Shown here one piece after another: positions 1 through 45,089 of a stretch of 45,089 nucleotides of DNA. The stretch's first letter is position 1, and each line of letters begins with the position of its first letter. The notes under the pieces were generated by a model. The model saw only the letters and a list, made by a program, of their open reading frames with translations, had not been told where the DNA came from and did no database searches. Made by a program: the position numbers and the translations under genes. The DNA lies in IMG/VR virus record IMGVR_UViG_3300036830_000564, positions 1 through 45,089 of that record; one strand, given 5' to 3'. The stretch is from a virus.

Positions 1-1026
1 TCACTGCTCAATGAGGATTGACCAGCCGTATGGGTTGCGTCCGCAGTCGACGCGCAGGAAATATTCCCCGGCCGGGAGCGTCAGAAGTCGCTTCTCGTCC
101 TTGTTGGCCCGGATGGTCTCCCGGAGCTTCCGGTCTGCGGAAAAGACCTTAATGATTCCCAGGCCGCCCGGTTGCCATTTGATGCGCCAGCCGGCCTCCG
201 TCGTCTTGAAAGATTTCGTTTCGTCCGTGCCGCGGCCTTCGATCTCGGCGACCTCTTCCCAGGCCCCGTCGGCGCGGCGCTGATCGGTTTTCTTCTTGGC
301 CTCGGCCGCCAGCTCGGCCTTCAGATTGATCAAGAATTCCGATTCGAAAACGCGTTCGCCTTCAACATCGATGTAGCCGACTGCCCATTTCTTCGTCTTC
401 TCATTGAACCTGGCCCACGCGCTCCACTGAGAGCGTAGCGGGACGCCGAAACTATTCTTCGCATCGACATACGAATGCACGAACCAGCCCCCCAGGGCCT
501 CGTTTGGTTCGATTTCGCCGGTCGCGGGGAATTCGCAGCTCTTCGGCGATTTCATGAAATCTGCGACAAGAGGGCAAAGGAATTGGAACGCATCCTGCCC
601 CATCTTCGGCCGATCGCGGAAAATCCAGCTCCCGAGGATGATGCAGAAGACAGCGCCCACTGCGAGTGCGATCCGGCGCCGACGCCAATTCGGCGACCGT
701 ACGAAGACCGTTCTCGTCGCAAGGGCTTTCGGGGGCGACGGCAAACTTTCAATGGGGGATCGCGATTCGAACACGATGGGGGCGGCCTCGCGGTCCGCGG
801 CGCGAGCCGCGGGACGGCCCTCGGACGCGGCCACGGCGGCGGCCAGGGCTTCGAAGGGAGTAGGCGGCCTGGCGGCTGGGACGGCGGCGGCGCGGGAGCG
901 CCGACAGACGGGGCACAGCCTCGGAGGGGCATTGCCGGCGGGGAGCGTGAAGCGTTTGCCGCAGGCGGGGCAGCTCCAGGTTGCGGCACCTGGGGCTTCG
1001 AAGGGAGTGGGGGAGTCGGTTGCCAT
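1..1026 (-). CDS. Zinc-ribbon, single-pass membrane protein, unknown function
   Basis: The reading frame is open upstream to 1644, but I start it at ATG 1026 because the extension runs against three convincing plus-strand genes and has an Arg/Ser-rich, non-coding look. The 341-aa protein has an N-terminal zinc ribbon (CPAC at 19-22, CPVC at 38-41), a Pro/Ala-rich linker in which TPFEA occurs twice, a basic stretch RRRR followed by one membrane helix (about 119-137), and a C-terminal domain of about 200 residues, lysine-rich in the middle and ending in beta-like segments. The topology suggests a cytoplasmic zinc ribbon and an outside C-terminal domain. Zinc-ribbon plus helix proteins are common in planctomycetes, but I do not recognise a named family. 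It ends at the window edge with a complete stop codon. It could be host rather than phage. Confidence 0.75.
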   Translation of the reverse strand: MATDSPTPFEAPGAATWSCPACGKRFTLPAGNAPPRLCPVCRRSRAAAVPAARPPTPFEALAAAVAASEGRPAARAADREAAPIVFESRSPIESLPSPPKALATRTVFVRSPNWRRRRIALAVGAVFCIILGSWIFRDRPKMGQDAFQFLCPLVADFMKSPKSCEFPATGEIEPNEALGGWFVHSYVDAKNSFGVPLRSQWSAWARFNEKTKKWAVGYIDVEGERVFESEFLINLKAELAAEAKKKTDQRRADGAWEEVAEIEGRGTDETKSFKTTEAGWRIKWQPGGLGIIKVFSADRKLRETIRANKDEKRLLTLPAGEYFLRVDCGRNPYGWSILIEQ

Positions 1027-1138
1027 GATTTGGCCCGTCAGGGTTGGGGTGGGGAAGGAGGGAAAATCTCTGTCTTCCAGCGTATCCACTGGTAAAACGA
1101 TGTTCCAGCCCGGCCGGCGCTGTGTCAGCATTGTCATC

Positions 1139-1342
1139 ATGCGGCGAATTGTCCCCGATTCCCGGCAGCTCGAATTGTTCGGCGGGGAGGCCCTGGCTGA
1201 CGAAACGCGGGCCACGCTGCGCCGTATCGTGGGCCCGGAGCTCGAGCGACGGTTGCGGCGCGCGACGCGGGACGACAGAATCAGGGCCGTGCGGGCGCTG
1301 GCCCAGAGCTGGCGCGGCCTGTCCTTCCACAGGGAAAAATGA
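1139..1342 (+). CDS. Small basic protein with a clamp-binding-like motif
   Basis: A 67-aa basic protein read from ATG 1139; an in-frame ATG at 1100 would add 13 residues. Near the N-terminus, residues 10-14 read QLELF, which fits the loose bacterial beta-clamp-binding pentapeptide consensus QL(S/D)LF. The rest is Arg-rich and probably helical. Its TGA stop at 1340-1342 overlaps the ATG of the next gene (ATGA), so the pair is probably translationally coupled. The family is unknown to me. It is one of three plus-strand genes opposite to the flanking minus-strand genes. The motif is short and could occur by chance. Confidence 0.5.
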   Translation: MRRIVPDSRQLELFGGEALADETRATLRRIVGPELERRLRRATRDDRIRAVRALAQSWRGLSFHREK

Positions 1343-1635
1343 TGGGACCTCTTCTGGAGCATCGGATAAGCAAATTCAAGATCAAGGTCGCGTTTACGCC
1401 CAGCGAGCAAACGCCCCAGCAATCGGCCGTGATCGAATGGCAATGCGGCCCCCGAAGAGGAACTGTCAGGGCGGAGCGGAAGGATGCTTGCACTCTTGCG
1501 GTCATCGGCGAGATTGAACACGAGCCGCTTCTGTTCGACGGGCCCGACTTCACGCTCGACGAGCTGCATCGCGCCATCGAAACCGCGGTCACCTATCCCG
1601 CCCTCCAGTATTTGGCGATCGAATTCGGGAAATAG
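1339..1635 (+). CDS. Hypothetical protein, 98 aa
   Basis: A 98-aa protein starting at ATG 1339 (a second ATG follows immediately at 1342) and overlapping the preceding gene by four bases. Composition is normal for a small soluble alpha/beta protein: a basic N-terminal strand region, then an acidic C-terminal half ending in a likely helix and strand (ELHRAIETAV, LQYLAIEF). No motif lets me assign a function. The tight spacing before it and the seven-base gap after it place it in a three-gene plus-strand operon. Confidence 0.6.
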   Translation: MMGPLLEHRISKFKIKVAFTPSEQTPQQSAVIEWQCGPRRGTVRAERKDACTLAVIGEIEHEPLLFDGPDFTLDELHRAIETAVTYPALQYLAIEFGK

Positions 1636-1642
1636 GGCGCCC

Positions 1643-1957
1643 ATGATTTTTCAAAACGTCGCCGATTTCGTCGACCCCGAAGACCCCGCTGGCCGCACGT
1701 TTCGCCAGATCAATTTGACAAGGGCGCATGCCATTCCGATCGGGACGCTCGTCGAGATACTGCCCTACGAGGACAGCTCACGCGATGGGGTGCGGATGTT
1801 CGTGGCCTTTCACGCGCGCGATTGCGACGGGACGCCCCTCTATTCGTTGTCGCCCAGCTCCGAGGATCTCGTTGCCCATGATTCTCGCTTCGGGAATCGC
1901 GGCTGGATTGGCGGGTTCGGGGAGGAGACGCTGAAAGTGATCAGGCGTCCGGAATAA
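1643..1957 (+). CDS. Hypothetical protein, 104 aa
   Basis: The ATG at 1643 lies seven bases after the previous stop. A longer in-frame start at 1484 would overlap the previous gene by 150 bases with a Ser/Arg-rich, shadow-like extension, so I reject it. The 104-aa product is acidic with a beta-rich feel: residues about 30-60 (GTLVEILPYED, VRMFVAFHAR) look like an SH3-like or small barrel segment, and a Gly-rich tail follows (FGNRGWIGGFGEE). No recognised family. It closes the plus-strand cluster and converges on the minus-strand gene ending at 1983. Confidence 0.6.
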   Translation: MIFQNVADFVDPEDPAGRTFRQINLTRAHAIPIGTLVEILPYEDSSRDGVRMFVAFHARDCDGTPLYSLSPSSEDLVAHDSRFGNRGWIGGFGEETLKVIRRPE

Positions 1958-1982
1958 CTTCGCCTTCCGCCGTCATGGCCGG

Positions 1983-2270
1983 TCAGTCAGCCGGCGTCGA
2001 GCGGCTCCGCTCGTCGTCCAATTCGATCAAGCGCCGCGCGGCCTGCAATTGCGGTTCGCCCACGTCGCCGATCGGGAGGCCCGCTTCGAGCCCGGCGCAG
2101 GCCAGTTGCACGGCCACGTCCAAATGCAGCGAGCGTCCGCCGATCACCGTCACGTCGGCCCCATTGGGCGTCTGCATCGTCAAATTCGTCCCTTGCGCCA
2201 CGTCTTCCCTGCGGCGACGGAATTTAATATTCGGGCCCTGGTCGGCTCCGATGATTCGATTGTTGCTCAT
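1983..2270 (-). CDS. Hypothetical protein, 95 aa
   Basis: I start it at ATG 2270 (MSNNRIIG); an ATG five codons upstream is also possible. The 95-aa product has an Arg-rich N-terminal part, a central beta-like stretch (ADVTVIGGRSLHLDVAVQL) and a charged C-terminal helix. No family recognised. It converges with the plus-strand gene ending at 1957 and is flanked upstream by the short plus-strand membrane ORF at 2374, so it is a single-gene unit. Confidence 0.5.
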   Translation of the reverse strand: MSNNRIIGADQGPNIKFRRRREDVAQGTNLTMQTPNGADVTVIGGRSLHLDVAVQLACAGLEAGLPIGDVGEPQLQAARRLIELDDERSRSTPAD

Positions 2271-2373
2271 TTCCGCACCTCGCAAGAGAACCGGGTCGGC
2301 TGGCGTTCCGCGCGGGGCGGAGCATAACTGACCGTCAGCCCGGGCGCGCAGCGCTCAGGACGAGGCCTCCGAC

Positions 2374-2487
2374 ATGAAAATCCCCTATTGGATTCTGTGC
2401 GGGCCCATCCTGTTTATGGCCGCCATCTGCGGCGTGATCGCAGCCGCCGTGGGCCTCCTGCTGTCGCTGCCGTTCCTGATCGGCTGA
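2374..2487 (+). CDS. 37-aa single-helix membrane peptide
   Basis: An ATG-started 37-aa ORF beginning MKIPYW and made almost wholly of one hydrophobic helix (about 6-35) rich in Ala, Val, Ile and Leu, with a Gly/Pro kink and no charged residue after Lys2. It runs opposite to both neighbours. Such mini membrane proteins are common in phage and planctomycete genomes but cannot be assigned. The strongest support is the unbroken hydrophobic frame with a start and stop in place; no clear ribosome-binding site is visible. Confidence 0.4.
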   Translation: MKIPYWILCGPILFMAAICGVIAAAVGLLLSLPFLIG

Positions 2488-2502
2488 GCGGCGCGATCAA
2501 TA

Positions 2503-3225
2503 TCATGAAGCGCAGCAGGATCGGCACGGCTCCGGCGGACCGAAGAGCGGCTGATAGGTGCGGCTGCCCTTGCAGTCTTCGCACGGTGCGCAGGCTCTCG
2601 GCTCCGTCACTTTCAAAACTGGCGGCGCCAAACAAGCACCGCCTCCGGCAGAAACCATCATCAAGCGCGACCGCTCTCCCTCGAGCAGCGATCGGATGCG
2701 ATCGACCTCCTGTTGAAAGTCCAGCGCGCTGAATTTGGCTCCGGCGCTTTCCAAAACCTTTCCGAGGCCGCAGGTGACTCGCAGCGCGTCGTCCGTCATT
2801 CGTTCCGAAGCGGGAATTTCCGAAACGTGTTTTCCGCAGCCTCCCGTCCAGTTGGCGCCCACGGCCGGCGACAGATGGACGACCGATTCCTCGATAATTT
2901 CCCGCTGCAGGCTCCGCGCGAGAATCACCAAGGCGCGGGGTATGCTCCTCCCGTCGCAATAATTGGCGTGGCCCGCAAGCCCGCGTCGGGCCGAGAGGCC
3001 CCCATGAGATTGCGTATAACGGACGCCGACGTTGGTTTCTCCCGGCCGTCCGCCAGGCCTGAATTCGACCTCCGCGTGCACCTCGGCGAAGAACAGAATT
3101 GCATCTTCAGCCCATCGGATTTCCCTGTAACGGCCCCTCAAATTCGGGCTCGACGGGGCCCGGGGGACGAGGAAAGATTCAACGGTTTCGTCGCGGCTGG
3201 GCGGCGGCGTAAACTTGATTGGCAT
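2503..3225 (-). CDS. Hypothetical protein with C-terminal DnaJ-like cysteine cluster
   Basis: The frame is open to 3360, but the upstream part is a translated intergenic repeat, so I start at ATG 3225 (MPIKFTPPP), giving 240 aa. The N-terminal half contains basic and beta-like segments; a helical middle (ALDFQQEVDRIRSLLEGER) precedes a cysteine-rich tail with CAPCEDCKG and CRSCC, spaced like one DnaJ-type zinc-binding repeat. Other Cys residues occur in GGCGKHV and at GACLAP. This looks like a small metal-binding protein, but I know no family that fits the whole. It sits upstream of a hairpin repeat and is probably transcribed alone. Confidence 0.6.
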   Translation of the reverse strand: MPIKFTPPPSRDETVESFLVPRAPSSPNLRGRYREIRWAEDAILFFAEVHAEVEFRPGGRPGETNVGVRYTQSHGGLSARRGLAGHANYCDGRSIPRALVILARSLQREIIEESVVHLSPAVGANWTGGCGKHVSEIPASERMTDDALRVTCGLGKVLESAGAKFSALDFQQEVDRIRSLLEGERSRLMMVSAGGGACLAPPVLKVTEPRACAPCEDCKGSRTYQPLFGPPEPCRSCCAS

Positions 3226-3470
3226 TTTTGACCTCCGGCGACCAGTTTCTCCATTCCGCGCGAGGAAGCAAGCCCAATCAGACGTGAGGGACTTGCCGCG
3301 CCCCCTCATCCCCGGCCCTTCTCCCGCCAGGGGAGAAGGAGGAAAGTAGTAGAATGCCATATTCTGCTACTTTGCCGACACGCGCTCCCCTGCGGGTCGC
3401 GGTTAAACGATCGTCGATCGGCGATGCGCGGGCTGATCACGCCTGGCGATGCGGCCTCCGGTGCTGTGCC
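3226..3470. other. Intergenic region with a REP-like hairpin
   Basis: This 245-base gap between two minus-strand genes holds the hairpin repeat at 3317-3339 and no supported ORF. The sequence around the hairpin (CCCCTCATCCCCGGCCCTT) resembles a multi-copy intergenic element I associate with GC-rich genomes including planctomycetes; that association is from memory and not checked here. I see no tRNA. Confidence 0.4.
3317..3339. repeat. REP-like perfect hairpin
   Basis: Arms CCTTCTCCC (3317-3325) and GGGAGAAGG (3331-3339) pair perfectly around a five-base loop. No T-run follows on either strand, so it is better called an intergenic hairpin repeat than an intrinsic terminator. Confidence 0.5.
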
Positions 3471-3896
3471 TCATTCGCGGCCGCCGACCGGGTCCAGGGC
3501 CACGCCCTGGCGGGCCTGGAGGGCGAAGCTGACGAGGCGGCGGCGGGCGGGAGTGGTGGGGAGCGCGGCCAGGGCCTCGGCTTCCGGGACGCCGGCGGCG
3601 ATGGCGCGGCGCGCGGTTTCGACGAGCCGCGCAAGATATAGGGGGACCTTGACCAGATCGCCCTGGGCGCGGATCCGGCCCAGGCGGCGTTCCATGCACA
3701 GCCAGGCCCAACTGGCGAAGGTCAGGCGCGACGGCTGCCAGCCGCGGGCGGCGATCAGCATGGCGATCACGTTTTCCTGGTAGAGGTCGTCGAACTCGTA
3801 GCCGGGCAGACGGCCGCACCAGGCGGCTGCGAGCTGGCCGGCCAGGCCCAGGTTGGCCAGGACCAGGGCGCGGGCCTCGTCCGGGGAGAGGGGCAT
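3471..3896 (-). CDS. Sigma-70-like protein with region 2 only (no region 4)
   Basis: A 141-aa protein whose residues about 12-75 resemble sigma-70 region 2: NLGLAGQLAAAW, then YEFDDLYQENVIAML, the core-binding helix signature (DDLxQE), then a segment like regions 2.3-2.4 (FASWAWLCMERRLGRIRAQ). A short region 3-like part follows (VKVPLYLARLVETARRA), and the protein ends with no region 4, so direct -35 recognition is unlikely. Family knowledge says region 2 binds core RNA polymerase and melts the -10 element. Phages and mobile elements encode truncated sigma-like regulators, so it may activate late genes, but this is inference. It stands alone; a 16-bp palindrome lies 54 bases upstream of the start. 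Confidence 0.6.
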   Translation of the reverse strand: MPLSPDEARALVLANLGLAGQLAAAWCGRLPGYEFDDLYQENVIAMLIAARGWQPSRLTFASWAWLCMERRLGRIRAQGDLVKVPLYLARLVETARRAIAAGVPEAEALAALPTTPARRRLVSFALQARQGVALDPVGGRE

Positions 3897-3949
3897 GCGA
3901 CGGCTCCGGCCCCCCGGAGGAAATTGAGGATGGAGGAGAGAGGACGAGG

Positions 3950-3965
3950 TTATTCAGCGCTGAAT
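3950..3965. repeat. 16-bp palindromic element, copy 1
   Basis: Sequence TTATTCAGCGCTGAAT, containing a perfect 14-bp palindrome. The same 16-mer occurs at 23014-23029 and, with one change, at 36561-36576, each time about 22 bases downstream of a stop codon. Here it lies after the nuclease gene (stop at 3989, minus strand) and 54 bases upstream of the sigma-like gene. A dimer-binding site is the simplest reading. Confidence 0.6.
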
Positions 3966-3988
3966 CGTCAGCGCTAAGCTCGGTGCGT

Positions 3989-4855
3989 TCAGCGTTGCGC
4001 TTCGAGGCGCTCCTGCACGCCGGGCGGCAACAGCGCCCAGAAATCGAGGCCGGCCCAATGTTCGACCAGGTCCACGCTGCACCGCGAGCCCTCGAGGGTT
4101 TCGCCGGCCGCCGGTGCGCGGTTGGGCAGGAGCCAGGCGAAGAGCACGACGGGGTTGTCGTCGCGATCGCCCAGCACGAGGGCTGTTTTGGCGAAATGCG
4201 TGGGCACGGGCACGTGATTGGGCCCGACGAAAAAAATCGTGGCCGGCTCGCTGGCGGCCGAGCCGCGGGGCGAGACTTCGGCGACGACGTCGCCGGGGGC
4301 GAACAGGGGGACCGTCGCCACCCACACGGCCCGGACGTCTGTGCGCTGGGCCATGTCGCGGAGCTGCTGCTCGAGCTGCTTCCACAAGCCGCGGTTCAGT
4401 TCCTTGTGCTGAGGGGAGACGTTGGACAGCAGGAAGGCGGCGTCCTGCGCGTCCTGATCGCCCTGGTCGGCGGAGGGGGCTTCATGGCCGCGGTCATACG
4501 TGGAGGCGCACGATTTGTAATCGGCGACCGAGGCCCGGAACTCGTCGGGCCAGCGGCGATCGATCTTGAACGAGGCGGTCCGCTGCGGGGCGCCGGACAG
4601 GCTTTTGGCCGTCAGGAGCTCCAGCGTATAGCGGTTGAAGCGCAGCCGCCCGTCATAGGCCGCCAGACCGTACGCGACCGGAATGCCGGCCTGGCCGCCG
4701 TCGGGGACGCCCCAGGCCTGGACGTCGAGCGGGACGCGTTGCGCGGCAACGCCCGCGGGGGCCTGGCTCGTGCCTCCCGCGGCCGTGAGGCTGACGGCGA
4801 GCAGGATGGACCCCAGCAGGACGGCGACGCGGCTTTTGTAACATTGACTGCGCAT
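3989..4855 (-). CDS. Secreted DNA/RNA non-specific endonuclease (NUC/EndoG family)
   Basis: A 288-aa protein with a hydrophobic N-terminal signal peptide (about 9-26). The family hallmarks are intact: DRGHEAP at 121-127, holding the general-base His124, then SNVSPQ at 144-149 and LNRGLWKQLE at 153-162, where Asn154 is the expected Mg-binding residue. This beta-beta-alpha-metal family hydrolyses DNA and RNA without sequence preference. Export implies action in the periplasm or outside the cell, for example on competing or host DNA, or nucleotide scavenging. It is the last minus-strand gene of the structural block, 24 bases after the recombinase stop. A secreted nuclease is unusual for a phage and may be a lysogenic conversion (moron) gene or the first host gene. 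Confidence 0.85.
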   Translation of the reverse strand: MRSQCYKSRVAVLLGSILLAVSLTAAGGTSQAPAGVAAQRVPLDVQAWGVPDGGQAGIPVAYGLAAYDGRLRFNRYTLELLTAKSLSGAPQRTASFKIDRRWPDEFRASVADYKSCASTYDRGHEAPSADQGDQDAQDAAFLLSNVSPQHKELNRGLWKQLEQQLRDMAQRTDVRAVWVATVPLFAPGDVVAEVSPRGSAASEPATIFFVGPNHVPVPTHFAKTALVLGDRDDNPVVLFAWLLPNRAPAAGETLEGSRCSVDLVEHWAGLDFWALLPPGVQERLEAQR

Positions 4856-4879
4856 TTCTACAGCCTCCAGGGGAAAGGG

Positions 4880-5779
4880 TTAATCGATCACGTCCTGATC
4901 GCCGCCGAGCTCGGCCGGGTCCCGATGAATATACCGCTTGGTGGTATTGGTGTTCGAGTGACCCATCAAATCGGCGATCGTCAGAATATCCATTTTGAGC
5001 GAAGCAGCCCGCGTGCCAAAGCGGTGCCGCGCGCTGTACAAAACGCATTCGTCTGGTAAACCGGCGCGGCGGGCATACGCGCGGTGCATGGCCGACAGAC
5101 AATTCACCGTCCAGCGGCGGGACTGCGTGTTGCGGAACACGGGGCCCCAGGTGCGGCGTCCGATGGCCACCTCAAGCATCCGGCCGAACTTCTGGCCGAT
5201 CGGAATGTGCCGTTTCTTGCCGGTCTTACGGGCCGTTTTGTGCTCGGTCAGGCTGATCAGCCGCTTGTCCCAATTCACGTCCTCCACGTCCAGGCTGCAC
5301 AATTCGCCCGGGCGGCAACCGGTCTGGCACAGGGCCCGGTAAATCTGCCGGAAGGCTGGCGAGGCCACTGCGAGCAGGGCTTCGATTTGTTCCGGAGTCG
5401 GGACGAACTCGCGGCGTCCGGCGCGGGGCTTGTCGAGCTCATCGAAGATCCGGTCTTCTTTCTGGAGGACTTTGGCAGTTTTGATTGCCCAGGATTGCAA
5501 GGTTTTCAAGGCCACGACATTGTGGCCGCGGGTCGTATCGCTCCAGGGCGTGCCGTCCGGGCGCAGGCCCACGTCGTGCAAATACTCGTCGATTTCCAGG
5601 CTGGCGATTCCCGCGTCGCCCGGCTGCTCGGGGCGCAGCGCGCGGAACTCGCGGTCGCCGAAGCGGGCGACGAACCGTTTCAGTCGCTGCCCGTAGAAGC
5701 GGACCGTATTATCCGAGCGGTGCCGCTCGTTCCAGGAAAGGAATTGGGGGAGCAGGTCGCGGACGAGCATTGGGGGCAA
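4880..5779 (-). CDS. Tyrosine recombinase/integrase
   Basis: A 299-aa recombinase with a SAM-like core-binding N-terminal domain (about 1-110) and a catalytic domain (about 125-290). Catalytic residues are visible: Arg156 in GCRPGEL, Lys181 in EHKT, Arg251-His252 in YSARHRFGT (Tyr replaces the usual first His of HxxR, as in many phage integrases), His274 in LMGHS and nucleophile Tyr283 in KRYIH. It should cut and rejoin DNA by a 3'-phosphotyrosine intermediate. It lies eight bases after the stop of a tail-fibre-like gene and is apparently co-transcribed with the tail operon, which is unusual for an integrase, normally expressed early. It may integrate the element or invert or exchange fibre sequences. 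A second, partial recombinase is at 44730. Confidence 0.9.
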   Translation of the reverse strand: MPPMLVRDLLPQFLSWNERHRSDNTVRFYGQRLKRFVARFGDREFRALRPEQPGDAGIASLEIDEYLHDVGLRPDGTPWSDTTRGHNVVALKTLQSWAIKTAKVLQKEDRIFDELDKPRAGRREFVPTPEQIEALLAVASPAFRQIYRALCQTGCRPGELCSLDVEDVNWDKRLISLTEHKTARKTGKKRHIPIGQKFGRMLEVAIGRRTWGPVFRNTQSRRWTVNCLSAMHRAYARRAGLPDECVLYSARHRFGTRAASLKMDILTIADLMGHSNTNTTKRYIHRDPAELGGDQDVID

Positions 5780-5787
5780 TCAGGAGG

Positions 5788-7428
5788 TCAGGGCGCGGCG
5801 TTTTGGGCGACGACGCAGGCGCCCGGTCCGACGAGGGGGACGAGATCGCCGTCGGCGAACGTGGCGACCGCTTCGAAGACATAGGGGGACGCGATGCCGC
5901 GGGGAGGGATGGTCAGGTCGGTATGAGTGGGCTCGAACTGAATGGATTGCATGGCGGATCCGGCGTCCAGAATTGTGCCGGCGACACTGACGGTGGCCGA
6001 ACCGGCGCGATAGATCAGCAAAGCGACCGTCGTTCCGACCGGGCTCAAATCGGGCCAGGTGCCGCTCGTCCAGCCCACGGCTCGCCCCTCGGACGCTTTG
6101 TAATCGCGGCCGCGGACAAGCGTCAGGACGCCGGTGTCCGGATCATACGCCGGTTGCAGAACGACGGGCAGATTGGCCGAGGTCAAAGCGGCCACGAGCT
6201 CGTCGGCCGTCGCGCCGCCGCCGCCTCCCGAGGACGCGCCGGCCAGGGCCTGCAGGCTGTCTTCCGTCGGATCGTAGCTGCCGCCCCCGGAGTTGATCTC
6301 GGTCACGGCCGTCGCGTCGGCGGCCGAATTGCGGAAGGCCGCGCGGAGCCAATCGGCCAGCGACGTGATCCCGGTGAACTGGGCGACGAACTGCGCGACG
6401 AAGGCGGCCAATGCGGCGGCCGTGGCGATGCCGGTTTGGACGGCCGTCACTCCCGCGCCCGAGAGCGCGTAGCCGGTCTTGTCATTGCTGGTCGTGACGG
6501 TCACTCCAGTCTGAGGCGTCGACTTGACATTGTTCGCGCCGTCGAAAGCCAGCTTGTCGGTCTGGGCCTGGATGGCGGCCAGGGCGAGCAGGCTGTCGGC
6601 ATCGGAAATGTCGATGTTGGCGTAAGCCTTACGTGCCGCGCCGTCTGCCGTTCCGGCGGCCGTCACGCGCAACCCCTCGTCTGCGGCGGCCGATGTAACA
6701 GTGTATGTAAACTTGTACTCGCCCGTCCCGCTGTGCGTCACGGCGGACAGGTTGACGGAGCGGTCCGTACCGGCGGCGTTCGTGGCCGTGAGTGTGACCG
6801 TGTTGCCGTCGACGTCGATCGAGTTGCCCTCGGAGTCTTTGACGACGAATGTCAAAGGGTAAGCGATTGAGCCCGTCCCCGGGCGGACCATCGACGTCGG
6901 GTAAAACAGATTGGCCAGGGCGGACAGGTTGTTGAGGTTCGTGGCGGCGATTTGCAACGTCGCGAGAGCGGAGGCGGTCGCGGGCGCATTGCCCGAGCCG
7001 TCGAGCGACCAGGCCCCGGTACCCGAGATCACCGATGCGCCGCCGCCGAGCACCTTGCCCGCGACGTCGCCCGTGACCTGGTCGACGTTTGAGACGTGAC
7101 CGCCGGCCGTGATGCCCAGCGCGCCGAAATTTGCGGGGAACATTTGGTAAATCGGAATGGGGTCGATAGAGATGCCGGTCTGCGGCCCACTGTAGGCGAC
7201 CGTAAAGACGGCCACGTCGCCGTTCGTGTCGCCGGCAGACGTCAGGAGCGCCGCGTAGTACCCTCCACCCGTCTCCGTGATGGTGGGCGCTGTGCATGGT
7301 GCGTCGGGCGCTCCGTTGAGTGATCTCGATACCGTGAAATTTGCTAGCGTTCCCCCGGTAAACGGAATTTGGTTAGCGGTGTCATAGGCGAAAAATGGCA
7401 CATACTGGTTGGCCTGATTCTTATTCAT
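5788..7428 (-). CDS. Tail fibre/baseplate-like protein with Ig-like and repeat segments
   Basis: A 546-aa Ala/Gly/Thr-rich protein without a signal peptide. The N-terminal 100 residues resemble the beta-sandwich seen in phage BppU-like baseplate proteins (PFFAYDTANQIPFTGGTLAN). The middle carries VTVTTSNDKTGYALSG-type residues, a repeat style frequent in phage tail proteins, and an Ig-like domain at about 190-270 (YPLTFVVKDSEGNSIDVDG). A poly-Gly hinge (SSGGGGGATADEL) leads to a C-terminal beta domain. It is probably a virion component at the tail tip, binding host surfaces. It starts one base after the stop of the preceding gene, so coupling is likely. The exact fold is uncertain. Confidence 0.65.
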   Translation of the reverse strand: MNKNQANQYVPFFAYDTANQIPFTGGTLANFTVSRSLNGAPDAPCTAPTITETGGGYYAALLTSAGDTNGDVAVFTVAYSGPQTGISIDPIPIYQMFPANFGALGITAGGHVSNVDQVTGDVAGKVLGGGASVISGTGAWSLDGSGNAPATASALATLQIAATNLNNLSALANLFYPTSMVRPGTGSIAYPLTFVVKDSEGNSIDVDGNTVTLTATNAAGTDRSVNLSAVTHSGTGEYKFTYTVTSAAADEGLRVTAAGTADGAARKAYANIDISDADSLLALAAIQAQTDKLAFDGANNVKSTPQTGVTVTTSNDKTGYALSGAGVTAVQTGIATAAALAAFVAQFVAQFTGITSLADWLRAAFRNSAADATAVTEINSGGGSYDPTEDSLQALAGASSGGGGGATADELVAALTSANLPVVLQPAYDPDTGVLTLVRGRDYKASEGRAVGWTSGTWPDLSPVGTTVALLIYRAGSATVSVAGTILDAGSAMQSIQFEPTHTDLTIPPRGIASPYVFEAVATFADGDLVPLVGPGACVVAQNAAP

Positions 7429-9567
7429 TTAGGCGGCCTGTTTCGTTTGAGGAAGTTTTTCGAGCCGTCGACGCGGCGTCGTCCAAGTCCCGCTGGGGCG
7501 CACCTCGGGCCTGCGAACGCCTCCCGTCGCCTTGTGCTGCGCCGCGCCAATGTCCCCGTAATTCACTGTCGCGCTCTGGTTCGCCCCGATGTTTCGCGCG
7601 CTGTCGGGGAAGCCTTTGGCTTGCACTGCGACGCCGACCGTGAAGTTGTTCGCGCCGGCATTTACGTAGCCTGGATCGACGGCCAGATCGTGCGCTCCGG
7701 CGGTGATGTTTTTGTATGCGGCACCGTTCGCGGTCGCGCCGCTCCCGAAGTTGTTGTAATCGACTGTGCTCAAGGGCTGGTTGATCTGGCCGGGGGCGGC
7801 GTTGATGCCGGCGGCCGAGTTGCCCGTGATGTTGCAGTTCATAATCGTCGCGGAAATCGTCGTCACGTTGGTAAACGTGATGCCGTTTGCATTCCCGTGA
7901 ATCGTGCAGTCAACGACGGACACCGGCATTGCACCCGTGGAAGTCAGGACGTTTATCCCGTCGCCTGCATTGCCGACGATCAGCGAATTGACTATCGAGG
8001 TCGGCGAGGCGCTGGCCGCCACGATTCCATGCCCACCGCCGCCGTGAATCCAACATCCCTGAATCCATATTCCACTACTCTGGCCGGCAGACACTCCGTC
8101 ACTCGTGCAATTGACCACTTCGCAATCCGTCAATTGAGGGTTGATCGAAGCGCTGGTCCGCAAAAACGCATTCTTGATGTTATTCGTGCCGGCCGCGTCC
8201 CCGAAGATGCAGCGATTTGCTCGGATCGTGAACACTGAACCGGCACCAGTGAAGGCGACCGCACTTGTCTTCGTTGCATTGCTGTTCGTGAATTTCAGGT
8301 TGCTCAGAGAAATGATCGAGGTCGTTAAGCTCGTATTCGTAAAGTGCCCGGCGTTCGCGGTCTGATTACAGACGATTGGATTGCTGCCGATCCCAACCAG
8401 ATTGACCGGCCCGTTTATCACGTCGCCTACGGCGAAAAATGAGACGGCGGACGTTGTCAACTGTGCGGCTGTCGCGTCTTCAGCCGTGATCGTCCAGCCC
8501 GATCCGCAGTCGGCCGTGAACAGCTTGCGGGAGTTGGCATTGTCCCACGTCTCACGCTTGCCACCGATCGCCCATGTTAGGCCCGTAGTGGTTACACCGA
8601 ACGGACCTTTGGTAGTTACGACCCATGCCCCCGACGATCCGGTGATATTGATGATCCGCGAAAATTGCTGGCCGCTGGCCGTGTTGAGCCACAACACGGC
8701 CGACCCGTCTTTGAGCACACCGCTCAGGTTGACCGCGTCCGTAATATTGACTGTTTGATTCGAATTTGGCGCGCCCGCCGTTCCGGTCAGCGCTGTCGAT
8801 GGGCCGGCCCCGCTGGCGGCCGTGTCGCTTCCCGTCGATGAATTAAATGAGATTGTCGGAAGATTCTGGAAAATCAGGCTGATCGTCTGACAGCCCCACG
8901 TGTTACTCGTGATCGTCCAGGCTGGGTTCGCGGGCGACGTCGTGACGTTGCTCCAAGCGCCCTCGATCGCCTCGGCACTGGCTCCCACCGTTCCCAATGA
9001 GTTGAGCGCGGTGTAACCGATGGGGACGACCAGGCCCCCGACTGTCGCCGTCGTGCTGAACACAGAGACGACCAGTTCGCCGGGATTTGTGAGCGTCACA
9101 TTGCCGCTGGCCGGCGACGTCGACGTGCCGGTCGCGCTCGCCGAATTATCGACCAATGCCGAAGTCAGCAGGCCGCTTCCGGCAATCTCGACGGCCATAA
9201 TTGCGGCGACGCAGCTCGTTGCGCCGGAATTAAATTGCGCAGTTACGGTATGGGTCGCGGCCCCCGTGATGTTTGCGCTGACGAACACCGCTCGATTCTT
9301 TGTCCCGCTCCAGTTCGTCAAAGAGCCAACTTGCGTCCAGGTATTGGAGCCCGTGTCGGCCGAGATCGCGACGCTCGTCGGATTGGTCGCAGTCTCGACA
9401 ATGACCAACAACGCATCGCCGCTTGTCGTCGTCCCCAGCGACGTGCTGGTGATCGCCGTCGCCGCAGGGGCGGTTTTGGTTGTGCTATTGACCACATACG
9501 GCACCATCGCCGAGGCGTTGGACGCGAGCAGCAACCAGCAAATCGCAGCAATCACAAATCGTTTCAT
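7429..9567 (-). CDS. Signal-peptide-bearing beta-helix protein in the tail operon
   Basis: The frame extends to 9744, but ATG 9567 gives a classic signal peptide (MKRF, hydrophobic core, cleavage after ASNASA) and overlaps the preceding stop by one base (TAATG). The 712-aa product is Thr/Ser/Asn/Gly-rich. Its C-terminal third has parallel beta-helix ladder features: repeated short turns with ANGITFTNV, NCNITGNSAAG and VDCTIHGN, as in pectate-lyase-like and tailspike folds. The middle contains beta-sandwich-like segments. Such proteins bind or degrade polysaccharide; no catalytic residues can be assigned. A Sec signal on a protein encoded among virion genes is odd. It may be an exported adhesin or a structural protein whose apparent signal is coincidental. 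Confidence 0.7.
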   Translation of the reverse strand: MKRFVIAAICWLLLASNASAMVPYVVNSTTKTAPAATAITSTSLGTTTSGDALLVIVETATNPTSVAISADTGSNTWTQVGSLTNWSGTKNRAVFVSANITGAATHTVTAQFNSGATSCVAAIMAVEIAGSGLLTSALVDNSASATGTSTSPASGNVTLTNPGELVVSVFSTTATVGGLVVPIGYTALNSLGTVGASAEAIEGAWSNVTTSPANPAWTITSNTWGCQTISLIFQNLPTISFNSSTGSDTAASGAGPSTALTGTAGAPNSNQTVNITDAVNLSGVLKDGSAVLWLNTASGQQFSRIINITGSSGAWVVTTKGPFGVTTTGLTWAIGGKRETWDNANSRKLFTADCGSGWTITAEDATAAQLTTSAVSFFAVGDVINGPVNLVGIGSNPIVCNQTANAGHFTNTSLTTSIISLSNLKFTNSNATKTSAVAFTGAGSVFTIRANRCIFGDAAGTNNIKNAFLRTSASINPQLTDCEVVNCTSDGVSAGQSSGIWIQGCWIHGGGGHGIVAASASPTSIVNSLIVGNAGDGINVLTSTGAMPVSVVDCTIHGNANGITFTNVTTISATIMNCNITGNSAAGINAAPGQINQPLSTVDYNNFGSGATANGAAYKNITAGAHDLAVDPGYVNAGANNFTVGVAVQAKGFPDSARNIGANQSATVNYGDIGAAQHKATGGVRRPEVRPSGTWTTPRRRLEKLPQTKQAA

Positions 9568-9926
9568 TATTGATCGTCCAAGACCTGGGCCATGGCACTC
9601 AAAGTAATTCCGCCGGCGTCCGGCAGGAGAAGCGTCTTCAGCTGCGAACCGTCGCCGCCGGTGCAGCTCGCGCCCAGCATCAGAGGCCCAGATGACGGCC
9701 CCTGCCACGGCTGATCGAAACAGCCGCCCGGGACCGCCTCCCATGTGACGCCATCGGCACTCTGATAAACCTGGGCGTTGAGCGTCTTAGACGAGGCCAG
9801 ATCATCGGCGTCGACGTCGAGTGTCAGATACACCTGGCGGCAGCCGGGGGGCAGCGTGATCGGATCGGTCCATGTGGGGGACGTGATCGTTCGCGAAGTC
9901 AAAACGGATTGCTCTAACAGAATCAT
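9567..9926 (-). CDS. Putative tail/surface protein, 119 aa
   Basis: A 119-aa beta-rich protein, probably a small virion accessory. Features seen: TDPITLPPGCRQVYLTLDVDAD, then NAQVYQSADGVTWEAVPGG, which resemble a beta-sandwich domain like those phage proteins use for surface contacts. It is locked into the operon, overlapping the glycosyltransferase stop by four bases (ATGA) and the following signal-peptide gene by one base. No family assigned. Confidence 0.5.
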   Translation of the reverse strand: MILLEQSVLTSRTITSPTWTDPITLPPGCRQVYLTLDVDADDLASSKTLNAQVYQSADGVTWEAVPGGCFDQPWQGPSSGPLMLGASCTGGDGSQLKTLLLPDAGGITLSAMAQVLDDQ

Positions 9927-11239
9927 TCATCATCCTCCCGCCGGCCGGCGAACTGTTGTTGCAACTGCTGCATCAGGGCTGGCTTGTCCCGCAGCGCTGA
10001 ATCGGTCCATGCCCACAAGCCGTTGGCATCAATCTCGATGTCGGTCGTAGGCTCGAATTGGTTTTTGATCAGGTCAAACCACCTGGTGTGGTAGGCCCTG
10101 TTGCGCGGGGAGCCGTGGTAGAGATGCAGCAGCGAACCGGGGAGATAACCCACGGCGCCTTTCACCCGCGAGTGAACTGCGCTGGCCCAGGCGTCGATCG
10201 ACTTCGCCCAGGCCGGCGAGAGACTCGTCAGCCAGGGGCGGCGGCCGGTCATCGCCCACGATTGGAAAATGTCCCCGCAGCCGACGATGATGTCGTCGCG
10301 GAAGCCGTAGGTCCGCAGCCAGCCGCCAGGCTGGGCGCGGGCGGCCCAGGCGTAGCCCGGACAACCGTCGACGCCGTTGGCCTGCACCAATTTGCCTGCC
10401 AGCCACTTGGCGGCCAGCGATTCGCCGATATGTTCGAGTCGGCCGTTCGCCCGCAGGTGATAGATGTCCCGGAACGGCTGGACGGCTTCATTCGTTTCGA
10501 GCGCCTGGCGGATCTGATCGGCCCAATCTGGATTGGGGAAAATGACGTCCGAATCGAACACGCACACGGCGTCAATGTCCGAGTCCCATTCCGGGAGCTT
10601 GGCGAGCAGCAGATTGAGCAACCGCTCTTTTTGCCACAGCATGTTCCGCGCACGGCTGCCGCGCAATTGCAGGACGCGCGTCGCCTCACCGTGATAATCG
10701 CCGCGGCTGTCGGAATCGGGGCAGAGAACCGTGAAGGGATCATCGTCGAGGGCCAGTTCGGCGACGTAGAGCGGGAGGCCCGCGTCTGCAATGCCGTCCG
10801 CGAACCGTTTGAAATTTTCGGCGGGGGCGTGGTATCCCATCGGGTTGTAGCGCGTGGTGATGACGGCCAGCTTTTTGACCGTGAACGGCTCGGCGATCGC
10901 TACGACGCGGTCGGGGCAGCCGCGGCAGGTGCGGACGCCGGGGACTGTCTTGCCGATGCAGCATTCGCCGTGCGTGGCGCACGACAATACGTTCAGTTGC
11001 ACGTTGCCCTGACAGCTCGGGCAACCTTGTTGGCGGATCTTCGCCCCGCGGTGGGTGCAGGGCATCGAATCGTCGCACTGCGGGGCCGGCGGAGCGGACG
11101 AACGCCGCGGCGCGGTGCGCGGCGATTTGCCGCACCGATGGTGCTGCGCCTGGAGGGGGTCGGCGATCACGGCCCCGCACGTGCGGCAGGCATGGCCATT
11201 ATCGACGGCGTCGAAGATTGTGACGGGCATGTGACTCAC
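9923..11239 (-). CDS. GT-A type glycosyltransferase with N-terminal Cys-rich zinc domain
   Basis: A 438-aa protein in two parts. Residues 1-115 are Cys-rich, with clusters CRTCG (18-22), CPSCQG (73-78), CATHGECC (87-94) and CRGCPD (105-110), probably binding zinc. From about 123 the sequence looks like a GT-A nucleotide-sugar transferase: VKKLAVITTRYNP, then the acidic metal-binding motif FDSDV (228-232, DxD), then a C-terminal region with aromatic and acidic patches (LHLYHGSPRNRAYHTRWF). A DxD enzyme uses a divalent cation and a sugar nucleotide to glycosylate an acceptor. The acceptor may be a virion or exported protein encoded next to it. Start ATG 11239 overlaps the previous stop by four bases. 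Confidence 0.75.
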   Translation of the reverse strand: MSHMPVTIFDAVDNGHACRTCGAVIADPLQAQHHRCGKSPRTAPRRSSAPPAPQCDDSMPCTHRGAKIRQQGCPSCQGNVQLNVLSCATHGECCIGKTVPGVRTCRGCPDRVVAIAEPFTVKKLAVITTRYNPMGYHAPAENFKRFADGIADAGLPLYVAELALDDDPFTVLCPDSDSRGDYHGEATRVLQLRGSRARNMLWQKERLLNLLLAKLPEWDSDIDAVCVFDSDVIFPNPDWADQIRQALETNEAVQPFRDIYHLRANGRLEHIGESLAAKWLAGKLVQANGVDGCPGYAWAARAQPGGWLRTYGFRDDIIVGCGDIFQSWAMTGRRPWLTSLSPAWAKSIDAWASAVHSRVKGAVGYLPGSLLHLYHGSPRNRAYHTRWFDLIKNQFEPTTDIEIDANGLWAWTDSALRDKPALMQQLQQQFAGRREDDE

Positions 11240-12747
11240 GGCGTGTAACAGAGGAGCGTGGGTTTAGTTAAGCCGCCTTCGCCGAGCAGGGTCTCGATCG
11301 TCGACCAGATCGGATTGGAATCGTCGGTGGCCACGGAACACGAGCAGCCGGGGGCGGGTGAGCCCACGGGCTCGATCGTAAAGTCCGGGTCGCCAGGGAT
11401 GACCCAGTAGCAGCACGTGCAGGCAGACGGGTCGCACGATTCGTAGCCGGAGTCGGTCTCGGAAATCGGATTGCCGTCGGCATCGAGAATGAGATTGCCG
11501 TCGATGTCGACCAGGAAGCGGGCCGGGCTGATCGTCGTCGTCGCCGGGGCGCCGTCGATGCCGCCGTTGTCCGTCAGCGTAAACGTGTTGTCGCCGTCGC
11601 AATTGAAATCAGCCAGAGGCAGCGAATAGGTCGCCGTCTCGCTCCCGGCCTCGGCATTCGAGGTGAAGGTTAAGGTCACGTCCCCGTCGAGGGACACGGG
11701 AAAGCACAGACCCAGCACAAGATTGTCTTCCCCGGCCCCTGGCCCACCGTCGAGCACCGGGCCCCACTTCCAACAGCAACCTTCGATGATCCCGATCAAG
11801 GTCTTGGTGCCCTGGAACGCGTCGTCGCCAGCCGGGAAACACTCGACGGGCAGCGTCGAGGTCCAGCCCTTCGATACGCCGTCAGGACAATGCGCCGGAC
11901 AACCTGCGCCGCCGCCCGATCCCGATCCGGTCTGAATCACGACGTCAGCGAACTGCGGCGGCTGAATGCAGATTTCGCGCGGCAGTGTGGCACACGGCGG
12001 GGGAAAGTAATTGTTGCAGACGAGATCAAAGCAATTGGTGCACCAGCAACAGAAGCCGGGGCTCTTCCACGCCGCCAGCGGCGTCGCGCCGTCGAGCAAT
12101 TGGAGCTCCGCGCTGACTTGATCCACGGCCTGCGTGATCGTCAGCGTCCAGACGAAGGTACGAGCGTCGGAAGTGAAGGGTTCCGAATTCCAAATGCAGG
12201 TCGTGTTGTTGGAATCGGCGGCGTCGAAGAACAGCGGCTGCTCGCCGCCGACGCTGGCGTCGCCGCAGCCGATCGCCGGCAAGTACAGCACCCACGGATC
12301 GGCCGTGCAGGGGCACACGCCGCACGCGCTCGATACGTCCATGCCCGGATAGATGCAGCTCGACGGGTCGGAGATGGGGCCACCCGACGCGGGAATGTCC
12401 GCCGATTCAATCCACAGCCGCCCGGCGATCATTTTGAGCCCCACGACCTGGCCGACCTTCAACAGCGCGGCCGGCAGGCTGGCGGCCAGGACCGGCGTCG
12501 TCGAGCGATCGACGGCATGCCAAGCGGCTCCCGTCCATGGATCGCCCGTCACGTCGAACAGGATCATTTCCCACAGGGAAACGGCCACGTCCCCCGCATC
12601 GCTGGCCAGCGTGGCCGAGGACGGACCGCTGACGATCCGCCCCAGGCGCAGATCGCTGGACTGCCTCGGGCTGGCGTCGCGGCCCGGGTTGAGCTGCGAG
12701 AGCTGGCGCGACAGTGAGTCGATCTGGGATTGCAGGTGATGGGACAT
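11236..12747 (-). CDS. Cysteine-rich tail-associated protein, unknown
   Basis: A 503-aa protein with 27 cysteines, many in pairs or clusters (GVCPC, FCCWCTNC, ACTCCYW, GCSCS). It begins with a short amphipathic coiled-coil-like segment (MSHHLQSQIDSLSRQLSQL) and then has a beta-rich body with many Thr, Ser, Gly and Pro residues. There is no signal peptide. The Cys pattern could be metal- or disulphide-stabilised beta domains as in extracellular adhesins; a cytoplasmic phage protein this Cys-rich would be unusual. It lies between the hub gene and the glycosyltransferase, with ATGA coupling downstream, so it is probably a tail tip or host contact component. Family unrecognised. Confidence 0.5.
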   Translation of the reverse strand: MSHHLQSQIDSLSRQLSQLNPGRDASPRQSSDLRLGRIVSGPSSATLASDAGDVAVSLWEMILFDVTGDPWTGAAWHAVDRSTTPVLAASLPAALLKVGQVVGLKMIAGRLWIESADIPASGGPISDPSSCIYPGMDVSSACGVCPCTADPWVLYLPAIGCGDASVGGEQPLFFDAADSNNTTCIWNSEPFTSDARTFVWTLTITQAVDQVSAELQLLDGATPLAAWKSPGFCCWCTNCFDLVCNNYFPPPCATLPREICIQPPQFADVVIQTGSGSGGGAGCPAHCPDGVSKGWTSTLPVECFPAGDDAFQGTKTLIGIIEGCCWKWGPVLDGGPGAGEDNLVLGLCFPVSLDGDVTLTFTSNAEAGSETATYSLPLADFNCDGDNTFTLTDNGGIDGAPATTTISPARFLVDIDGNLILDADGNPISETDSGYESCDPSACTCCYWVIPGDPDFTIEPVGSPAPGCSCSVATDDSNPIWSTIETLLGEGGLTKPTLLCYTP

Positions 12748-12750
12748 GAA

Positions 12751-15222
12751 TTATTCGCCCGCGACGGCGAACTCCAAGTCGGCGAACGAAGTTTGAAACG
12801 TGGTCTTCCCGGCCGTGAAATCGTAAGTGATGCCGGTGATCGGCGTGTTGACGTTCGACAATTGGTAATTGGGGCCGACGTCGGTAATCAGCCAGCCCAG
12901 CTTGACGACTTCCTTGATCTGTTTGACGGCGATCTCCAGCGTTTGGCGGGTGCGTCCATACCACTGCGCGGCGGAGGTGGCAATCGCTTCCAGCCGCGGC
13001 CGGTCGTCGCGCACGAAGCCGCCGAAATTGGTCAGGGTCGGCGTGGCATTCGTGATGGCCACGACGGTCCAGGGCAGCACGTAATCCAGCCGGGCGTCGG
13101 GGACGTTGATGTAATGCACGCGCTCGATCTGGCCGTCCTCGCCCCCGCCGTTGACCTCGGCCGACACGGACAGCCGCGTTTGCAGCCTGAGAGTAAGCGT
13201 CGCGAAAAAGTCGGTGAAGTCCTGGGCGCACAGGCCAGGGTTTTGGGCGGGGTCGTCCTGGGGGTCCGTGTCGCCAGCGGCGCCGGCGAAAGCTGTTTTG
13301 GCCAGCACGGTTTGCATGGCTCCGGCCACGTTCAGATCGAAGGCCGGCCGATGGTCCAGGACCCGGGCCGAGACGCTCCACTTGCAGGGAAAATCCTCGT
13401 CGACGGCGTTTTCATTGAGCTTGTCGAGCAGCTCGTACCGCTGAATGTCGCCGTCCAATTTTGTGGCTACAAAAAAGAAGGGCTTGAGGAACTCGTAATT
13501 CGGCTGGCCGTCGTCGTCAAAAGCGGTCGTGCCGTCGTCGAACGTGCCGTCGATGATCTTGGACCCCGAATAGTCGGACCGATCTTTGAAGGGCAGTTTG
13601 GGTTCGATCCGCACGCCGCGGACCCACAGCGGCTCGGTGTCGTGGCCGGCCACGTAGTTGTCAGCGAAAACGCCACCGTTGTGCACGTCCTTGAAGCCGC
13701 CCGTGTCGATCCGGGGCGCGATCGCGTAATTCTGGCCAAGACTGGTGACGACGTTTTGCGGCGCGCCGTTGACGTTCACGAACTGCGGCCACGCCGGGTT
13801 GAGGCGGAAGCGGCGATACACGTGCTTGAGCTGATCGGTTGCGCGAAAACGCCGGTTGCGGCGATATTTGTCGTCGGCCTCGAGGGCGGCGTAATCGGCG
13901 TCGGCACTGGCCGCGTCTTTGTACTTTTGCTCGTCCGCGCTGGACCAGTCGGGCTGGATCGCGAGGGACGACGAGGCGAAGGGCAGCGTGGCCGTACTCG
14001 TGCGAAACGCGCCCAGGGCCACGACGCGGTCGAATTGCTGGCTGATCGAATTGGTCAGCGTCACCTCGACGTCGAACGCGTTTTCGAAGTCGAGCTGTTT
14101 CAGATCCGGATTGGCGGCGATCTCGCCTTCCTCGACCGTCAGCGGCGCGTCGAGAAAGGTAAACACGTGCAGCGTGGCGATGCCGGGTACCGGCTCCTCT
14201 TCGCCATCCTCTTCCGCTTCGGTTTCGCCTTCGTCCTCGTCGAGGTCCTCTTCCTCGTCGTCGTCCTCGCCTTCGGCCTCGGCGTAGGTCACATACCACG
14301 AGACGCCCCGTTTGCGGTTGATCAGATCATCCAGGACCTGTTTGACGGTCCGCGAATCGGTTTTGATTGTGACGTCGTACCAACCCAGGGCGGCCGGGTC
14401 GGCGTCCAGCTCCCAGGCGCACAGTGGCTCGCCCGACGCGTCCGCCGGCTGATGGTAGTTCAGCAGGTGCAGGGCGGCCTCATACGCGTCCCAAAGGTTC
14501 CCGCCCTGGGGCGTTTCCGAAAAGATGTGCGAATCGGTGCCGCTGTCGACGTCGCGGGACATGTTGCCGCGGTCGTCATATTCGGCCTGGGGATGGCCGT
14601 TGAACGACAGCCCCTGGGCGATCTTGACGGCCGTGTTGCCGGCGTCCAGCGCATCCTCGGATGGGACGTTGACCACAGCCTGCATGATCGTGGTCAATTC
14701 GAGCAGCCGGGCCAGACCGAAGGCCGTGAATTCCTGCGTGCCGCGCGGGTTGCCGGCGTCTTCCGGTTCCCCGTCCTCGTCTTCGGCCTCTTCCTCCTCG
14801 TCCTCTTCCTCGGCGCCAGCTTCCTGGTCGGCCACGCTCCCCAGGGGCTTGCGGCCGTCGGTCTCGATCACGCCGTACCATAGCAGGTCCTCGCCGTCCT
14901 CGGCCGCGTCGGCGATCACGACTTTACAGAACTTGCCGAGCAGATCGAGCGGGTTGAATTGCACCAGATCGTCGTCGGGGGGCTCGTCCTCGGAATCGTT
15001 TTCGCGAGTGATCGGGCCGTAATGGTACGACAGCCGGCACTCGTCGATCTGCGGCGAGGCCACGACTTTGAGCGAATCGCAATACAGGAACTCCACGACT
15101 TCCCAAGGGCCGGCCAGCGTGGCGGCCGTGAACACGGTCGAGCGCGGGAAATCGGCGAGGACCTCGTCGCCCGTTTCGACCAGGTCCACGTCCCGCTGGC
15201 TGAGATCGATGGGAGTCGTCAT
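12751..15222 (-). CDS. Large tail hub/baseplate-like protein with two acidic inserts
   Basis: The frame runs to 15249; I start at ATG 15222, overlapping the upstream stop by four bases. The 823-aa product looks like a tail-tip hub: beta-strand-rich N-terminus with charged turns, a long middle, and a C-terminal region with recurrent beta motifs (LSNVNTPITGITYDFTAGKTTF at the end). Residues about 137-155 and about 316-343 are almost wholly Asp/Glu, flexible acidic loops that could bind cations or nucleic acid mimics. Position downstream of the tape measure matches the hub/distal-tail slot in siphoviruses. No enzymatic domain is seen. Confident as a structural protein, less so about the hub role. 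Confidence 0.6.
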   Translation of the reverse strand: MTTPIDLSQRDVDLVETGDEVLADFPRSTVFTAATLAGPWEVVEFLYCDSLKVVASPQIDECRLSYHYGPITRENDSEDEPPDDDLVQFNPLDLLGKFCKVVIADAAEDGEDLLWYGVIETDGRKPLGSVADQEAGAEEEDEEEEAEDEDGEPEDAGNPRGTQEFTAFGLARLLELTTIMQAVVNVPSEDALDAGNTAVKIAQGLSFNGHPQAEYDDRGNMSRDVDSGTDSHIFSETPQGGNLWDAYEAALHLLNYHQPADASGEPLCAWELDADPAALGWYDVTIKTDSRTVKQVLDDLINRKRGVSWYVTYAEAEGEDDDEEEDLDEDEGETEAEEDGEEEPVPGIATLHVFTFLDAPLTVEEGEIAANPDLKQLDFENAFDVEVTLTNSISQQFDRVVALGAFRTSTATLPFASSSLAIQPDWSSADEQKYKDAASADADYAALEADDKYRRNRRFRATDQLKHVYRRFRLNPAWPQFVNVNGAPQNVVTSLGQNYAIAPRIDTGGFKDVHNGGVFADNYVAGHDTEPLWVRGVRIEPKLPFKDRSDYSGSKIIDGTFDDGTTAFDDDGQPNYEFLKPFFFVATKLDGDIQRYELLDKLNENAVDEDFPCKWSVSARVLDHRPAFDLNVAGAMQTVLAKTAFAGAAGDTDPQDDPAQNPGLCAQDFTDFFATLTLRLQTRLSVSAEVNGGGEDGQIERVHYINVPDARLDYVLPWTVVAITNATPTLTNFGGFVRDDRPRLEAIATSAAQWYGRTRQTLEIAVKQIKEVVKLGWLITDVGPNYQLSNVNTPITGITYDFTAGKTTFQTSFADLEFAVAGE

Positions 15223-15653
15223 GAGGCCGGCACCGCAATCAGGGTCCACAGCGCTTCGACCAGGAACCCGTAACCCTGAGTGACGAAGCCGCCGGTCATG
15301 GCTGAGAGGCGTTTGATTTGGGTGACCGAGACGTCGGTCACCAGGTATTGGCAGCCGTGCTGATCGCGGTAGTTGACGTCGGCCCAGATCAGCGTGAACC
15401 GTTTCCGGCCGATCATGTCGTCATAGCCCTGTTGCGCGCTCTGGGCCTTGGCCATCGTCGAATAGTCGGAGGTCGAACGATATTGGAACGGCTTGCCCCG
15501 CTCGCCGGTCCGCATCAGGCCGGTGCCGTTGACCCCCTCGCGGTCGATGGCGCGGACCTGGGGCGAACACAGGGCCGGCGGGGCGGCCGGATTGTCGAAC
15601 CGGGCAAACGTCAGAAACGTATAGTCGCCGAGTTGGAAAGTCGGGAGGGACAT
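15219..15653 (-). CDS. Tail protein, 144 aa
   Basis: A 144-aa protein with features of a distal-tail or tail-tip component: TFLTFARFDNPAAPPALCSP, then basic beta segments (GRKRFTLIWADVNYRDQHG) and a compact C-terminus. It starts immediately after the tape measure stop (15654) and overlaps the hub start (ATGA), so all three are coupled. The position after the tape measure suggests a distal tail role; sequence alone does not prove it. Confidence 0.5.
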   Translation of the reverse strand: MSLPTFQLGDYTFLTFARFDNPAAPPALCSPQVRAIDREGVNGTGLMRTGERGKPFQYRSTSDYSTMAKAQSAQQGYDDMIGRKRFTLIWADVNYRDQHGCQYLVTDVSVTQIKRLSAMTGGFVTQGYGFLVEALWTLIAVPAS

Positions 15654-17015
15654 TTATTCCACGGCCCTCCGAATGGGTTGCGGCTTGTTTCGGTCGGCCG
15701 CTCGGCCCATTTTTTCGGCCGCGACTTTGATCTCCGCAGCGCTGCTCTCCGCGGCTGCGGTTTGCTTTTTAATTTCTTCCACGATCGCGGAGCCGAACGG
15801 GTTGTAACCGGCATGGCCTCCCTCTAGCGGCGAAGTCGCGTACGCCAGCCCGATAGCACGATCGCCGCCGATTCCCGGAAGGGCGTTCAGTACCTGCGCC
15901 AGGTAATTCCGGTACGTGACGGAGAAGCCTGCCCCTCCCTGCCGGATGTGCATATTTTGCGCTGCCTTGAGCTTTACAGCGAAATCGTTGCCGCGCTCGG
16001 CGAGCAACTCCTCATTGTCATTATCCAGGCGCGTCGCGGCGGCATTGGGGCCGGACGTCGAGTTGGCGCTGGCCTCGGCGTACTGGCCGAGATTCTCTTG
16101 GACCAACCCCAGCCCCCGCATGGTCCTTTCGGCCGTCGTCGAGTCGATGCCCATCTCTTTCCACCAGGCGGCCTGTTTCGCAACTGGGACCTTATCGGAA
16201 TGGGCGGCGAATCCCTCCTGGATCCTCGAAATCACCTCTTCGAATGTTTCTCCGTGCTGATCGACGTCCTCGAAATTAAGCCCGATCTGCGCGAGTGCCG
16301 TCGCATGTCGTTTTCGCCCGCGCCCAGAAAAGGCTTCCCGCAGCGTGGCTCCCAGGTAATTCACGTCCTCGACCTGCATGTCGCTGCGGGCCGTCATGGC
16401 GAACAACTGCCGGCCGGCCTCGGTAATCGCCTTCCCGGTCGCCTCGGCGCCGCGGTCCAGCATTTTGGAGGTTGCGTCGGCGAAGGCCTGCGGCGAGAGA
16501 GCGCCCCCTTTGGCGTCGTTGGCCGTCTTGAAGGCCACGGCGATTTCGTCGAATTTGGCGAGCAGCTCCTCGCGTGGCACTCCCTGGGCGATCAGCTCGC
16601 CGAACAGATTGCCCGAGGCTTCATGAGACAGACCGGCGGTCGAGCCCTTCTTTTTCACCTCCTCGATCGTCTCTTGGCCCTCGGCGCCGAACCCAGCCCC
16701 CCGCGCGGCGAGCGAACGATTCGTCTTGTCCAGGTTCATAGCCGCTTTATTGACCTCGGCGCTCCACTCCTTGGTCGCCTCGAACAGCTTTTCGATGGTC
16801 GCCTCGACTCCCGCGAACCCGGTCACCATGCCCACGGCCGCGAGGCCGATCTCGTTCATTTCATGGAGCATGTGGCCGGCCCCGTGGCTGTGGCCGGCGT
16901 GCACGTGCTTGATCTTGTTTTCCAGGTCGTCGTACTTTTTCTCCAGGCGCGCAATCGCGGCGACGGCGTCCTGCTCGTTGCCGAAGAAAGTCGTCGTGAC
17001 GGAGTTGTCGGCCAT
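15654..17015 (-). CDS. Tape measure-like tail protein
   Basis: A 453-aa protein dominated by predicted helix and coiled coil: an N-terminal coiled coil (AIARLEKKYDDLENKIKHV) then a His/Gly turn, a hydrophobic patch (IGLAAVGMVTGFAGVEATI) typical of tape measures, and long helical stretches with Ala, Glu, Lys and Gln. Length controls tail length; at about 0.15 nm per residue this predicts a tail near 68 nm, short for a siphovirus. It lies after the chaperone-like gene and before the hub. Its N-terminal 40 residues are clearly similar to the separate 61-aa gene just upstream. Confidence 0.7.
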   Translation of the reverse strand: MADNSVTTTFFGNEQDAVAAIARLEKKYDDLENKIKHVHAGHSHGAGHMLHEMNEIGLAAVGMVTGFAGVEATIEKLFEATKEWSAEVNKAAMNLDKTNRSLAARGAGFGAEGQETIEEVKKKGSTAGLSHEASGNLFGELIAQGVPREELLAKFDEIAVAFKTANDAKGGALSPQAFADATSKMLDRGAEATGKAITEAGRQLFAMTARSDMQVEDVNYLGATLREAFSGRGRKRHATALAQIGLNFEDVDQHGETFEEVISRIQEGFAAHSDKVPVAKQAAWWKEMGIDSTTAERTMRGLGLVQENLGQYAEASANSTSGPNAAATRLDNDNEELLAERGNDFAVKLKAAQNMHIRQGGAGFSVTYRNYLAQVLNALPGIGGDRAIGLAYATSPLEGGHAGYNPFGSAIVEEIKKQTAAAESSAAEIKVAAEKMGRAADRNKPQPIRRAVE

Positions 17016-17025
17016 GGGACGGCGG

Positions 17026-17211
17026 TCAAACCGGTCGAAAAGTCAAAGGAAGTCGAGGACGGCGTTTCTGACTCTTTTGCAAATTGGAGAGTTCGAGGCG
17101 GCGCTTAATTTGCTCTTCCAGTTGGGCGTATTTTTTTTGGAGCCGCAGGAATGCCTCAATTGCCTTGGACTCATCTCCGTAAAAGGTGATTTCGATATTC
17201 GCTTCGGTCAT
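17026..17211 (-). CDS. Short paralogue of the tape measure N-terminus
   Basis: A 61-aa protein whose first 35 residues align with the tape measure N-terminus: ITFYGDESKAIEAFLRLQKK here against TTFFGNEQDAVAAIARLEKK there, followed by the same coiled-coil pattern (YAQLEEQIK versus YDDLENKIK). The remaining 25 residues are basic. It overlaps the next upstream gene by four bases and ends 10 bases before the tape measure start. It may be a truncated duplicate of the tape measure or a separate small partner, perhaps a nucleator that co-assembles with it. Only the duplication is seen; the role is inference. Confidence 0.65.
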   Translation of the reverse strand: MTEANIEITFYGDESKAIEAFLRLQKKYAQLEEQIKRRLELSNLQKSQKRRPRLPLTFRPV

Positions 17212-17753
17212 TGATTGCCCAACACGTACATGTCGTACACCACGTTGCCGCCGGCGGCGGCAATCCGCAGCAATTGATTATTGGCCGAGCCGACGGCCAG
17301 CCCGGCCGGGACGAACAGCGAAAAATCGGCCCCCGGCGTATACGGTCCGACCGTGGCGGCGTTGCTCGAGATCCAGCTCGTCCAGGTGTTGGCGGTCCCT
17401 TCGCCGCCAATCACCAAGTTCCCGATGCTGGCGGGATCGTTGACGATCAGGACGGCCACGACTTTGGCCAATGCCATGGCGACGCCCAGGCCGTCGTTGC
17501 CGGCCCCCGCGCCGACGTCAATCCCGGCGAACGAAAACAGATTGATGTCTTCGTGACTTCCCGAAGTGAGCGCGTGCTGCGTGCGCTGCCAGAAACGATT
17601 GGCCTGGCTGGCGGCGTTGCCGTTCGTGATCTTGGGGATGCTGCGCTGCACGCCGGCGTCGACCGAGGAGGCCAGCGCACCGTCCACGAGGTTTTGGACG
17701 GTGCATTTGAGCGTTCGCGCGTGCGTGATCGTGGGCAGGGAGGGCGTGGACAT
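17208..17753 (-). CDS. Putative tail protein, 181 aa
   Basis: A 181-aa protein, beta-rich with Ala/Gly/Asn stretches (GIDVGAGAGNDGLGVAMALAKVVAVLIVND, then SISG-like turns). Its C-terminal part has a smooth beta pattern (VVYDMYVLGN) as in tail tube-like or baseplate proteins. It lies between the chaperone-like gene and the tape measure paralogue with four-base overlap downstream. There is a 65-base gap upstream after the chaperone-like gene end at 17819, containing short direct repeats (TGCCTGATGCCTAATGCC). Family not recognised. Confidence 0.45.
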   Translation of the reverse strand: MSTPSLPTITHARTLKCTVQNLVDGALASSVDAGVQRSIPKITNGNAASQANRFWQRTQHALTSGSHEDINLFSFAGIDVGAGAGNDGLGVAMALAKVVAVLIVNDPASIGNLVIGGEGTANTWTSWISSNAATVGPYTPGADFSLFVPAGLAVGSANNQLLRIAAAGGNVVYDMYVLGNQ

Positions 17754-17818
17754 GGGAATTGTGTTCGGTTCTTAGTGTGTGGTGTTGGAAGCCCCTGCCG
17801 CTGCCCGGTGCCTGATGC

Positions 17819-17993
17819 CTAATGCCTGACGGGAACGCCGATCACCGCTATGGGCTCATCTTTTCCCACCCCGCGGGAGTGGAGATACAGGTCTCCTCGG
17901 GACGGTGCATACGCGGGAAGTTTTCCCGCGGCCCAGGCGACGTACTCGGCGCAGGCGGCGGGGCCGCTGTTGTGGGCGGCGGCGTTTTTTTTT
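17819..17993 (-). other. -1 frame extension after an A9 slippery tract
   Basis: In the minus-strand message the A9 run (17985-17993) gives a heptamer A AAA AAA in the correct zero frame; a -1 slip continues as KKNAAAHNSGPAAC, ends with GVPVRH and stops at 17819. The extension is about 58 residues with a conventional composition (AEYVAWAAGKLPAYAPSRGD). Programmed -1 slippage at this place is a hallmark of siphovirus tail chaperones, so this is most likely a G/GT-type pair. A simple sequencing or genuine indel in a pseudogene is the alternative. Confidence 0.55.
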
Positions 17994-18702
17994 GAGGGGA
18001 TCCCGGCCCCAGATCGCCGAGCAGCTCGGTGACTTTGGGCCAGTCGCACACGGCCTCGAACACCGAGAGATAGTTTTGCGTCGTCAGCAGCTTCAGCAGC
18101 GACGCCTCCCGCCGGCCGAGCCGGTAATTGAGCGCCAACGCCCCCACGGCCAAATCGAAGGCCTCGGGCCAGGGCAGCGTCCCCTGAAACAGATGGTCGA
18201 ACATGGTTTTCGAGGCCTGCCAGGCGGCGGCGAATTCGGGCAAAACTTCCTGCACGAATTCGCCCGCGTCGTTGAGGCCCAGCGAGCGGGGCAGCGCGGC
18301 GTAGCGGCCGCTCTTGCGGACGATGGGCACCGTCCAGACCTGGCCGTCGCCCAGGGTCACGTCATAGCCCGGGAAGACGACGGCCCTTCGGAGGTCCTCG
18401 GGCCCAGGCAGCGCGCCCACGTCGGAGCGGCCCAGCCAGTAGCGGCCGCAGTCGGTCCAATGTTGGCAGTCGGGAAAAAAACCGATCAGGGCGACCGTCG
18501 CTCCGGATGGGTCGGCCGGGGCCAGGATCACGCCGGACAGGTTCCCCGGGCCCCCGCCGATGACGTTACGGATCTGCAGACCGGACTGAAAGGCCGCCTG
18601 CGTCGTGATCAGGTCGGCGAAGATCTCCCCCAACCCGGCGTCGCGCACATGCTGGGGGCGCACCTCGGCGTACGTCAGATGGGGAATGAAATACAGGAAC
18701 AT
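17848..18702 (-). CDS. Tail assembly chaperone-like protein, zero-frame product
   Basis: A 284-aa protein from ATG 18702. Positionally it is the G/GT-like tail chaperone: it follows the tube and a small gene and precedes the tape measure. The region from about 180 (AFDLAVGALALNYRLGRREA) is helical. The zero frame after the A9 tract at 17985-17993 becomes Pro/Thr/Ala-rich and low-complexity, whereas the -1 frame continues as an ordinary sequence to a stop at 17819. I therefore infer that a longer -1 frameshift product of similar length also exists. Chaperone identity rests mostly on position and the frameshift site. Confidence 0.55.
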   Translation of the reverse strand: MFLYFIPHLTYAEVRPQHVRDAGLGEIFADLITTQAAFQSGLQIRNVIGGGPGNLSGVILAPADPSGATVALIGFFPDCQHWTDCGRYWLGRSDVGALPGPEDLRRAVVFPGYDVTLGDGQVWTVPIVRKSGRYAALPRSLGLNDAGEFVQEVLPEFAAAWQASKTMFDHLFQGTLPWPEAFDLAVGALALNYRLGRREASLLKLLTTQNYLSVFEAVCDWPKVTELLGDLGPGSPQKKTPPPTTAAPPPAPSTSPGPRENFPRMHRPEETCISTPAGWEKMSP

Positions 18703-18738
18703 GCGGCGATTTCGAATTTCGAGGTTGGGAATTGAAAA

Positions 18739-18957
18739 TTACTGTGCCGGCGCGGCAGCGACCGGAGGCATTGCGCTGGGACTGTCGATCTCCTCCAGGG
18801 CGGCGAGCTGCTCCGAAGTCATGGCCGCCAGCTCGAGGCGGAGCTGGGCGACCGTTTCGGGATTGGCCGCCACGACTTCGGCCGCCGCCGCGACGGTGAT
18901 GCCGCGGGCTTTGGCCAGCCGCCGGGCGGCGAAAGTAATGACATCATTGGTGGTCAT
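18739..18957 (-). CDS. Small Ala-rich protein of the tail region
   Basis: A 72-aa protein from ATG 18957, overlapping the tube stop by four bases (ATGA). Composition is Ala/Glu/Gln-rich: ITFAARRLAKARGITVAAAA then QLRLELAAMTSEQLAALEEI, two probable helices, and a Pro/Ala tail. It lies between the tube gene and the chaperone-like gene, the usual place of small tail assembly genes. Not recognised as a family. A long minus-strand frame extending to 19545 is only a shadow of the tube gene. Confidence 0.55.
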   Translation of the reverse strand: MTTNDVITFAARRLAKARGITVAAAAEVVAANPETVAQLRLELAAMTSEQLAALEEIDSPSAMPPVAAAPAQ

Positions 18958-19871
18958 GTGATGGCTTGCCCCGTGCTGCAGGTGAGGGGATTGGTTTCGG
19001 CCGTCAACGTCACGAGCTCGACTTTCAGCGTGTCCGACATGGGCGAACGGCCGTCCCCGGCCGACTCGACGGGAATGCACGTCCCATTCAGCCCCTGGAA
19101 TTTCAGATGGGCCGCCGTGGCGTTGGAGACGCGGCTGGCGGAGGGGGCGAATTTGCGGCCGTAGCACACGATGCCGTTCGTCCCGTCCAGGACCGTGCCG
19201 CGGAGGCCCAAGGTCGACCAGTTCACCAGCTCCAGCGTTTTGATGGTGATCGAGGGGCGGCCCTCCTCGATCCCCACGAACGTATCGAACTCTTCGGAGT
19301 TGTCGGCCAGTTGCACGATTTTGACGCCCGCGTCGATCGTGATTTCCGAAATGCCGGGAATGGCGCTCCCGTTGATTTCGACCGGGCCCGCGCCGAAGAA
19401 ATTCCCGGCCACGAGCGTCCCCGACAGGGCCACGGAGCCCGTGTAGACGAATGGGTCGTTGGTGCCGTCGTAAATCGGCACGATCATCACCTGCGCCTCG
19501 CCCATCCCCTTGTCGGTGAGGCGGATGTTGGACCAGTACACGCATGACTGGCTGACGACGATCTTCTGATGGCTGGCCGTGCCGCGGGCCACGTTGCCCG
19601 TCGTGGCCCCCAATTTGAAATAGGTGCTGATCGTGCTGACGGCCGCGCCGCCGGGCCCGATCGTGCCGAGCAGCACGTCCAGCTGCGTCGTCGTGAACGT
19701 GATCATCGGCTTCTGGATCTGGTTGGCGCGGAACATGGGATATGTTCCGCCGGCCGGGTTTTCCAGGAACGAGGAAATGCCGGCCGACCAGCGGGCGTTT
19801 TTGAGCACGGCGAACTCGACCGAGCTGGGGAGCACGATCTTGTCCAGGCGATGGATGGTATTGATGCTCAT
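18954..19871 (-). CDS. Major tail tube-like protein
   Basis: A 305-aa soluble protein. Features fitting a tail tube or sheath subunit: about 300 residues, many short beta segments, Gly/Thr-rich turns (ISTYFKLGATTGNVARGTA), and an Ig-like C-terminal half (TLVAGNFFGAGPVEINGSAIPG, DAGVKIVQLADNSEEFDTF). Position is right: downstream of terminator-like genes and upstream of the chaperone-like gene. Coupled to the next gene by ATGA. The tube assignment is by context and composition. Confidence 0.6.
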   Translation of the reverse strand: MSINTIHRLDKIVLPSSVEFAVLKNARWSAGISSFLENPAGGTYPMFRANQIQKPMITFTTTQLDVLLGTIGPGGAAVSTISTYFKLGATTGNVARGTASHQKIVVSQSCVYWSNIRLTDKGMGEAQVMIVPIYDGTNDPFVYTGSVALSGTLVAGNFFGAGPVEINGSAIPGISEITIDAGVKIVQLADNSEEFDTFVGIEEGRPSITIKTLELVNWSTLGLRGTVLDGTNGIVCYGRKFAPSASRVSNATAAHLKFQGLNGTCIPVESAGDGRSPMSDTLKVELVTLTAETNPLTCSTGQAIT

Positions 19872-19905
19872 GATAGTTGGCGTTTCTGGGCGTTGGCGTT
19901 TCCGA

Positions 19906-20448
19906 TTAGGGCCCGAAAGTCACGCGGCGGGGGGGCGGGCGGCTGTCCTCGAGGTGCTTGGCCAGCCGCTCGGCGGAGAATTCGCGGAGGGCGTCTTTGT
20001 CGTCCTCGGTGCAGCGGGTGACCTCGTCGGGCTTGTCGGGTTGCCGCGAGATGATCTTCTGACGGCCGGTTTGGGGATCGGTGAACGAGCCCACGAACGG
20101 ATTGTAAAAATAGGTTTCGGGCGACATGCGGACCCGCACCAGCCGCGACGTGCCGGTGATCTTGAACAGGTACTGCATCTGCCGCTCGGCTTTGCCCGTC
20201 AGCACCTCGTCGCGATACTTGCCGATGCCTTCGCCCTTGCGCTGCTTGATGACGTTCAGGTACAGCGGCCGGCGGGGCTCGAAGCCGTATTTGGAGCGAT
20301 TGCGGGGGCCGAAGTGCTCGGGGAAGATCTCGTCGTGCCAGTGCCGCGCCGTGTCGATCAGCGTTTTCTTGGCCAGCTCCGGCCAGCGCCGCGGCAATTC
20401 GCGCGTGACGTCGTCGCGTTCATGTTTGATGCTGAGGACGACGGCCAT
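19906..20448 (-). CDS. Neck/minor tail protein, 180 aa
   Basis: A 180-aa basic protein with a helical N-terminus (ELPRRWPELAKKTLIDTARHWHDEIFP), a beta middle (YLFKITGTSRLVRVRMS) and a Pro/Arg tail. The N-terminal part is reminiscent of HK97 gp10-like or tail-completion proteins. It lies between the terminator-like and tube genes and probably joins head and tail. The next gene upstream stops at 20452, three bases from its start. Identity is tentative. Confidence 0.5.
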   Translation of the reverse strand: MAVVLSIKHERDDVTRELPRRWPELAKKTLIDTARHWHDEIFPEHFGPRNRSKYGFEPRRPLYLNVIKQRKGEGIGKYRDEVLTGKAERQMQYLFKITGTSRLVRVRMSPETYFYNPFVGSFTDPQTGRQKIISRQPDKPDEVTRCTEDDKDALREFSAERLAKHLEDSRPPPRRVTFGP

Positions 20449-20451
20449 GTT

Positions 20452-20955
20452 TCACTCCCAATCCACGTCGAAGCCGGCCGCCAAATATCTCCCCAGGGAG
20501 GCCCACGTCTCTTCCGGGTTGCCGCCAAAATTCGTGAGGCTGATATTGGTGATCGACAGATGCGACGTGCCGTCGGCCGAGTCGGGATCATCGGCGGCCG
20601 AGAGCAGGGCGATGTCGTCGATGACCTGGCCGAAAAAACTGATGGCCTGCAGCTCGGCCTGGACGTCGTCGTCGTAATCCTGGGGGTCGACGTCCCGCGC
20701 CAGGTACAGGAACAGACTTCCCTGGGCCTGCAGGACGACCTGGTTGCCCGCCGCAATCTGTTTGTAAATCAGCTTCTCTCCGGACGAGACCACGCCGTAC
20801 GGCCGCGGCTCGGTGCCGGACAGCTCCTTGAACGCCGTCCGCAGCAGGGCAGTCGGCGCATCGGCAGCGCCGATCGCGGCCTGAAAGGTCGGACTGAGGG
20901 ACAGCATGCGGCGGAGTTTGACCGCCGCCAGATAGATCGGGCCGCCGAGCGCCAT
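20452..20955 (-). CDS. Tail terminator-like protein
   Basis: A 167-aa protein. Position (after connector candidates and before the tube) and mixed alpha/beta composition (LRTAFKELSGTEPRPYGVVSSGEKL, then IYKQIAAGNQVVLQAQGSLF) match tail terminators such as lambda gpU. No catalytic motif. Its start is just beyond two 14-bp tandem repeats at 20964-20991. Confidence in the exact role is low. Confidence 0.5.
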   Translation of the reverse strand: MALGGPIYLAAVKLRRMLSLSPTFQAAIGAADAPTALLRTAFKELSGTEPRPYGVVSSGEKLIYKQIAAGNQVVLQAQGSLFLYLARDVDPQDYDDDVQAELQAISFFGQVIDDIALLSAADDPDSADGTSHLSITNISLTNFGGNPEETWASLGRYLAAGFDVDWE

Positions 20956-20985
20956 GCCTTACCGGGTGCTTTTAACGGGGTGCCT

Positions 20986-21201
20986 TTAACGGGGGGTAAT
21001 GTGCACTGCCTCGATCCGGCCCACGCGGCCGTCCAGGCTGTGCATCGACGAGTCGATGGCTTTGACGTCGGTCTTGAGCTCGCGAATGTCCGCCGACACC
21101 GTCAGCGTGAACGTCCACAGGCTGCCCACGATCGACAGGGCCAGCGTCAACAGCGTGGCCCAGGTGCCCTTGCTGAGGGTCAGATCGCTGCGGGGTGGCA
21201 T
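20986..21201 (-). CDS. Single-helix membrane protein with coiled-coil tail
   Basis: A 71-aa protein with one hydrophobic helix at about 13-35 (TWATLLTLALSIVGSLWTFTLTV) followed by a charged helix (ADIRELKTDVKAIDSSMHSLDGRV) that resembles hemolysin XhlA-type or spanin/holin-like phage proteins. It lies in the connector region rather than the lysis cassette at 35.5-36.2 kb, so a lysis role is not supported; it may be a membrane-anchored assembly factor. Start ATG 21201. Confidence 0.5.
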   Translation of the reverse strand: MPPRSDLTLSKGTWATLLTLALSIVGSLWTFTLTVSADIRELKTDVKAIDSSMHSLDGRVGRIEAVHITPR

Positions 21202-21226
21202 GGGAATATCCTCCTGTTTTGCAGCC

Positions 21227-21607
21227 TCAGAATTGATCCGGTTTCGAATGCCCCGCCCGCAACACTTTCGTCCGCCGATATTTGACCGTCACACCGCCGC
21301 ACGACAGATGCAGCCGCTCGACGTGGTCCCATTTCTGGCCGCCGGCATCTTCAGCCAATTGCACCGCGTCGCCGGTCTGGGGGTTGTCGATCCCCAGCGT
21401 CGGGTCCGCATAGGTGAAAATCGTGATCTCCTCGACCTGGGTCGTGTGATGCGACTGCGGATGACGCTGTAACGAGGCGCGGTCGACCGTCGCGGCGATG
21501 CGCCGCGACGGCTGACCGAACGGAAAGTAAGTCACGATCTCGGCGAATTCGTCCGAATTCAGGAAGGCTTTCGCTAGATCGTTGGCAAGCTGATTTTGGA
21601 ACGGCAC
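21227..21607 (-). CDS. Head-tail joining (gpFII-like) candidate
   Basis: A 126-aa protein with beta segments and conserved-looking Tyr/Phe turns (EIVTYFPFGQPSRRIAATVD, DAVQLAEDAGGQKWDHVERLH). Length and position after the capsid genes and before the terminator are right for a gpFII-like head-tail joining protein. The C-terminus is basic (VKYRRTKVLRAGHSKPDQF). The assignment rests mainly on gene order. Confidence 0.45.
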   Translation of the reverse strand: MPFQNQLANDLAKAFLNSDEFAEIVTYFPFGQPSRRIAATVDRASLQRHPQSHHTTQVEEITIFTYADPTLGIDNPQTGDAVQLAEDAGGQKWDHVERLHLSCGGVTVKYRRTKVLRAGHSKPDQF

Positions 21608-21619
21608 GGGTATTTCCGA

Positions 21620-22141
21620 TCAGGCCGGGGGCGCGGCTGCCGGCGAGGCAACCGGGGCGGCCGGCGCTACGGGCGCTGCCGGCGGCGTGACTGCCGCGAC
21701 CGGGTCTGCCGCGGGAGCCGCGGCCGGCGCGGAAGCGCCCGGAGCGACGGGAGCGGCGACAGGCGCAGCCGCCACGGGGTCGGCCTTCTTTCTGGGCGCC
21801 GACTTGGCGACGGGAACGACCGGCTCGGGCGCCGCCGGGGCGACCGGGGCGACCGGAGCGACCGGAGCGGCGGAAGCGGCGGGGGACGCGGGAGCGGCTG
21901 GCGGCGGAGCTTCAGTCCAGCCGGCGCCGGTCGGCAGCGGCACGAGCGAATTCAGCGGCGTCAGGCCGTGCTCGACGCACAGCTTGTGCACTTCGAGGAT
22001 GGCCGCGTTGCGGCCGTGCTGGACGAGGAGGGCCAATTTATCGGCGGCCCAATTGGTGGCCTGGTCGGCCGCCTGTTCGGGCGTCAGGCCGCACTGCTTT
22101 TGCAGCACGGCCGCGGCGTATTTCAGATCTTCGTCAAGCAT
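21620..22141 (-). CDS. Head-region protein with long Ala/Pro tail
   Basis: Start at ATG 22141 (MLDEDLKYAAAVL); ATG 22183 or GTG 22189 would add residues. About 70 structured residues (AAVLQKQCGLTPEQAADQATNWAADK, then VHKLCVEHGL) are followed by roughly 95 residues of Ala/Pro/Val repeats (APVAPVAPVAPAAPEPV) with a short basic patch (SAPRKKAD). Such tails are intrinsically disordered. The gene lies between the lectin-like head protein and the joiner, so it may be a connector or scaffold with a flexible arm. Family unknown. Confidence 0.45.
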   Translation of the reverse strand: MLDEDLKYAAAVLQKQCGLTPEQAADQATNWAADKLALLVQHGRNAAILEVHKLCVEHGLTPLNSLVPLPTGAGWTEAPPPAAPASPAASAAPVAPVAPVAPAAPEPVVPVAKSAPRKKADPVAAAPVAAPVAPGASAPAAAPAADPVAAVTPPAAPVAPAAPVASPAAAPPA

Positions 22142-22204
22142 GGCGGCGTCTTTCGAAAAATGCGGGACAGAAAGGCCAAACATCAACACAGCGAACCCCA
22201 GAAC

Positions 22205-22888
22205 TCAACTCCGCCGGCCGGCGATGCGGATCCGGTCGACGACGTAACCGTCCGTGGCCGTGGCGGCCGTCTTCTGGATTTGCAGGAAGATCTGCAGCGC
22301 CAGGGACGTATTGGCCATGCTGAAGGCGGTCACGCTGGGAATGATCACCGGGACGCCGTCGACGAAGAAGCGAATGTCGCTTTTGCCGGCCGCGAACGAG
22401 ATCAGGAAATCCTTGTACACCGTCCCCAGCGTCTGCGTGCTGGCCACGCCGTTGTTGGTGATCGTGCCGTCCCGCGTGTCGATCTTCACCAGGTTGGAAG
22501 CGCCCACCAGGCGGAACAGGCAGGAATTCGTCAGCGAGGCGATGGCGTCGTTGCGGGCCGAGGCCAGCCCGAAGGCGAACATCGAGGCCGCATTGAGCGT
22601 GGCCTGCGCCATTTTCACACGGAATTCAACCTCGATGATGCCGCCGATCAGGTACTGCAGAATGTCGGCCTGATACACGCACACGTTCTGGATCTCGTTC
22701 GTGTTGTCGAACGTGACCGCCAGGCCGCCCACGCTGCCGGCCGAAGAAGGCGTTTCCAGGGCGTAGGTCGGCGTGCCGGCCGCCGACGTGTCGGCGATCT
22801 TGAAGGGCGCGTTGTCCCCGGCCGAGGTCGTGAAAATGTTCTGCCCCTGGAAGTCCCAGACGTGCTCATAGAAATTGCGGTTGGCCAT
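22205..22888 (-). CDS. Head decoration/lectin-like protein
   Basis: A 227-aa beta-rich protein: NIFTTSAGDNAPFKIADTSAAG, then IIEVEFRVKMAQATLN and DIRFFVDGVPVIIPSVTAFSM. The pattern of alternating strands with a final FxxDG turn resembles jelly-roll or concanavalin-like folds, common in phage decoration or surface proteins. It follows the protease-capsid gene after 161 bases. The role as a capsid decoration protein is an inference. Start ATG 22888. Confidence 0.5.
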   Translation of the reverse strand: MANRNFYEHVWDFQGQNIFTTSAGDNAPFKIADTSAAGTPTYALETPSSAGSVGGLAVTFDNTNEIQNVCVYQADILQYLIGGIIEVEFRVKMAQATLNAASMFAFGLASARNDAIASLTNSCLFRLVGASNLVKIDTRDGTITNNGVASTQTLGTVYKDFLISFAAGKSDIRFFVDGVPVIIPSVTAFSMANTSLALQIFLQIQKTAATATDGYVVDRIRIAGRRS

Positions 22889-22912
22889 CTCGGTTCTCCC
22901 AAGGCAAGAGGG

Positions 22913-22990
22913 GAGAAGAGCGAAGAGTGCAGAGCGATTCGGGCGGCCCCGCGGTCCGTCCCGGTTCTCTGTTCTCTCTTCGCTCCTCTC
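22913..22990. repeat. Long inverted repeat between capsid and decoration genes
   Basis: A 15-base arm at 22913-22927 (GAGAAGAGCGAAGAG) and its near-complement at 22976-22990 (14 of 15 paired) enclose a 48-base loop. On the message this could form a stem between the capsid and next gene and act as a processing or stability element; there is no following T-run typical of an intrinsic terminator. Confidence 0.5.
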
Positions 22991-23013
22991 TGATGTGGTA
23001 TTCGCTGTTCTGT

Positions 23014-23029
23014 TTATTCAGCGCTGAAT
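23014..23029. repeat. 16-bp palindromic element, copy 2
   Basis: Identical to the 3950-3965 copy (TTATTCAGCGCTGAAT). It lies 21 bases downstream of the stop of the protease-capsid gene. The third copy at 36561-36576 differs at one base. Confidence 0.6.
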
Positions 23030-23050
23030 GCGACGATCCGTCGCGTGGAA

Positions 23051-25651
23051 TCACGACCCCTGCTGTTTGGTCAGCCCGCGGTAATCGAGGGCCTTGACGG
23101 CAAAGGCCTGGTAGATGCGGTAGGCGATCGCCAGGCGGTCGAAACTCACCTGCTGATCGAGCATCGGGCTTTCCAGTCCTTGCAGGTAGGCGTATTCGAC
23201 CGTGTCGCAATCGTTGGGGTCGACGGCGAAGTAGTAGGCCACGTCGGAGCCGTTCGTGGCCGAGGCGCCCAACTGCGCGTCGAACACCGGTTGCAGCTCG
23301 TTTTCCCAGATGTTCTTGACGCCCGAGTTCGTGCTGGCCGGGTCGGCGCTCGATCCCAGGAGCTGCAGGACGGTGCCCCGCAGGGCCGGGGGCGCGAGCA
23401 CGAATTTGGGCTCGAGGCCCAGGATCGTTTGCGATGATACGCCCGTCTGCTGCGCCAGCTGCGTATACATCGTGTTGAAATTGGCGACGGTCGGCGGCAG
23501 CACGCCCGTCGTCAGATTCTTATGAGTGTTGGCGTCGAACACGGCGATCGAGTCGTTGCCCAGCGCGGCATTGTCGTTGATGACGCCGTACGCCAGCTTG
23601 TTCTGCTTGCGGCGCATGGCGCGACCCTGTTTGACCGGGATCTCGGAGAAGGCCGAGAAGCGGTCGTTGACGATCGACTGCCACGAGATCGAAAAGCGTT
23701 CGCCCCACACGACGAGCTTGTACTGCTCGGCGCCGTCGCTGAGGGTCGTTTCCTCGAATTCGCCGTCCTCGGGAATCACGCGCGGATCGGGCAGCTCGCC
23801 GCCGATCACGCGATGCACGGCCTTGAAGTCCTGAATCGACTCGGCCTGCTTCATCCACACCTGGAAAGTCGTGTTGACTTCCATGTAGGACCGGCGGAGC
23901 GTGGCGTTCTGCGCGTCGAGCAGAATGTTCGAAAACATCCCCGACACGTTGTAAGCCGGATCGCCGGCCGAGATGCCCATCTCGCCCAGCGGTTTTCCCA
24001 GGATGGCCAGGGCCAATTCGGCCTTGGACAGGTTGCGGGCCACGTGCGAGGGGATGCCGGCCAGCGTCAGACATTCTTCGGCCAACCGCAGCATGTTCGA
24101 GATGCCGTGCTCGCGGCGGACGCTGGGCTTCCAGGCCACCACCGAATTCGTATTGCGGTCGAAGATCCGCTCGGGCAGGTTCTGCTGCCAGGTGCGGCAC
24201 AACAGCGCGTCGCGGGCCGCCACGCGGAACTTGTCGCGAGCTTCGAGCGTGACGGCCACGGTGGGACCTGCGGGAGGGTTCGCAGCCGCCGAGGCCTGGT
24301 TGATCCGGGCCAGGACGGTCGCCGTGCTGATCGCGGCGGCCTGGGGCAAGAGCTCGCCCTGGAGGGCCAGCTTGGCCTCGGCCGACAGCGGGGCCAGGGC
24401 GATCGCCGCGCACAGATCGACGGCTCCCATGCCGGCAGCGGCGGCCGGCGCGGCGCCGAGGGGGGCAACGGCGGCCGCGGTCGGGGCCGCGGCCGGCGTG
24501 GGGGCCGTCGGAATCGGAGCGGGCGCCGGCGTCAAAGCGGCGACGACGGCGGCCGGATCGGTCGGCACAGCCAGATTCTTGCCGGCAAAATAACCGGCCA
24601 GAATCAGTTGGGCATTGGCGGCGGTAACGTCGGCTCCGCACAGGCGGGCGAGGATCATGGCCGTGAGGATCTGCGGGTTCATCCCTGACTCCGTTTCAAT
24701 GGCGAGAAGTGTGGAGGTGGAAGCGACGTCGCTGGCTGATGGTGCAGCGGCGACGGGAACGGGAACGCTGGCGGCGTGCGGTGCGGACGGGGACGGCCCC
24801 GCGCCGAATTCGCCCAACACCGTGTCGAGCGTGGCGATGCGGTCGATGAGCCCCACGCGCTGGGCATCGGCGGCCAGGAGCATCCGCCCCTGGCCGAAAT
24901 CGGATTCCACGCGGGCGGCCGAGACGCCGCGGTATTTGGCGACCGAGCCCACGAAGTTCGCGTGGATCGTATCGATCTTGGAGCGGATCGCCGTTTGAGC
25001 GGCGTCGCTCAGAGGCTCGTGAGGATTGCCTTCGGCCTTGAAAGTGCTGCTTTTGATGATCGTGCGCTTGACGCCCCGTTTGCCGTCGGCAGCGCTGTTG
25101 TCGGTGTGGATCGTCAGCACGCCGATCGAGCCCACCTGGGCGGACGGGGTGGCGATGACCTTGTCGGCCGCGGCGGAAATCCAGTAAGCGGCGGACCCCA
25201 TTTCCGCATTCGCGACGGCCACGATCGGCTTTTGGCCGCGGGCCGAGAAAATCTTGTCGGCCAGCTCGGGGACGCCGGCCACGGCGCCGCCGCCGGAGTC
25301 GACATTCAGCACAATGGCCGAAACCGAATCGTCGGCCATCGCCCGGTCGAAGGCTTTCCCGAACAGCTCGGTCGAAGTCCCCCCGGAAATGTCGTTCATC
25401 GCATTGATGCGATGCGAGATCAGCCCCGACAGATTGAGCAGGGCCACGCGCGACTCGGCCGGCGCGGCGGCCGGCATGGCAAACGATCCCGCCCGGCCGG
25501 CGGCGACGCGGCTGTCGATTTCGTCGCGGGTCAGGGAGATTCCCTCGAGCCGCAGATCGAGCACGGCCTGCATTTGTTCGAAGCGGGCCGGCGTGATGGC
25601 CCACACCGATTCGAACACCAGGGCCACCAGGTTGCGGTATTTCTTTTTCAT
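23051..25651 (-). CDS. S49 (SppA/ClpP-like) head protease fused to major capsid protein
   Basis: The frame runs to 25876, but I start at ATG 25651 (MKKKYRN), overlapping the portal stop by four bases. The 866-aa protein has an S49 peptidase domain (about 65-300): oxyanion-type VDSGGG at 117-122, Ser153 in MGSAAYW, Lys205 in SSTFKAEGNP; the 52-residue Ser-Lys spacing is that of Bacillus SppA. A Pro/Ala-rich linker (about 300-430) leads to an HK97-type capsid domain (about 445-866, for example GGELPDPRVIPEDGEFEE, AVKALDYRGLTKQ). Phage head proteases process the prohead; fusion to the capsid protein is known in some phages. Here each subunit would carry its own protease. The domain border is approximate. 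Confidence 0.85.
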   Translation of the reverse strand: MKKKYRNLVALVFESVWAITPARFEQMQAVLDLRLEGISLTRDEIDSRVAAGRAGSFAMPAAAPAESRVALLNLSGLISHRINAMNDISGGTSTELFGKAFDRAMADDSVSAIVLNVDSGGGAVAGVPELADKIFSARGQKPIVAVANAEMGSAAYWISAAADKVIATPSAQVGSIGVLTIHTDNSAADGKRGVKRTIIKSSTFKAEGNPHEPLSDAAQTAIRSKIDTIHANFVGSVAKYRGVSAARVESDFGQGRMLLAADAQRVGLIDRIATLDTVLGEFGAGPSPSAPHAASVPVPVAAAPSASDVASTSTLLAIETESGMNPQILTAMILARLCGADVTAANAQLILAGYFAGKNLAVPTDPAAVVAALTPAPAPIPTAPTPAAAPTAAAVAPLGAAPAAAAGMGAVDLCAAIALAPLSAEAKLALQGELLPQAAAISTATVLARINQASAAANPPAGPTVAVTLEARDKFRVAARDALLCRTWQQNLPERIFDRNTNSVVAWKPSVRREHGISNMLRLAEECLTLAGIPSHVARNLSKAELALAILGKPLGEMGISAGDPAYNVSGMFSNILLDAQNATLRRSYMEVNTTFQVWMKQAESIQDFKAVHRVIGGELPDPRVIPEDGEFEETTLSDGAEQYKLVVWGERFSISWQSIVNDRFSAFSEIPVKQGRAMRRKQNKLAYGVINDNAALGNDSIAVFDANTHKNLTTGVLPPTVANFNTMYTQLAQQTGVSSQTILGLEPKFVLAPPALRGTVLQLLGSSADPASTNSGVKNIWENELQPVFDAQLGASATNGSDVAYYFAVDPNDCDTVEYAYLQGLESPMLDQQVSFDRLAIAYRIYQAFAVKALDYRGLTKQQGS

Positions 25652-27399
25652 CGTGCACCCCCCGCTTTGACCGGCTTTTTCTGCGGGGGCGGAACCGGAG
25701 CTCGCGGGGCCGCGGGAGCCGTCCGCGTGGTGCGCGTCGGTGCGGCGGCGGGGGGTTCGTCGGGAGTCGCGGCCACGGGTTCGGCGGTCGCATCGGCCGA
25801 GTCGATCAGCAGCGGCAGCCCGAACGCTTGGCGCTTCGCCATTTCCTTGGCCTGCTGCTCGAGCTTGGCCTCCCAATCGCCCCCTTCCTCGCCCACGATG
25901 TCTTCGAGCGTCTGGGCGCCGATCGCCAGGCTGATCTGGTCGGCACGGCGGTCATCCAGCGGGTTGACGCTGGCCCAGCCCGGCGCGCGGTGGCGAACTT
26001 CCAGCCAGTCCTCGGGCGCGGCCATAAATTGCGATTGCGACGGGAAGCCGTCGATCCCGATCCGCGTGCAGATCTGCACGAACCGATACCAGACCGGGTT
26101 GCAGAACTTCGTGACGCAGAACTGCTGCATCTTGCGGAAGCGTTTGCGGTCGGCGTTGCCGGCGGCGCGGGTGTTCGAAAAGTTCGATCGTGAATAATCG
26201 CGAGTCAGCTCGCTTTCCGAGATGTGGATCCCGGAAGCGATCGAGCGTTCGATGAGCTGGATCCAGGGGAGCGAATCGGACTGCGGGACGTTCGGGCCGA
26301 CGGGGGCAATATTGTCGCCGGGACGGCCGCGCCAGATCATGCCGGGCGTCAGCTTGTCGAGCCGGTTGCCATAGGCGTCGGTGGCGCTGGATTCGTCGCC
26401 GTCCTCGGTGATCTCGTAATTCTGATCGTCGCTGTCCGTCAGCAGCATGTAGGCCCAGCTCGATTTCTGGTTGCTGGCGAACATCTCATTCGAGGTGTAA
26501 TAGCCGAGCTGCCACAGCCAGGTGATCACGGCGTGCAGCAGCGAATAGCCCCGGTTCTGCCCCACGCGACGGCGGAAAAAGCCGTAGACGCATTGGTCGG
26601 CCGGCAGGCGCAGGGGCTCGACCTGGCCGGCGGCCGAGTCGTTGGGGATGTGCGGCAAAATCCAATAGGCCGTGGGGCGTCCCGTGGCCGGATCGAACTC
26701 GATGCCGTTGATGATCGGATTGTTCGTCTTGGGGTTGCCCTTCCCCATGGCCAGGAAATTGTCGCGGTTCGAGGCGAACCGCTCTTCGGGGATCAGCTCG
26801 ATCGCCAGGGGCAGCGAACGGCCGTTGGCCCGGTCGCGGGGCAGCTCGACGAAATGCAGCAAACAGCCGCCCGCCTCGATGATTTCCTTGAGCCACAGGG
26901 CCTGCAGGCCGTAAATCGAATCATGGCCCGTGATGTCGGCCTGGGACGGCGCAAAAGCCGTCAGGCCGCCCCACACGCGCCACTGGCGGTCCCACAGCGC
27001 CCGCCGCTCCTCGTCGTCGAATTGGGCTTTGGGGGAAATCCCGCATTCGATGACGTTGCAGATGTAGGCGTCGACGGCGGCGGCGGCATAAGGATTGTTG
27101 ATGACCAGGTCGCGGGCTCGCTCGCGCATCACGCGCGAATCCTGCTGCAGCCGGTTGGGGCCGATCCCGCCCGGGTTCCAGTCTTCGGTGGCCCGGTCGA
27201 ACTTGCCCCCTTCGAAGCCGCCGCGGCCGCCGTTCGTGCCCTGGCCGATCGAATTCTGCCAGTCGTCGCCGGCGAAGAACTTTTCGGAATGCGAGCGTTT
27301 GCCGCGGATCTTGGGCGCCGGCGCGAAACCACGCTCGGCGTCCTGCAGGAAGCTGCGGAGCCGGGGCTCAATGTCGGGTTTGGCGATTGTGCGGGTCAT
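25648..27399 (-). CDS. Lambda-type portal protein
   Basis: A 583-aa protein with the lambda gpB-type portal signature, including VMRERARDLVINNPYAAAAV near 92-111, then IELIPEERFASNRDNFLA and ILPHIPNDSAAG-type segments. Portals form the 12-mer ring through which DNA enters and leaves the capsid. Position between the gpW-like gene and the head protease-capsid gene is that of lambda. The C-terminal Pro/Ala-rich tail (AAAPTRTTRTAPAAPRAP) is poorly conserved. Its stop overlaps the protease-capsid start by four bases, so expression is coupled. Confidence 0.9.
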   Translation of the reverse strand: MTRTIAKPDIEPRLRSFLQDAERGFAPAPKIRGKRSHSEKFFAGDDWQNSIGQGTNGGRGGFEGGKFDRATEDWNPGGIGPNRLQQDSRVMRERARDLVINNPYAAAAVDAYICNVIECGISPKAQFDDEERRALWDRQWRVWGGLTAFAPSQADITGHDSIYGLQALWLKEIIEAGGCLLHFVELPRDRANGRSLPLAIELIPEERFASNRDNFLAMGKGNPKTNNPIINGIEFDPATGRPTAYWILPHIPNDSAAGQVEPLRLPADQCVYGFFRRRVGQNRGYSLLHAVITWLWQLGYYTSNEMFASNQKSSWAYMLLTDSDDQNYEITEDGDESSATDAYGNRLDKLTPGMIWRGRPGDNIAPVGPNVPQSDSLPWIQLIERSIASGIHISESELTRDYSRSNFSNTRAAGNADRKRFRKMQQFCVTKFCNPVWYRFVQICTRIGIDGFPSQSQFMAAPEDWLEVRHRAPGWASVNPLDDRRADQISLAIGAQTLEDIVGEEGGDWEAKLEQQAKEMAKRQAFGLPLLIDSADATAEPVAATPDEPPAAAPTRTTRTAPAAPRAPVPPPQKKPVKAGGAR

Positions 27400-27446
27400 C
27401 AGGGGAAATGCTTAGCGCACGCGCCGCGGGGCGCTGGTAACAACTT

Positions 27447-27689
27447 TCAACGGGTGCGGCGGCCGAGCTTGCCGACGCGAACGCGGGAGCCGGATTGGAA
27501 GGAGATTTCACGCTTGAAAACGGAGCGCGCGTCTTGCAGAGCCTTCAGCGACGTGGCGAACTCCACGCGCTGGATCTTGCGGCCGTCGGGCAGCGCATAT
27601 TCCTGCACGTTGCAGTCGGCCAGGGCCAGGAGCAGGCCGCTGATCGCGGCTTCGGTCTGGTCGAGGAGGGTCTGCACGTCGATCGACAT
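27447..27689 (-). CDS. gpW-like head-tail joining protein
   Basis: I start at ATG 27689 (MSIDVQTLLDQTEAAISGLL), giving 80 aa. The protein is a short mixed alpha/beta unit: helix, then YALPDGRKIQRVEFATSLKAL, where LPDGRKIQRV resembles the gpW beta-hairpin, and a basic C-terminal tail (GSRVRVGKLGRRTR). Gene order terminase - gpW - portal is that of lambda, supporting the call. Confidence 0.65.
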   Translation of the reverse strand: MSIDVQTLLDQTEAAISGLLLALADCNVQEYALPDGRKIQRVEFATSLKALQDARSVFKREISFQSGSRVRVGKLGRRTR

Positions 27690-27806
27690 GCGGGGGCCTA
27701 TGGCACTGCGCCGCCGCGGCGGCAAGAGCCGTTTACCAGGGCGCGCGCCGGGGAATTCCGGACCGGGACGGGCGGAATTCGAAAATCAATGGCGCGCGGC
27801 GCGGCT

Positions 27807-28211
27807 TCAGAGCAAGAGCAGCCCGCGGAGCTGGTCGGCGAGGGCCCGCGCCTCTTTGGCATCGAACAGAATCACGCGGGGCTGGCCCGGTTCGACCGAC
27901 ACGTCTTCGCTGTCATCCAGGATTTTCACCAGGTCCTCGCACACCTGCTTGAGCGGGTCGGCGAATGAGCCCCGACGTTTCCAGGTTTCGCCGCAATCAT
28001 CGCATTTGCAGTATCGGGTTTTGCCGTCGGTCCGATACACCTTGGCCTCGTGTTTGGGGTGCTTCGGGCAGGTCGCTCCCTGGAACTTGAGCGCTTTGAA
28101 CGCGGCCCGGCGCTCCGCTCGGGCGGTATCTTCGGGCGCCGGAGCGGTATCATTTTTAGCATCGCCGGTCACGGGCTTTTCGGTCGCGGGCTTCTCGGTC
28201 TTGGTGGACAT
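27807..28211 (-). CDS. Zinc-ribbon protein next to terminase
   Basis: Start at ATG 28211 (MSTKTEKP). The 134-aa product has a charged, disordered N-terminus, a zinc ribbon with CPKHPKH (about 48-54) and CKCDDCGETW (about 68-77), and an acidic helical C-terminus (AKEARALADQLRGLLLL). The gene lies between large terminase and the gpW-like gene. It may bind DNA or assist packaging. Not a known named family. Confidence 0.6.
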   Translation of the reverse strand: MSTKTEKPATEKPVTGDAKNDTAPAPEDTARAERRAAFKALKFQGATCPKHPKHEAKVYRTDGKTRYCKCDDCGETWKRRGSFADPLKQVCEDLVKILDDSEDVSVEPGQPRVILFDAKEARALADQLRGLLLL

Positions 28212-28222
28212 GCGGGGATTCC

Positions 28223-30214
28223 TTAGCGAGAGGGGTTGAGACGGACGCGGGGGAAACGCTGTGGCGAGGCGCCGGACGGCCCAGGGAGAGCCGGGGCGCC
28301 CGAGCCGGGAGCGCGACGGGGAGCGCGGCGCGTCCGCGGCTTGGAGCCGCGCGTGGCCAGCATCAGGGCCGCGAACGCGTAACGGCGGCAATCGCGGTAA
28401 TCATTGGGGCTGTGTTCGTCGACCCGTTTCCAGCGTTCGCGGGGATTGTTGGACGTGTCGACGTCGGTCACCGGGGCGTCATTGAGCAGTTGCTCGAGGA
28501 AATCCTGATGTTCGCCCAGCGAACCGGCGAACAGCGTGGCCGCGCCGTCGTCGCCGGGTTTGAGGGTATAGAGCTGCTGATCGATCCAGTCTTGGGTTGA
28601 CTGCGTGTCAACCAGCGCGATCCGCTGGCCGGGCGACGTCGTGTTCGGGCCCAGGCGTTTGCGCGTGGCGTAGGCGTCCAGCGGCGACGAGGATCCCTTG
28701 CAGCCCAAGAGACGCTTCCGCTTGCGGCAGAAGCGATAGACGGCGGCCGGGCGATAGCCCGTGTCGAGCAGCGACAGCGACAGCCGCAGCGTCCCGCCGT
28801 CGGCGCAGGCGAAACGCCGGCTGAAGATCAGCTCGTCCAGCTCCTGCAGACTGCCGGCGGTGCCGTACGCGACCGTGTGCGAATTGAGCGTGGCGTTCCA
28901 GGCTTCGACGGCGAACACATAATGGTCTTCCTGTTTGTCCACGCCGCACGTGATCAGCGAGAAGCCGGCCGGGACGATTTCCGGCGCGGCGTCGACAATC
29001 AGCCGCTGGCCCAGCTGCTCCCAGGTCTGCTTGCGGGCCGCGTCTTCCCACGTCTGGGCGAACCATTGATTGACCATCGATCGGAGCGCCTGCTTCTTCG
29101 ACAGAGCCTCCAGAAACTTCTTGGCGAAATCGCCCCATTCGGGGATCTGCAGCGCGCACAGCGTGCTGAGCTGGTAGCTGGCCGTCTCCCCGTCGCGGAC
29201 CGCCGCACCGGTGACCCATTCGGCATGTTTCCAGCCGCGCCAGGAATATTCCCGGCGGCCTTCGGTGATCGCCAGGGCGACCTCGTCATTCACGCCGCAA
29301 CCCTCGGGGGCCCACGCGCCGCGGCGCATCATCCACAGCCGGTGCTCGCTGGCAATGCCGGCCCCGCAATGCCGGCAGACATAGCGCGCCGTCCGCCGCG
29401 CCAGCTCGGGATTGCGGCGGCCGTCGGGCGCTTCGTCCCATTTGATGCCATATTGGACTTCGCCGCCGCCGAATTCGATCACCTGATACCGCCGGCAGTG
29501 CGGGCAGGGGCAATAGTAGCTGGCGTTCCAGCCCAGGAGGCGCAGGCGTTCGATGCGCGATTTGCCTTTCACCGTGGGCGTGCCTTCGGCGATCACCTTG
29601 CGGAACATGTAATCGTCGTTGAAGCGGTCCAGAAACAGATCGAACGGATCGCCCTCGGTCGACGTCGACGAATGCTCCCATTTGTCGATTTCTGTGCCGT
29701 GCCCCACGACGGCCTTTTTGTCGGCCAGGGTCGAGGCCGATTTGGCCCAGCCCACGAACATCTTGCAGCCGGTGAATTCGACCAGGTCTTGCTTTTGCAA
29801 GCGGAGGTGGCGCGCCAGCAGCGTGCGGAGGGTCGGGCTTTTGCGTACCATCTCGTACAGCCGCTGCACCTGTTCGCGCCCCAGCTTCTCGCGCGGCGAG
29901 GCGAACATCATCGGGGCGGGATTTGTGGCCGCCGTTTTGCAGCAGCAGCATTGGCCGAAAAAGGTCTTCCCCAGGCGGACGCCCCATTGCAGGACAATCA
30001 TGCGGACGAGGTGATCGTCGAAGGCGTCCATCGGGCCGCCCGGGGCGCTGATGTGGGGATATGTCGCCCGGTCGTACGGCCGTCCCAGGTCGGTCACCAC
30101 GTTGGCCTCGGCCCACGACAGCATGCGGACCGCCGGCGGCGGCTGGAACGCCTGCCAGCACTCCGCGAAATCGCGGGTGTCGTTCAGGTCGGGGAGCTGG
30201 CAGGTGTCGAGCAT
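28223..30214 (-). CDS. Terminase large subunit (GpA type)
   Basis: Lambda GpA-type packaging motor and nuclease. I start at ATG 30214 (MLDTCQLPD), giving 663 aa; the stop of the interrupted zinc-ribbon gene overlaps it by one base (TGATG), so translation was once coupled. A longer frame to 30430 includes IS sequence. The N-terminal ATPase has a P-loop-like LQWGVRLGKT at 75-84 followed by four consecutive cysteines; then come zinc-type pairs CPCPHC and CRHCGAG (about 240-285) and the C-terminal nuclease half. The C-terminal 40 residues are Arg/Pro-rich (PRTRRAPRRAPGSGAP) and probably disordered. Confidence 0.9.
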   Translation of the reverse strand: MLDTCQLPDLNDTRDFAECWQAFQPPPAVRMLSWAEANVVTDLGRPYDRATYPHISAPGGPMDAFDDHLVRMIVLQWGVRLGKTFFGQCCCCKTAATNPAPMMFASPREKLGREQVQRLYEMVRKSPTLRTLLARHLRLQKQDLVEFTGCKMFVGWAKSASTLADKKAVVGHGTEIDKWEHSSTSTEGDPFDLFLDRFNDDYMFRKVIAEGTPTVKGKSRIERLRLLGWNASYYCPCPHCRRYQVIEFGGGEVQYGIKWDEAPDGRRNPELARRTARYVCRHCGAGIASEHRLWMMRRGAWAPEGCGVNDEVALAITEGRREYSWRGWKHAEWVTGAAVRDGETASYQLSTLCALQIPEWGDFAKKFLEALSKKQALRSMVNQWFAQTWEDAARKQTWEQLGQRLIVDAAPEIVPAGFSLITCGVDKQEDHYVFAVEAWNATLNSHTVAYGTAGSLQELDELIFSRRFACADGGTLRLSLSLLDTGYRPAAVYRFCRKRKRLLGCKGSSSPLDAYATRKRLGPNTTSPGQRIALVDTQSTQDWIDQQLYTLKPGDDGAATLFAGSLGEHQDFLEQLLNDAPVTDVDTSNNPRERWKRVDEHSPNDYRDCRRYAFAALMLATRGSKPRTRRAPRRAPGSGAPALPGPSGASPQRFPRVRLNPSR

Positions 30215-30273
30215 CAAAGGCGGGGCGCGGCTTTCGGAGCTTCGACCTGGGTCGAACCGCAGCCGGGGCATGT

Positions 30274-30281
30274 TTCGGAAT
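30274..30281. repeat. Left 8-bp target site duplication
   Basis: TTCGGAAT immediately outside the left IS end; the identical 8-mer lies outside the right end at 32208-32215. Eight-base duplication is the rule for IS1595-type transposition. Confidence 0.9.
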
Positions 30282-30305
30282 GGCACTGATATACTTAACG
30301 CAGAA
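30282..30305. repeat. IS left terminal inverted repeat (24 bp)
   Basis: Begins GGCACTGATATACTT and ends GCAGAA. Twenty of 24 bases match the reverse complement of the right end (32184-32207). Confidence 0.9.
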
Positions 30306-30340
30306 CTTTTGGAAAATTCTCGGAATTCCGGTTTATGTAC

Positions 30341-30368
30341 TTGACGCAGAATGTCCGATTGGTATAAT
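30341..30368 (+). promoter_or_regulatory. Near-consensus sigma-70 promoter of the IS passenger genes
   Basis: TTGACG at 30341-30346 and TATAAT at 30363-30368 with a 16-base spacer. It is followed by a structured leader and the GTG start at 30444. The -35 overlaps a second copy of the IS end motif (TACTTGACGCAGAA). Confidence 0.75.
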
Positions 30369-30381
30369 AAGATCATGACAC

Positions 30382-30435
30382 GCAGGAAATACCTGCAACG
30401 GCCCGGCGAAACCGGGAGTTCCTTTGGCAAAGGAG
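30382..30435 (+). promoter_or_regulatory. Three-hairpin leader occluding the ribosome-binding site
   Basis: Three adjacent hairpins: GCAGG-AAATA-CCTGC (30382-30396), CCCGG-CGAAA-CCGGG (30402-30416) and CCTTT-GGC-AAAGG (30421-30433). The third includes most of the AGGAG ribosome-binding site at 30431-30435, nine bases before GTG 30444. It could control translation of the passenger gene, as a leader RNA. Confidence 0.6.
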
Positions 30436-30443
30436 AGTGACTC

Positions 30444-30704
30444 GTGATTACTTCCGTGACTGTGAAAATCGACTACGAAAATAACGCAGAAGAGTTCTGG
30501 GCTGCGTTCGCACAAGAGTACCCGAAGCTCCGAGAGAGCGACCCAGAGACCTTTGAGGCGTGCAAAAAGATAGCTGCCGACAAGGAAGTTGAGCTTCTGG
30601 ACGCCGAGGCGATCCAGAACTTTACGACTTTCGTCGAATCGCTCCCTGGATTCACCGGCGGCCCGAAATTCGCTCCCACCGCGTTGATCTTCCAGGCCCA
30701 ATAA
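30444..30704 (+). CDS. IS passenger protein 1, unknown
   Basis: An 86-aa protein starting at GTG 30444, eight bases after an AGGAG site. It is acidic and probably helical: EEFWAAFAQEYPKLRESD, then FEACKKIAADKEVELLDAEA, with a hydrophobic Phe/Pro-rich end. No recognised domain. It has its own promoter and leader and is closed by a terminator-like RNA structure, so it is a self-contained cassette within the IS. Codon use and lower GC compared with neighbours support transfer. Confidence 0.6.
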   Translation: MITSVTVKIDYENNAEEFWAAFAQEYPKLRESDPETFEACKKIAADKEVELLDAEAIQNFTTFVESLPGFTGGPKFAPTALIFQAQ

Positions 30705-30715
30705 CCGGCACACTC

Positions 30716-30781
30716 CCCGCACCGATCCGACTCGCCAAGTCGATCCGTTGATGCCGCAAGGCGATCGGTGCGGGACTTTTT
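30716..30781 (+). terminator. Three-way-junction terminator-like RNA
   Basis: A 12-bp perfect outer stem, CCCGCACCGATC (30716-30727) with GATCGGTGCGGG (30763-30774), encloses two small hairpins: CGACT-CGCCA-AGTCG (30728-30742) and GCC-GCAA-GGC (30753-30762, a GNRA tetraloop). T5 follows at 30777-30781. This is a structured intrinsic terminator, possibly with an independent RNA role. Confidence 0.65.
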
Positions 30782-30795
30782 GCGAGGCTGAACCA

Positions 30796-31164
30796 GTGTC
30801 AGCGAATTCCATAATTGCTCGTGAGTGGTCTGCGGCTGACGATTCGCTTCTCGTGGAGAAATATCGCCGGGGTACTGTCAGTGAAATTGCGGCGACTCTT
30901 CGGAGATCGAAATCGGCTGTTCGGCAGCGAGCTGCCTTTCTTGGAATCACGCCGTACCGAAGATCGAAAAGGCGTGTCAATCTAAAAAAGGGAAGACTCT
31001 TTGGCAGCCTTAGTGTTATTTCCTTTGCTGGAATCAACGCAAGGACGGAGGCAACCTGGAATTGTAAGTGTGTCTGCGGTGAAACAGTTGTTAGAAGCTC
31101 CACTAAATTATTGCGCGGCAAAGTAATCAGTTGCGGCTGCGCCAGGAAAGGCAGAAAAAAGTGA
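30796..31164 (+). CDS. IS passenger protein 2: HTH and cysteine-cluster DNA-binding protein
   Basis: I prefer GTG 30796 over ATG 30748 because the latter falls inside the terminator structure. The 122-aa product has a Myb/SANT-like helix-turn-helix (WSAADDSLLVEKYRRGTVSE, then IAATLRRSKSAVRQRAAFLG) and a C-terminal Cys cluster (WNCKCVCGETVV, then ISCGCARK) resembling small modules found in phage DNA-binding and homing-related proteins. It overlaps the transposase start GTG 31161 by four bases, so it is translated in step with it. It may help target or regulate transposition. Confidence 0.65.
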   Translation: MSANSIIAREWSAADDSLLVEKYRRGTVSEIAATLRRSKSAVRQRAAFLGITPYRRSKRRVNLKKGRLFGSLSVISFAGINARTEATWNCKCVCGETVVRSSTKLLRGKVISCGCARKGRKK

Positions 31165-32003
31165 TCGATGAGGTCCCGCAAACACTGATCTATGCCGTCC
31201 AGTATTTCGCCGATCTGGACCGTTGCAACGAATTCATGGCCGAGGTCAAGTGGCAGTCCGGCAAGATCACTTGTCCTCACTGCGGCGGCGAGAGCGTTTC
31301 GCCGGTCAAAGGCCGTCCGAAGTTGCAATGCAATTCCGGCGCGTGTCGCAAACAGTTTTCGTACAAGACGGGAACTATCTTTGAGGATTCGCCGCTCCCG
31401 TTGTCGAAATGGTTCGTCGCAGTTTGGTTCGTCGTCAACTGCAAAAACGGAATCAGCAGTCATGAGATGCACCGTGCGATCGGAGTGACTCAAAAGACAG
31501 GCTGGTTTATGTGCCACCGGATTCGGAAGGCTCTCGAATCCGGCTCGTTTGCGAAGCTGGCCGGAGAGGTTGAGAGCGATGAAACTTTCGTTGGCGGGGC
31601 CGCGAAGAACATGCACCGCGCCAGGCGCGAAGCGAAGATCAAAGGCCGCGGCAGTGTCGGGAAGCAGCCAGTGCATGGCATTCTGGAACGCGGCGGAATG
31701 GTCGGTGCGTACATCCACCACGCGGTTGACCACGGAGCCGGCGAATATGTTCGCGGCCCAGCGCACACGAACGGCTTGGAGAATTTCTGGTCGCTGCTCA
31801 ATCGAGCCCTCAAGGGGACTTGGACACATGTCGAGCCGTTCCATCTGCACCGCTATACGACCGAGCAGGGCTTCCGCTATAACCACCGAGATCTCAATGA
31901 TGCTCTGCGGTTCCTGCTCGCGTTGCGGGGCGTTCTCGGAAAGCGTCTGACTTACCGCCGCTTGTGCGCAATCGGCGACAGCGGATTCATGGGTCTCAAG
32001 TAA
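31161..32003 (+). CDS. ISXO2-like transposase with missing catalytic segment
   Basis: Start by GTG 31161 (VIDEVPQ), with the upstream stop overlapping by four bases (GTGA); an ATG-like start at 31131 is less likely. Numbering from 31131, zinc-ribbon-like CPHCGG at 48-53 is followed by the first catalytic D150 in EVESDETFVGG and the final cluster HTNGLENFW at 212-220. Family proteins have about 40 residues between GGMV and YIHHAVDH that contain the second Asp (the TD...Y region); here GGMVG runs straight into AYIHHAVDHG. I infer an in-frame deletion and loss of transposition activity. Comparison is from memory of family patterns. Confidence 0.85.
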   Translation: MIDEVPQTLIYAVQYFADLDRCNEFMAEVKWQSGKITCPHCGGESVSPVKGRPKLQCNSGACRKQFSYKTGTIFEDSPLPLSKWFVAVWFVVNCKNGISSHEMHRAIGVTQKTGWFMCHRIRKALESGSFAKLAGEVESDETFVGGAAKNMHRARREAKIKGRGSVGKQPVHGILERGGMVGAYIHHAVDHGAGEYVRGPAHTNGLENFWSLLNRALKGTWTHVEPFHLHRYTTEQGFRYNHRDLNDALRFLLALRGVLGKRLTYRRLCAIGDSGFMGLK

Positions 32004-32016
32004 AAGGATTGCGAGC

Positions 32017-32148
32017 ATGGCCAAGGAAACGCCAGCGCCGAAAGGCATCAGGAATTTCAAGGACGCACTACGGAAAATCGTGCAAGTGCCGAAAGCCGAA
32101 GTCGACCGGCTAATCGCTGACAGCAAACGCAAGCGGCGCAAGAAGTAA
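32017..32148 (+). CDS. Short basic ORF of the IS
   Basis: A 43-aa ATG-started ORF 13 bases after the transposase stop: MAKETPAPKGIRNFKDALRK, ending SKRKRRKK. It is highly basic with one amphipathic helix. Small basic proteins are seen next to IS1595-type transposases and might assist transposition; no specific evidence here. Confidence 0.55.
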   Translation: MAKETPAPKGIRNFKDALRKIVQVPKAEVDRLIADSKRKRRKK

Positions 32149-32183
32149 GTGACGAGTTGCATTTTTTATTCCGTCAATTTCCG

Positions 32184-32207
32184 TTCTGCTTCAAGTATGT
32201 CAGTACC
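32184..32207. repeat. IS right terminal inverted repeat (24 bp)
   Basis: Reverse complement begins GGTACTGACATACTT; 20 of 24 positions match the left end. Confidence 0.9.
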
Positions 32208-32215
32208 TTCGGAAT
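32208..32215. repeat. Right 8-bp target site duplication
   Basis: TTCGGAAT, identical to 30274-30281. Confidence 0.9.
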
Positions 32216-32355
32216 ACGGGGAACGCAGCCGCCGTCCGCAATGGGCGCATTGGATCGCGGCGGGACGCAGCGGGATGATGTTGAAATGGGGCGGCAAGGC
32301 GATGAATCGGCCCGGGAGGAACTTCTCGGGAGGGGGCGGCGGCGACGTCGGCCGG

Positions 32356-33069
32356 TCACTTCGCAGCGTCGCCGGCGGGGGCGGCGGATTGAATCCCATG
32401 AGAGGGCTCCGGTTGATCGGGAGAAATTTCGGCGTCGAATCGCCAGTTGGCGAGCGAGGTGAGCAAGAGCTGGATCCGGCTCCGCGCGTCGAACAAAAAG
32501 TCGGCACGGCTGGCCGCGGGGACGGCCGAGGCGAGCACCTCGGGCAGCGGCTGCAGTTGGCCGCGGAGGCGATGAAACAGTTGCCGGACGGCCGTTTTGG
32601 CCGCGTCGCGCGACACGAGCTCGCCCGATTCGTTCCGCAGCTTGAGCAGCAGCCGGGCGTTGTCGATCTCGAGGTGGATTTCTTCCTTCGCCGCTTTCCC
32701 GCCGGCAGGCCGGGCCAGGAACTGCAGCTTGGCGAACCGCCAGCGGACGATTTCGGGCAGCGGATAGGCGCCTTCCGCTCCCGGCATCGGATCGGGCCCC
32801 GTGCGCCATTCTTTGACCGTTTGCAATTGCACGCCCAGGAACGCGGCGACTTCGCCGAGCGTTCCGGCGGTCCATTTTGTCGCGGGGCCGTTCGGGCCGG
32901 GAGGGCCGGCGGCCAGGAGCAAGTCGAGGTCGGCAAGGTCAGCCTCCGTCGCCTGTTGGAGCCAACCTCGCAAGGTAAGCCTGGCGGCGGTCTTCGAAGC
33001 TGTGCCGGTGCTCGTGGAGGTGCGTTTGCGGCGGCTGCGCCGCGTGGTCGGCCGTTTGGTTTTGCGCAT
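32356..33069 (-). CDS. Terminase small subunit (Nu1-like)
   Basis: A 237-aa protein. Residues about 68-110 carry a winged-HTH pattern like lambda Nu1: GTLGEVAAFLGVQLQTVKEW, then PLPEIVRWRFAKLQF. A long helical middle (KAAKEEIHLEIDNARLLLKL) may dimerise. It recognises the packaging start site and hands DNA to the large subunit. The N-terminus is Arg/Lys-rich. Its ORF overlaps the upstream gene by 131 bases, so the real start may be later. The IS lies just downstream. Confidence 0.75.
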   Translation of the reverse strand: MRKTKRPTTRRSRRKRTSTSTGTASKTAARLTLRGWLQQATEADLADLDLLLAAGPPGPNGPATKWTAGTLGEVAAFLGVQLQTVKEWRTGPDPMPGAEGAYPLPEIVRWRFAKLQFLARPAGGKAAKEEIHLEIDNARLLLKLRNESGELVSRDAAKTAVRQLFHRLRGQLQPLPEVLASAVPAASRADFLFDARSRIQLLLTSLANWRFDAEISPDQPEPSHGIQSAAPAGDAAK

Positions 33070-33331
33070 GGAGCAACGCCAGGACGCGGGCCGCGGCGAT
33101 TCGCGTCCGCGGTTTTTCGAGGATCTTCTTCCCGTCTTCGATTCGTCCCATGACGAGCTGCAGCATGGCCAGCGGCACCGATTTGTAGGCTGTCTCGGGG
33201 AGTTCCCAATTGTTCCGCAGGGCGCGCTCCAGGAGCCGCATCTCGGAACGGCTGGGCGGAGTGTGCGGACCGCCCCCCTGTCCCCCCGGAGGGGAAACGG
33301 CGGGAGCGGCGGCGGCGGGAGCGGCGGTCAA
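32939..33331 (-). CDS. Small phage protein upstream of terminase
   Basis: A 130-aa protein with a disordered Ala/Pro/Gly N-terminus and a helical core: MRLLERALRNNWELPETAYK, then ARTRIAAARVLALLHAQNQT-like residues. The ALRNNW-type start is common in small proteins of phage packaging regions I have seen. The last 44 codons overlap the small terminase. Function unknown; possibly regulatory. Confidence 0.55.
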   Translation of the reverse strand: MTAAPAAAAPAVSPPGGQGGGPHTPPSRSEMRLLERALRNNWELPETAYKSVPLAMLQLVMGRIEDGKKILEKPRTRIAAARVLALLHAQNQTADHAAQPPQTHLHEHRHSFEDRRQAYLARLAPTGDGG

Positions 33332-33338
33332 GGGCGTC

Positions 33339-33950
33339 TCACACGGTCAGGGCGCGGCACTCGTAACCCTCCGCGGACATTCTCGCGAGCAGCGTCCGCT
33401 GCGCGTCCTCGTCGGCGACGGTAATCAGCACCTGGTATCGTTTCGCGACGGGCGGCTGCGATTCTTCCGCGGCGGCTTGCTCCGCGGCTTCGGCCTCGGA
33501 CAGACCTTCGACGATCTCGAACTCTGCGCAAAGATCGGCGTGCATCTGCTGCAGCATTTCATCGCCGACCTCGACCATCGGCATCAATTGGCGCAGCGCC
33601 TCGACGTCCCATTCGGCCAGCTCGGCCGTGCGATTGTCGGCGATTGCAAAGCCGACGGCGGAAATGTCGTCGTCGTCGACCTGGAGGCAGGCCAGGTGCG
33701 TCCAGCCCAGGGCGATCGCGGCCTGGAGCATCCCGTTTCCCGCCCGCACGATCATCCCCTTCTTCTGGACGACCGCCGCGCGTCTCTGTCCATACTGCAC
33801 GAGGCTCCCGCGGATCGCCTGCAGGTTCGCCTGCGAATGCTTCCGCGCATTGGCGGGATCCGCAACGAGTTCGCCGATCGGAACGGCCATCGCCCGCAGC
33901 GATTCGTGGATGTACGACAGGTCTGGTAAGCCTTTGCCGCGCTTTGCCAT
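33339..33950 (-). CDS. ParB/sulfiredoxin-fold protein
   Basis: A 203-aa protein with a ParB N-terminal-type domain: VPIGELVADPANARKHSQAN (25-44), then VQKKGMIVRAGNGMLQAAIALG (the G-N-x-M-L-x-A variant of GHxRLxA) and IADNRTAELAEWD. Phages often encode such proteins just upstream of terminase, with roles in DNA binding or modification. A helical Ala/Glu stretch (EGLSEAEAAEQAAAEES) joins a final small domain (RYQVLITVADEDAQRTLLA). The catalytic chemistry is unknown. Confidence 0.75.
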   Translation of the reverse strand: MAKRGKGLPDLSYIHESLRAMAVPIGELVADPANARKHSQANLQAIRGSLVQYGQRRAAVVQKKGMIVRAGNGMLQAAIALGWTHLACLQVDDDDISAVGFAIADNRTAELAEWDVEALRQLMPMVEVGDEMLQQMHADLCAEFEIVEGLSEAEAAEQAAAEESQPPVAKRYQVLITVADEDAQRTLLARMSAEGYECRALTV

Positions 33951-34119
33951 GGTCCCGGACCGCTCTCGTGATCGTAGTAGGGTGGGGAAAAAAACGCATT
34001 ATTTCTCGAAAAAGCGCGCGAAGCCGTGAACGCGCGCCGTTGCCTGGGGGGGAGGACCCATCGGCCACCGGGCGACCTTCTTTCGGTCCGGCGGCCCTCC
34101 CGGCGGCTGCCGATCGGGG

Positions 34120-34779
34120 TCAGCCGTCTGCCTCGCGCGAGGCAGCGGGTGCGGCCGGCGCGGCCGACGAATGGCTTTGGATTTCTTTCTGCTCGAGTTC
34201 GAAGAAGAAAACATCCGTCTCCGGTTTGAATTTGAACCCGAGCTTTGCGAGTTGCTGGTGCGTGATCGTCTTCGACTTCAACGCAGAAAGCATCGACGTT
34301 TTGTTGGGCGATACCGAGAGCGAGAACAATGAGCCGGCGGCTTTGCCAGCGCCCAAGCGGGTGCGTCCCAGCGCGCGGAGCAGTACGTCTCGAATCTTCT
34401 CTCGCACCAAATCCCAGCCGGATTTCTTATCGTCCTTCGCCTTCTCGATCTCTTCGACCGTGGGCTTTGAAAGACGGAAGCCGAGGCGCCCTGCGTTCAG
34501 CTCCTTTGATTTCGGGTCGGCGAACAGGGCATCTTTGTTGTTCCAGCAGAAGGCGCTCAGCTCGGCCTCCAGAAATTTGGCCCGGTCGGCGATCGGCTGG
34601 CGCTCGCCTCCGATTTCGACGAAGAGCTTTTCTTGGCACCGCCGGTCGGCGAACGCCACGACGCGGTCGCGCTTCGTCTGCGCATCGGCCCGCAAGCCGC
34701 TTAATGATGCGAGTTCAGCCAGTGCCGAATTCGCCTGTTCCTCAGACTGGATGGAGGTTGGCAGCGGCGCCCGCGGCAT
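34120..34779 (-). CDS. Gam-like host-nuclease inhibitor (Mu Gam family)
   Basis: The ORF runs to 35076, but the true start is probably ATG 34779 (MPRAPLP), giving 219 aa. It has the Mu Gam pattern: an N-terminal coiled coil (EEQANSALAELASL), a middle AEFLEAELSAFCWNN-like region, then GRLGFRLSKPTVEEIEKAKD and a basic region with KSKTITHQQLAKLG. Mu Gam binds DNA ends and blocks RecBCD-type nucleases; I infer the same here. It overlaps the upstream gene by 38 bases. The C-terminal FFFELEQKEIQSHSSAAPA tail is hydrophobic then low-complexity. Confidence 0.75.
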   Translation of the reverse strand: MPRAPLPTSIQSEEQANSALAELASLSGLRADAQTKRDRVVAFADRRCQEKLFVEIGGERQPIADRAKFLEAELSAFCWNNKDALFADPKSKELNAGRLGFRLSKPTVEEIEKAKDDKKSGWDLVREKIRDVLLRALGRTRLGAGKAAGSLFSLSVSPNKTSMLSALKSKTITHQQLAKLGFKFKPETDVFFFELEQKEIQSHSSAAPAAPAASREADG

Positions 34780-35524
34780 GGGGGGGACTGGGGGCGACTT
34801 TGGCCGGACTGCTCGCGAGGCTCGAACCGACATGGAAGCCTTTCGGGAAAAAGTAATGGTAGGCGCCGACGCCGGCAGCGGCGAGGAGCGCCAGGATCGT
34901 AAACCACGGGAAGCCGCGCTTGGCCGGCGCAGCTGCGCCCTCCGCGTTGGCAGGCAATTCCTCGCCGATCGATTCCGACTGGACTGGCGAAGCATTGGGA
35001 AGCGACGGCAGCGACTCCCATTCCCTGGCCGCTTGCGCCGGCGCAACGGGATCTTCCTGCGTGGCTGCCGGCGCACTGGGCGGCTGCCCAGGCCCGGAGT
35101 GTATCATGGCAATGGGCCGCGCCGGCGGCCAGTCGAACGCGGGGGGCTGCTCGGGCGCCACGGCGATGGTGGGCTCGGCTCGCGAAGGTTCTAGGGCCGG
35201 AACAAATTCCGGCGGCTCCAGCGAGAAGGGCTCGCGGGCCGGCTCGTCGGGAATGGCCGGCGGCTCGCCCGCGGCCCCATCGATGGCGACGCTGGGCGCT
35301 TGGACCGCAACTATTTCCTGGCGCGGCGCGGCGACAATCACGCGGCCGCAGTCCGGGACCTGCAAGTGATTCCCGATGTCAATCTGCACATGCGGCGACG
35401 GCGACGGCCCGAATTGGCAGCCGCACAGTATGAAGATGATCGCCGCGATCCAGGCCAGCGCGAATCGATCGAAGGACACAACCCAGGGGCATTCGCGGGG
35501 CCGTTCCCAATAGTGACGGGCCAT
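34742..35524 (-). CDS. Membrane/lipoprotein-like protein, Pro/Ala rich
   Basis: A 260-aa protein from ATG 35524 (MARHYWERP), with a first hydrophobic segment ending in a lipobox-like ILCGCQ (about 21-31), a long Pro/Ala/Glu-rich periplasmic-type segment and a second hydrophobic segment near 215-232 (FPWFTILALLAAAGVGAYHYFF). It overlaps the next gene by one base. It lies in the lysis region and could be an unusual membrane-spanning protein, but no lysis motif is recognised. Confidence 0.55.
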   Translation of the reverse strand: MARHYWERPRECPWVVSFDRFALAWIAAIIFILCGCQFGPSPSPHVQIDIGNHLQVPDCGRVIVAAPRQEIVAVQAPSVAIDGAAGEPPAIPDEPAREPFSLEPPEFVPALEPSRAEPTIAVAPEQPPAFDWPPARPIAMIHSGPGQPPSAPAATQEDPVAPAQAAREWESLPSLPNASPVQSESIGEELPANAEGAAAPAKRGFPWFTILALLAAAGVGAYHYFFPKGFHVGSSLASSPAKVAPSPPHAAGAAANLHPV

Positions 35525-35865
35525 TATTCGGGCTTCCTCGAGAGGGGTGCCGGGGCGGCAGGGGGCGCAGGTAAGGGAGGGGTCGAGCTCTCGGCCGGGG
35601 TGGTTTGCAGCACCTCCCGGAAGCAGGGCGTCAGGCGATTGAACAGGGGCGTCGGGACGATCCATCCGTCATATCCACTCACCTGGCCGCGCGAGATCTT
35701 GTGAGGTACGTGATCGCCTTCGACGGCAATCACCTGCGGATGCTGATTAACGGCCCGGCACCCCGTCAGCACCAGGCATGCGGCTAGCAGCGTCCCAATC
35801 AGCGAAGGCCGCCTGCACGGCGCCCTCGTCGCCGGCCGTGGCGGCGGCCTGCGTGCGGCGTACAT
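35524..35865 (-). CDS. Outer-membrane lipoprotein, o-spanin-like (Rz1)
   Basis: I start at ATG 35865 (MYAARRPPP; ATG 35898 is possible). A signal with lipobox LTGC (CLVLTGCRAV) yields a lipoprotein with a Pro-rich C-terminal end (TPPLPAPPAAPAPLSRKPE). Proline-rich lipoproteins nested in an inner-membrane spanin gene are the Rz/Rz1 arrangement: this start lies inside the 35747-35974 gene by 119 bases. Together they would connect inner and outer membranes at lysis. Confidence 0.6.
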   Translation of the reverse strand: MYAARRPPPRPATRAPCRRPSLIGTLLAACLVLTGCRAVNQHPQVIAVEGDHVPHKISRGQVSGYDGWIVPTPLFNRLTPCFREVLQTTPAESSTPPLPAPPAAPAPLSRKPE

Positions 35866-35974
35866 CTTCCAGGGGTTGCCGGGCGAGGTCGCGTGCATCC
35901 TGTTTTTTCTGCCACCAGTTTTGGACGAACACTGCGGCGATCGCCAGGACGCCGCTCACAATTGCGGTAATCAT
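35747..35974 (-). CDS. i-spanin-like membrane protein (Rz)
   Basis: A 75-aa protein with an N-terminal membrane helix (about 3-18, IVSGVLAIAAVFVQ) followed by a charged helical ectodomain (WQKKQDARDLARQPLEDVRR). It is followed by a nested lipoprotein gene and preceded, with a four-base overlap, by a holin-like gene. It would form a two-component spanin with the lipoprotein. It is shorter than most i-spanins, so moderate confidence only. Confidence 0.55.
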   Translation of the reverse strand: MITAIVSGVLAIAAVFVQNWWQKKQDARDLARQPLEDVRRTQAAATAGDEGAVQAAFADWDAASRMPGADGVPGR

Positions 35975-36162
35975 GCGTCGGCCTTCTTGGGGGCCGGACC
36001 ATTTTTGGACGCTCCCAGGATGGCCGCGCCGGTCGTAAAATCGGCGATGACGCGGTTCCAATCGATCTCGGTCCCCTGATCGAGGCCCTGCAGCACGCTG
36101 CCCAGGGCCAGGAACATCAGGGCCAGGGCGGCCATGTAGGTCTTGCGGCCTGGCAGATTCAC
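35971..36162 (-). CDS. Holin-like small membrane protein
   Basis: A 63-aa protein with one clear membrane segment (YMAALALMFLALGSVLQGL) and a second weaker one (VIADFTTGAAILGAS), ending with a basic tail (GPAPKKADA). Small two-segment proteins upstream of spanins are typical holins. No endolysin gene is recognised nearby. Start ATG 36162. Confidence 0.6.
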   Translation of the reverse strand: MNLPGRKTYMAALALMFLALGSVLQGLDQGTEIDWNRVIADFTTGAAILGASKNGPAPKKADA

Positions 36163-36352
36163 ATGCCCGTCCTTGGGAGTGGTGACTGGAATGGGTGACC
36201 GGAATCAGTGACCGGGATTGGTCGCCGGGCGAAGAATGGATAAAATGACCCGGCACTTCAGATCCATCTGGCATGCCGGGCGGCGCATCGATCGAGAAAA
36301 TACTAAGACCACTGCGCGCGGATTTTGTCAACGCCACTGGAGGGCGTGAGAA
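36163..36352. other. Divergent intergenic region
   Basis: Lies between the minus-strand holin-like gene and the plus-strand RHH gene. It holds four 13-bp repeats (36182-36230), a -10-like TAAAAT at 36241-36246, and an inverted repeat CCCGGCA (36249-36255) with TGCCGGG (36274-36280) that encloses the inner palindrome CAGATCCATCTG. It is probably an operator-promoter region. Confidence 0.6.
36182..36230. repeat. Four tandem 13-bp repeats (operator-like)
   Basis: Starts at 36182, 36195, 36208 and 36221, exactly 13 bases apart: GTGACTGGAAT, GTGACCGGAAT, GTGACCGGGAT and the weaker GTCGCCGGGC. Repeats in phase like these are typical of RHH repressor operators. Confidence 0.7.
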
Positions 36353-36538
36353 ATGAAGAAAGCCGTGACATTGCGGCTGGATCTGCCGGACTGGCTGCGC
36401 GCGGACGACGCCGCCATGAGAAAACGCACCACGCTGCCCCAATTGATCCTGGACTGGATCCAGCCGCGGCTGGACCGGCTCGAGCGGTCGCCGCGGGAGC
36501 CCGGCGCCGCCGAGGCAGCCGAGAGCCCGGCGCCGTGA
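36353..36538 (+). CDS. Ribbon-helix-helix (CopG/Arc-like) regulator
   Basis: A 61-aa protein. A beta-strand with alternating residues (AVTLRLDLPDWL) then two helices (AAMRKRTTLPQLILDWIQPRLD) fit the RHH fold; RHH dimers bind tandem short repeats such as those just upstream. It is the only plus-strand phage gene in this region outside the IS, and likely represses itself and perhaps the opposite lysis operon. A GGAG-like site lies before ATG 36353. Confidence 0.65.
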   Translation: MKKAVTLRLDLPDWLRADDAAMRKRTTLPQLILDWIQPRLDRLERSPREPGAAEAAESPAP

Positions 36539-36560
36539 CCTGGGGCGCCGCGGGGCCACA

Positions 36561-36576
36561 TTATTCGGCGCTGAAT
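36561..36576. repeat. 16-bp palindromic element, copy 3
   Basis: TTATTCGGCGCTGAAT: same as the other two copies except one base, starting 22 bases after the RHH stop. It lies in the convergent gap before the ASCH gene end at 36601. Confidence 0.55.
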
Positions 36577-36600
36577 CTCGACCGGCGGGCTGACTAAATG

Positions 36601-37380
36601 TCAGCTTGAAACTCGATTGAAACTCACGACCCAGACCCACGGATTTGCCTCGTAAGCCCCGTGTCCGTTCACCCTGTCCCACAGTTCACGGAATCGCGCC
36701 TGGGCGGGAATTTCATTTCGCATCGTCGGCTCAAATCCCTCGCGAACGGCATCCGCCGGAGTGATTTCCCGCAGCCGCTCCACACGAACGCCAGTGATCT
36801 CCAGTGTGATCCGGCTGGCCCAACGTGGCATGTGAATGCCGGGAACTCGCCGCCGGAAAACAACATCCTGCGATTCGATGATCGTGTTCCCGGTAAGCGG
36901 GATTATCTTTTTCCGCGTGTTGCAGCGTAGAAGATTGAGCGTGAACGATCCCTTTTTCTGCCCTAGCTTCTCGCAGGAATAGGCACCAACGCAATACGGC
37001 GCTGGCCTGACCGGATTGCTTGTGTCGTTGATCCAGTGAGTCTTTCCGTCTACGGTCCACGCCTCGCCGCAACCGCCGCCGGAAAGGCGACAAAGGAATT
37101 TGCCACAATCGCTGCGAAAGAGTGATCCCTCGCGGACCCACAGCCGACCTCCGACTCGCCCATACGGACACTTTCCAAGGTGCTGGTACGGACCTCCGGC
37201 GGGACGGTCGAGGTAAATGCCCCAATCGCCGTTGGCCTCTCGCGGGAACCCTTTGCACGACGGCGGCACGGCGCATTTAACGACCCGCCGCGTCATCGTC
37301 TTCCGGCCGTCCAGAATCGCGCGAACCATTGGCCCCGAGAACAGAGTCGGCCGCTCTTTTGCTGCTGTCATAGTAGGCAT
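36601..37380 (-). CDS. ASCH-domain protein
   Basis: Start set at ATG 37380; GTG 37392 or ATG 37371 are alternatives. The 259-aa protein begins with the ASCH signature LFSGPMVRAILDGRKTMTRRVV and shares the later pattern ITGVRVERLREITPADAVREG. The middle contains Cys/His-rich loops (DCGKFLCRLSGGGCGEAW). ASCH proteins bind RNA and have been linked to co-activation or translation; the phage version is common in siphoviruses and its role is unknown. Confidence 0.8.
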   Translation of the reverse strand: MPTMTAAKERPTLFSGPMVRAILDGRKTMTRRVVKCAVPPSCKGFPREANGDWGIYLDRPAGGPYQHLGKCPYGRVGGRLWVREGSLFRSDCGKFLCRLSGGGCGEAWTVDGKTHWINDTSNPVRPAPYCVGAYSCEKLGQKKGSFTLNLLRCNTRKKIIPLTGNTIIESQDVVFRRRVPGIHMPRWASRITLEITGVRVERLREITPADAVREGFEPTMRNEIPAQARFRELWDRVNGHGAYEANPWVWVVSFNRVSS

Positions 37381-37410
37381 TGTCGATAACACTACGGGTC
37401 AGTAGTTAGC

Positions 37411-37428
37411 CGCAAAACGTCGTTTGCG
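37411..37428. promoter_or_regulatory. Inverted repeat in the gap upstream of the ASCH gene
   Basis: CGCAAA and TTTGCG arms (6 bp each) flank a 6-base spacer between the ASCH gene and the next upstream gene. A regulatory operator is possible; the pairing is short. Confidence 0.35.
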
Positions 37429-37456
37429 TTGATTGATGGTCATATTGTCCGGCCGT

Positions 37457-37834
37457 TTAAAGGACGGGTCGAAAACTACTGCGCGCCGGCATCACGGCCT
37501 CGGTGAAGCACCGCGTGCCGGCGGTCAGAATGAAACGCTGCGGAAGCTCGTGGAGCGTGGGGAGCTGCAGCCGGGCCCGCAGAGCGGCCAGCCCCGCGTC
37601 GACCAGGCCGTCGTCGGCCGGAATGTCATGGGGAGGCGTCCGCGGCCGGGGCTGCGTCCCCAACGCCACAACGATGCCATAGACGGGAGCGCGTATCACC
37701 GTGACACGCAGGAAGCATTGGGCATCAATTCGGGCCTGGAACACGCGCAGGCCCGTCTCCCGGGCGCGATTGAGCGCTGGCTGGCCTTCGTTCTCGCAGG
37801 CGATCGGGAGCGGAATTTCGACGAGATGAATCAT
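37457..37834 (-). CDS. Hypothetical early protein, 125 aa
   Basis: The ORF opens to 38071, but I start at ATG 37834 (MIHLVEIPL), giving 125 aa; this start overlaps the upstream stop (ATGA). The product has a hydrophobic core of strands and helices (AQCFLRVTVIRAPVYGIVVAL) with a Pro-rich linker and a basic tail. No family recognised. Confidence 0.5.
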   Translation of the reverse strand: MIHLVEIPLPIACENEGQPALNRARETGLRVFQARIDAQCFLRVTVIRAPVYGIVVALGTQPRPRTPPHDIPADDGLVDAGLAALRARLQLPTLHELPQRFILTAGTRCFTEAVMPARSSFRPVL

Positions 37835-38100
37835 GACGCCTCCTGGGACATGGGCAAAGTCAGTTGCGTACGGCCGTCGCGCCGCCGGGGCGGCGTCCGG
37901 CGATTTTCTAGCTCGATGCATGTGACCAGGACGCAGGAAAATCCGGACCGTCGATGCTTGCGCCAGTCGCGCCATTCTTCGGGCATGTTCTCGATGAATC
38001 GGCCGATCGATTCGCGCCTCACGCGGGCCGCGGTCCAGGGCAACAGCGAGCGGCCATCCTTGACTATCCACAGCTTCGTACTGGCGGGCCGGCGCATCAC
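37831..38100 (-). CDS. Small early protein with C-terminal QLTLPM motif
   Basis: An 89-aa basic protein: an N-terminal region with many Arg, an EEWRDWRKHRRSGFSCVLVT segment, and the C-terminal residues 79-84 QLTLPM, a hexapeptide close to the bacterial sliding-clamp-binding consensus QLxLPL. It is coupled at both ends (ATGA). Function unknown; clamp binding is inference. Confidence 0.5.
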   Translation of the reverse strand: MMRRPASTKLWIVKDGRSLLPWTAARVRRESIGRFIENMPEEWRDWRKHRRSGFSCVLVTCIELENRRTPPRRRDGRTQLTLPMSQEAS

Positions 38101-38807
38101 GACGCCTCCTGGCCGAGCCGCGGCTGGGCGCGGGGCGGCCCCAATGGCGTGCGAATGGAGATCTTCTTGCCGCGCTCGAACCCGTCCAGGAACGATGTGT
38201 CGGAACCTCGCAACTCGCGCTCGCGCGTCACGACGCCGGGATGCAGCCGACGGACCTCGGCCGCGAGCGCCGCGTCGTGCGATCGCACCAGCGCGCCGAG
38301 CGACGCGTTATGGCGTGTCATCATTTCGCGCTCTTCGATCAGCCGCGCCGAAATGCCCAGCGCCACGCCGGCATAATATGTCCGTTCATCGCTTCGCTTC
38401 GCGCGCCGCTCGCGCCGATACGTCGTCCAGCAGGCCCGGAACGTGCGCGAGAGATAAATGCCCACGTGTCGCCCCATGGGCAGATGCTCGCGCCGCCCAA
38501 TCAGCACGAACTTCGCGTGGTCGTAACTCACGACGCGCAGCGGCGAACAGAAGAAGAACTCTTCGACGATAGCCCAAACGAAGCTCGTCTCCGCCGAGAG
38601 CTTATCGTCCGGACCGCCCGTCGCGATCACGTGCTCTTCGAATTCCTGATCGGCCGCGTCGCCGGCCTCGGCCATCGACAGATCATGGTCGAGTAGCAAC
38701 TTCTGCGCCAGGGCCATCGCCGTCTCGGCCTCGGCCGGATAAGGCGTACTGCTGCTGAGTGCCAGCAGTTTGCGGACTTTGTCGAGGATTTTTTCCTGTT
38801 CGGTCAT
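38097..38807 (-). CDS. DUF2786-like protein
   Basis: A 236-aa protein. The N-terminus (ILDKVRKLLALSSSTPYPAE, then METAMALAQKLLLDHDLSMAEAG-like residues) matches the DUF2786 pattern, a helical domain of unknown function common in phages. The middle is basic (TYRRERRAKRSDERTYYAGVA), and the C-terminus is Pro/Arg-rich. It overlaps neighbours by four bases on both sides. Often near DNA metabolism genes, but no catalytic role is known. Confidence 0.75.
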   Translation of the reverse strand: MTEQEKILDKVRKLLALSSSTPYPAEAETAMALAQKLLLDHDLSMAEAGDAADQEFEEHVIATGGPDDKLSAETSFVWAIVEEFFFCSPLRVVSYDHAKFVLIGRREHLPMGRHVGIYLSRTFRACWTTYRRERRAKRSDERTYYAGVALGISARLIEEREMMTRHNASLGALVRSHDAALAAEVRRLHPGVVTRERELRGSDTSFLDGFERGKKISIRTPLGPPRAQPRLGQEAS

Positions 38808-39250
38808 TCAACGGCCGCTCCTTCCCATTCGAGCCGCTCTTCTTCGAACTTTGCCTGTTCGGCGCCGCCGTCAAACGCCAGCTCCCGCTGGTCGCCGGCG
38901 CGCTCGACGGCGCGCCGCTTGTAATACTGATCGCTGCGGTCCTCGAAATCGGCCAGGTCGCAACGCACGCTGAACTTCAGCAGATCGAAGATCGGCTCGA
39001 CGTAGGGCGGCGCGTCGATCCAGTTGACGACCGCCAGGGCGATCGCCGCGTCGATGACGCGCTCGGCGTGCGCGAGCAAGTCCTCGCGGACGAAGGCCCG
39101 GAACTCCTTCGCCCCTTCGCCGGCGAGCTTCTCGAGCAGGGCGCCGCAAGCCGCCCCGTCGTCGCAGCGGATCGACTCGGCCATGGCCAAGCCGATCAAC
39201 AGGAGTTGGTTCTCGTCTTCTCGCAGGTCGATCGAGGGGCGCGCAGTCAT
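38804..39250 (-). CDS. Hypothetical acidic protein, 148 aa
   Basis: I start at ATG 39250 (MTARPSIDLREDENQLL), overlapping the ParB stop (ATGA); a longer frame to 39346 is not needed. The 148-aa protein is largely helical and acidic, with hydrophobic patches (VIDAAIALAVVNWID) and a charged C-terminus (KFEEERLEWEGAAVE). No family recognised. It is co-expressed with ParB. Confidence 0.5.
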   Translation of the reverse strand: MTARPSIDLREDENQLLLIGLAMAESIRCDDGAACGALLEKLAGEGAKEFRAFVREDLLAHAERVIDAAIALAVVNWIDAPPYVEPIFDLLKFSVRCDLADFEDRSDQYYKRRAVERAGDQRELAFDGGAEQAKFEEERLEWEGAAVE

Positions 39251-41361
39251 CGCTTGGCCTTCGCTTTCTTCTTGCCTGGTCCTTTCGAAACGACGCCCTT
39301 GGCTGTCACCCGTTCGAGCTCGGCCGGGACGAGCCCCGTGGGCCAATTCTTCAGCAGGCTCTGGGCCGTGGGCTTCTCGCCGCAGGCCTCGACGGCCTCC
39401 GCGGGGAACTGCGCCAGAAGTCCCGCCAGTCGCGACGCCAGGAATTTCTCGACGAATTCGGCCGTGGGGGTCCAGCCCTCAAGCGGCTTGATCTTCAGCC
39501 GCTGAGCCATCCATTCGAGCAGCGGGAGACCGAAGCTCGGTCGGAATTCGCGAGGTTTTGCCAGGGCGTGCATCAGCGCCCGGCAGAGCACTGGTTGCAG
39601 CGCTTCCTGGCGCAATCCGATGACCGCTCCCAACGCTTGGGATCCATCGAGCCCGCGGGGGAAATTCTTTTTCCCCGACAGCTCGATCGCCAGCTCTTTG
39701 GCGAGGGCCGAGATCTGGTCCGACGCGAGCAGCGTCAGCACGGCCCGCTGATAGATCTCGCCGTCAGTCACTAAGATCAGCGCCTCGGAAATCTGTCCAC
39801 CCAGATAATTACAGCGTTCCAGGAGCATGTGATGGCCGAAGTCCCGCTCGGCCTGCTCGATTTGCGATTGATCGTGCTGCGAAGCGAATTTCTCGCGCAT
39901 CGTTCGCTGTTGGGTTTTGGGCTGTTTTTCCTTGCGGCGCTTTTTGGCGGCCGCGTTCAGCTCTTTCCACAGCGCCACGTTGAAGGCCCGGCGCTCTTTT
40001 CCGGGCCCGAATGTTCGCCGCACCGTGCGGATGTCCAGCTCCGCTTCCTGTGGCTTGGTGGGTTTGAATTTGCAGCCTCCGCCGCCGTCATATTCCTGGA
40101 ACGTCATCGGCTGGCTGGCCTGCGCGACCGCCTCGTCCACGTTCTCCTTGAATTCGGCCGCCGGCATCTCGGCCAGGGCGGCCGGGTCCCAGTCGTTCAT
40201 CCGCTCCAGCACGGCCGGCACGTCGAGGTAGGGCAGCAATTCGCGGGCGTGCGTGGCCGTGATTCGGCGCTGAATCAGATGCTCCTGCCAGGCCGGCGGG
40301 AGCGCCAGGAGCCGGATCGTGTTGGAGACGTGCTCTTGCGAGCGGCCGAAGCGTTTGGCGAACGCCTCCTGCGTCAGGCCGCACTTCTCGATCCCCAGCT
40401 GGTAGGCCCGCGCCTTCTCGAGGTCGTCCAGGTCGACCCGTTTCAGGTTCTCCTGGATCATGATCTCGTAGGCTTCCTCGTCCGTCACGTCGCGGACGCG
40501 GCACAGCAGCGTCTTGAGCCGGGCGACCTTGGCCGCCAGGTACCGCCGCTCGCCGGCGAGAATCAGATACCGGCCTCCGGCCGCGCGCTGCACGTTGACG
40601 GGCTGGTCAATCCCGCGCCGCTTGATGTCTTCCGCCAGCTCATCGAGGCCAGCCTGGCCGAAGTTTTTTCGTGGGTTGTCGGGATGCCGATCGATCAGGC
40701 CGATCGCGATCTCCTGGATCGACTCCGCCGGAGTCCCGCCTTCCGACGGCCTGGCGTGGCGCTCCGCCGACGGGAACCGCGATGCGCCCGAGTCATTGCG
40801 GGCGATCCCCGCCGGCGTCGACGTCGACGTCTCGTCGGGTGACACCGTTTCGCTGGCGATCGGAGCGCTGGCCGGCTGCGACCGTTTCTTTTCGCCCAGT
40901 TTCTTCCATCTTGGCTCCGAGATCTCGCAGCCGGGCAGGAGGGCCACCTTCTGGCTCGCACAGGAAGGCAACGGGCATTGCGTCGTGACACCGTTGGTCC
41001 ACCAGGTGTGGCCGTTGTCGCAGCCCCAGTTCACCGGACAATCGGCGTCGGTCGCATGGCCCAGGATCACGTCGACTTTCCCGGGCGGCGGCATGGCCGA
41101 GGAGGACTTATTGCCGCTGAGATGCCGACGCCCGGACTCCGTCGCGGTCATCACTTCGAGGATCTCCAGGTCCCGGCTCCCGCAGCCCGGTTTGCCGCAA
41201 ACTTTGATCTGCGAATGCCCCCGCCAGTCGTGGCCGCACGTCTTGCACCGCCAATGCACGACGCCATTGGCCGGCGCCTCGGGCCGCTGGGACGCCTTCC
41301 GTCCCTTCCGTTGTGAGGTCGATGTTGATTTCGAGTCAGCCGGCGGCATGTGTCTCTCCAT
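39247..41361 (-). CDS. ParB-family protein with two N-terminal zinc fingers
   Basis: The start is ATG 41361 (MERHMPPAD), giving 704 aa; the frame beyond is shadow. Two zinc modules precede the ParB core: WRCKTCGHDW...VCGKPGCGS (38-62) and DCPVNWGCDNGHTWWTNG...CPLPSC (108-134), resembling the treble-clef-type DUF4379. The ParB core has HPDNPRKNF (226-234), the CTPase motif GERRYLAA (270-277), ENLKRVDLDDLEKARAY (304-320) and an HTH (about 328-350: GLTQEAFAKRFGRSQEHVS). A C-terminal region of 330 residues is unassigned. No parA is seen in this window, so partition in cis or a different role (for example DNA binding near the origin) remains open. Confidence 0.8.
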   Translation of the reverse strand: MERHMPPADSKSTSTSQRKGRKASQRPEAPANGVVHWRCKTCGHDWRGHSQIKVCGKPGCGSRDLEILEVMTATESGRRHLSGNKSSSAMPPPGKVDVILGHATDADCPVNWGCDNGHTWWTNGVTTQCPLPSCASQKVALLPGCEISEPRWKKLGEKKRSQPASAPIASETVSPDETSTSTPAGIARNDSGASRFPSAERHARPSEGGTPAESIQEIAIGLIDRHPDNPRKNFGQAGLDELAEDIKRRGIDQPVNVQRAAGGRYLILAGERRYLAAKVARLKTLLCRVRDVTDEEAYEIMIQENLKRVDLDDLEKARAYQLGIEKCGLTQEAFAKRFGRSQEHVSNTIRLLALPPAWQEHLIQRRITATHARELLPYLDVPAVLERMNDWDPAALAEMPAAEFKENVDEAVAQASQPMTFQEYDGGGGCKFKPTKPQEAELDIRTVRRTFGPGKERRAFNVALWKELNAAAKKRRKEKQPKTQQRTMREKFASQHDQSQIEQAERDFGHHMLLERCNYLGGQISEALILVTDGEIYQRAVLTLLASDQISALAKELAIELSGKKNFPRGLDGSQALGAVIGLRQEALQPVLCRALMHALAKPREFRPSFGLPLLEWMAQRLKIKPLEGWTPTAEFVEKFLASRLAGLLAQFPAEAVEACGEKPTAQSLLKNWPTGLVPAELERVTAKGVVSKGPGKKKAKAKR

Positions 41362-41369
41362 TTTTGGGT

Positions 41370-41684
41370 TCAGGGGTCGGGAAAATTCAGCGTCGGCGCG
41401 CGCCGCCGTTGCAGGTCTTCGGGATTGATCCGCTGACGGACAATTGTTTTGCCGGCCACGATCGCGACCGACAACGATTCGAGCTGCCCGGCGAAACGGC
41501 GGCGCAGGTGCTCGACCAGCTCGGGGGGCGGCCGGCGGCGCAGTTGCAGCGCCGTCAGCGGCTTGCCGGTCGGTCGATAGATGAGAGCGCCCGCCAGATC
41601 GGCGTGCTGCACGAGCACGTCGTCGGTCAGGCCGTCCAGCAACGTCTGGATTTTCAGGTCCAGGATTTCGCGGTCGGTCATCAT
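41370..41684 (-). CDS. Small helical protein next to the initiator
   Basis: I start at ATG 41684 (an ATG follows at 41681), overlapping the initiator stop by four bases. The 104-aa protein begins MMTDREILDLKIQTLLDGLT, helical, and has a basic middle (YRPTGKPLTALQLRRRPPPE) and an Arg-rich end. A possible initiator partner such as a helicase loader by position (lambda P is downstream of O), but no motif supports that. A longer frame to 41792 is a shadow. Confidence 0.5.
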   Translation of the reverse strand: MMTDREILDLKIQTLLDGLTDDVLVQHADLAGALIYRPTGKPLTALQLRRRPPPELVEHLRRRFAGQLESLSVAIVAGKTIVRQRINPEDLQRRRAPTLNFPDP

Positions 41685-42751
41685 TCCACGAGTTCCCCGG
41701 CGATGCGGCGCAGCTCGAGGCGCGCCCAGTCCTCGTCGGCCTGGCTGTAAATTTCTTTCGGCCGCTTTGTGCGGGGGTCGATCTTGCCCCACAACTTTTT
41801 GCGGACGATCGAATAGAAGGCCCCCGGCGGATTCTCCAGTCCCGTGCGCCGGCGAAAGACGGACCGCGCCGTGGCAAACACCTGGAGCTTCTGGTGGATC
41901 ACGGCGACCCCCGCAGCGACGGCCCAGTCAAACCACTCGTCCAGCCGATCGGCGTTCGCCAGGACCGCGACGGACAACACAAAATGACCCGCTCGAGCGG
42001 CCGATCCGTTTCCCCCCGCGCCCCCCTTTGGAATTTGGGGACCGCAAAGATTGGGTCCGGAAAGTTTGGGGTCTTTTTGTAAGACTTTCTTTGGGTTTGG
42101 GGAGGAAAAAATGGGCCCGTCGAGCGGTCCAATTGGACCGTCGAGCGGTCCAATTGGACCGTCGAGCGGTCCAATTTTAGCGGGCGGTCGATGCTCGGCA
42201 TCAGGCCGCTCGCGAGTGGATTCCGAGGCTGGTTCGTTGACGTCGCCGGCAGCGTTCGTGTGCGCTTCCGGGTCGTGCGTCTGTACGTCCTGTTCCTCGC
42301 GGCTGGGAGACGCATACGAGGGCGTCCCGCCGTCCGCCGTGTCCCACGCGGTGATTTGCATCTGTCCGCGTCGAGCCACGCTTCCCCACTCCACGCGCCA
42401 CCAATTCTCCGGTCTCATCCCATCCGCAGAGCGGCAACGCTTGACCCTCAGTATTTCTAACTCTTCCGCGGCACTCGTCCAGCGTTTGACCGACGAAATG
42501 CCAACTTTCAGCCGTCCACCGAGCAATTCGCGGCTGATGTGTTTGAAGCCGTCCGAGTCGATCTCTCCCACACTGAGCTCGATCTGTTCGAGCAGGTTCG
42601 CCAGATTGCCGAGCGTCGTCGGTGAGATGAGAACCGAGCGACGCGCCTTGAACGTGGCGAGTGACGATAATTTCTGTTCGCGCGACAGAGGTAATTCGAG
42701 TTGCTCTTTCGGCCGCGTGCCCGTGCCTGTTCCCGTGTCCGCGTCCATCAT
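41681..42751 (-). CDS. Replication initiator (lambda O-like) with internal iterons
   Basis: A 356-aa protein from ATG 42751 (MMDADTG). Residues 17-22 read QLELPL, matching the beta-clamp-binding hexapeptide. A winged-HTH-like N-terminal domain (about 27-120: TLGNLANLLEQIELS, then ISSVKRWTSAAEELEILR) is followed by a low-complexity linker in which GPLDGPI occurs three times (194-214), encoded by the iterons at 42118-42180. The C-terminal domain (about 245-356) is basic/helical. Iterons inside the initiator gene are the arrangement of lambda O. Upstream gene is CsrA; downstream a small coupled protein. Confidence 0.7.
   Translation of the reverse strand: MMDADTGTGTGTRPKEQLELPLSREQKLSSLATFKARRSVLISPTTLGNLANLLEQIELSVGEIDSDGFKHISRELLGGRLKVGISSVKRWTSAAEELEILRVKRCRSADGMRPENWWRVEWGSVARRGQMQITAWDTADGGTPSYASPSREEQDVQTHDPEAHTNAAGDVNEPASESTRERPDAEHRPPAKIGPLDGPIGPLDGPIGPLDGPIFSSPNPKKVLQKDPKLSGPNLCGPQIPKGGAGGNGSAARAGHFVLSVAVLANADRLDEWFDWAVAAGVAVIHQKLQVFATARSVFRRRTGLENPPGAFYSIVRKKLWGKIDPRTKRPKEIYSQADEDWARLELRRIAGELVE
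42118..42180. repeat. Origin iterons: three 21-bp repeats
   Basis: Repeats at 42118-42138, 42139-42159 and 42160-42180 (the third diverges in its last bases) share CGTCGAGCGGTCCAATT and hold palindromes GGTCCAATTGGACC at 42126-42139 and 42147-42160. An AT-richer stretch lies alongside at 42064-42115. Likely the replication origin. Confidence 0.7.
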
Positions 42752-42781
42752 GGATTCCAGATCCTTGGTCCCCCGATCCGC

Positions 42782-43009
42782 TCAGCTCGCCTTCCGTGCG
42801 ACGGGCTGGTCTTGTTCGAGCCGCTTCTGCAGCCCGATCTGGCCATCAAGGGCCAGCTCCTCGCGGAGGATATGGACGTCGTCCGGCGCTTCGAACAGCA
42901 GCTCGACGCTGTTGCCGCCGCGCAGGACAGTGATCCAGATGCGGCCGTCGACGAGCACCCGCTCGCCGGTCCGCCGCGTGATCTTCAATCGCGATCCGTG
43001 AACTGACAT
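42782..43009 (-). CDS. csrA: CsrA-like translational regulator
   Basis: A 75-aa protein from ATG 43009 preceded by a strong AAGGAG site (seven-base spacing). It matches the CsrA pattern: LKITRRTGERVLVDGRIWIT, then VLRGGNSVELLFEAPDDVHILREEL, where the ILREEL position corresponds to the RNA-contacting VHREEV region of classic CsrA. CsrA dimers bind GGA motifs in leaders and block or stabilise messages. A phage CsrA could manipulate host carbon storage and motility or control phage genes. It lies directly upstream of the initiator gene. Confidence 0.8.
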   Translation of the reverse strand: MSVHGSRLKITRRTGERVLVDGRIWITVLRGGNSVELLFEAPDDVHILREELALDGQIGLQKRLEQDQPVARKAS

Positions 43010-43058
43010 GTGATCTCCTTCCGTGAGAATGATTTCAAAAAAAACGATCCGCCAACAA

Positions 43059-43100
43059 CGCGTGTGCCGACATTTGTTTTTTTCCGCCTTCGCGGAAAAG
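43059..43100. promoter_or_regulatory. Shared leader/operator element, copy 1 (upstream of csrA)
   Basis: Contains CCGACATTTG followed by T7 and the inverted repeat TTTTCCGC-CTTC-GCGGAAAA (43080-43099). A near-copy is at 44583-44623. It begins about 50 bases upstream of the csrA start. Confidence 0.65.
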
Positions 43101-43124
43101 ATGGAAAATTCCGACACGTATCGG

Positions 43125-43391
43125 CTACTTCAATTTGCGGGCCTCCCGCCGCGCGACGCGCACGCCGACGGCCCTGGTTTCCAGTCGCCGCTCGCGGCGC
43201 TGGTTGACGAAATCAATCGCCCGCGATCGCGCGTCGGCGTGCTGCTCGGTGCGAACGCCCAGGCCGTGATTCCAGGTGTGCGACACCAGGAGCCGCAGGG
43301 GATTGGGGACCTGGAACCAGTGCGTCCAGCACATCAGATGATTGCGCCGCACGCGCACGCCACAGCCGGTCACCGGACAACGATGCGTCAT
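43125..43391 (-). CDS. Small zinc-binding phage protein
   Basis: Start at ATG 43391 (MTHRCPVTG), overlapping the upstream gene by four bases (ATGA). The 88-aa protein has CPVTGC (5-10) and MCWTHW (20-25), a pattern of short phage proteins with a CxxxxC...CxxHW cluster, then an Arg-rich helical C-terminus. The role is unknown; it may be a DNA- or RNA-binding accessory. Confidence 0.65.
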   Translation of the reverse strand: MTHRCPVTGCGVRVRRNHLMCWTHWFQVPNPLRLLVSHTWNHGLGVRTEQHADARSRAIDFVNQRRERRLETRAVGVRVARREARKLK

Positions 43392-43705
43392 GCTTCGTCC
43401 TTTCCTTCCTCGAGTTCCGCCTCCGGTTGCGGCGGCGGCAGCCGATCGATCCGCGGCGTCCAGGCCTCGATCAATGACCGCAGCGACTGAATCGTGGCCT
43501 CGTTCGAGCGCTGCCGACTCTCCAACTGCTCCAGCCGCTGTTCCCGCTCGTCGGGCCGCGACCGCAGGCAACTGGCCAACAGCGCACACACCAGGATCCC
43601 CACGCCGCAGGCCGCGCACAAACTCACCGAATCCGCCTTGCGGGTTAGACTCCGGCCAGTTGGAGTACAGCCTTCAGGCTGCCGTTCCGAATGATTGCCG
43701 TTCAT
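43388..43705 (-). CDS. Membrane protein with coiled-coil tail; holds a REP copy
   Basis: A 105-aa protein from ATG 43705 (an ATG at 43714 is also possible). A single membrane segment (SVSLCAACGVGILVCALLAS) is followed by a charged coiled coil (REQRLEQLESRQRSNEATIQ) and an acidic tail. The N-terminal QPEGCTPTG residues are encoded by the REP-like copy at 43659-43682; the same peptide ends the protein encoded at 44016-44531, so the repeat was inserted or copied in frame. Function unknown. Confidence 0.55.
   Translation of the reverse strand: MNGNHSERQPEGCTPTGRSLTRKADSVSLCAACGVGILVCALLASCLRSRPDEREQRLEQLESRQRSNEATIQSLRSLIEAWTPRIDRLPPPQPEAELEEGKDEA
43659..43682. repeat. REP-like repeat copy 1
   Basis: A 24-base element with hairpin CAGCC-TTCA-GGCTG (43668-43681), identical to 44026-44049. 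Similar sequences are, from memory, common in planctomycete genomes. Confidence 0.65.
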
Positions 43706-44013
43706 GCTCCACATCCTTTCTCGAAGTCAGTCCCGGACGCCGCGTCGTTCGCCAGCTCGACGTTCCCGTCGCCGTCGAGCCGCAGATGATTCATGGCCCA
43801 GGCCAGGCCGTATGCCGCGCCGAGCACAAAGTTATTGCGGTCCGATTCCAGCGTGCCGCCCGGCGCCGGCCGCTTGGCCCACAGCGCGGGGAAGTCGGCC
43901 GAGGCCGAGGCGCAGGCCTCGACGGTGACCCGGGCGGCGAAGATCTCGTCGGCGACCGCCGCGTCGGTGATCGGTTCAGCCGGCACGCTGGCCTCCATTC
44001 CTGCGAGCAACAT
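43702..44013 (-). CDS. Hypothetical protein, 103 aa
   Basis: A 103-aa helical protein: ITDAAVADEIFAARVTVEAC, then NNFVLGAAYGLAWAMNHLRL, and an acidic end. It overlaps the downstream gene by four bases. It may be a small soluble early protein; no family recognised. Confidence 0.5.
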   Translation of the reverse strand: MLLAGMEASVPAEPITDAAVADEIFAARVTVEACASASADFPALWAKRPAPGGTLESDRNNFVLGAAYGLAWAMNHLRLDGDGNVELANDAASGTDFEKGCGA

Positions 44014-44015
44014 GA

Positions 44016-44531
44016 TCAGGCCCCTGTTGGAGTACAGCCTTCAGGCTGCTGTTGTTGTTGATGTTTGGTCCATACCTCGATCGACTTTGCGCCGTCGTCG
44101 CACTCCGCGGCCAGGTCGCGGGCCAGCTCGGCCATGCGGCGGAGCCCCGCGGCGGCGGCGACGAAATGGCGATCGTAAAATGCCGAATGGGCCTGCTCTT
44201 GCAGGTCTACCATCTCGCGCAGGTCCCGCAATTGATTGTAGAAGCCCGCGACCTTCCCCAGGCGCTGGAGGTTCACCAGCTCTTCGTACGTATCGCCCGC
44301 TCCGGTCACGCGGTCGTCCTCGATCGAGTAGCATCCGCTCACATTTTCGAAGAAGGCCACGGCGCTGTGACCCTCCGCGACATATGCTGGGCGGCGGACA
44401 GCGGTGGCGAACGGTCCCGAATCTTTGCGGAGCATGACCTTCGTGCCCACGGGAAACTTCCGGTTGAAGTCATCGCACAATCGCTGCAGCTGCGCGGCCG
44501 TCGGCCGGGCCGGCGGGGATCGGAGAGACAT
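44016..44531 (-). CDS. Hypothetical early protein, 171 aa
   Basis: I start at ATG 44531 with a Shine-Dalgarno-like AAAGGTGAT; the frame to 44675 is not needed. The 171-aa product has a helical N-terminus (AQLQRLCDDFNRKFPVGTK), a beta middle (RRPAYVAEGHSAVAFFENVSG), a helical end and a C-terminal QPEGCTPTGA encoded by a REP-like copy (44026-44049). The Gln5-6 stretch before it lies at the repeat boundary. No family recognised. Confidence 0.6.
   Translation of the reverse strand: MSLRSPPARPTAAQLQRLCDDFNRKFPVGTKVMLRKDSGPFATAVRRPAYVAEGHSAVAFFENVSGCYSIEDDRVTGAGDTYEELVNLQRLGKVAGFYNQLRDLREMVDLQEQAHSAFYDRHFVAAAAGLRRMAELARDLAAECDDGAKSIEVWTKHQQQQQPEGCTPTGA
44026..44049. repeat. REP-like repeat copy 2
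   Basis: Identical 24-base element to 43659-43682, located at the 3' end of the 44016-44531 gene. Confidence 0.65.
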
Positions 44532-44582
44532 CGAATCACCTTTCAGGGGACGGGGGAACGGACGGACGAAACTCGCACACGA

Positions 44583-44623
44583 CGCGGGTACCGACATTTG
44601 TTTTTTTTCGCATGCGCGAAAAG
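44583..44623. promoter_or_regulatory. Shared leader/operator element, copy 2
   Basis: ACCGACATTTG followed by T8 and inverted repeat TTTTCGC-ATGC-GCGAAAA (44605-44622). Differences from copy 1 in the stem are compensated on both arms (CCGC with GCGG there, TCGC with GCGA here). It begins about 52 bases upstream of the start at 44531. Confidence 0.65.
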
Positions 44624-44626
44624 GAA

Positions 44627-44711
44627 CCCGGCCCGGCGGCCGAAGACCGGAGAGGCGGCGACGGATGGCGATCACGCCTCCAGCCCCTCGATCCTCGGCC
44701 GCCGGGCCGGG
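44627..44711. repeat. Long GC-rich inverted repeat downstream of the recombinase
   Basis: A 19-base arm at 44627-44645 pairs with 44693-44711 (18 of 19); an inner GAGGCG...CGCCTC pair lies within. It begins 18 bases after the recombinase stop (minus strand). It could be a terminator without U-run, a recombination site or a structured RNA. Confidence 0.55.
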
Positions 44712-44729
44712 GAGAGAGAACCCTACCGC

Positions 44730-45089
44730 TCAGAACAAACGCCGCTGCTCTTCGAGCCGACCAAAACCTTTCGGCTGCTGCAGTTTGTCGATGGCCTTGC
44801 GAATCCGCCGCGCGGCGATCAGCAGATAGTGCTTCTTGTTGACGCGCGATCGCTGCGGTCCCGCTTGGGACGCATGCCCCAGCACCGATTCGCCGATGCC
44901 CGGGGACACCTCGTCGAGCGCCGAATTGCACGTCTTGCGAAAGTCGTGGAAGTAAATCTTGTTGTCGATCTCCTGCCCAGCCTCGTCCTTCAGGACATGG
45001 CCCTCCGCGTCTCTGAGGACCAGCGGAATGCCTGCCTCGGCCAGGATCTTTTCCCACTGCGCCTTCATGTCCCGGCCGTTGCGGGGGAA
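44730..45089 (-). CDS. C-terminal part of a second tyrosine recombinase (partial)
   Basis: The coding frame continues beyond the window end (FPRNGRD before an internal ATG at 45068), so only the C-terminal 119 residues are seen. Catalytic features: FHDFRKTCNSAL holds the HxxR pair (His and Arg), VLGHA the later His, and NKKHYLL the tyrosine nucleophile. This is a distinct integrase from the one at 4880-5779. Its C-terminal tail (DKLQQPKGFGRLEEQRRLF) is basic. It may be the phage integrase, making the 4880 copy a specialised recombinase, or the two may belong to different elements. Confidence 0.85.
   Translation of the reverse strand, partial: FPRNGRDMKAQWEKILAEAGIPLVLRDAEGHVLKDEAGQEIDNKIYFHDFRKTCNSALDEVSPGIGESVLGHASQAGPQRSRVNKKHYLLIAARRIRKAIDKLQQPKGFGRLEEQRRLF

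Follow-up and report, generated by a model that had tools for sequence, protein, structure and literature searches.

Packaging region and the element within it

The window, that is, the whole stretch of DNA analysed, is IMG/VR virus record IMGVR_UViG_3300036830_000564 (45,089 bp), a single metagenome-derived record and the only sequence in our data that carries the insertion described here (n = 1). Its packaging genes are all encoded by the minus strand, in the order terS, terL, small genes, portal, and protease-capsid protein (Table 1). Both the run terS-terL-small genes-portal and the intact GpA ATPase and nuclease domains of TerL are shared with the GpA-type terminase modules (PF05876/PF20454, PHROG 15) of temperate tailed phages. 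By TerL, the nearest relative is L002 (69% identical), which belongs to one and the same contig as L007, and the alignment with L002 backs ATG 30214 as the TerL start. A temperate life style is supported by an integrase gene at 4880-5770, and the host is probably a planctomycete, as suggested by the one locus that bears on it, a Planctomycetales MAG (L008) whose large subunit is 51% identical to the window TerL.

Table 1. Coordinates of the terminase genes, the inserted element, and the two parts of the split reading frame in the window.
Feature	Coordinates	Strand	Basis or remark
Terminase large subunit (TerL), GpA type, 663 aa, intact	28223..30214	-	GpA ATPase + nuclease domains
3' part of split ORF	30214..30273	-	19 codons with CPGC, then TGA
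Target duplication TTCGGAAT, left copy, 8 bp	30274..30281		perfect repeat
IS1595-family insertion element with passenger genes, 1,926 bp	30282..32207	+	inverted ends, 8-bp duplication, IS1595 transposase models
Inward sigma-70-like promoter of element, TTGACG-16-TATAAT	30341..30368	+	consensus match only
Passenger ORF, 86 aa	30444..30704	+	no family match
Passenger ORF, 138 aa	30748..31164	+	PHROG 374, E 7.6e-16
IS1595 transposase with zinc ribbon	31131..32003	+	PF12762, PF12760, NF033547
Target duplication TTCGGAAT, right copy, 8 bp	32208..32215		perfect repeat
5' part of split ORF	32216..32399	-	ATG 32399; codons 1-64 including shared repeat; has CAHC
Terminase small subunit (terS)	32356..33069	-	PHROG 57, E 1.5e-08; 65% identity to L007

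The earlier note had placed an IS inside a zinc-ribbon gene at 30214-32399, and these coordinates proved correct to the base. An exact duplication of TTCGGAAT flanks the element, whose terminal inverted repeats, GGCACTGATATACTTAACGCAGAAC at the start and the inverted copy GGTACTGACATACTTGAAGCAGAAC at the end, are identical at 21 of 25 positions. When both strands of the 45-kb window are counted, TTCGGAAT occurs three times, two of these being exactly at the element ends. The element is oriented antisense to the packaging operon and shares with the IS1595 family (ISXO2-like DDE transposase with an N-terminal zinc ribbon) the transposase and zinc-ribbon domains, ends that begin with GG, the 8-bp target duplication, and a single transposase gene. 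Target duplications of this length are the norm for the family (PMC8101967; PMC12561309). Moreover, five related elements of 2.0-2.45 kb (L128, L147, L149, L150, and L151), which come from other viral contigs and one planctomycete genome, each have an exact 8-bp duplication of their own.

In the transposase, the DDE_Tnp_IS1595 domain (PF12762, E 7.8e-22) and the N-terminal zinc ribbon (PF12760, E 3.4e-08) were both recognised over cut-off, and NF033547 scored 134.8 bits against a cut-off of 75. Relative to L151 (66% identical), and also to L147, L149, and L150, the window transposase is missing 39 codons in frame, and the missing segment is the one in which relatives have their second catalytic Asp, as part of a YTD motif. 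The catalytic triad is incomplete, which concerns the activity of the enzyme and not its membership by descent. Since the domains, the ends, and the duplication are all those of the family, we regard the element as a defective copy of an IS1595 member, and one that the loss of 39 codons, among them the catalytic Asp, has probably deprived of autonomous mobility.

Passengers are known from ISNha5-type members of the IS1595 family. Here, it is the passenger ORFs that make the element longer than a simple IS, and those ahead of the transposase vary among the related elements. In the window, the 138-aa passenger product has an HTH-like start and a C-terminus resembling phage HNH-endonuclease proteins. 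Past the transposase, though still inside the element, a 43-aa basic ORF is found at 32017-32148 (+), with counterparts in L128, L150, and L151.

The split reading frame and its coding potential

When the two flanks are joined with one copy of TTCGGAAT, a minus-strand ORF of 83 codons runs from ATG 32399 to a TGA at the TerL ATG, with 64 codons before the junction and 19 after it, and the joined frame ends ...QCAHCGRRLRSPYSE-TCPGCGSTQVEAPKAAPRL. The earlier note had described this rebuild as exact and in frame, with two CxxC pairs restored and a stop overlapping the terminase start, and in each of these particulars it was right. CAHC and CPGC are both present in the joined-site ORF, and the overlap with the TerL start is 1 nt (TGATG, in which the A is shared). 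At its other end, the ORF overlaps the end of terS by 44 nt, and the distance from terS to terL in the joined site is 207 nt. The CxxC-x12-CxxC spacing is that of the Double zinc ribbon (PF12773) and similar small ribbons, and there is a weak profile match, but the score stays below the curated cut-off (20.4 versus 27.3 bits; DZR E 5.9e-4), and membership of the family is not claimed.

Removing any IS from inside an ORF restores that ORF, and the openness of this one is unremarkable, as 37% of random 83-codon windows in this sequence are free of stops. Such a figure would suit a different reading, in which the 83 codons are open by chance and the IS merely happened to hit a spacer between terS and terL that is non-coding or decayed. 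The codon score, which is borderline at 0.10 bits per codon (median 0.56 for true phage genes and -0.47 for wrong frames), would suit it as well, this value being reached by 7% of wrong-frame windows, while 9% of true coding windows are as low. That score, however, is the highest among the six frames. Moreover, among random stop-free windows here, about 0.3% contain the pattern C..C-x(6-20)-C..C, and shuffling the residues of the 83-aa protein gives the four-cysteine pattern in 0.05% of cases. In addition, GGAG stands at a proper spacing, 7 nt upstream of the ATG, and the ORF overlaps terS and terL both. Taken together, these features make a chance frame unlikely in our view, and we consider the 83-aa ORF to be, with good probability, a real gene, an estimate reached by judgement rather than computed.

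What the chance-frame reading also has on its side is that our searches for the protein in IMG/VR and INPHARED, and those with junction patterns, returned no homologue. A pattern search of IMG/VR gave 49 matches with no relative of the 83-aa protein among them, and INPHARED, at E up to 10, gave two chance-level matches only and no intact 83-aa homologue. Neither the exact empty-site junction nor the degenerate CAHCGRRLRSPY pattern was found in IMG/VR. Across 392 planctomycete genomes, there were five weak partial matches, at 35-45% identity. Literature searches for terminase genes separated by a zinc-ribbon gene, and for the terminases of planctomycete phages, found nothing pertinent.

Predicted effect of the insertion on terL

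Before the insertion, the ribbon ORF would have been expressed together with terS and terL through the overlapping stop-start signals. The 2-kb IS1595-family element, with its passengers, would then have landed in the ribbon gene, antisense to the packaging operon, and cut its frame after codon 64. In the present sequence, the 5' part reads 13 codons into the element and reaches a stop at 32166, and the predicted product would keep the first CxxC alone; because of this truncation, the four-cysteine zinc site could not form. About 1.9 kb of opposite-strand DNA now stands ahead of terL, between it and terS, and translation of TerL would have to begin without a coupled upstream ORF, which should make it lower, though not necessarily abolish it. 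A loss of translational coupling for TerL is plausible on these grounds, and a reduced expression of TerL likely.

A variant of this account, which differs in the effect on TerL only, holds that the insertion is neutral for packaging, with TerL made from a start or a promoter in the element end. Here, we noticed that the TerL frame is open into the element, where ATG 30376 and TTG 30430 are possible alternative starts. However, our promoter scan detected no outward minus-strand promoter at the element end, the inward one being the only one that it found, and the TerL start backed by homology is the ATG at 30214. We regard a neutral insertion as rather improbable.

The terS-terL junction in related phages

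Altogether, there were 41 distinct relatives in which both terminase genes could be placed, and in 36 of these terS and terL are adjacent or overlapping, most commonly by 4 nt. In the nearest relative, L002, the gap between them is 12 nt. Relatives lacking the ribbon, or having a different junction, had been named in the earlier note as what would speak against its proposal, and L002 and most of the others are of this kind. Likewise, the search that it had called for, namely of related phages for an intact 83-aa zinc-ribbon ORF, came back empty from about 90 loci, IMG/VR, and INPHARED alike. That the ribbon might be a frameshifted TerS tail was rejected, as L002 TerS has its own unrelated tail, with TerL following 12 nt on.

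The remaining five relatives have other DNA between the two genes: GIY-YIG homing endonucleases in L073 (1807-2526) and L088 (about 1275-2000), a DNA methyltransferase in L008 (4740-5966), and uncharacterised ORFs in L024 and L028. In this group of phages, the terS-terL junction looks like a recurrent site for cargo. Were the ribbon gene a conserved intergenic one, related phages should carry its orthologue in the corresponding position, and none was seen. Rather, the zinc-ribbon gene is likely accessory and lineage-specific, and not a conserved part of packaging. Before the IS, the window differed from its relatives, whose terminase genes are mostly adjacent or overlapping, in having an extra 207 nt and an ORF between terS and terL. 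Because of this difference, the simplest history, by parsimony only, would be that a small cargo gene was gained in this lineage and that the IS came afterwards. The description of the gene as ancestral in the earlier note thus stands in the sense of its presence before the IS, though not in the sense of an old or conserved gene of the group.

Among the roughly 90 loci with enough upstream sequence, none has an equivalent ORF before TerL, and a four-cysteine frame lies immediately ahead of TerL in three (L101, L112, and L099). Those in L101 and L112 were taken as chance frames by appearance alone. In L099 (263-1402), from a planctomycete genome, the frame belongs to a protein of 379 aa that has its four-Cys ribbon at the C-terminus, shows a weak AP2-like stretch, and is located directly ahead of a distant GpA-type TerL; as an equivalent it was set aside, for, the ribbon apart, neither its length nor its domains relate it to the 83-aa protein.

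This L099 protein of a distant planctomycete phage locus, along with the way in which the 83-codon ORF is tiled between terS and terL, might be taken to mean that the group's packaging module has long had the zinc-ribbon gene as a functional part, which the sampled relatives have since lost. Such a history, however, would require that the nearest relative and every other one with adjacent terminase genes had lost it, and the L099 protein, as said, matches in neither length nor domains. We consider it very improbable. Scarcely credible, to our minds, is the further proposal that the zinc-ribbon protein is a third, translationally coupled packaging component in a planctomycete-phage lineage, whose loss here marks a packaging-defective prophage.

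The reading that we prefer, to which we assign a probability of roughly 0.7, is that an IS1595-family element broke an accessory zinc-ribbon gene which a temperate, probably planctomycete, phage had recently acquired between its terS and terL. In this lineage, the small accessory gene would have entered between the two terminase genes earlier than the element did. What the locus offers is a clean case of a pre-insertion gene read from a target duplication, and a terS-terL junction that hosts, across the group, unrelated cargo in the form of homing endonucleases, a methyltransferase, and a zinc ribbon. It is otherwise ordinary, a defective IS1595 copy inside an accessory gene.

Elsewhere in the window, a separate gene for a small four-Cys protein is present directly past terL, at 27807-28211 (-). 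In contrast to the split ribbon gene ahead of terL, this one is matched by a gene in the corresponding position of L002 (5877-6260). Ahead of the terminase genes, a ParB-like protein of 203 aa is encoded at 33339-33950 (-). Its L002 counterpart has the same start and is 460 aa long, continuing into an apparent DNA methyltransferase, and the window protein may be a trimmed form of the L002 version. Finally, ARAGORN called a tRNA-His of 84 nt at 17936-18019 (+), a possible false positive that is antisense to an ORF at 17848-18702.
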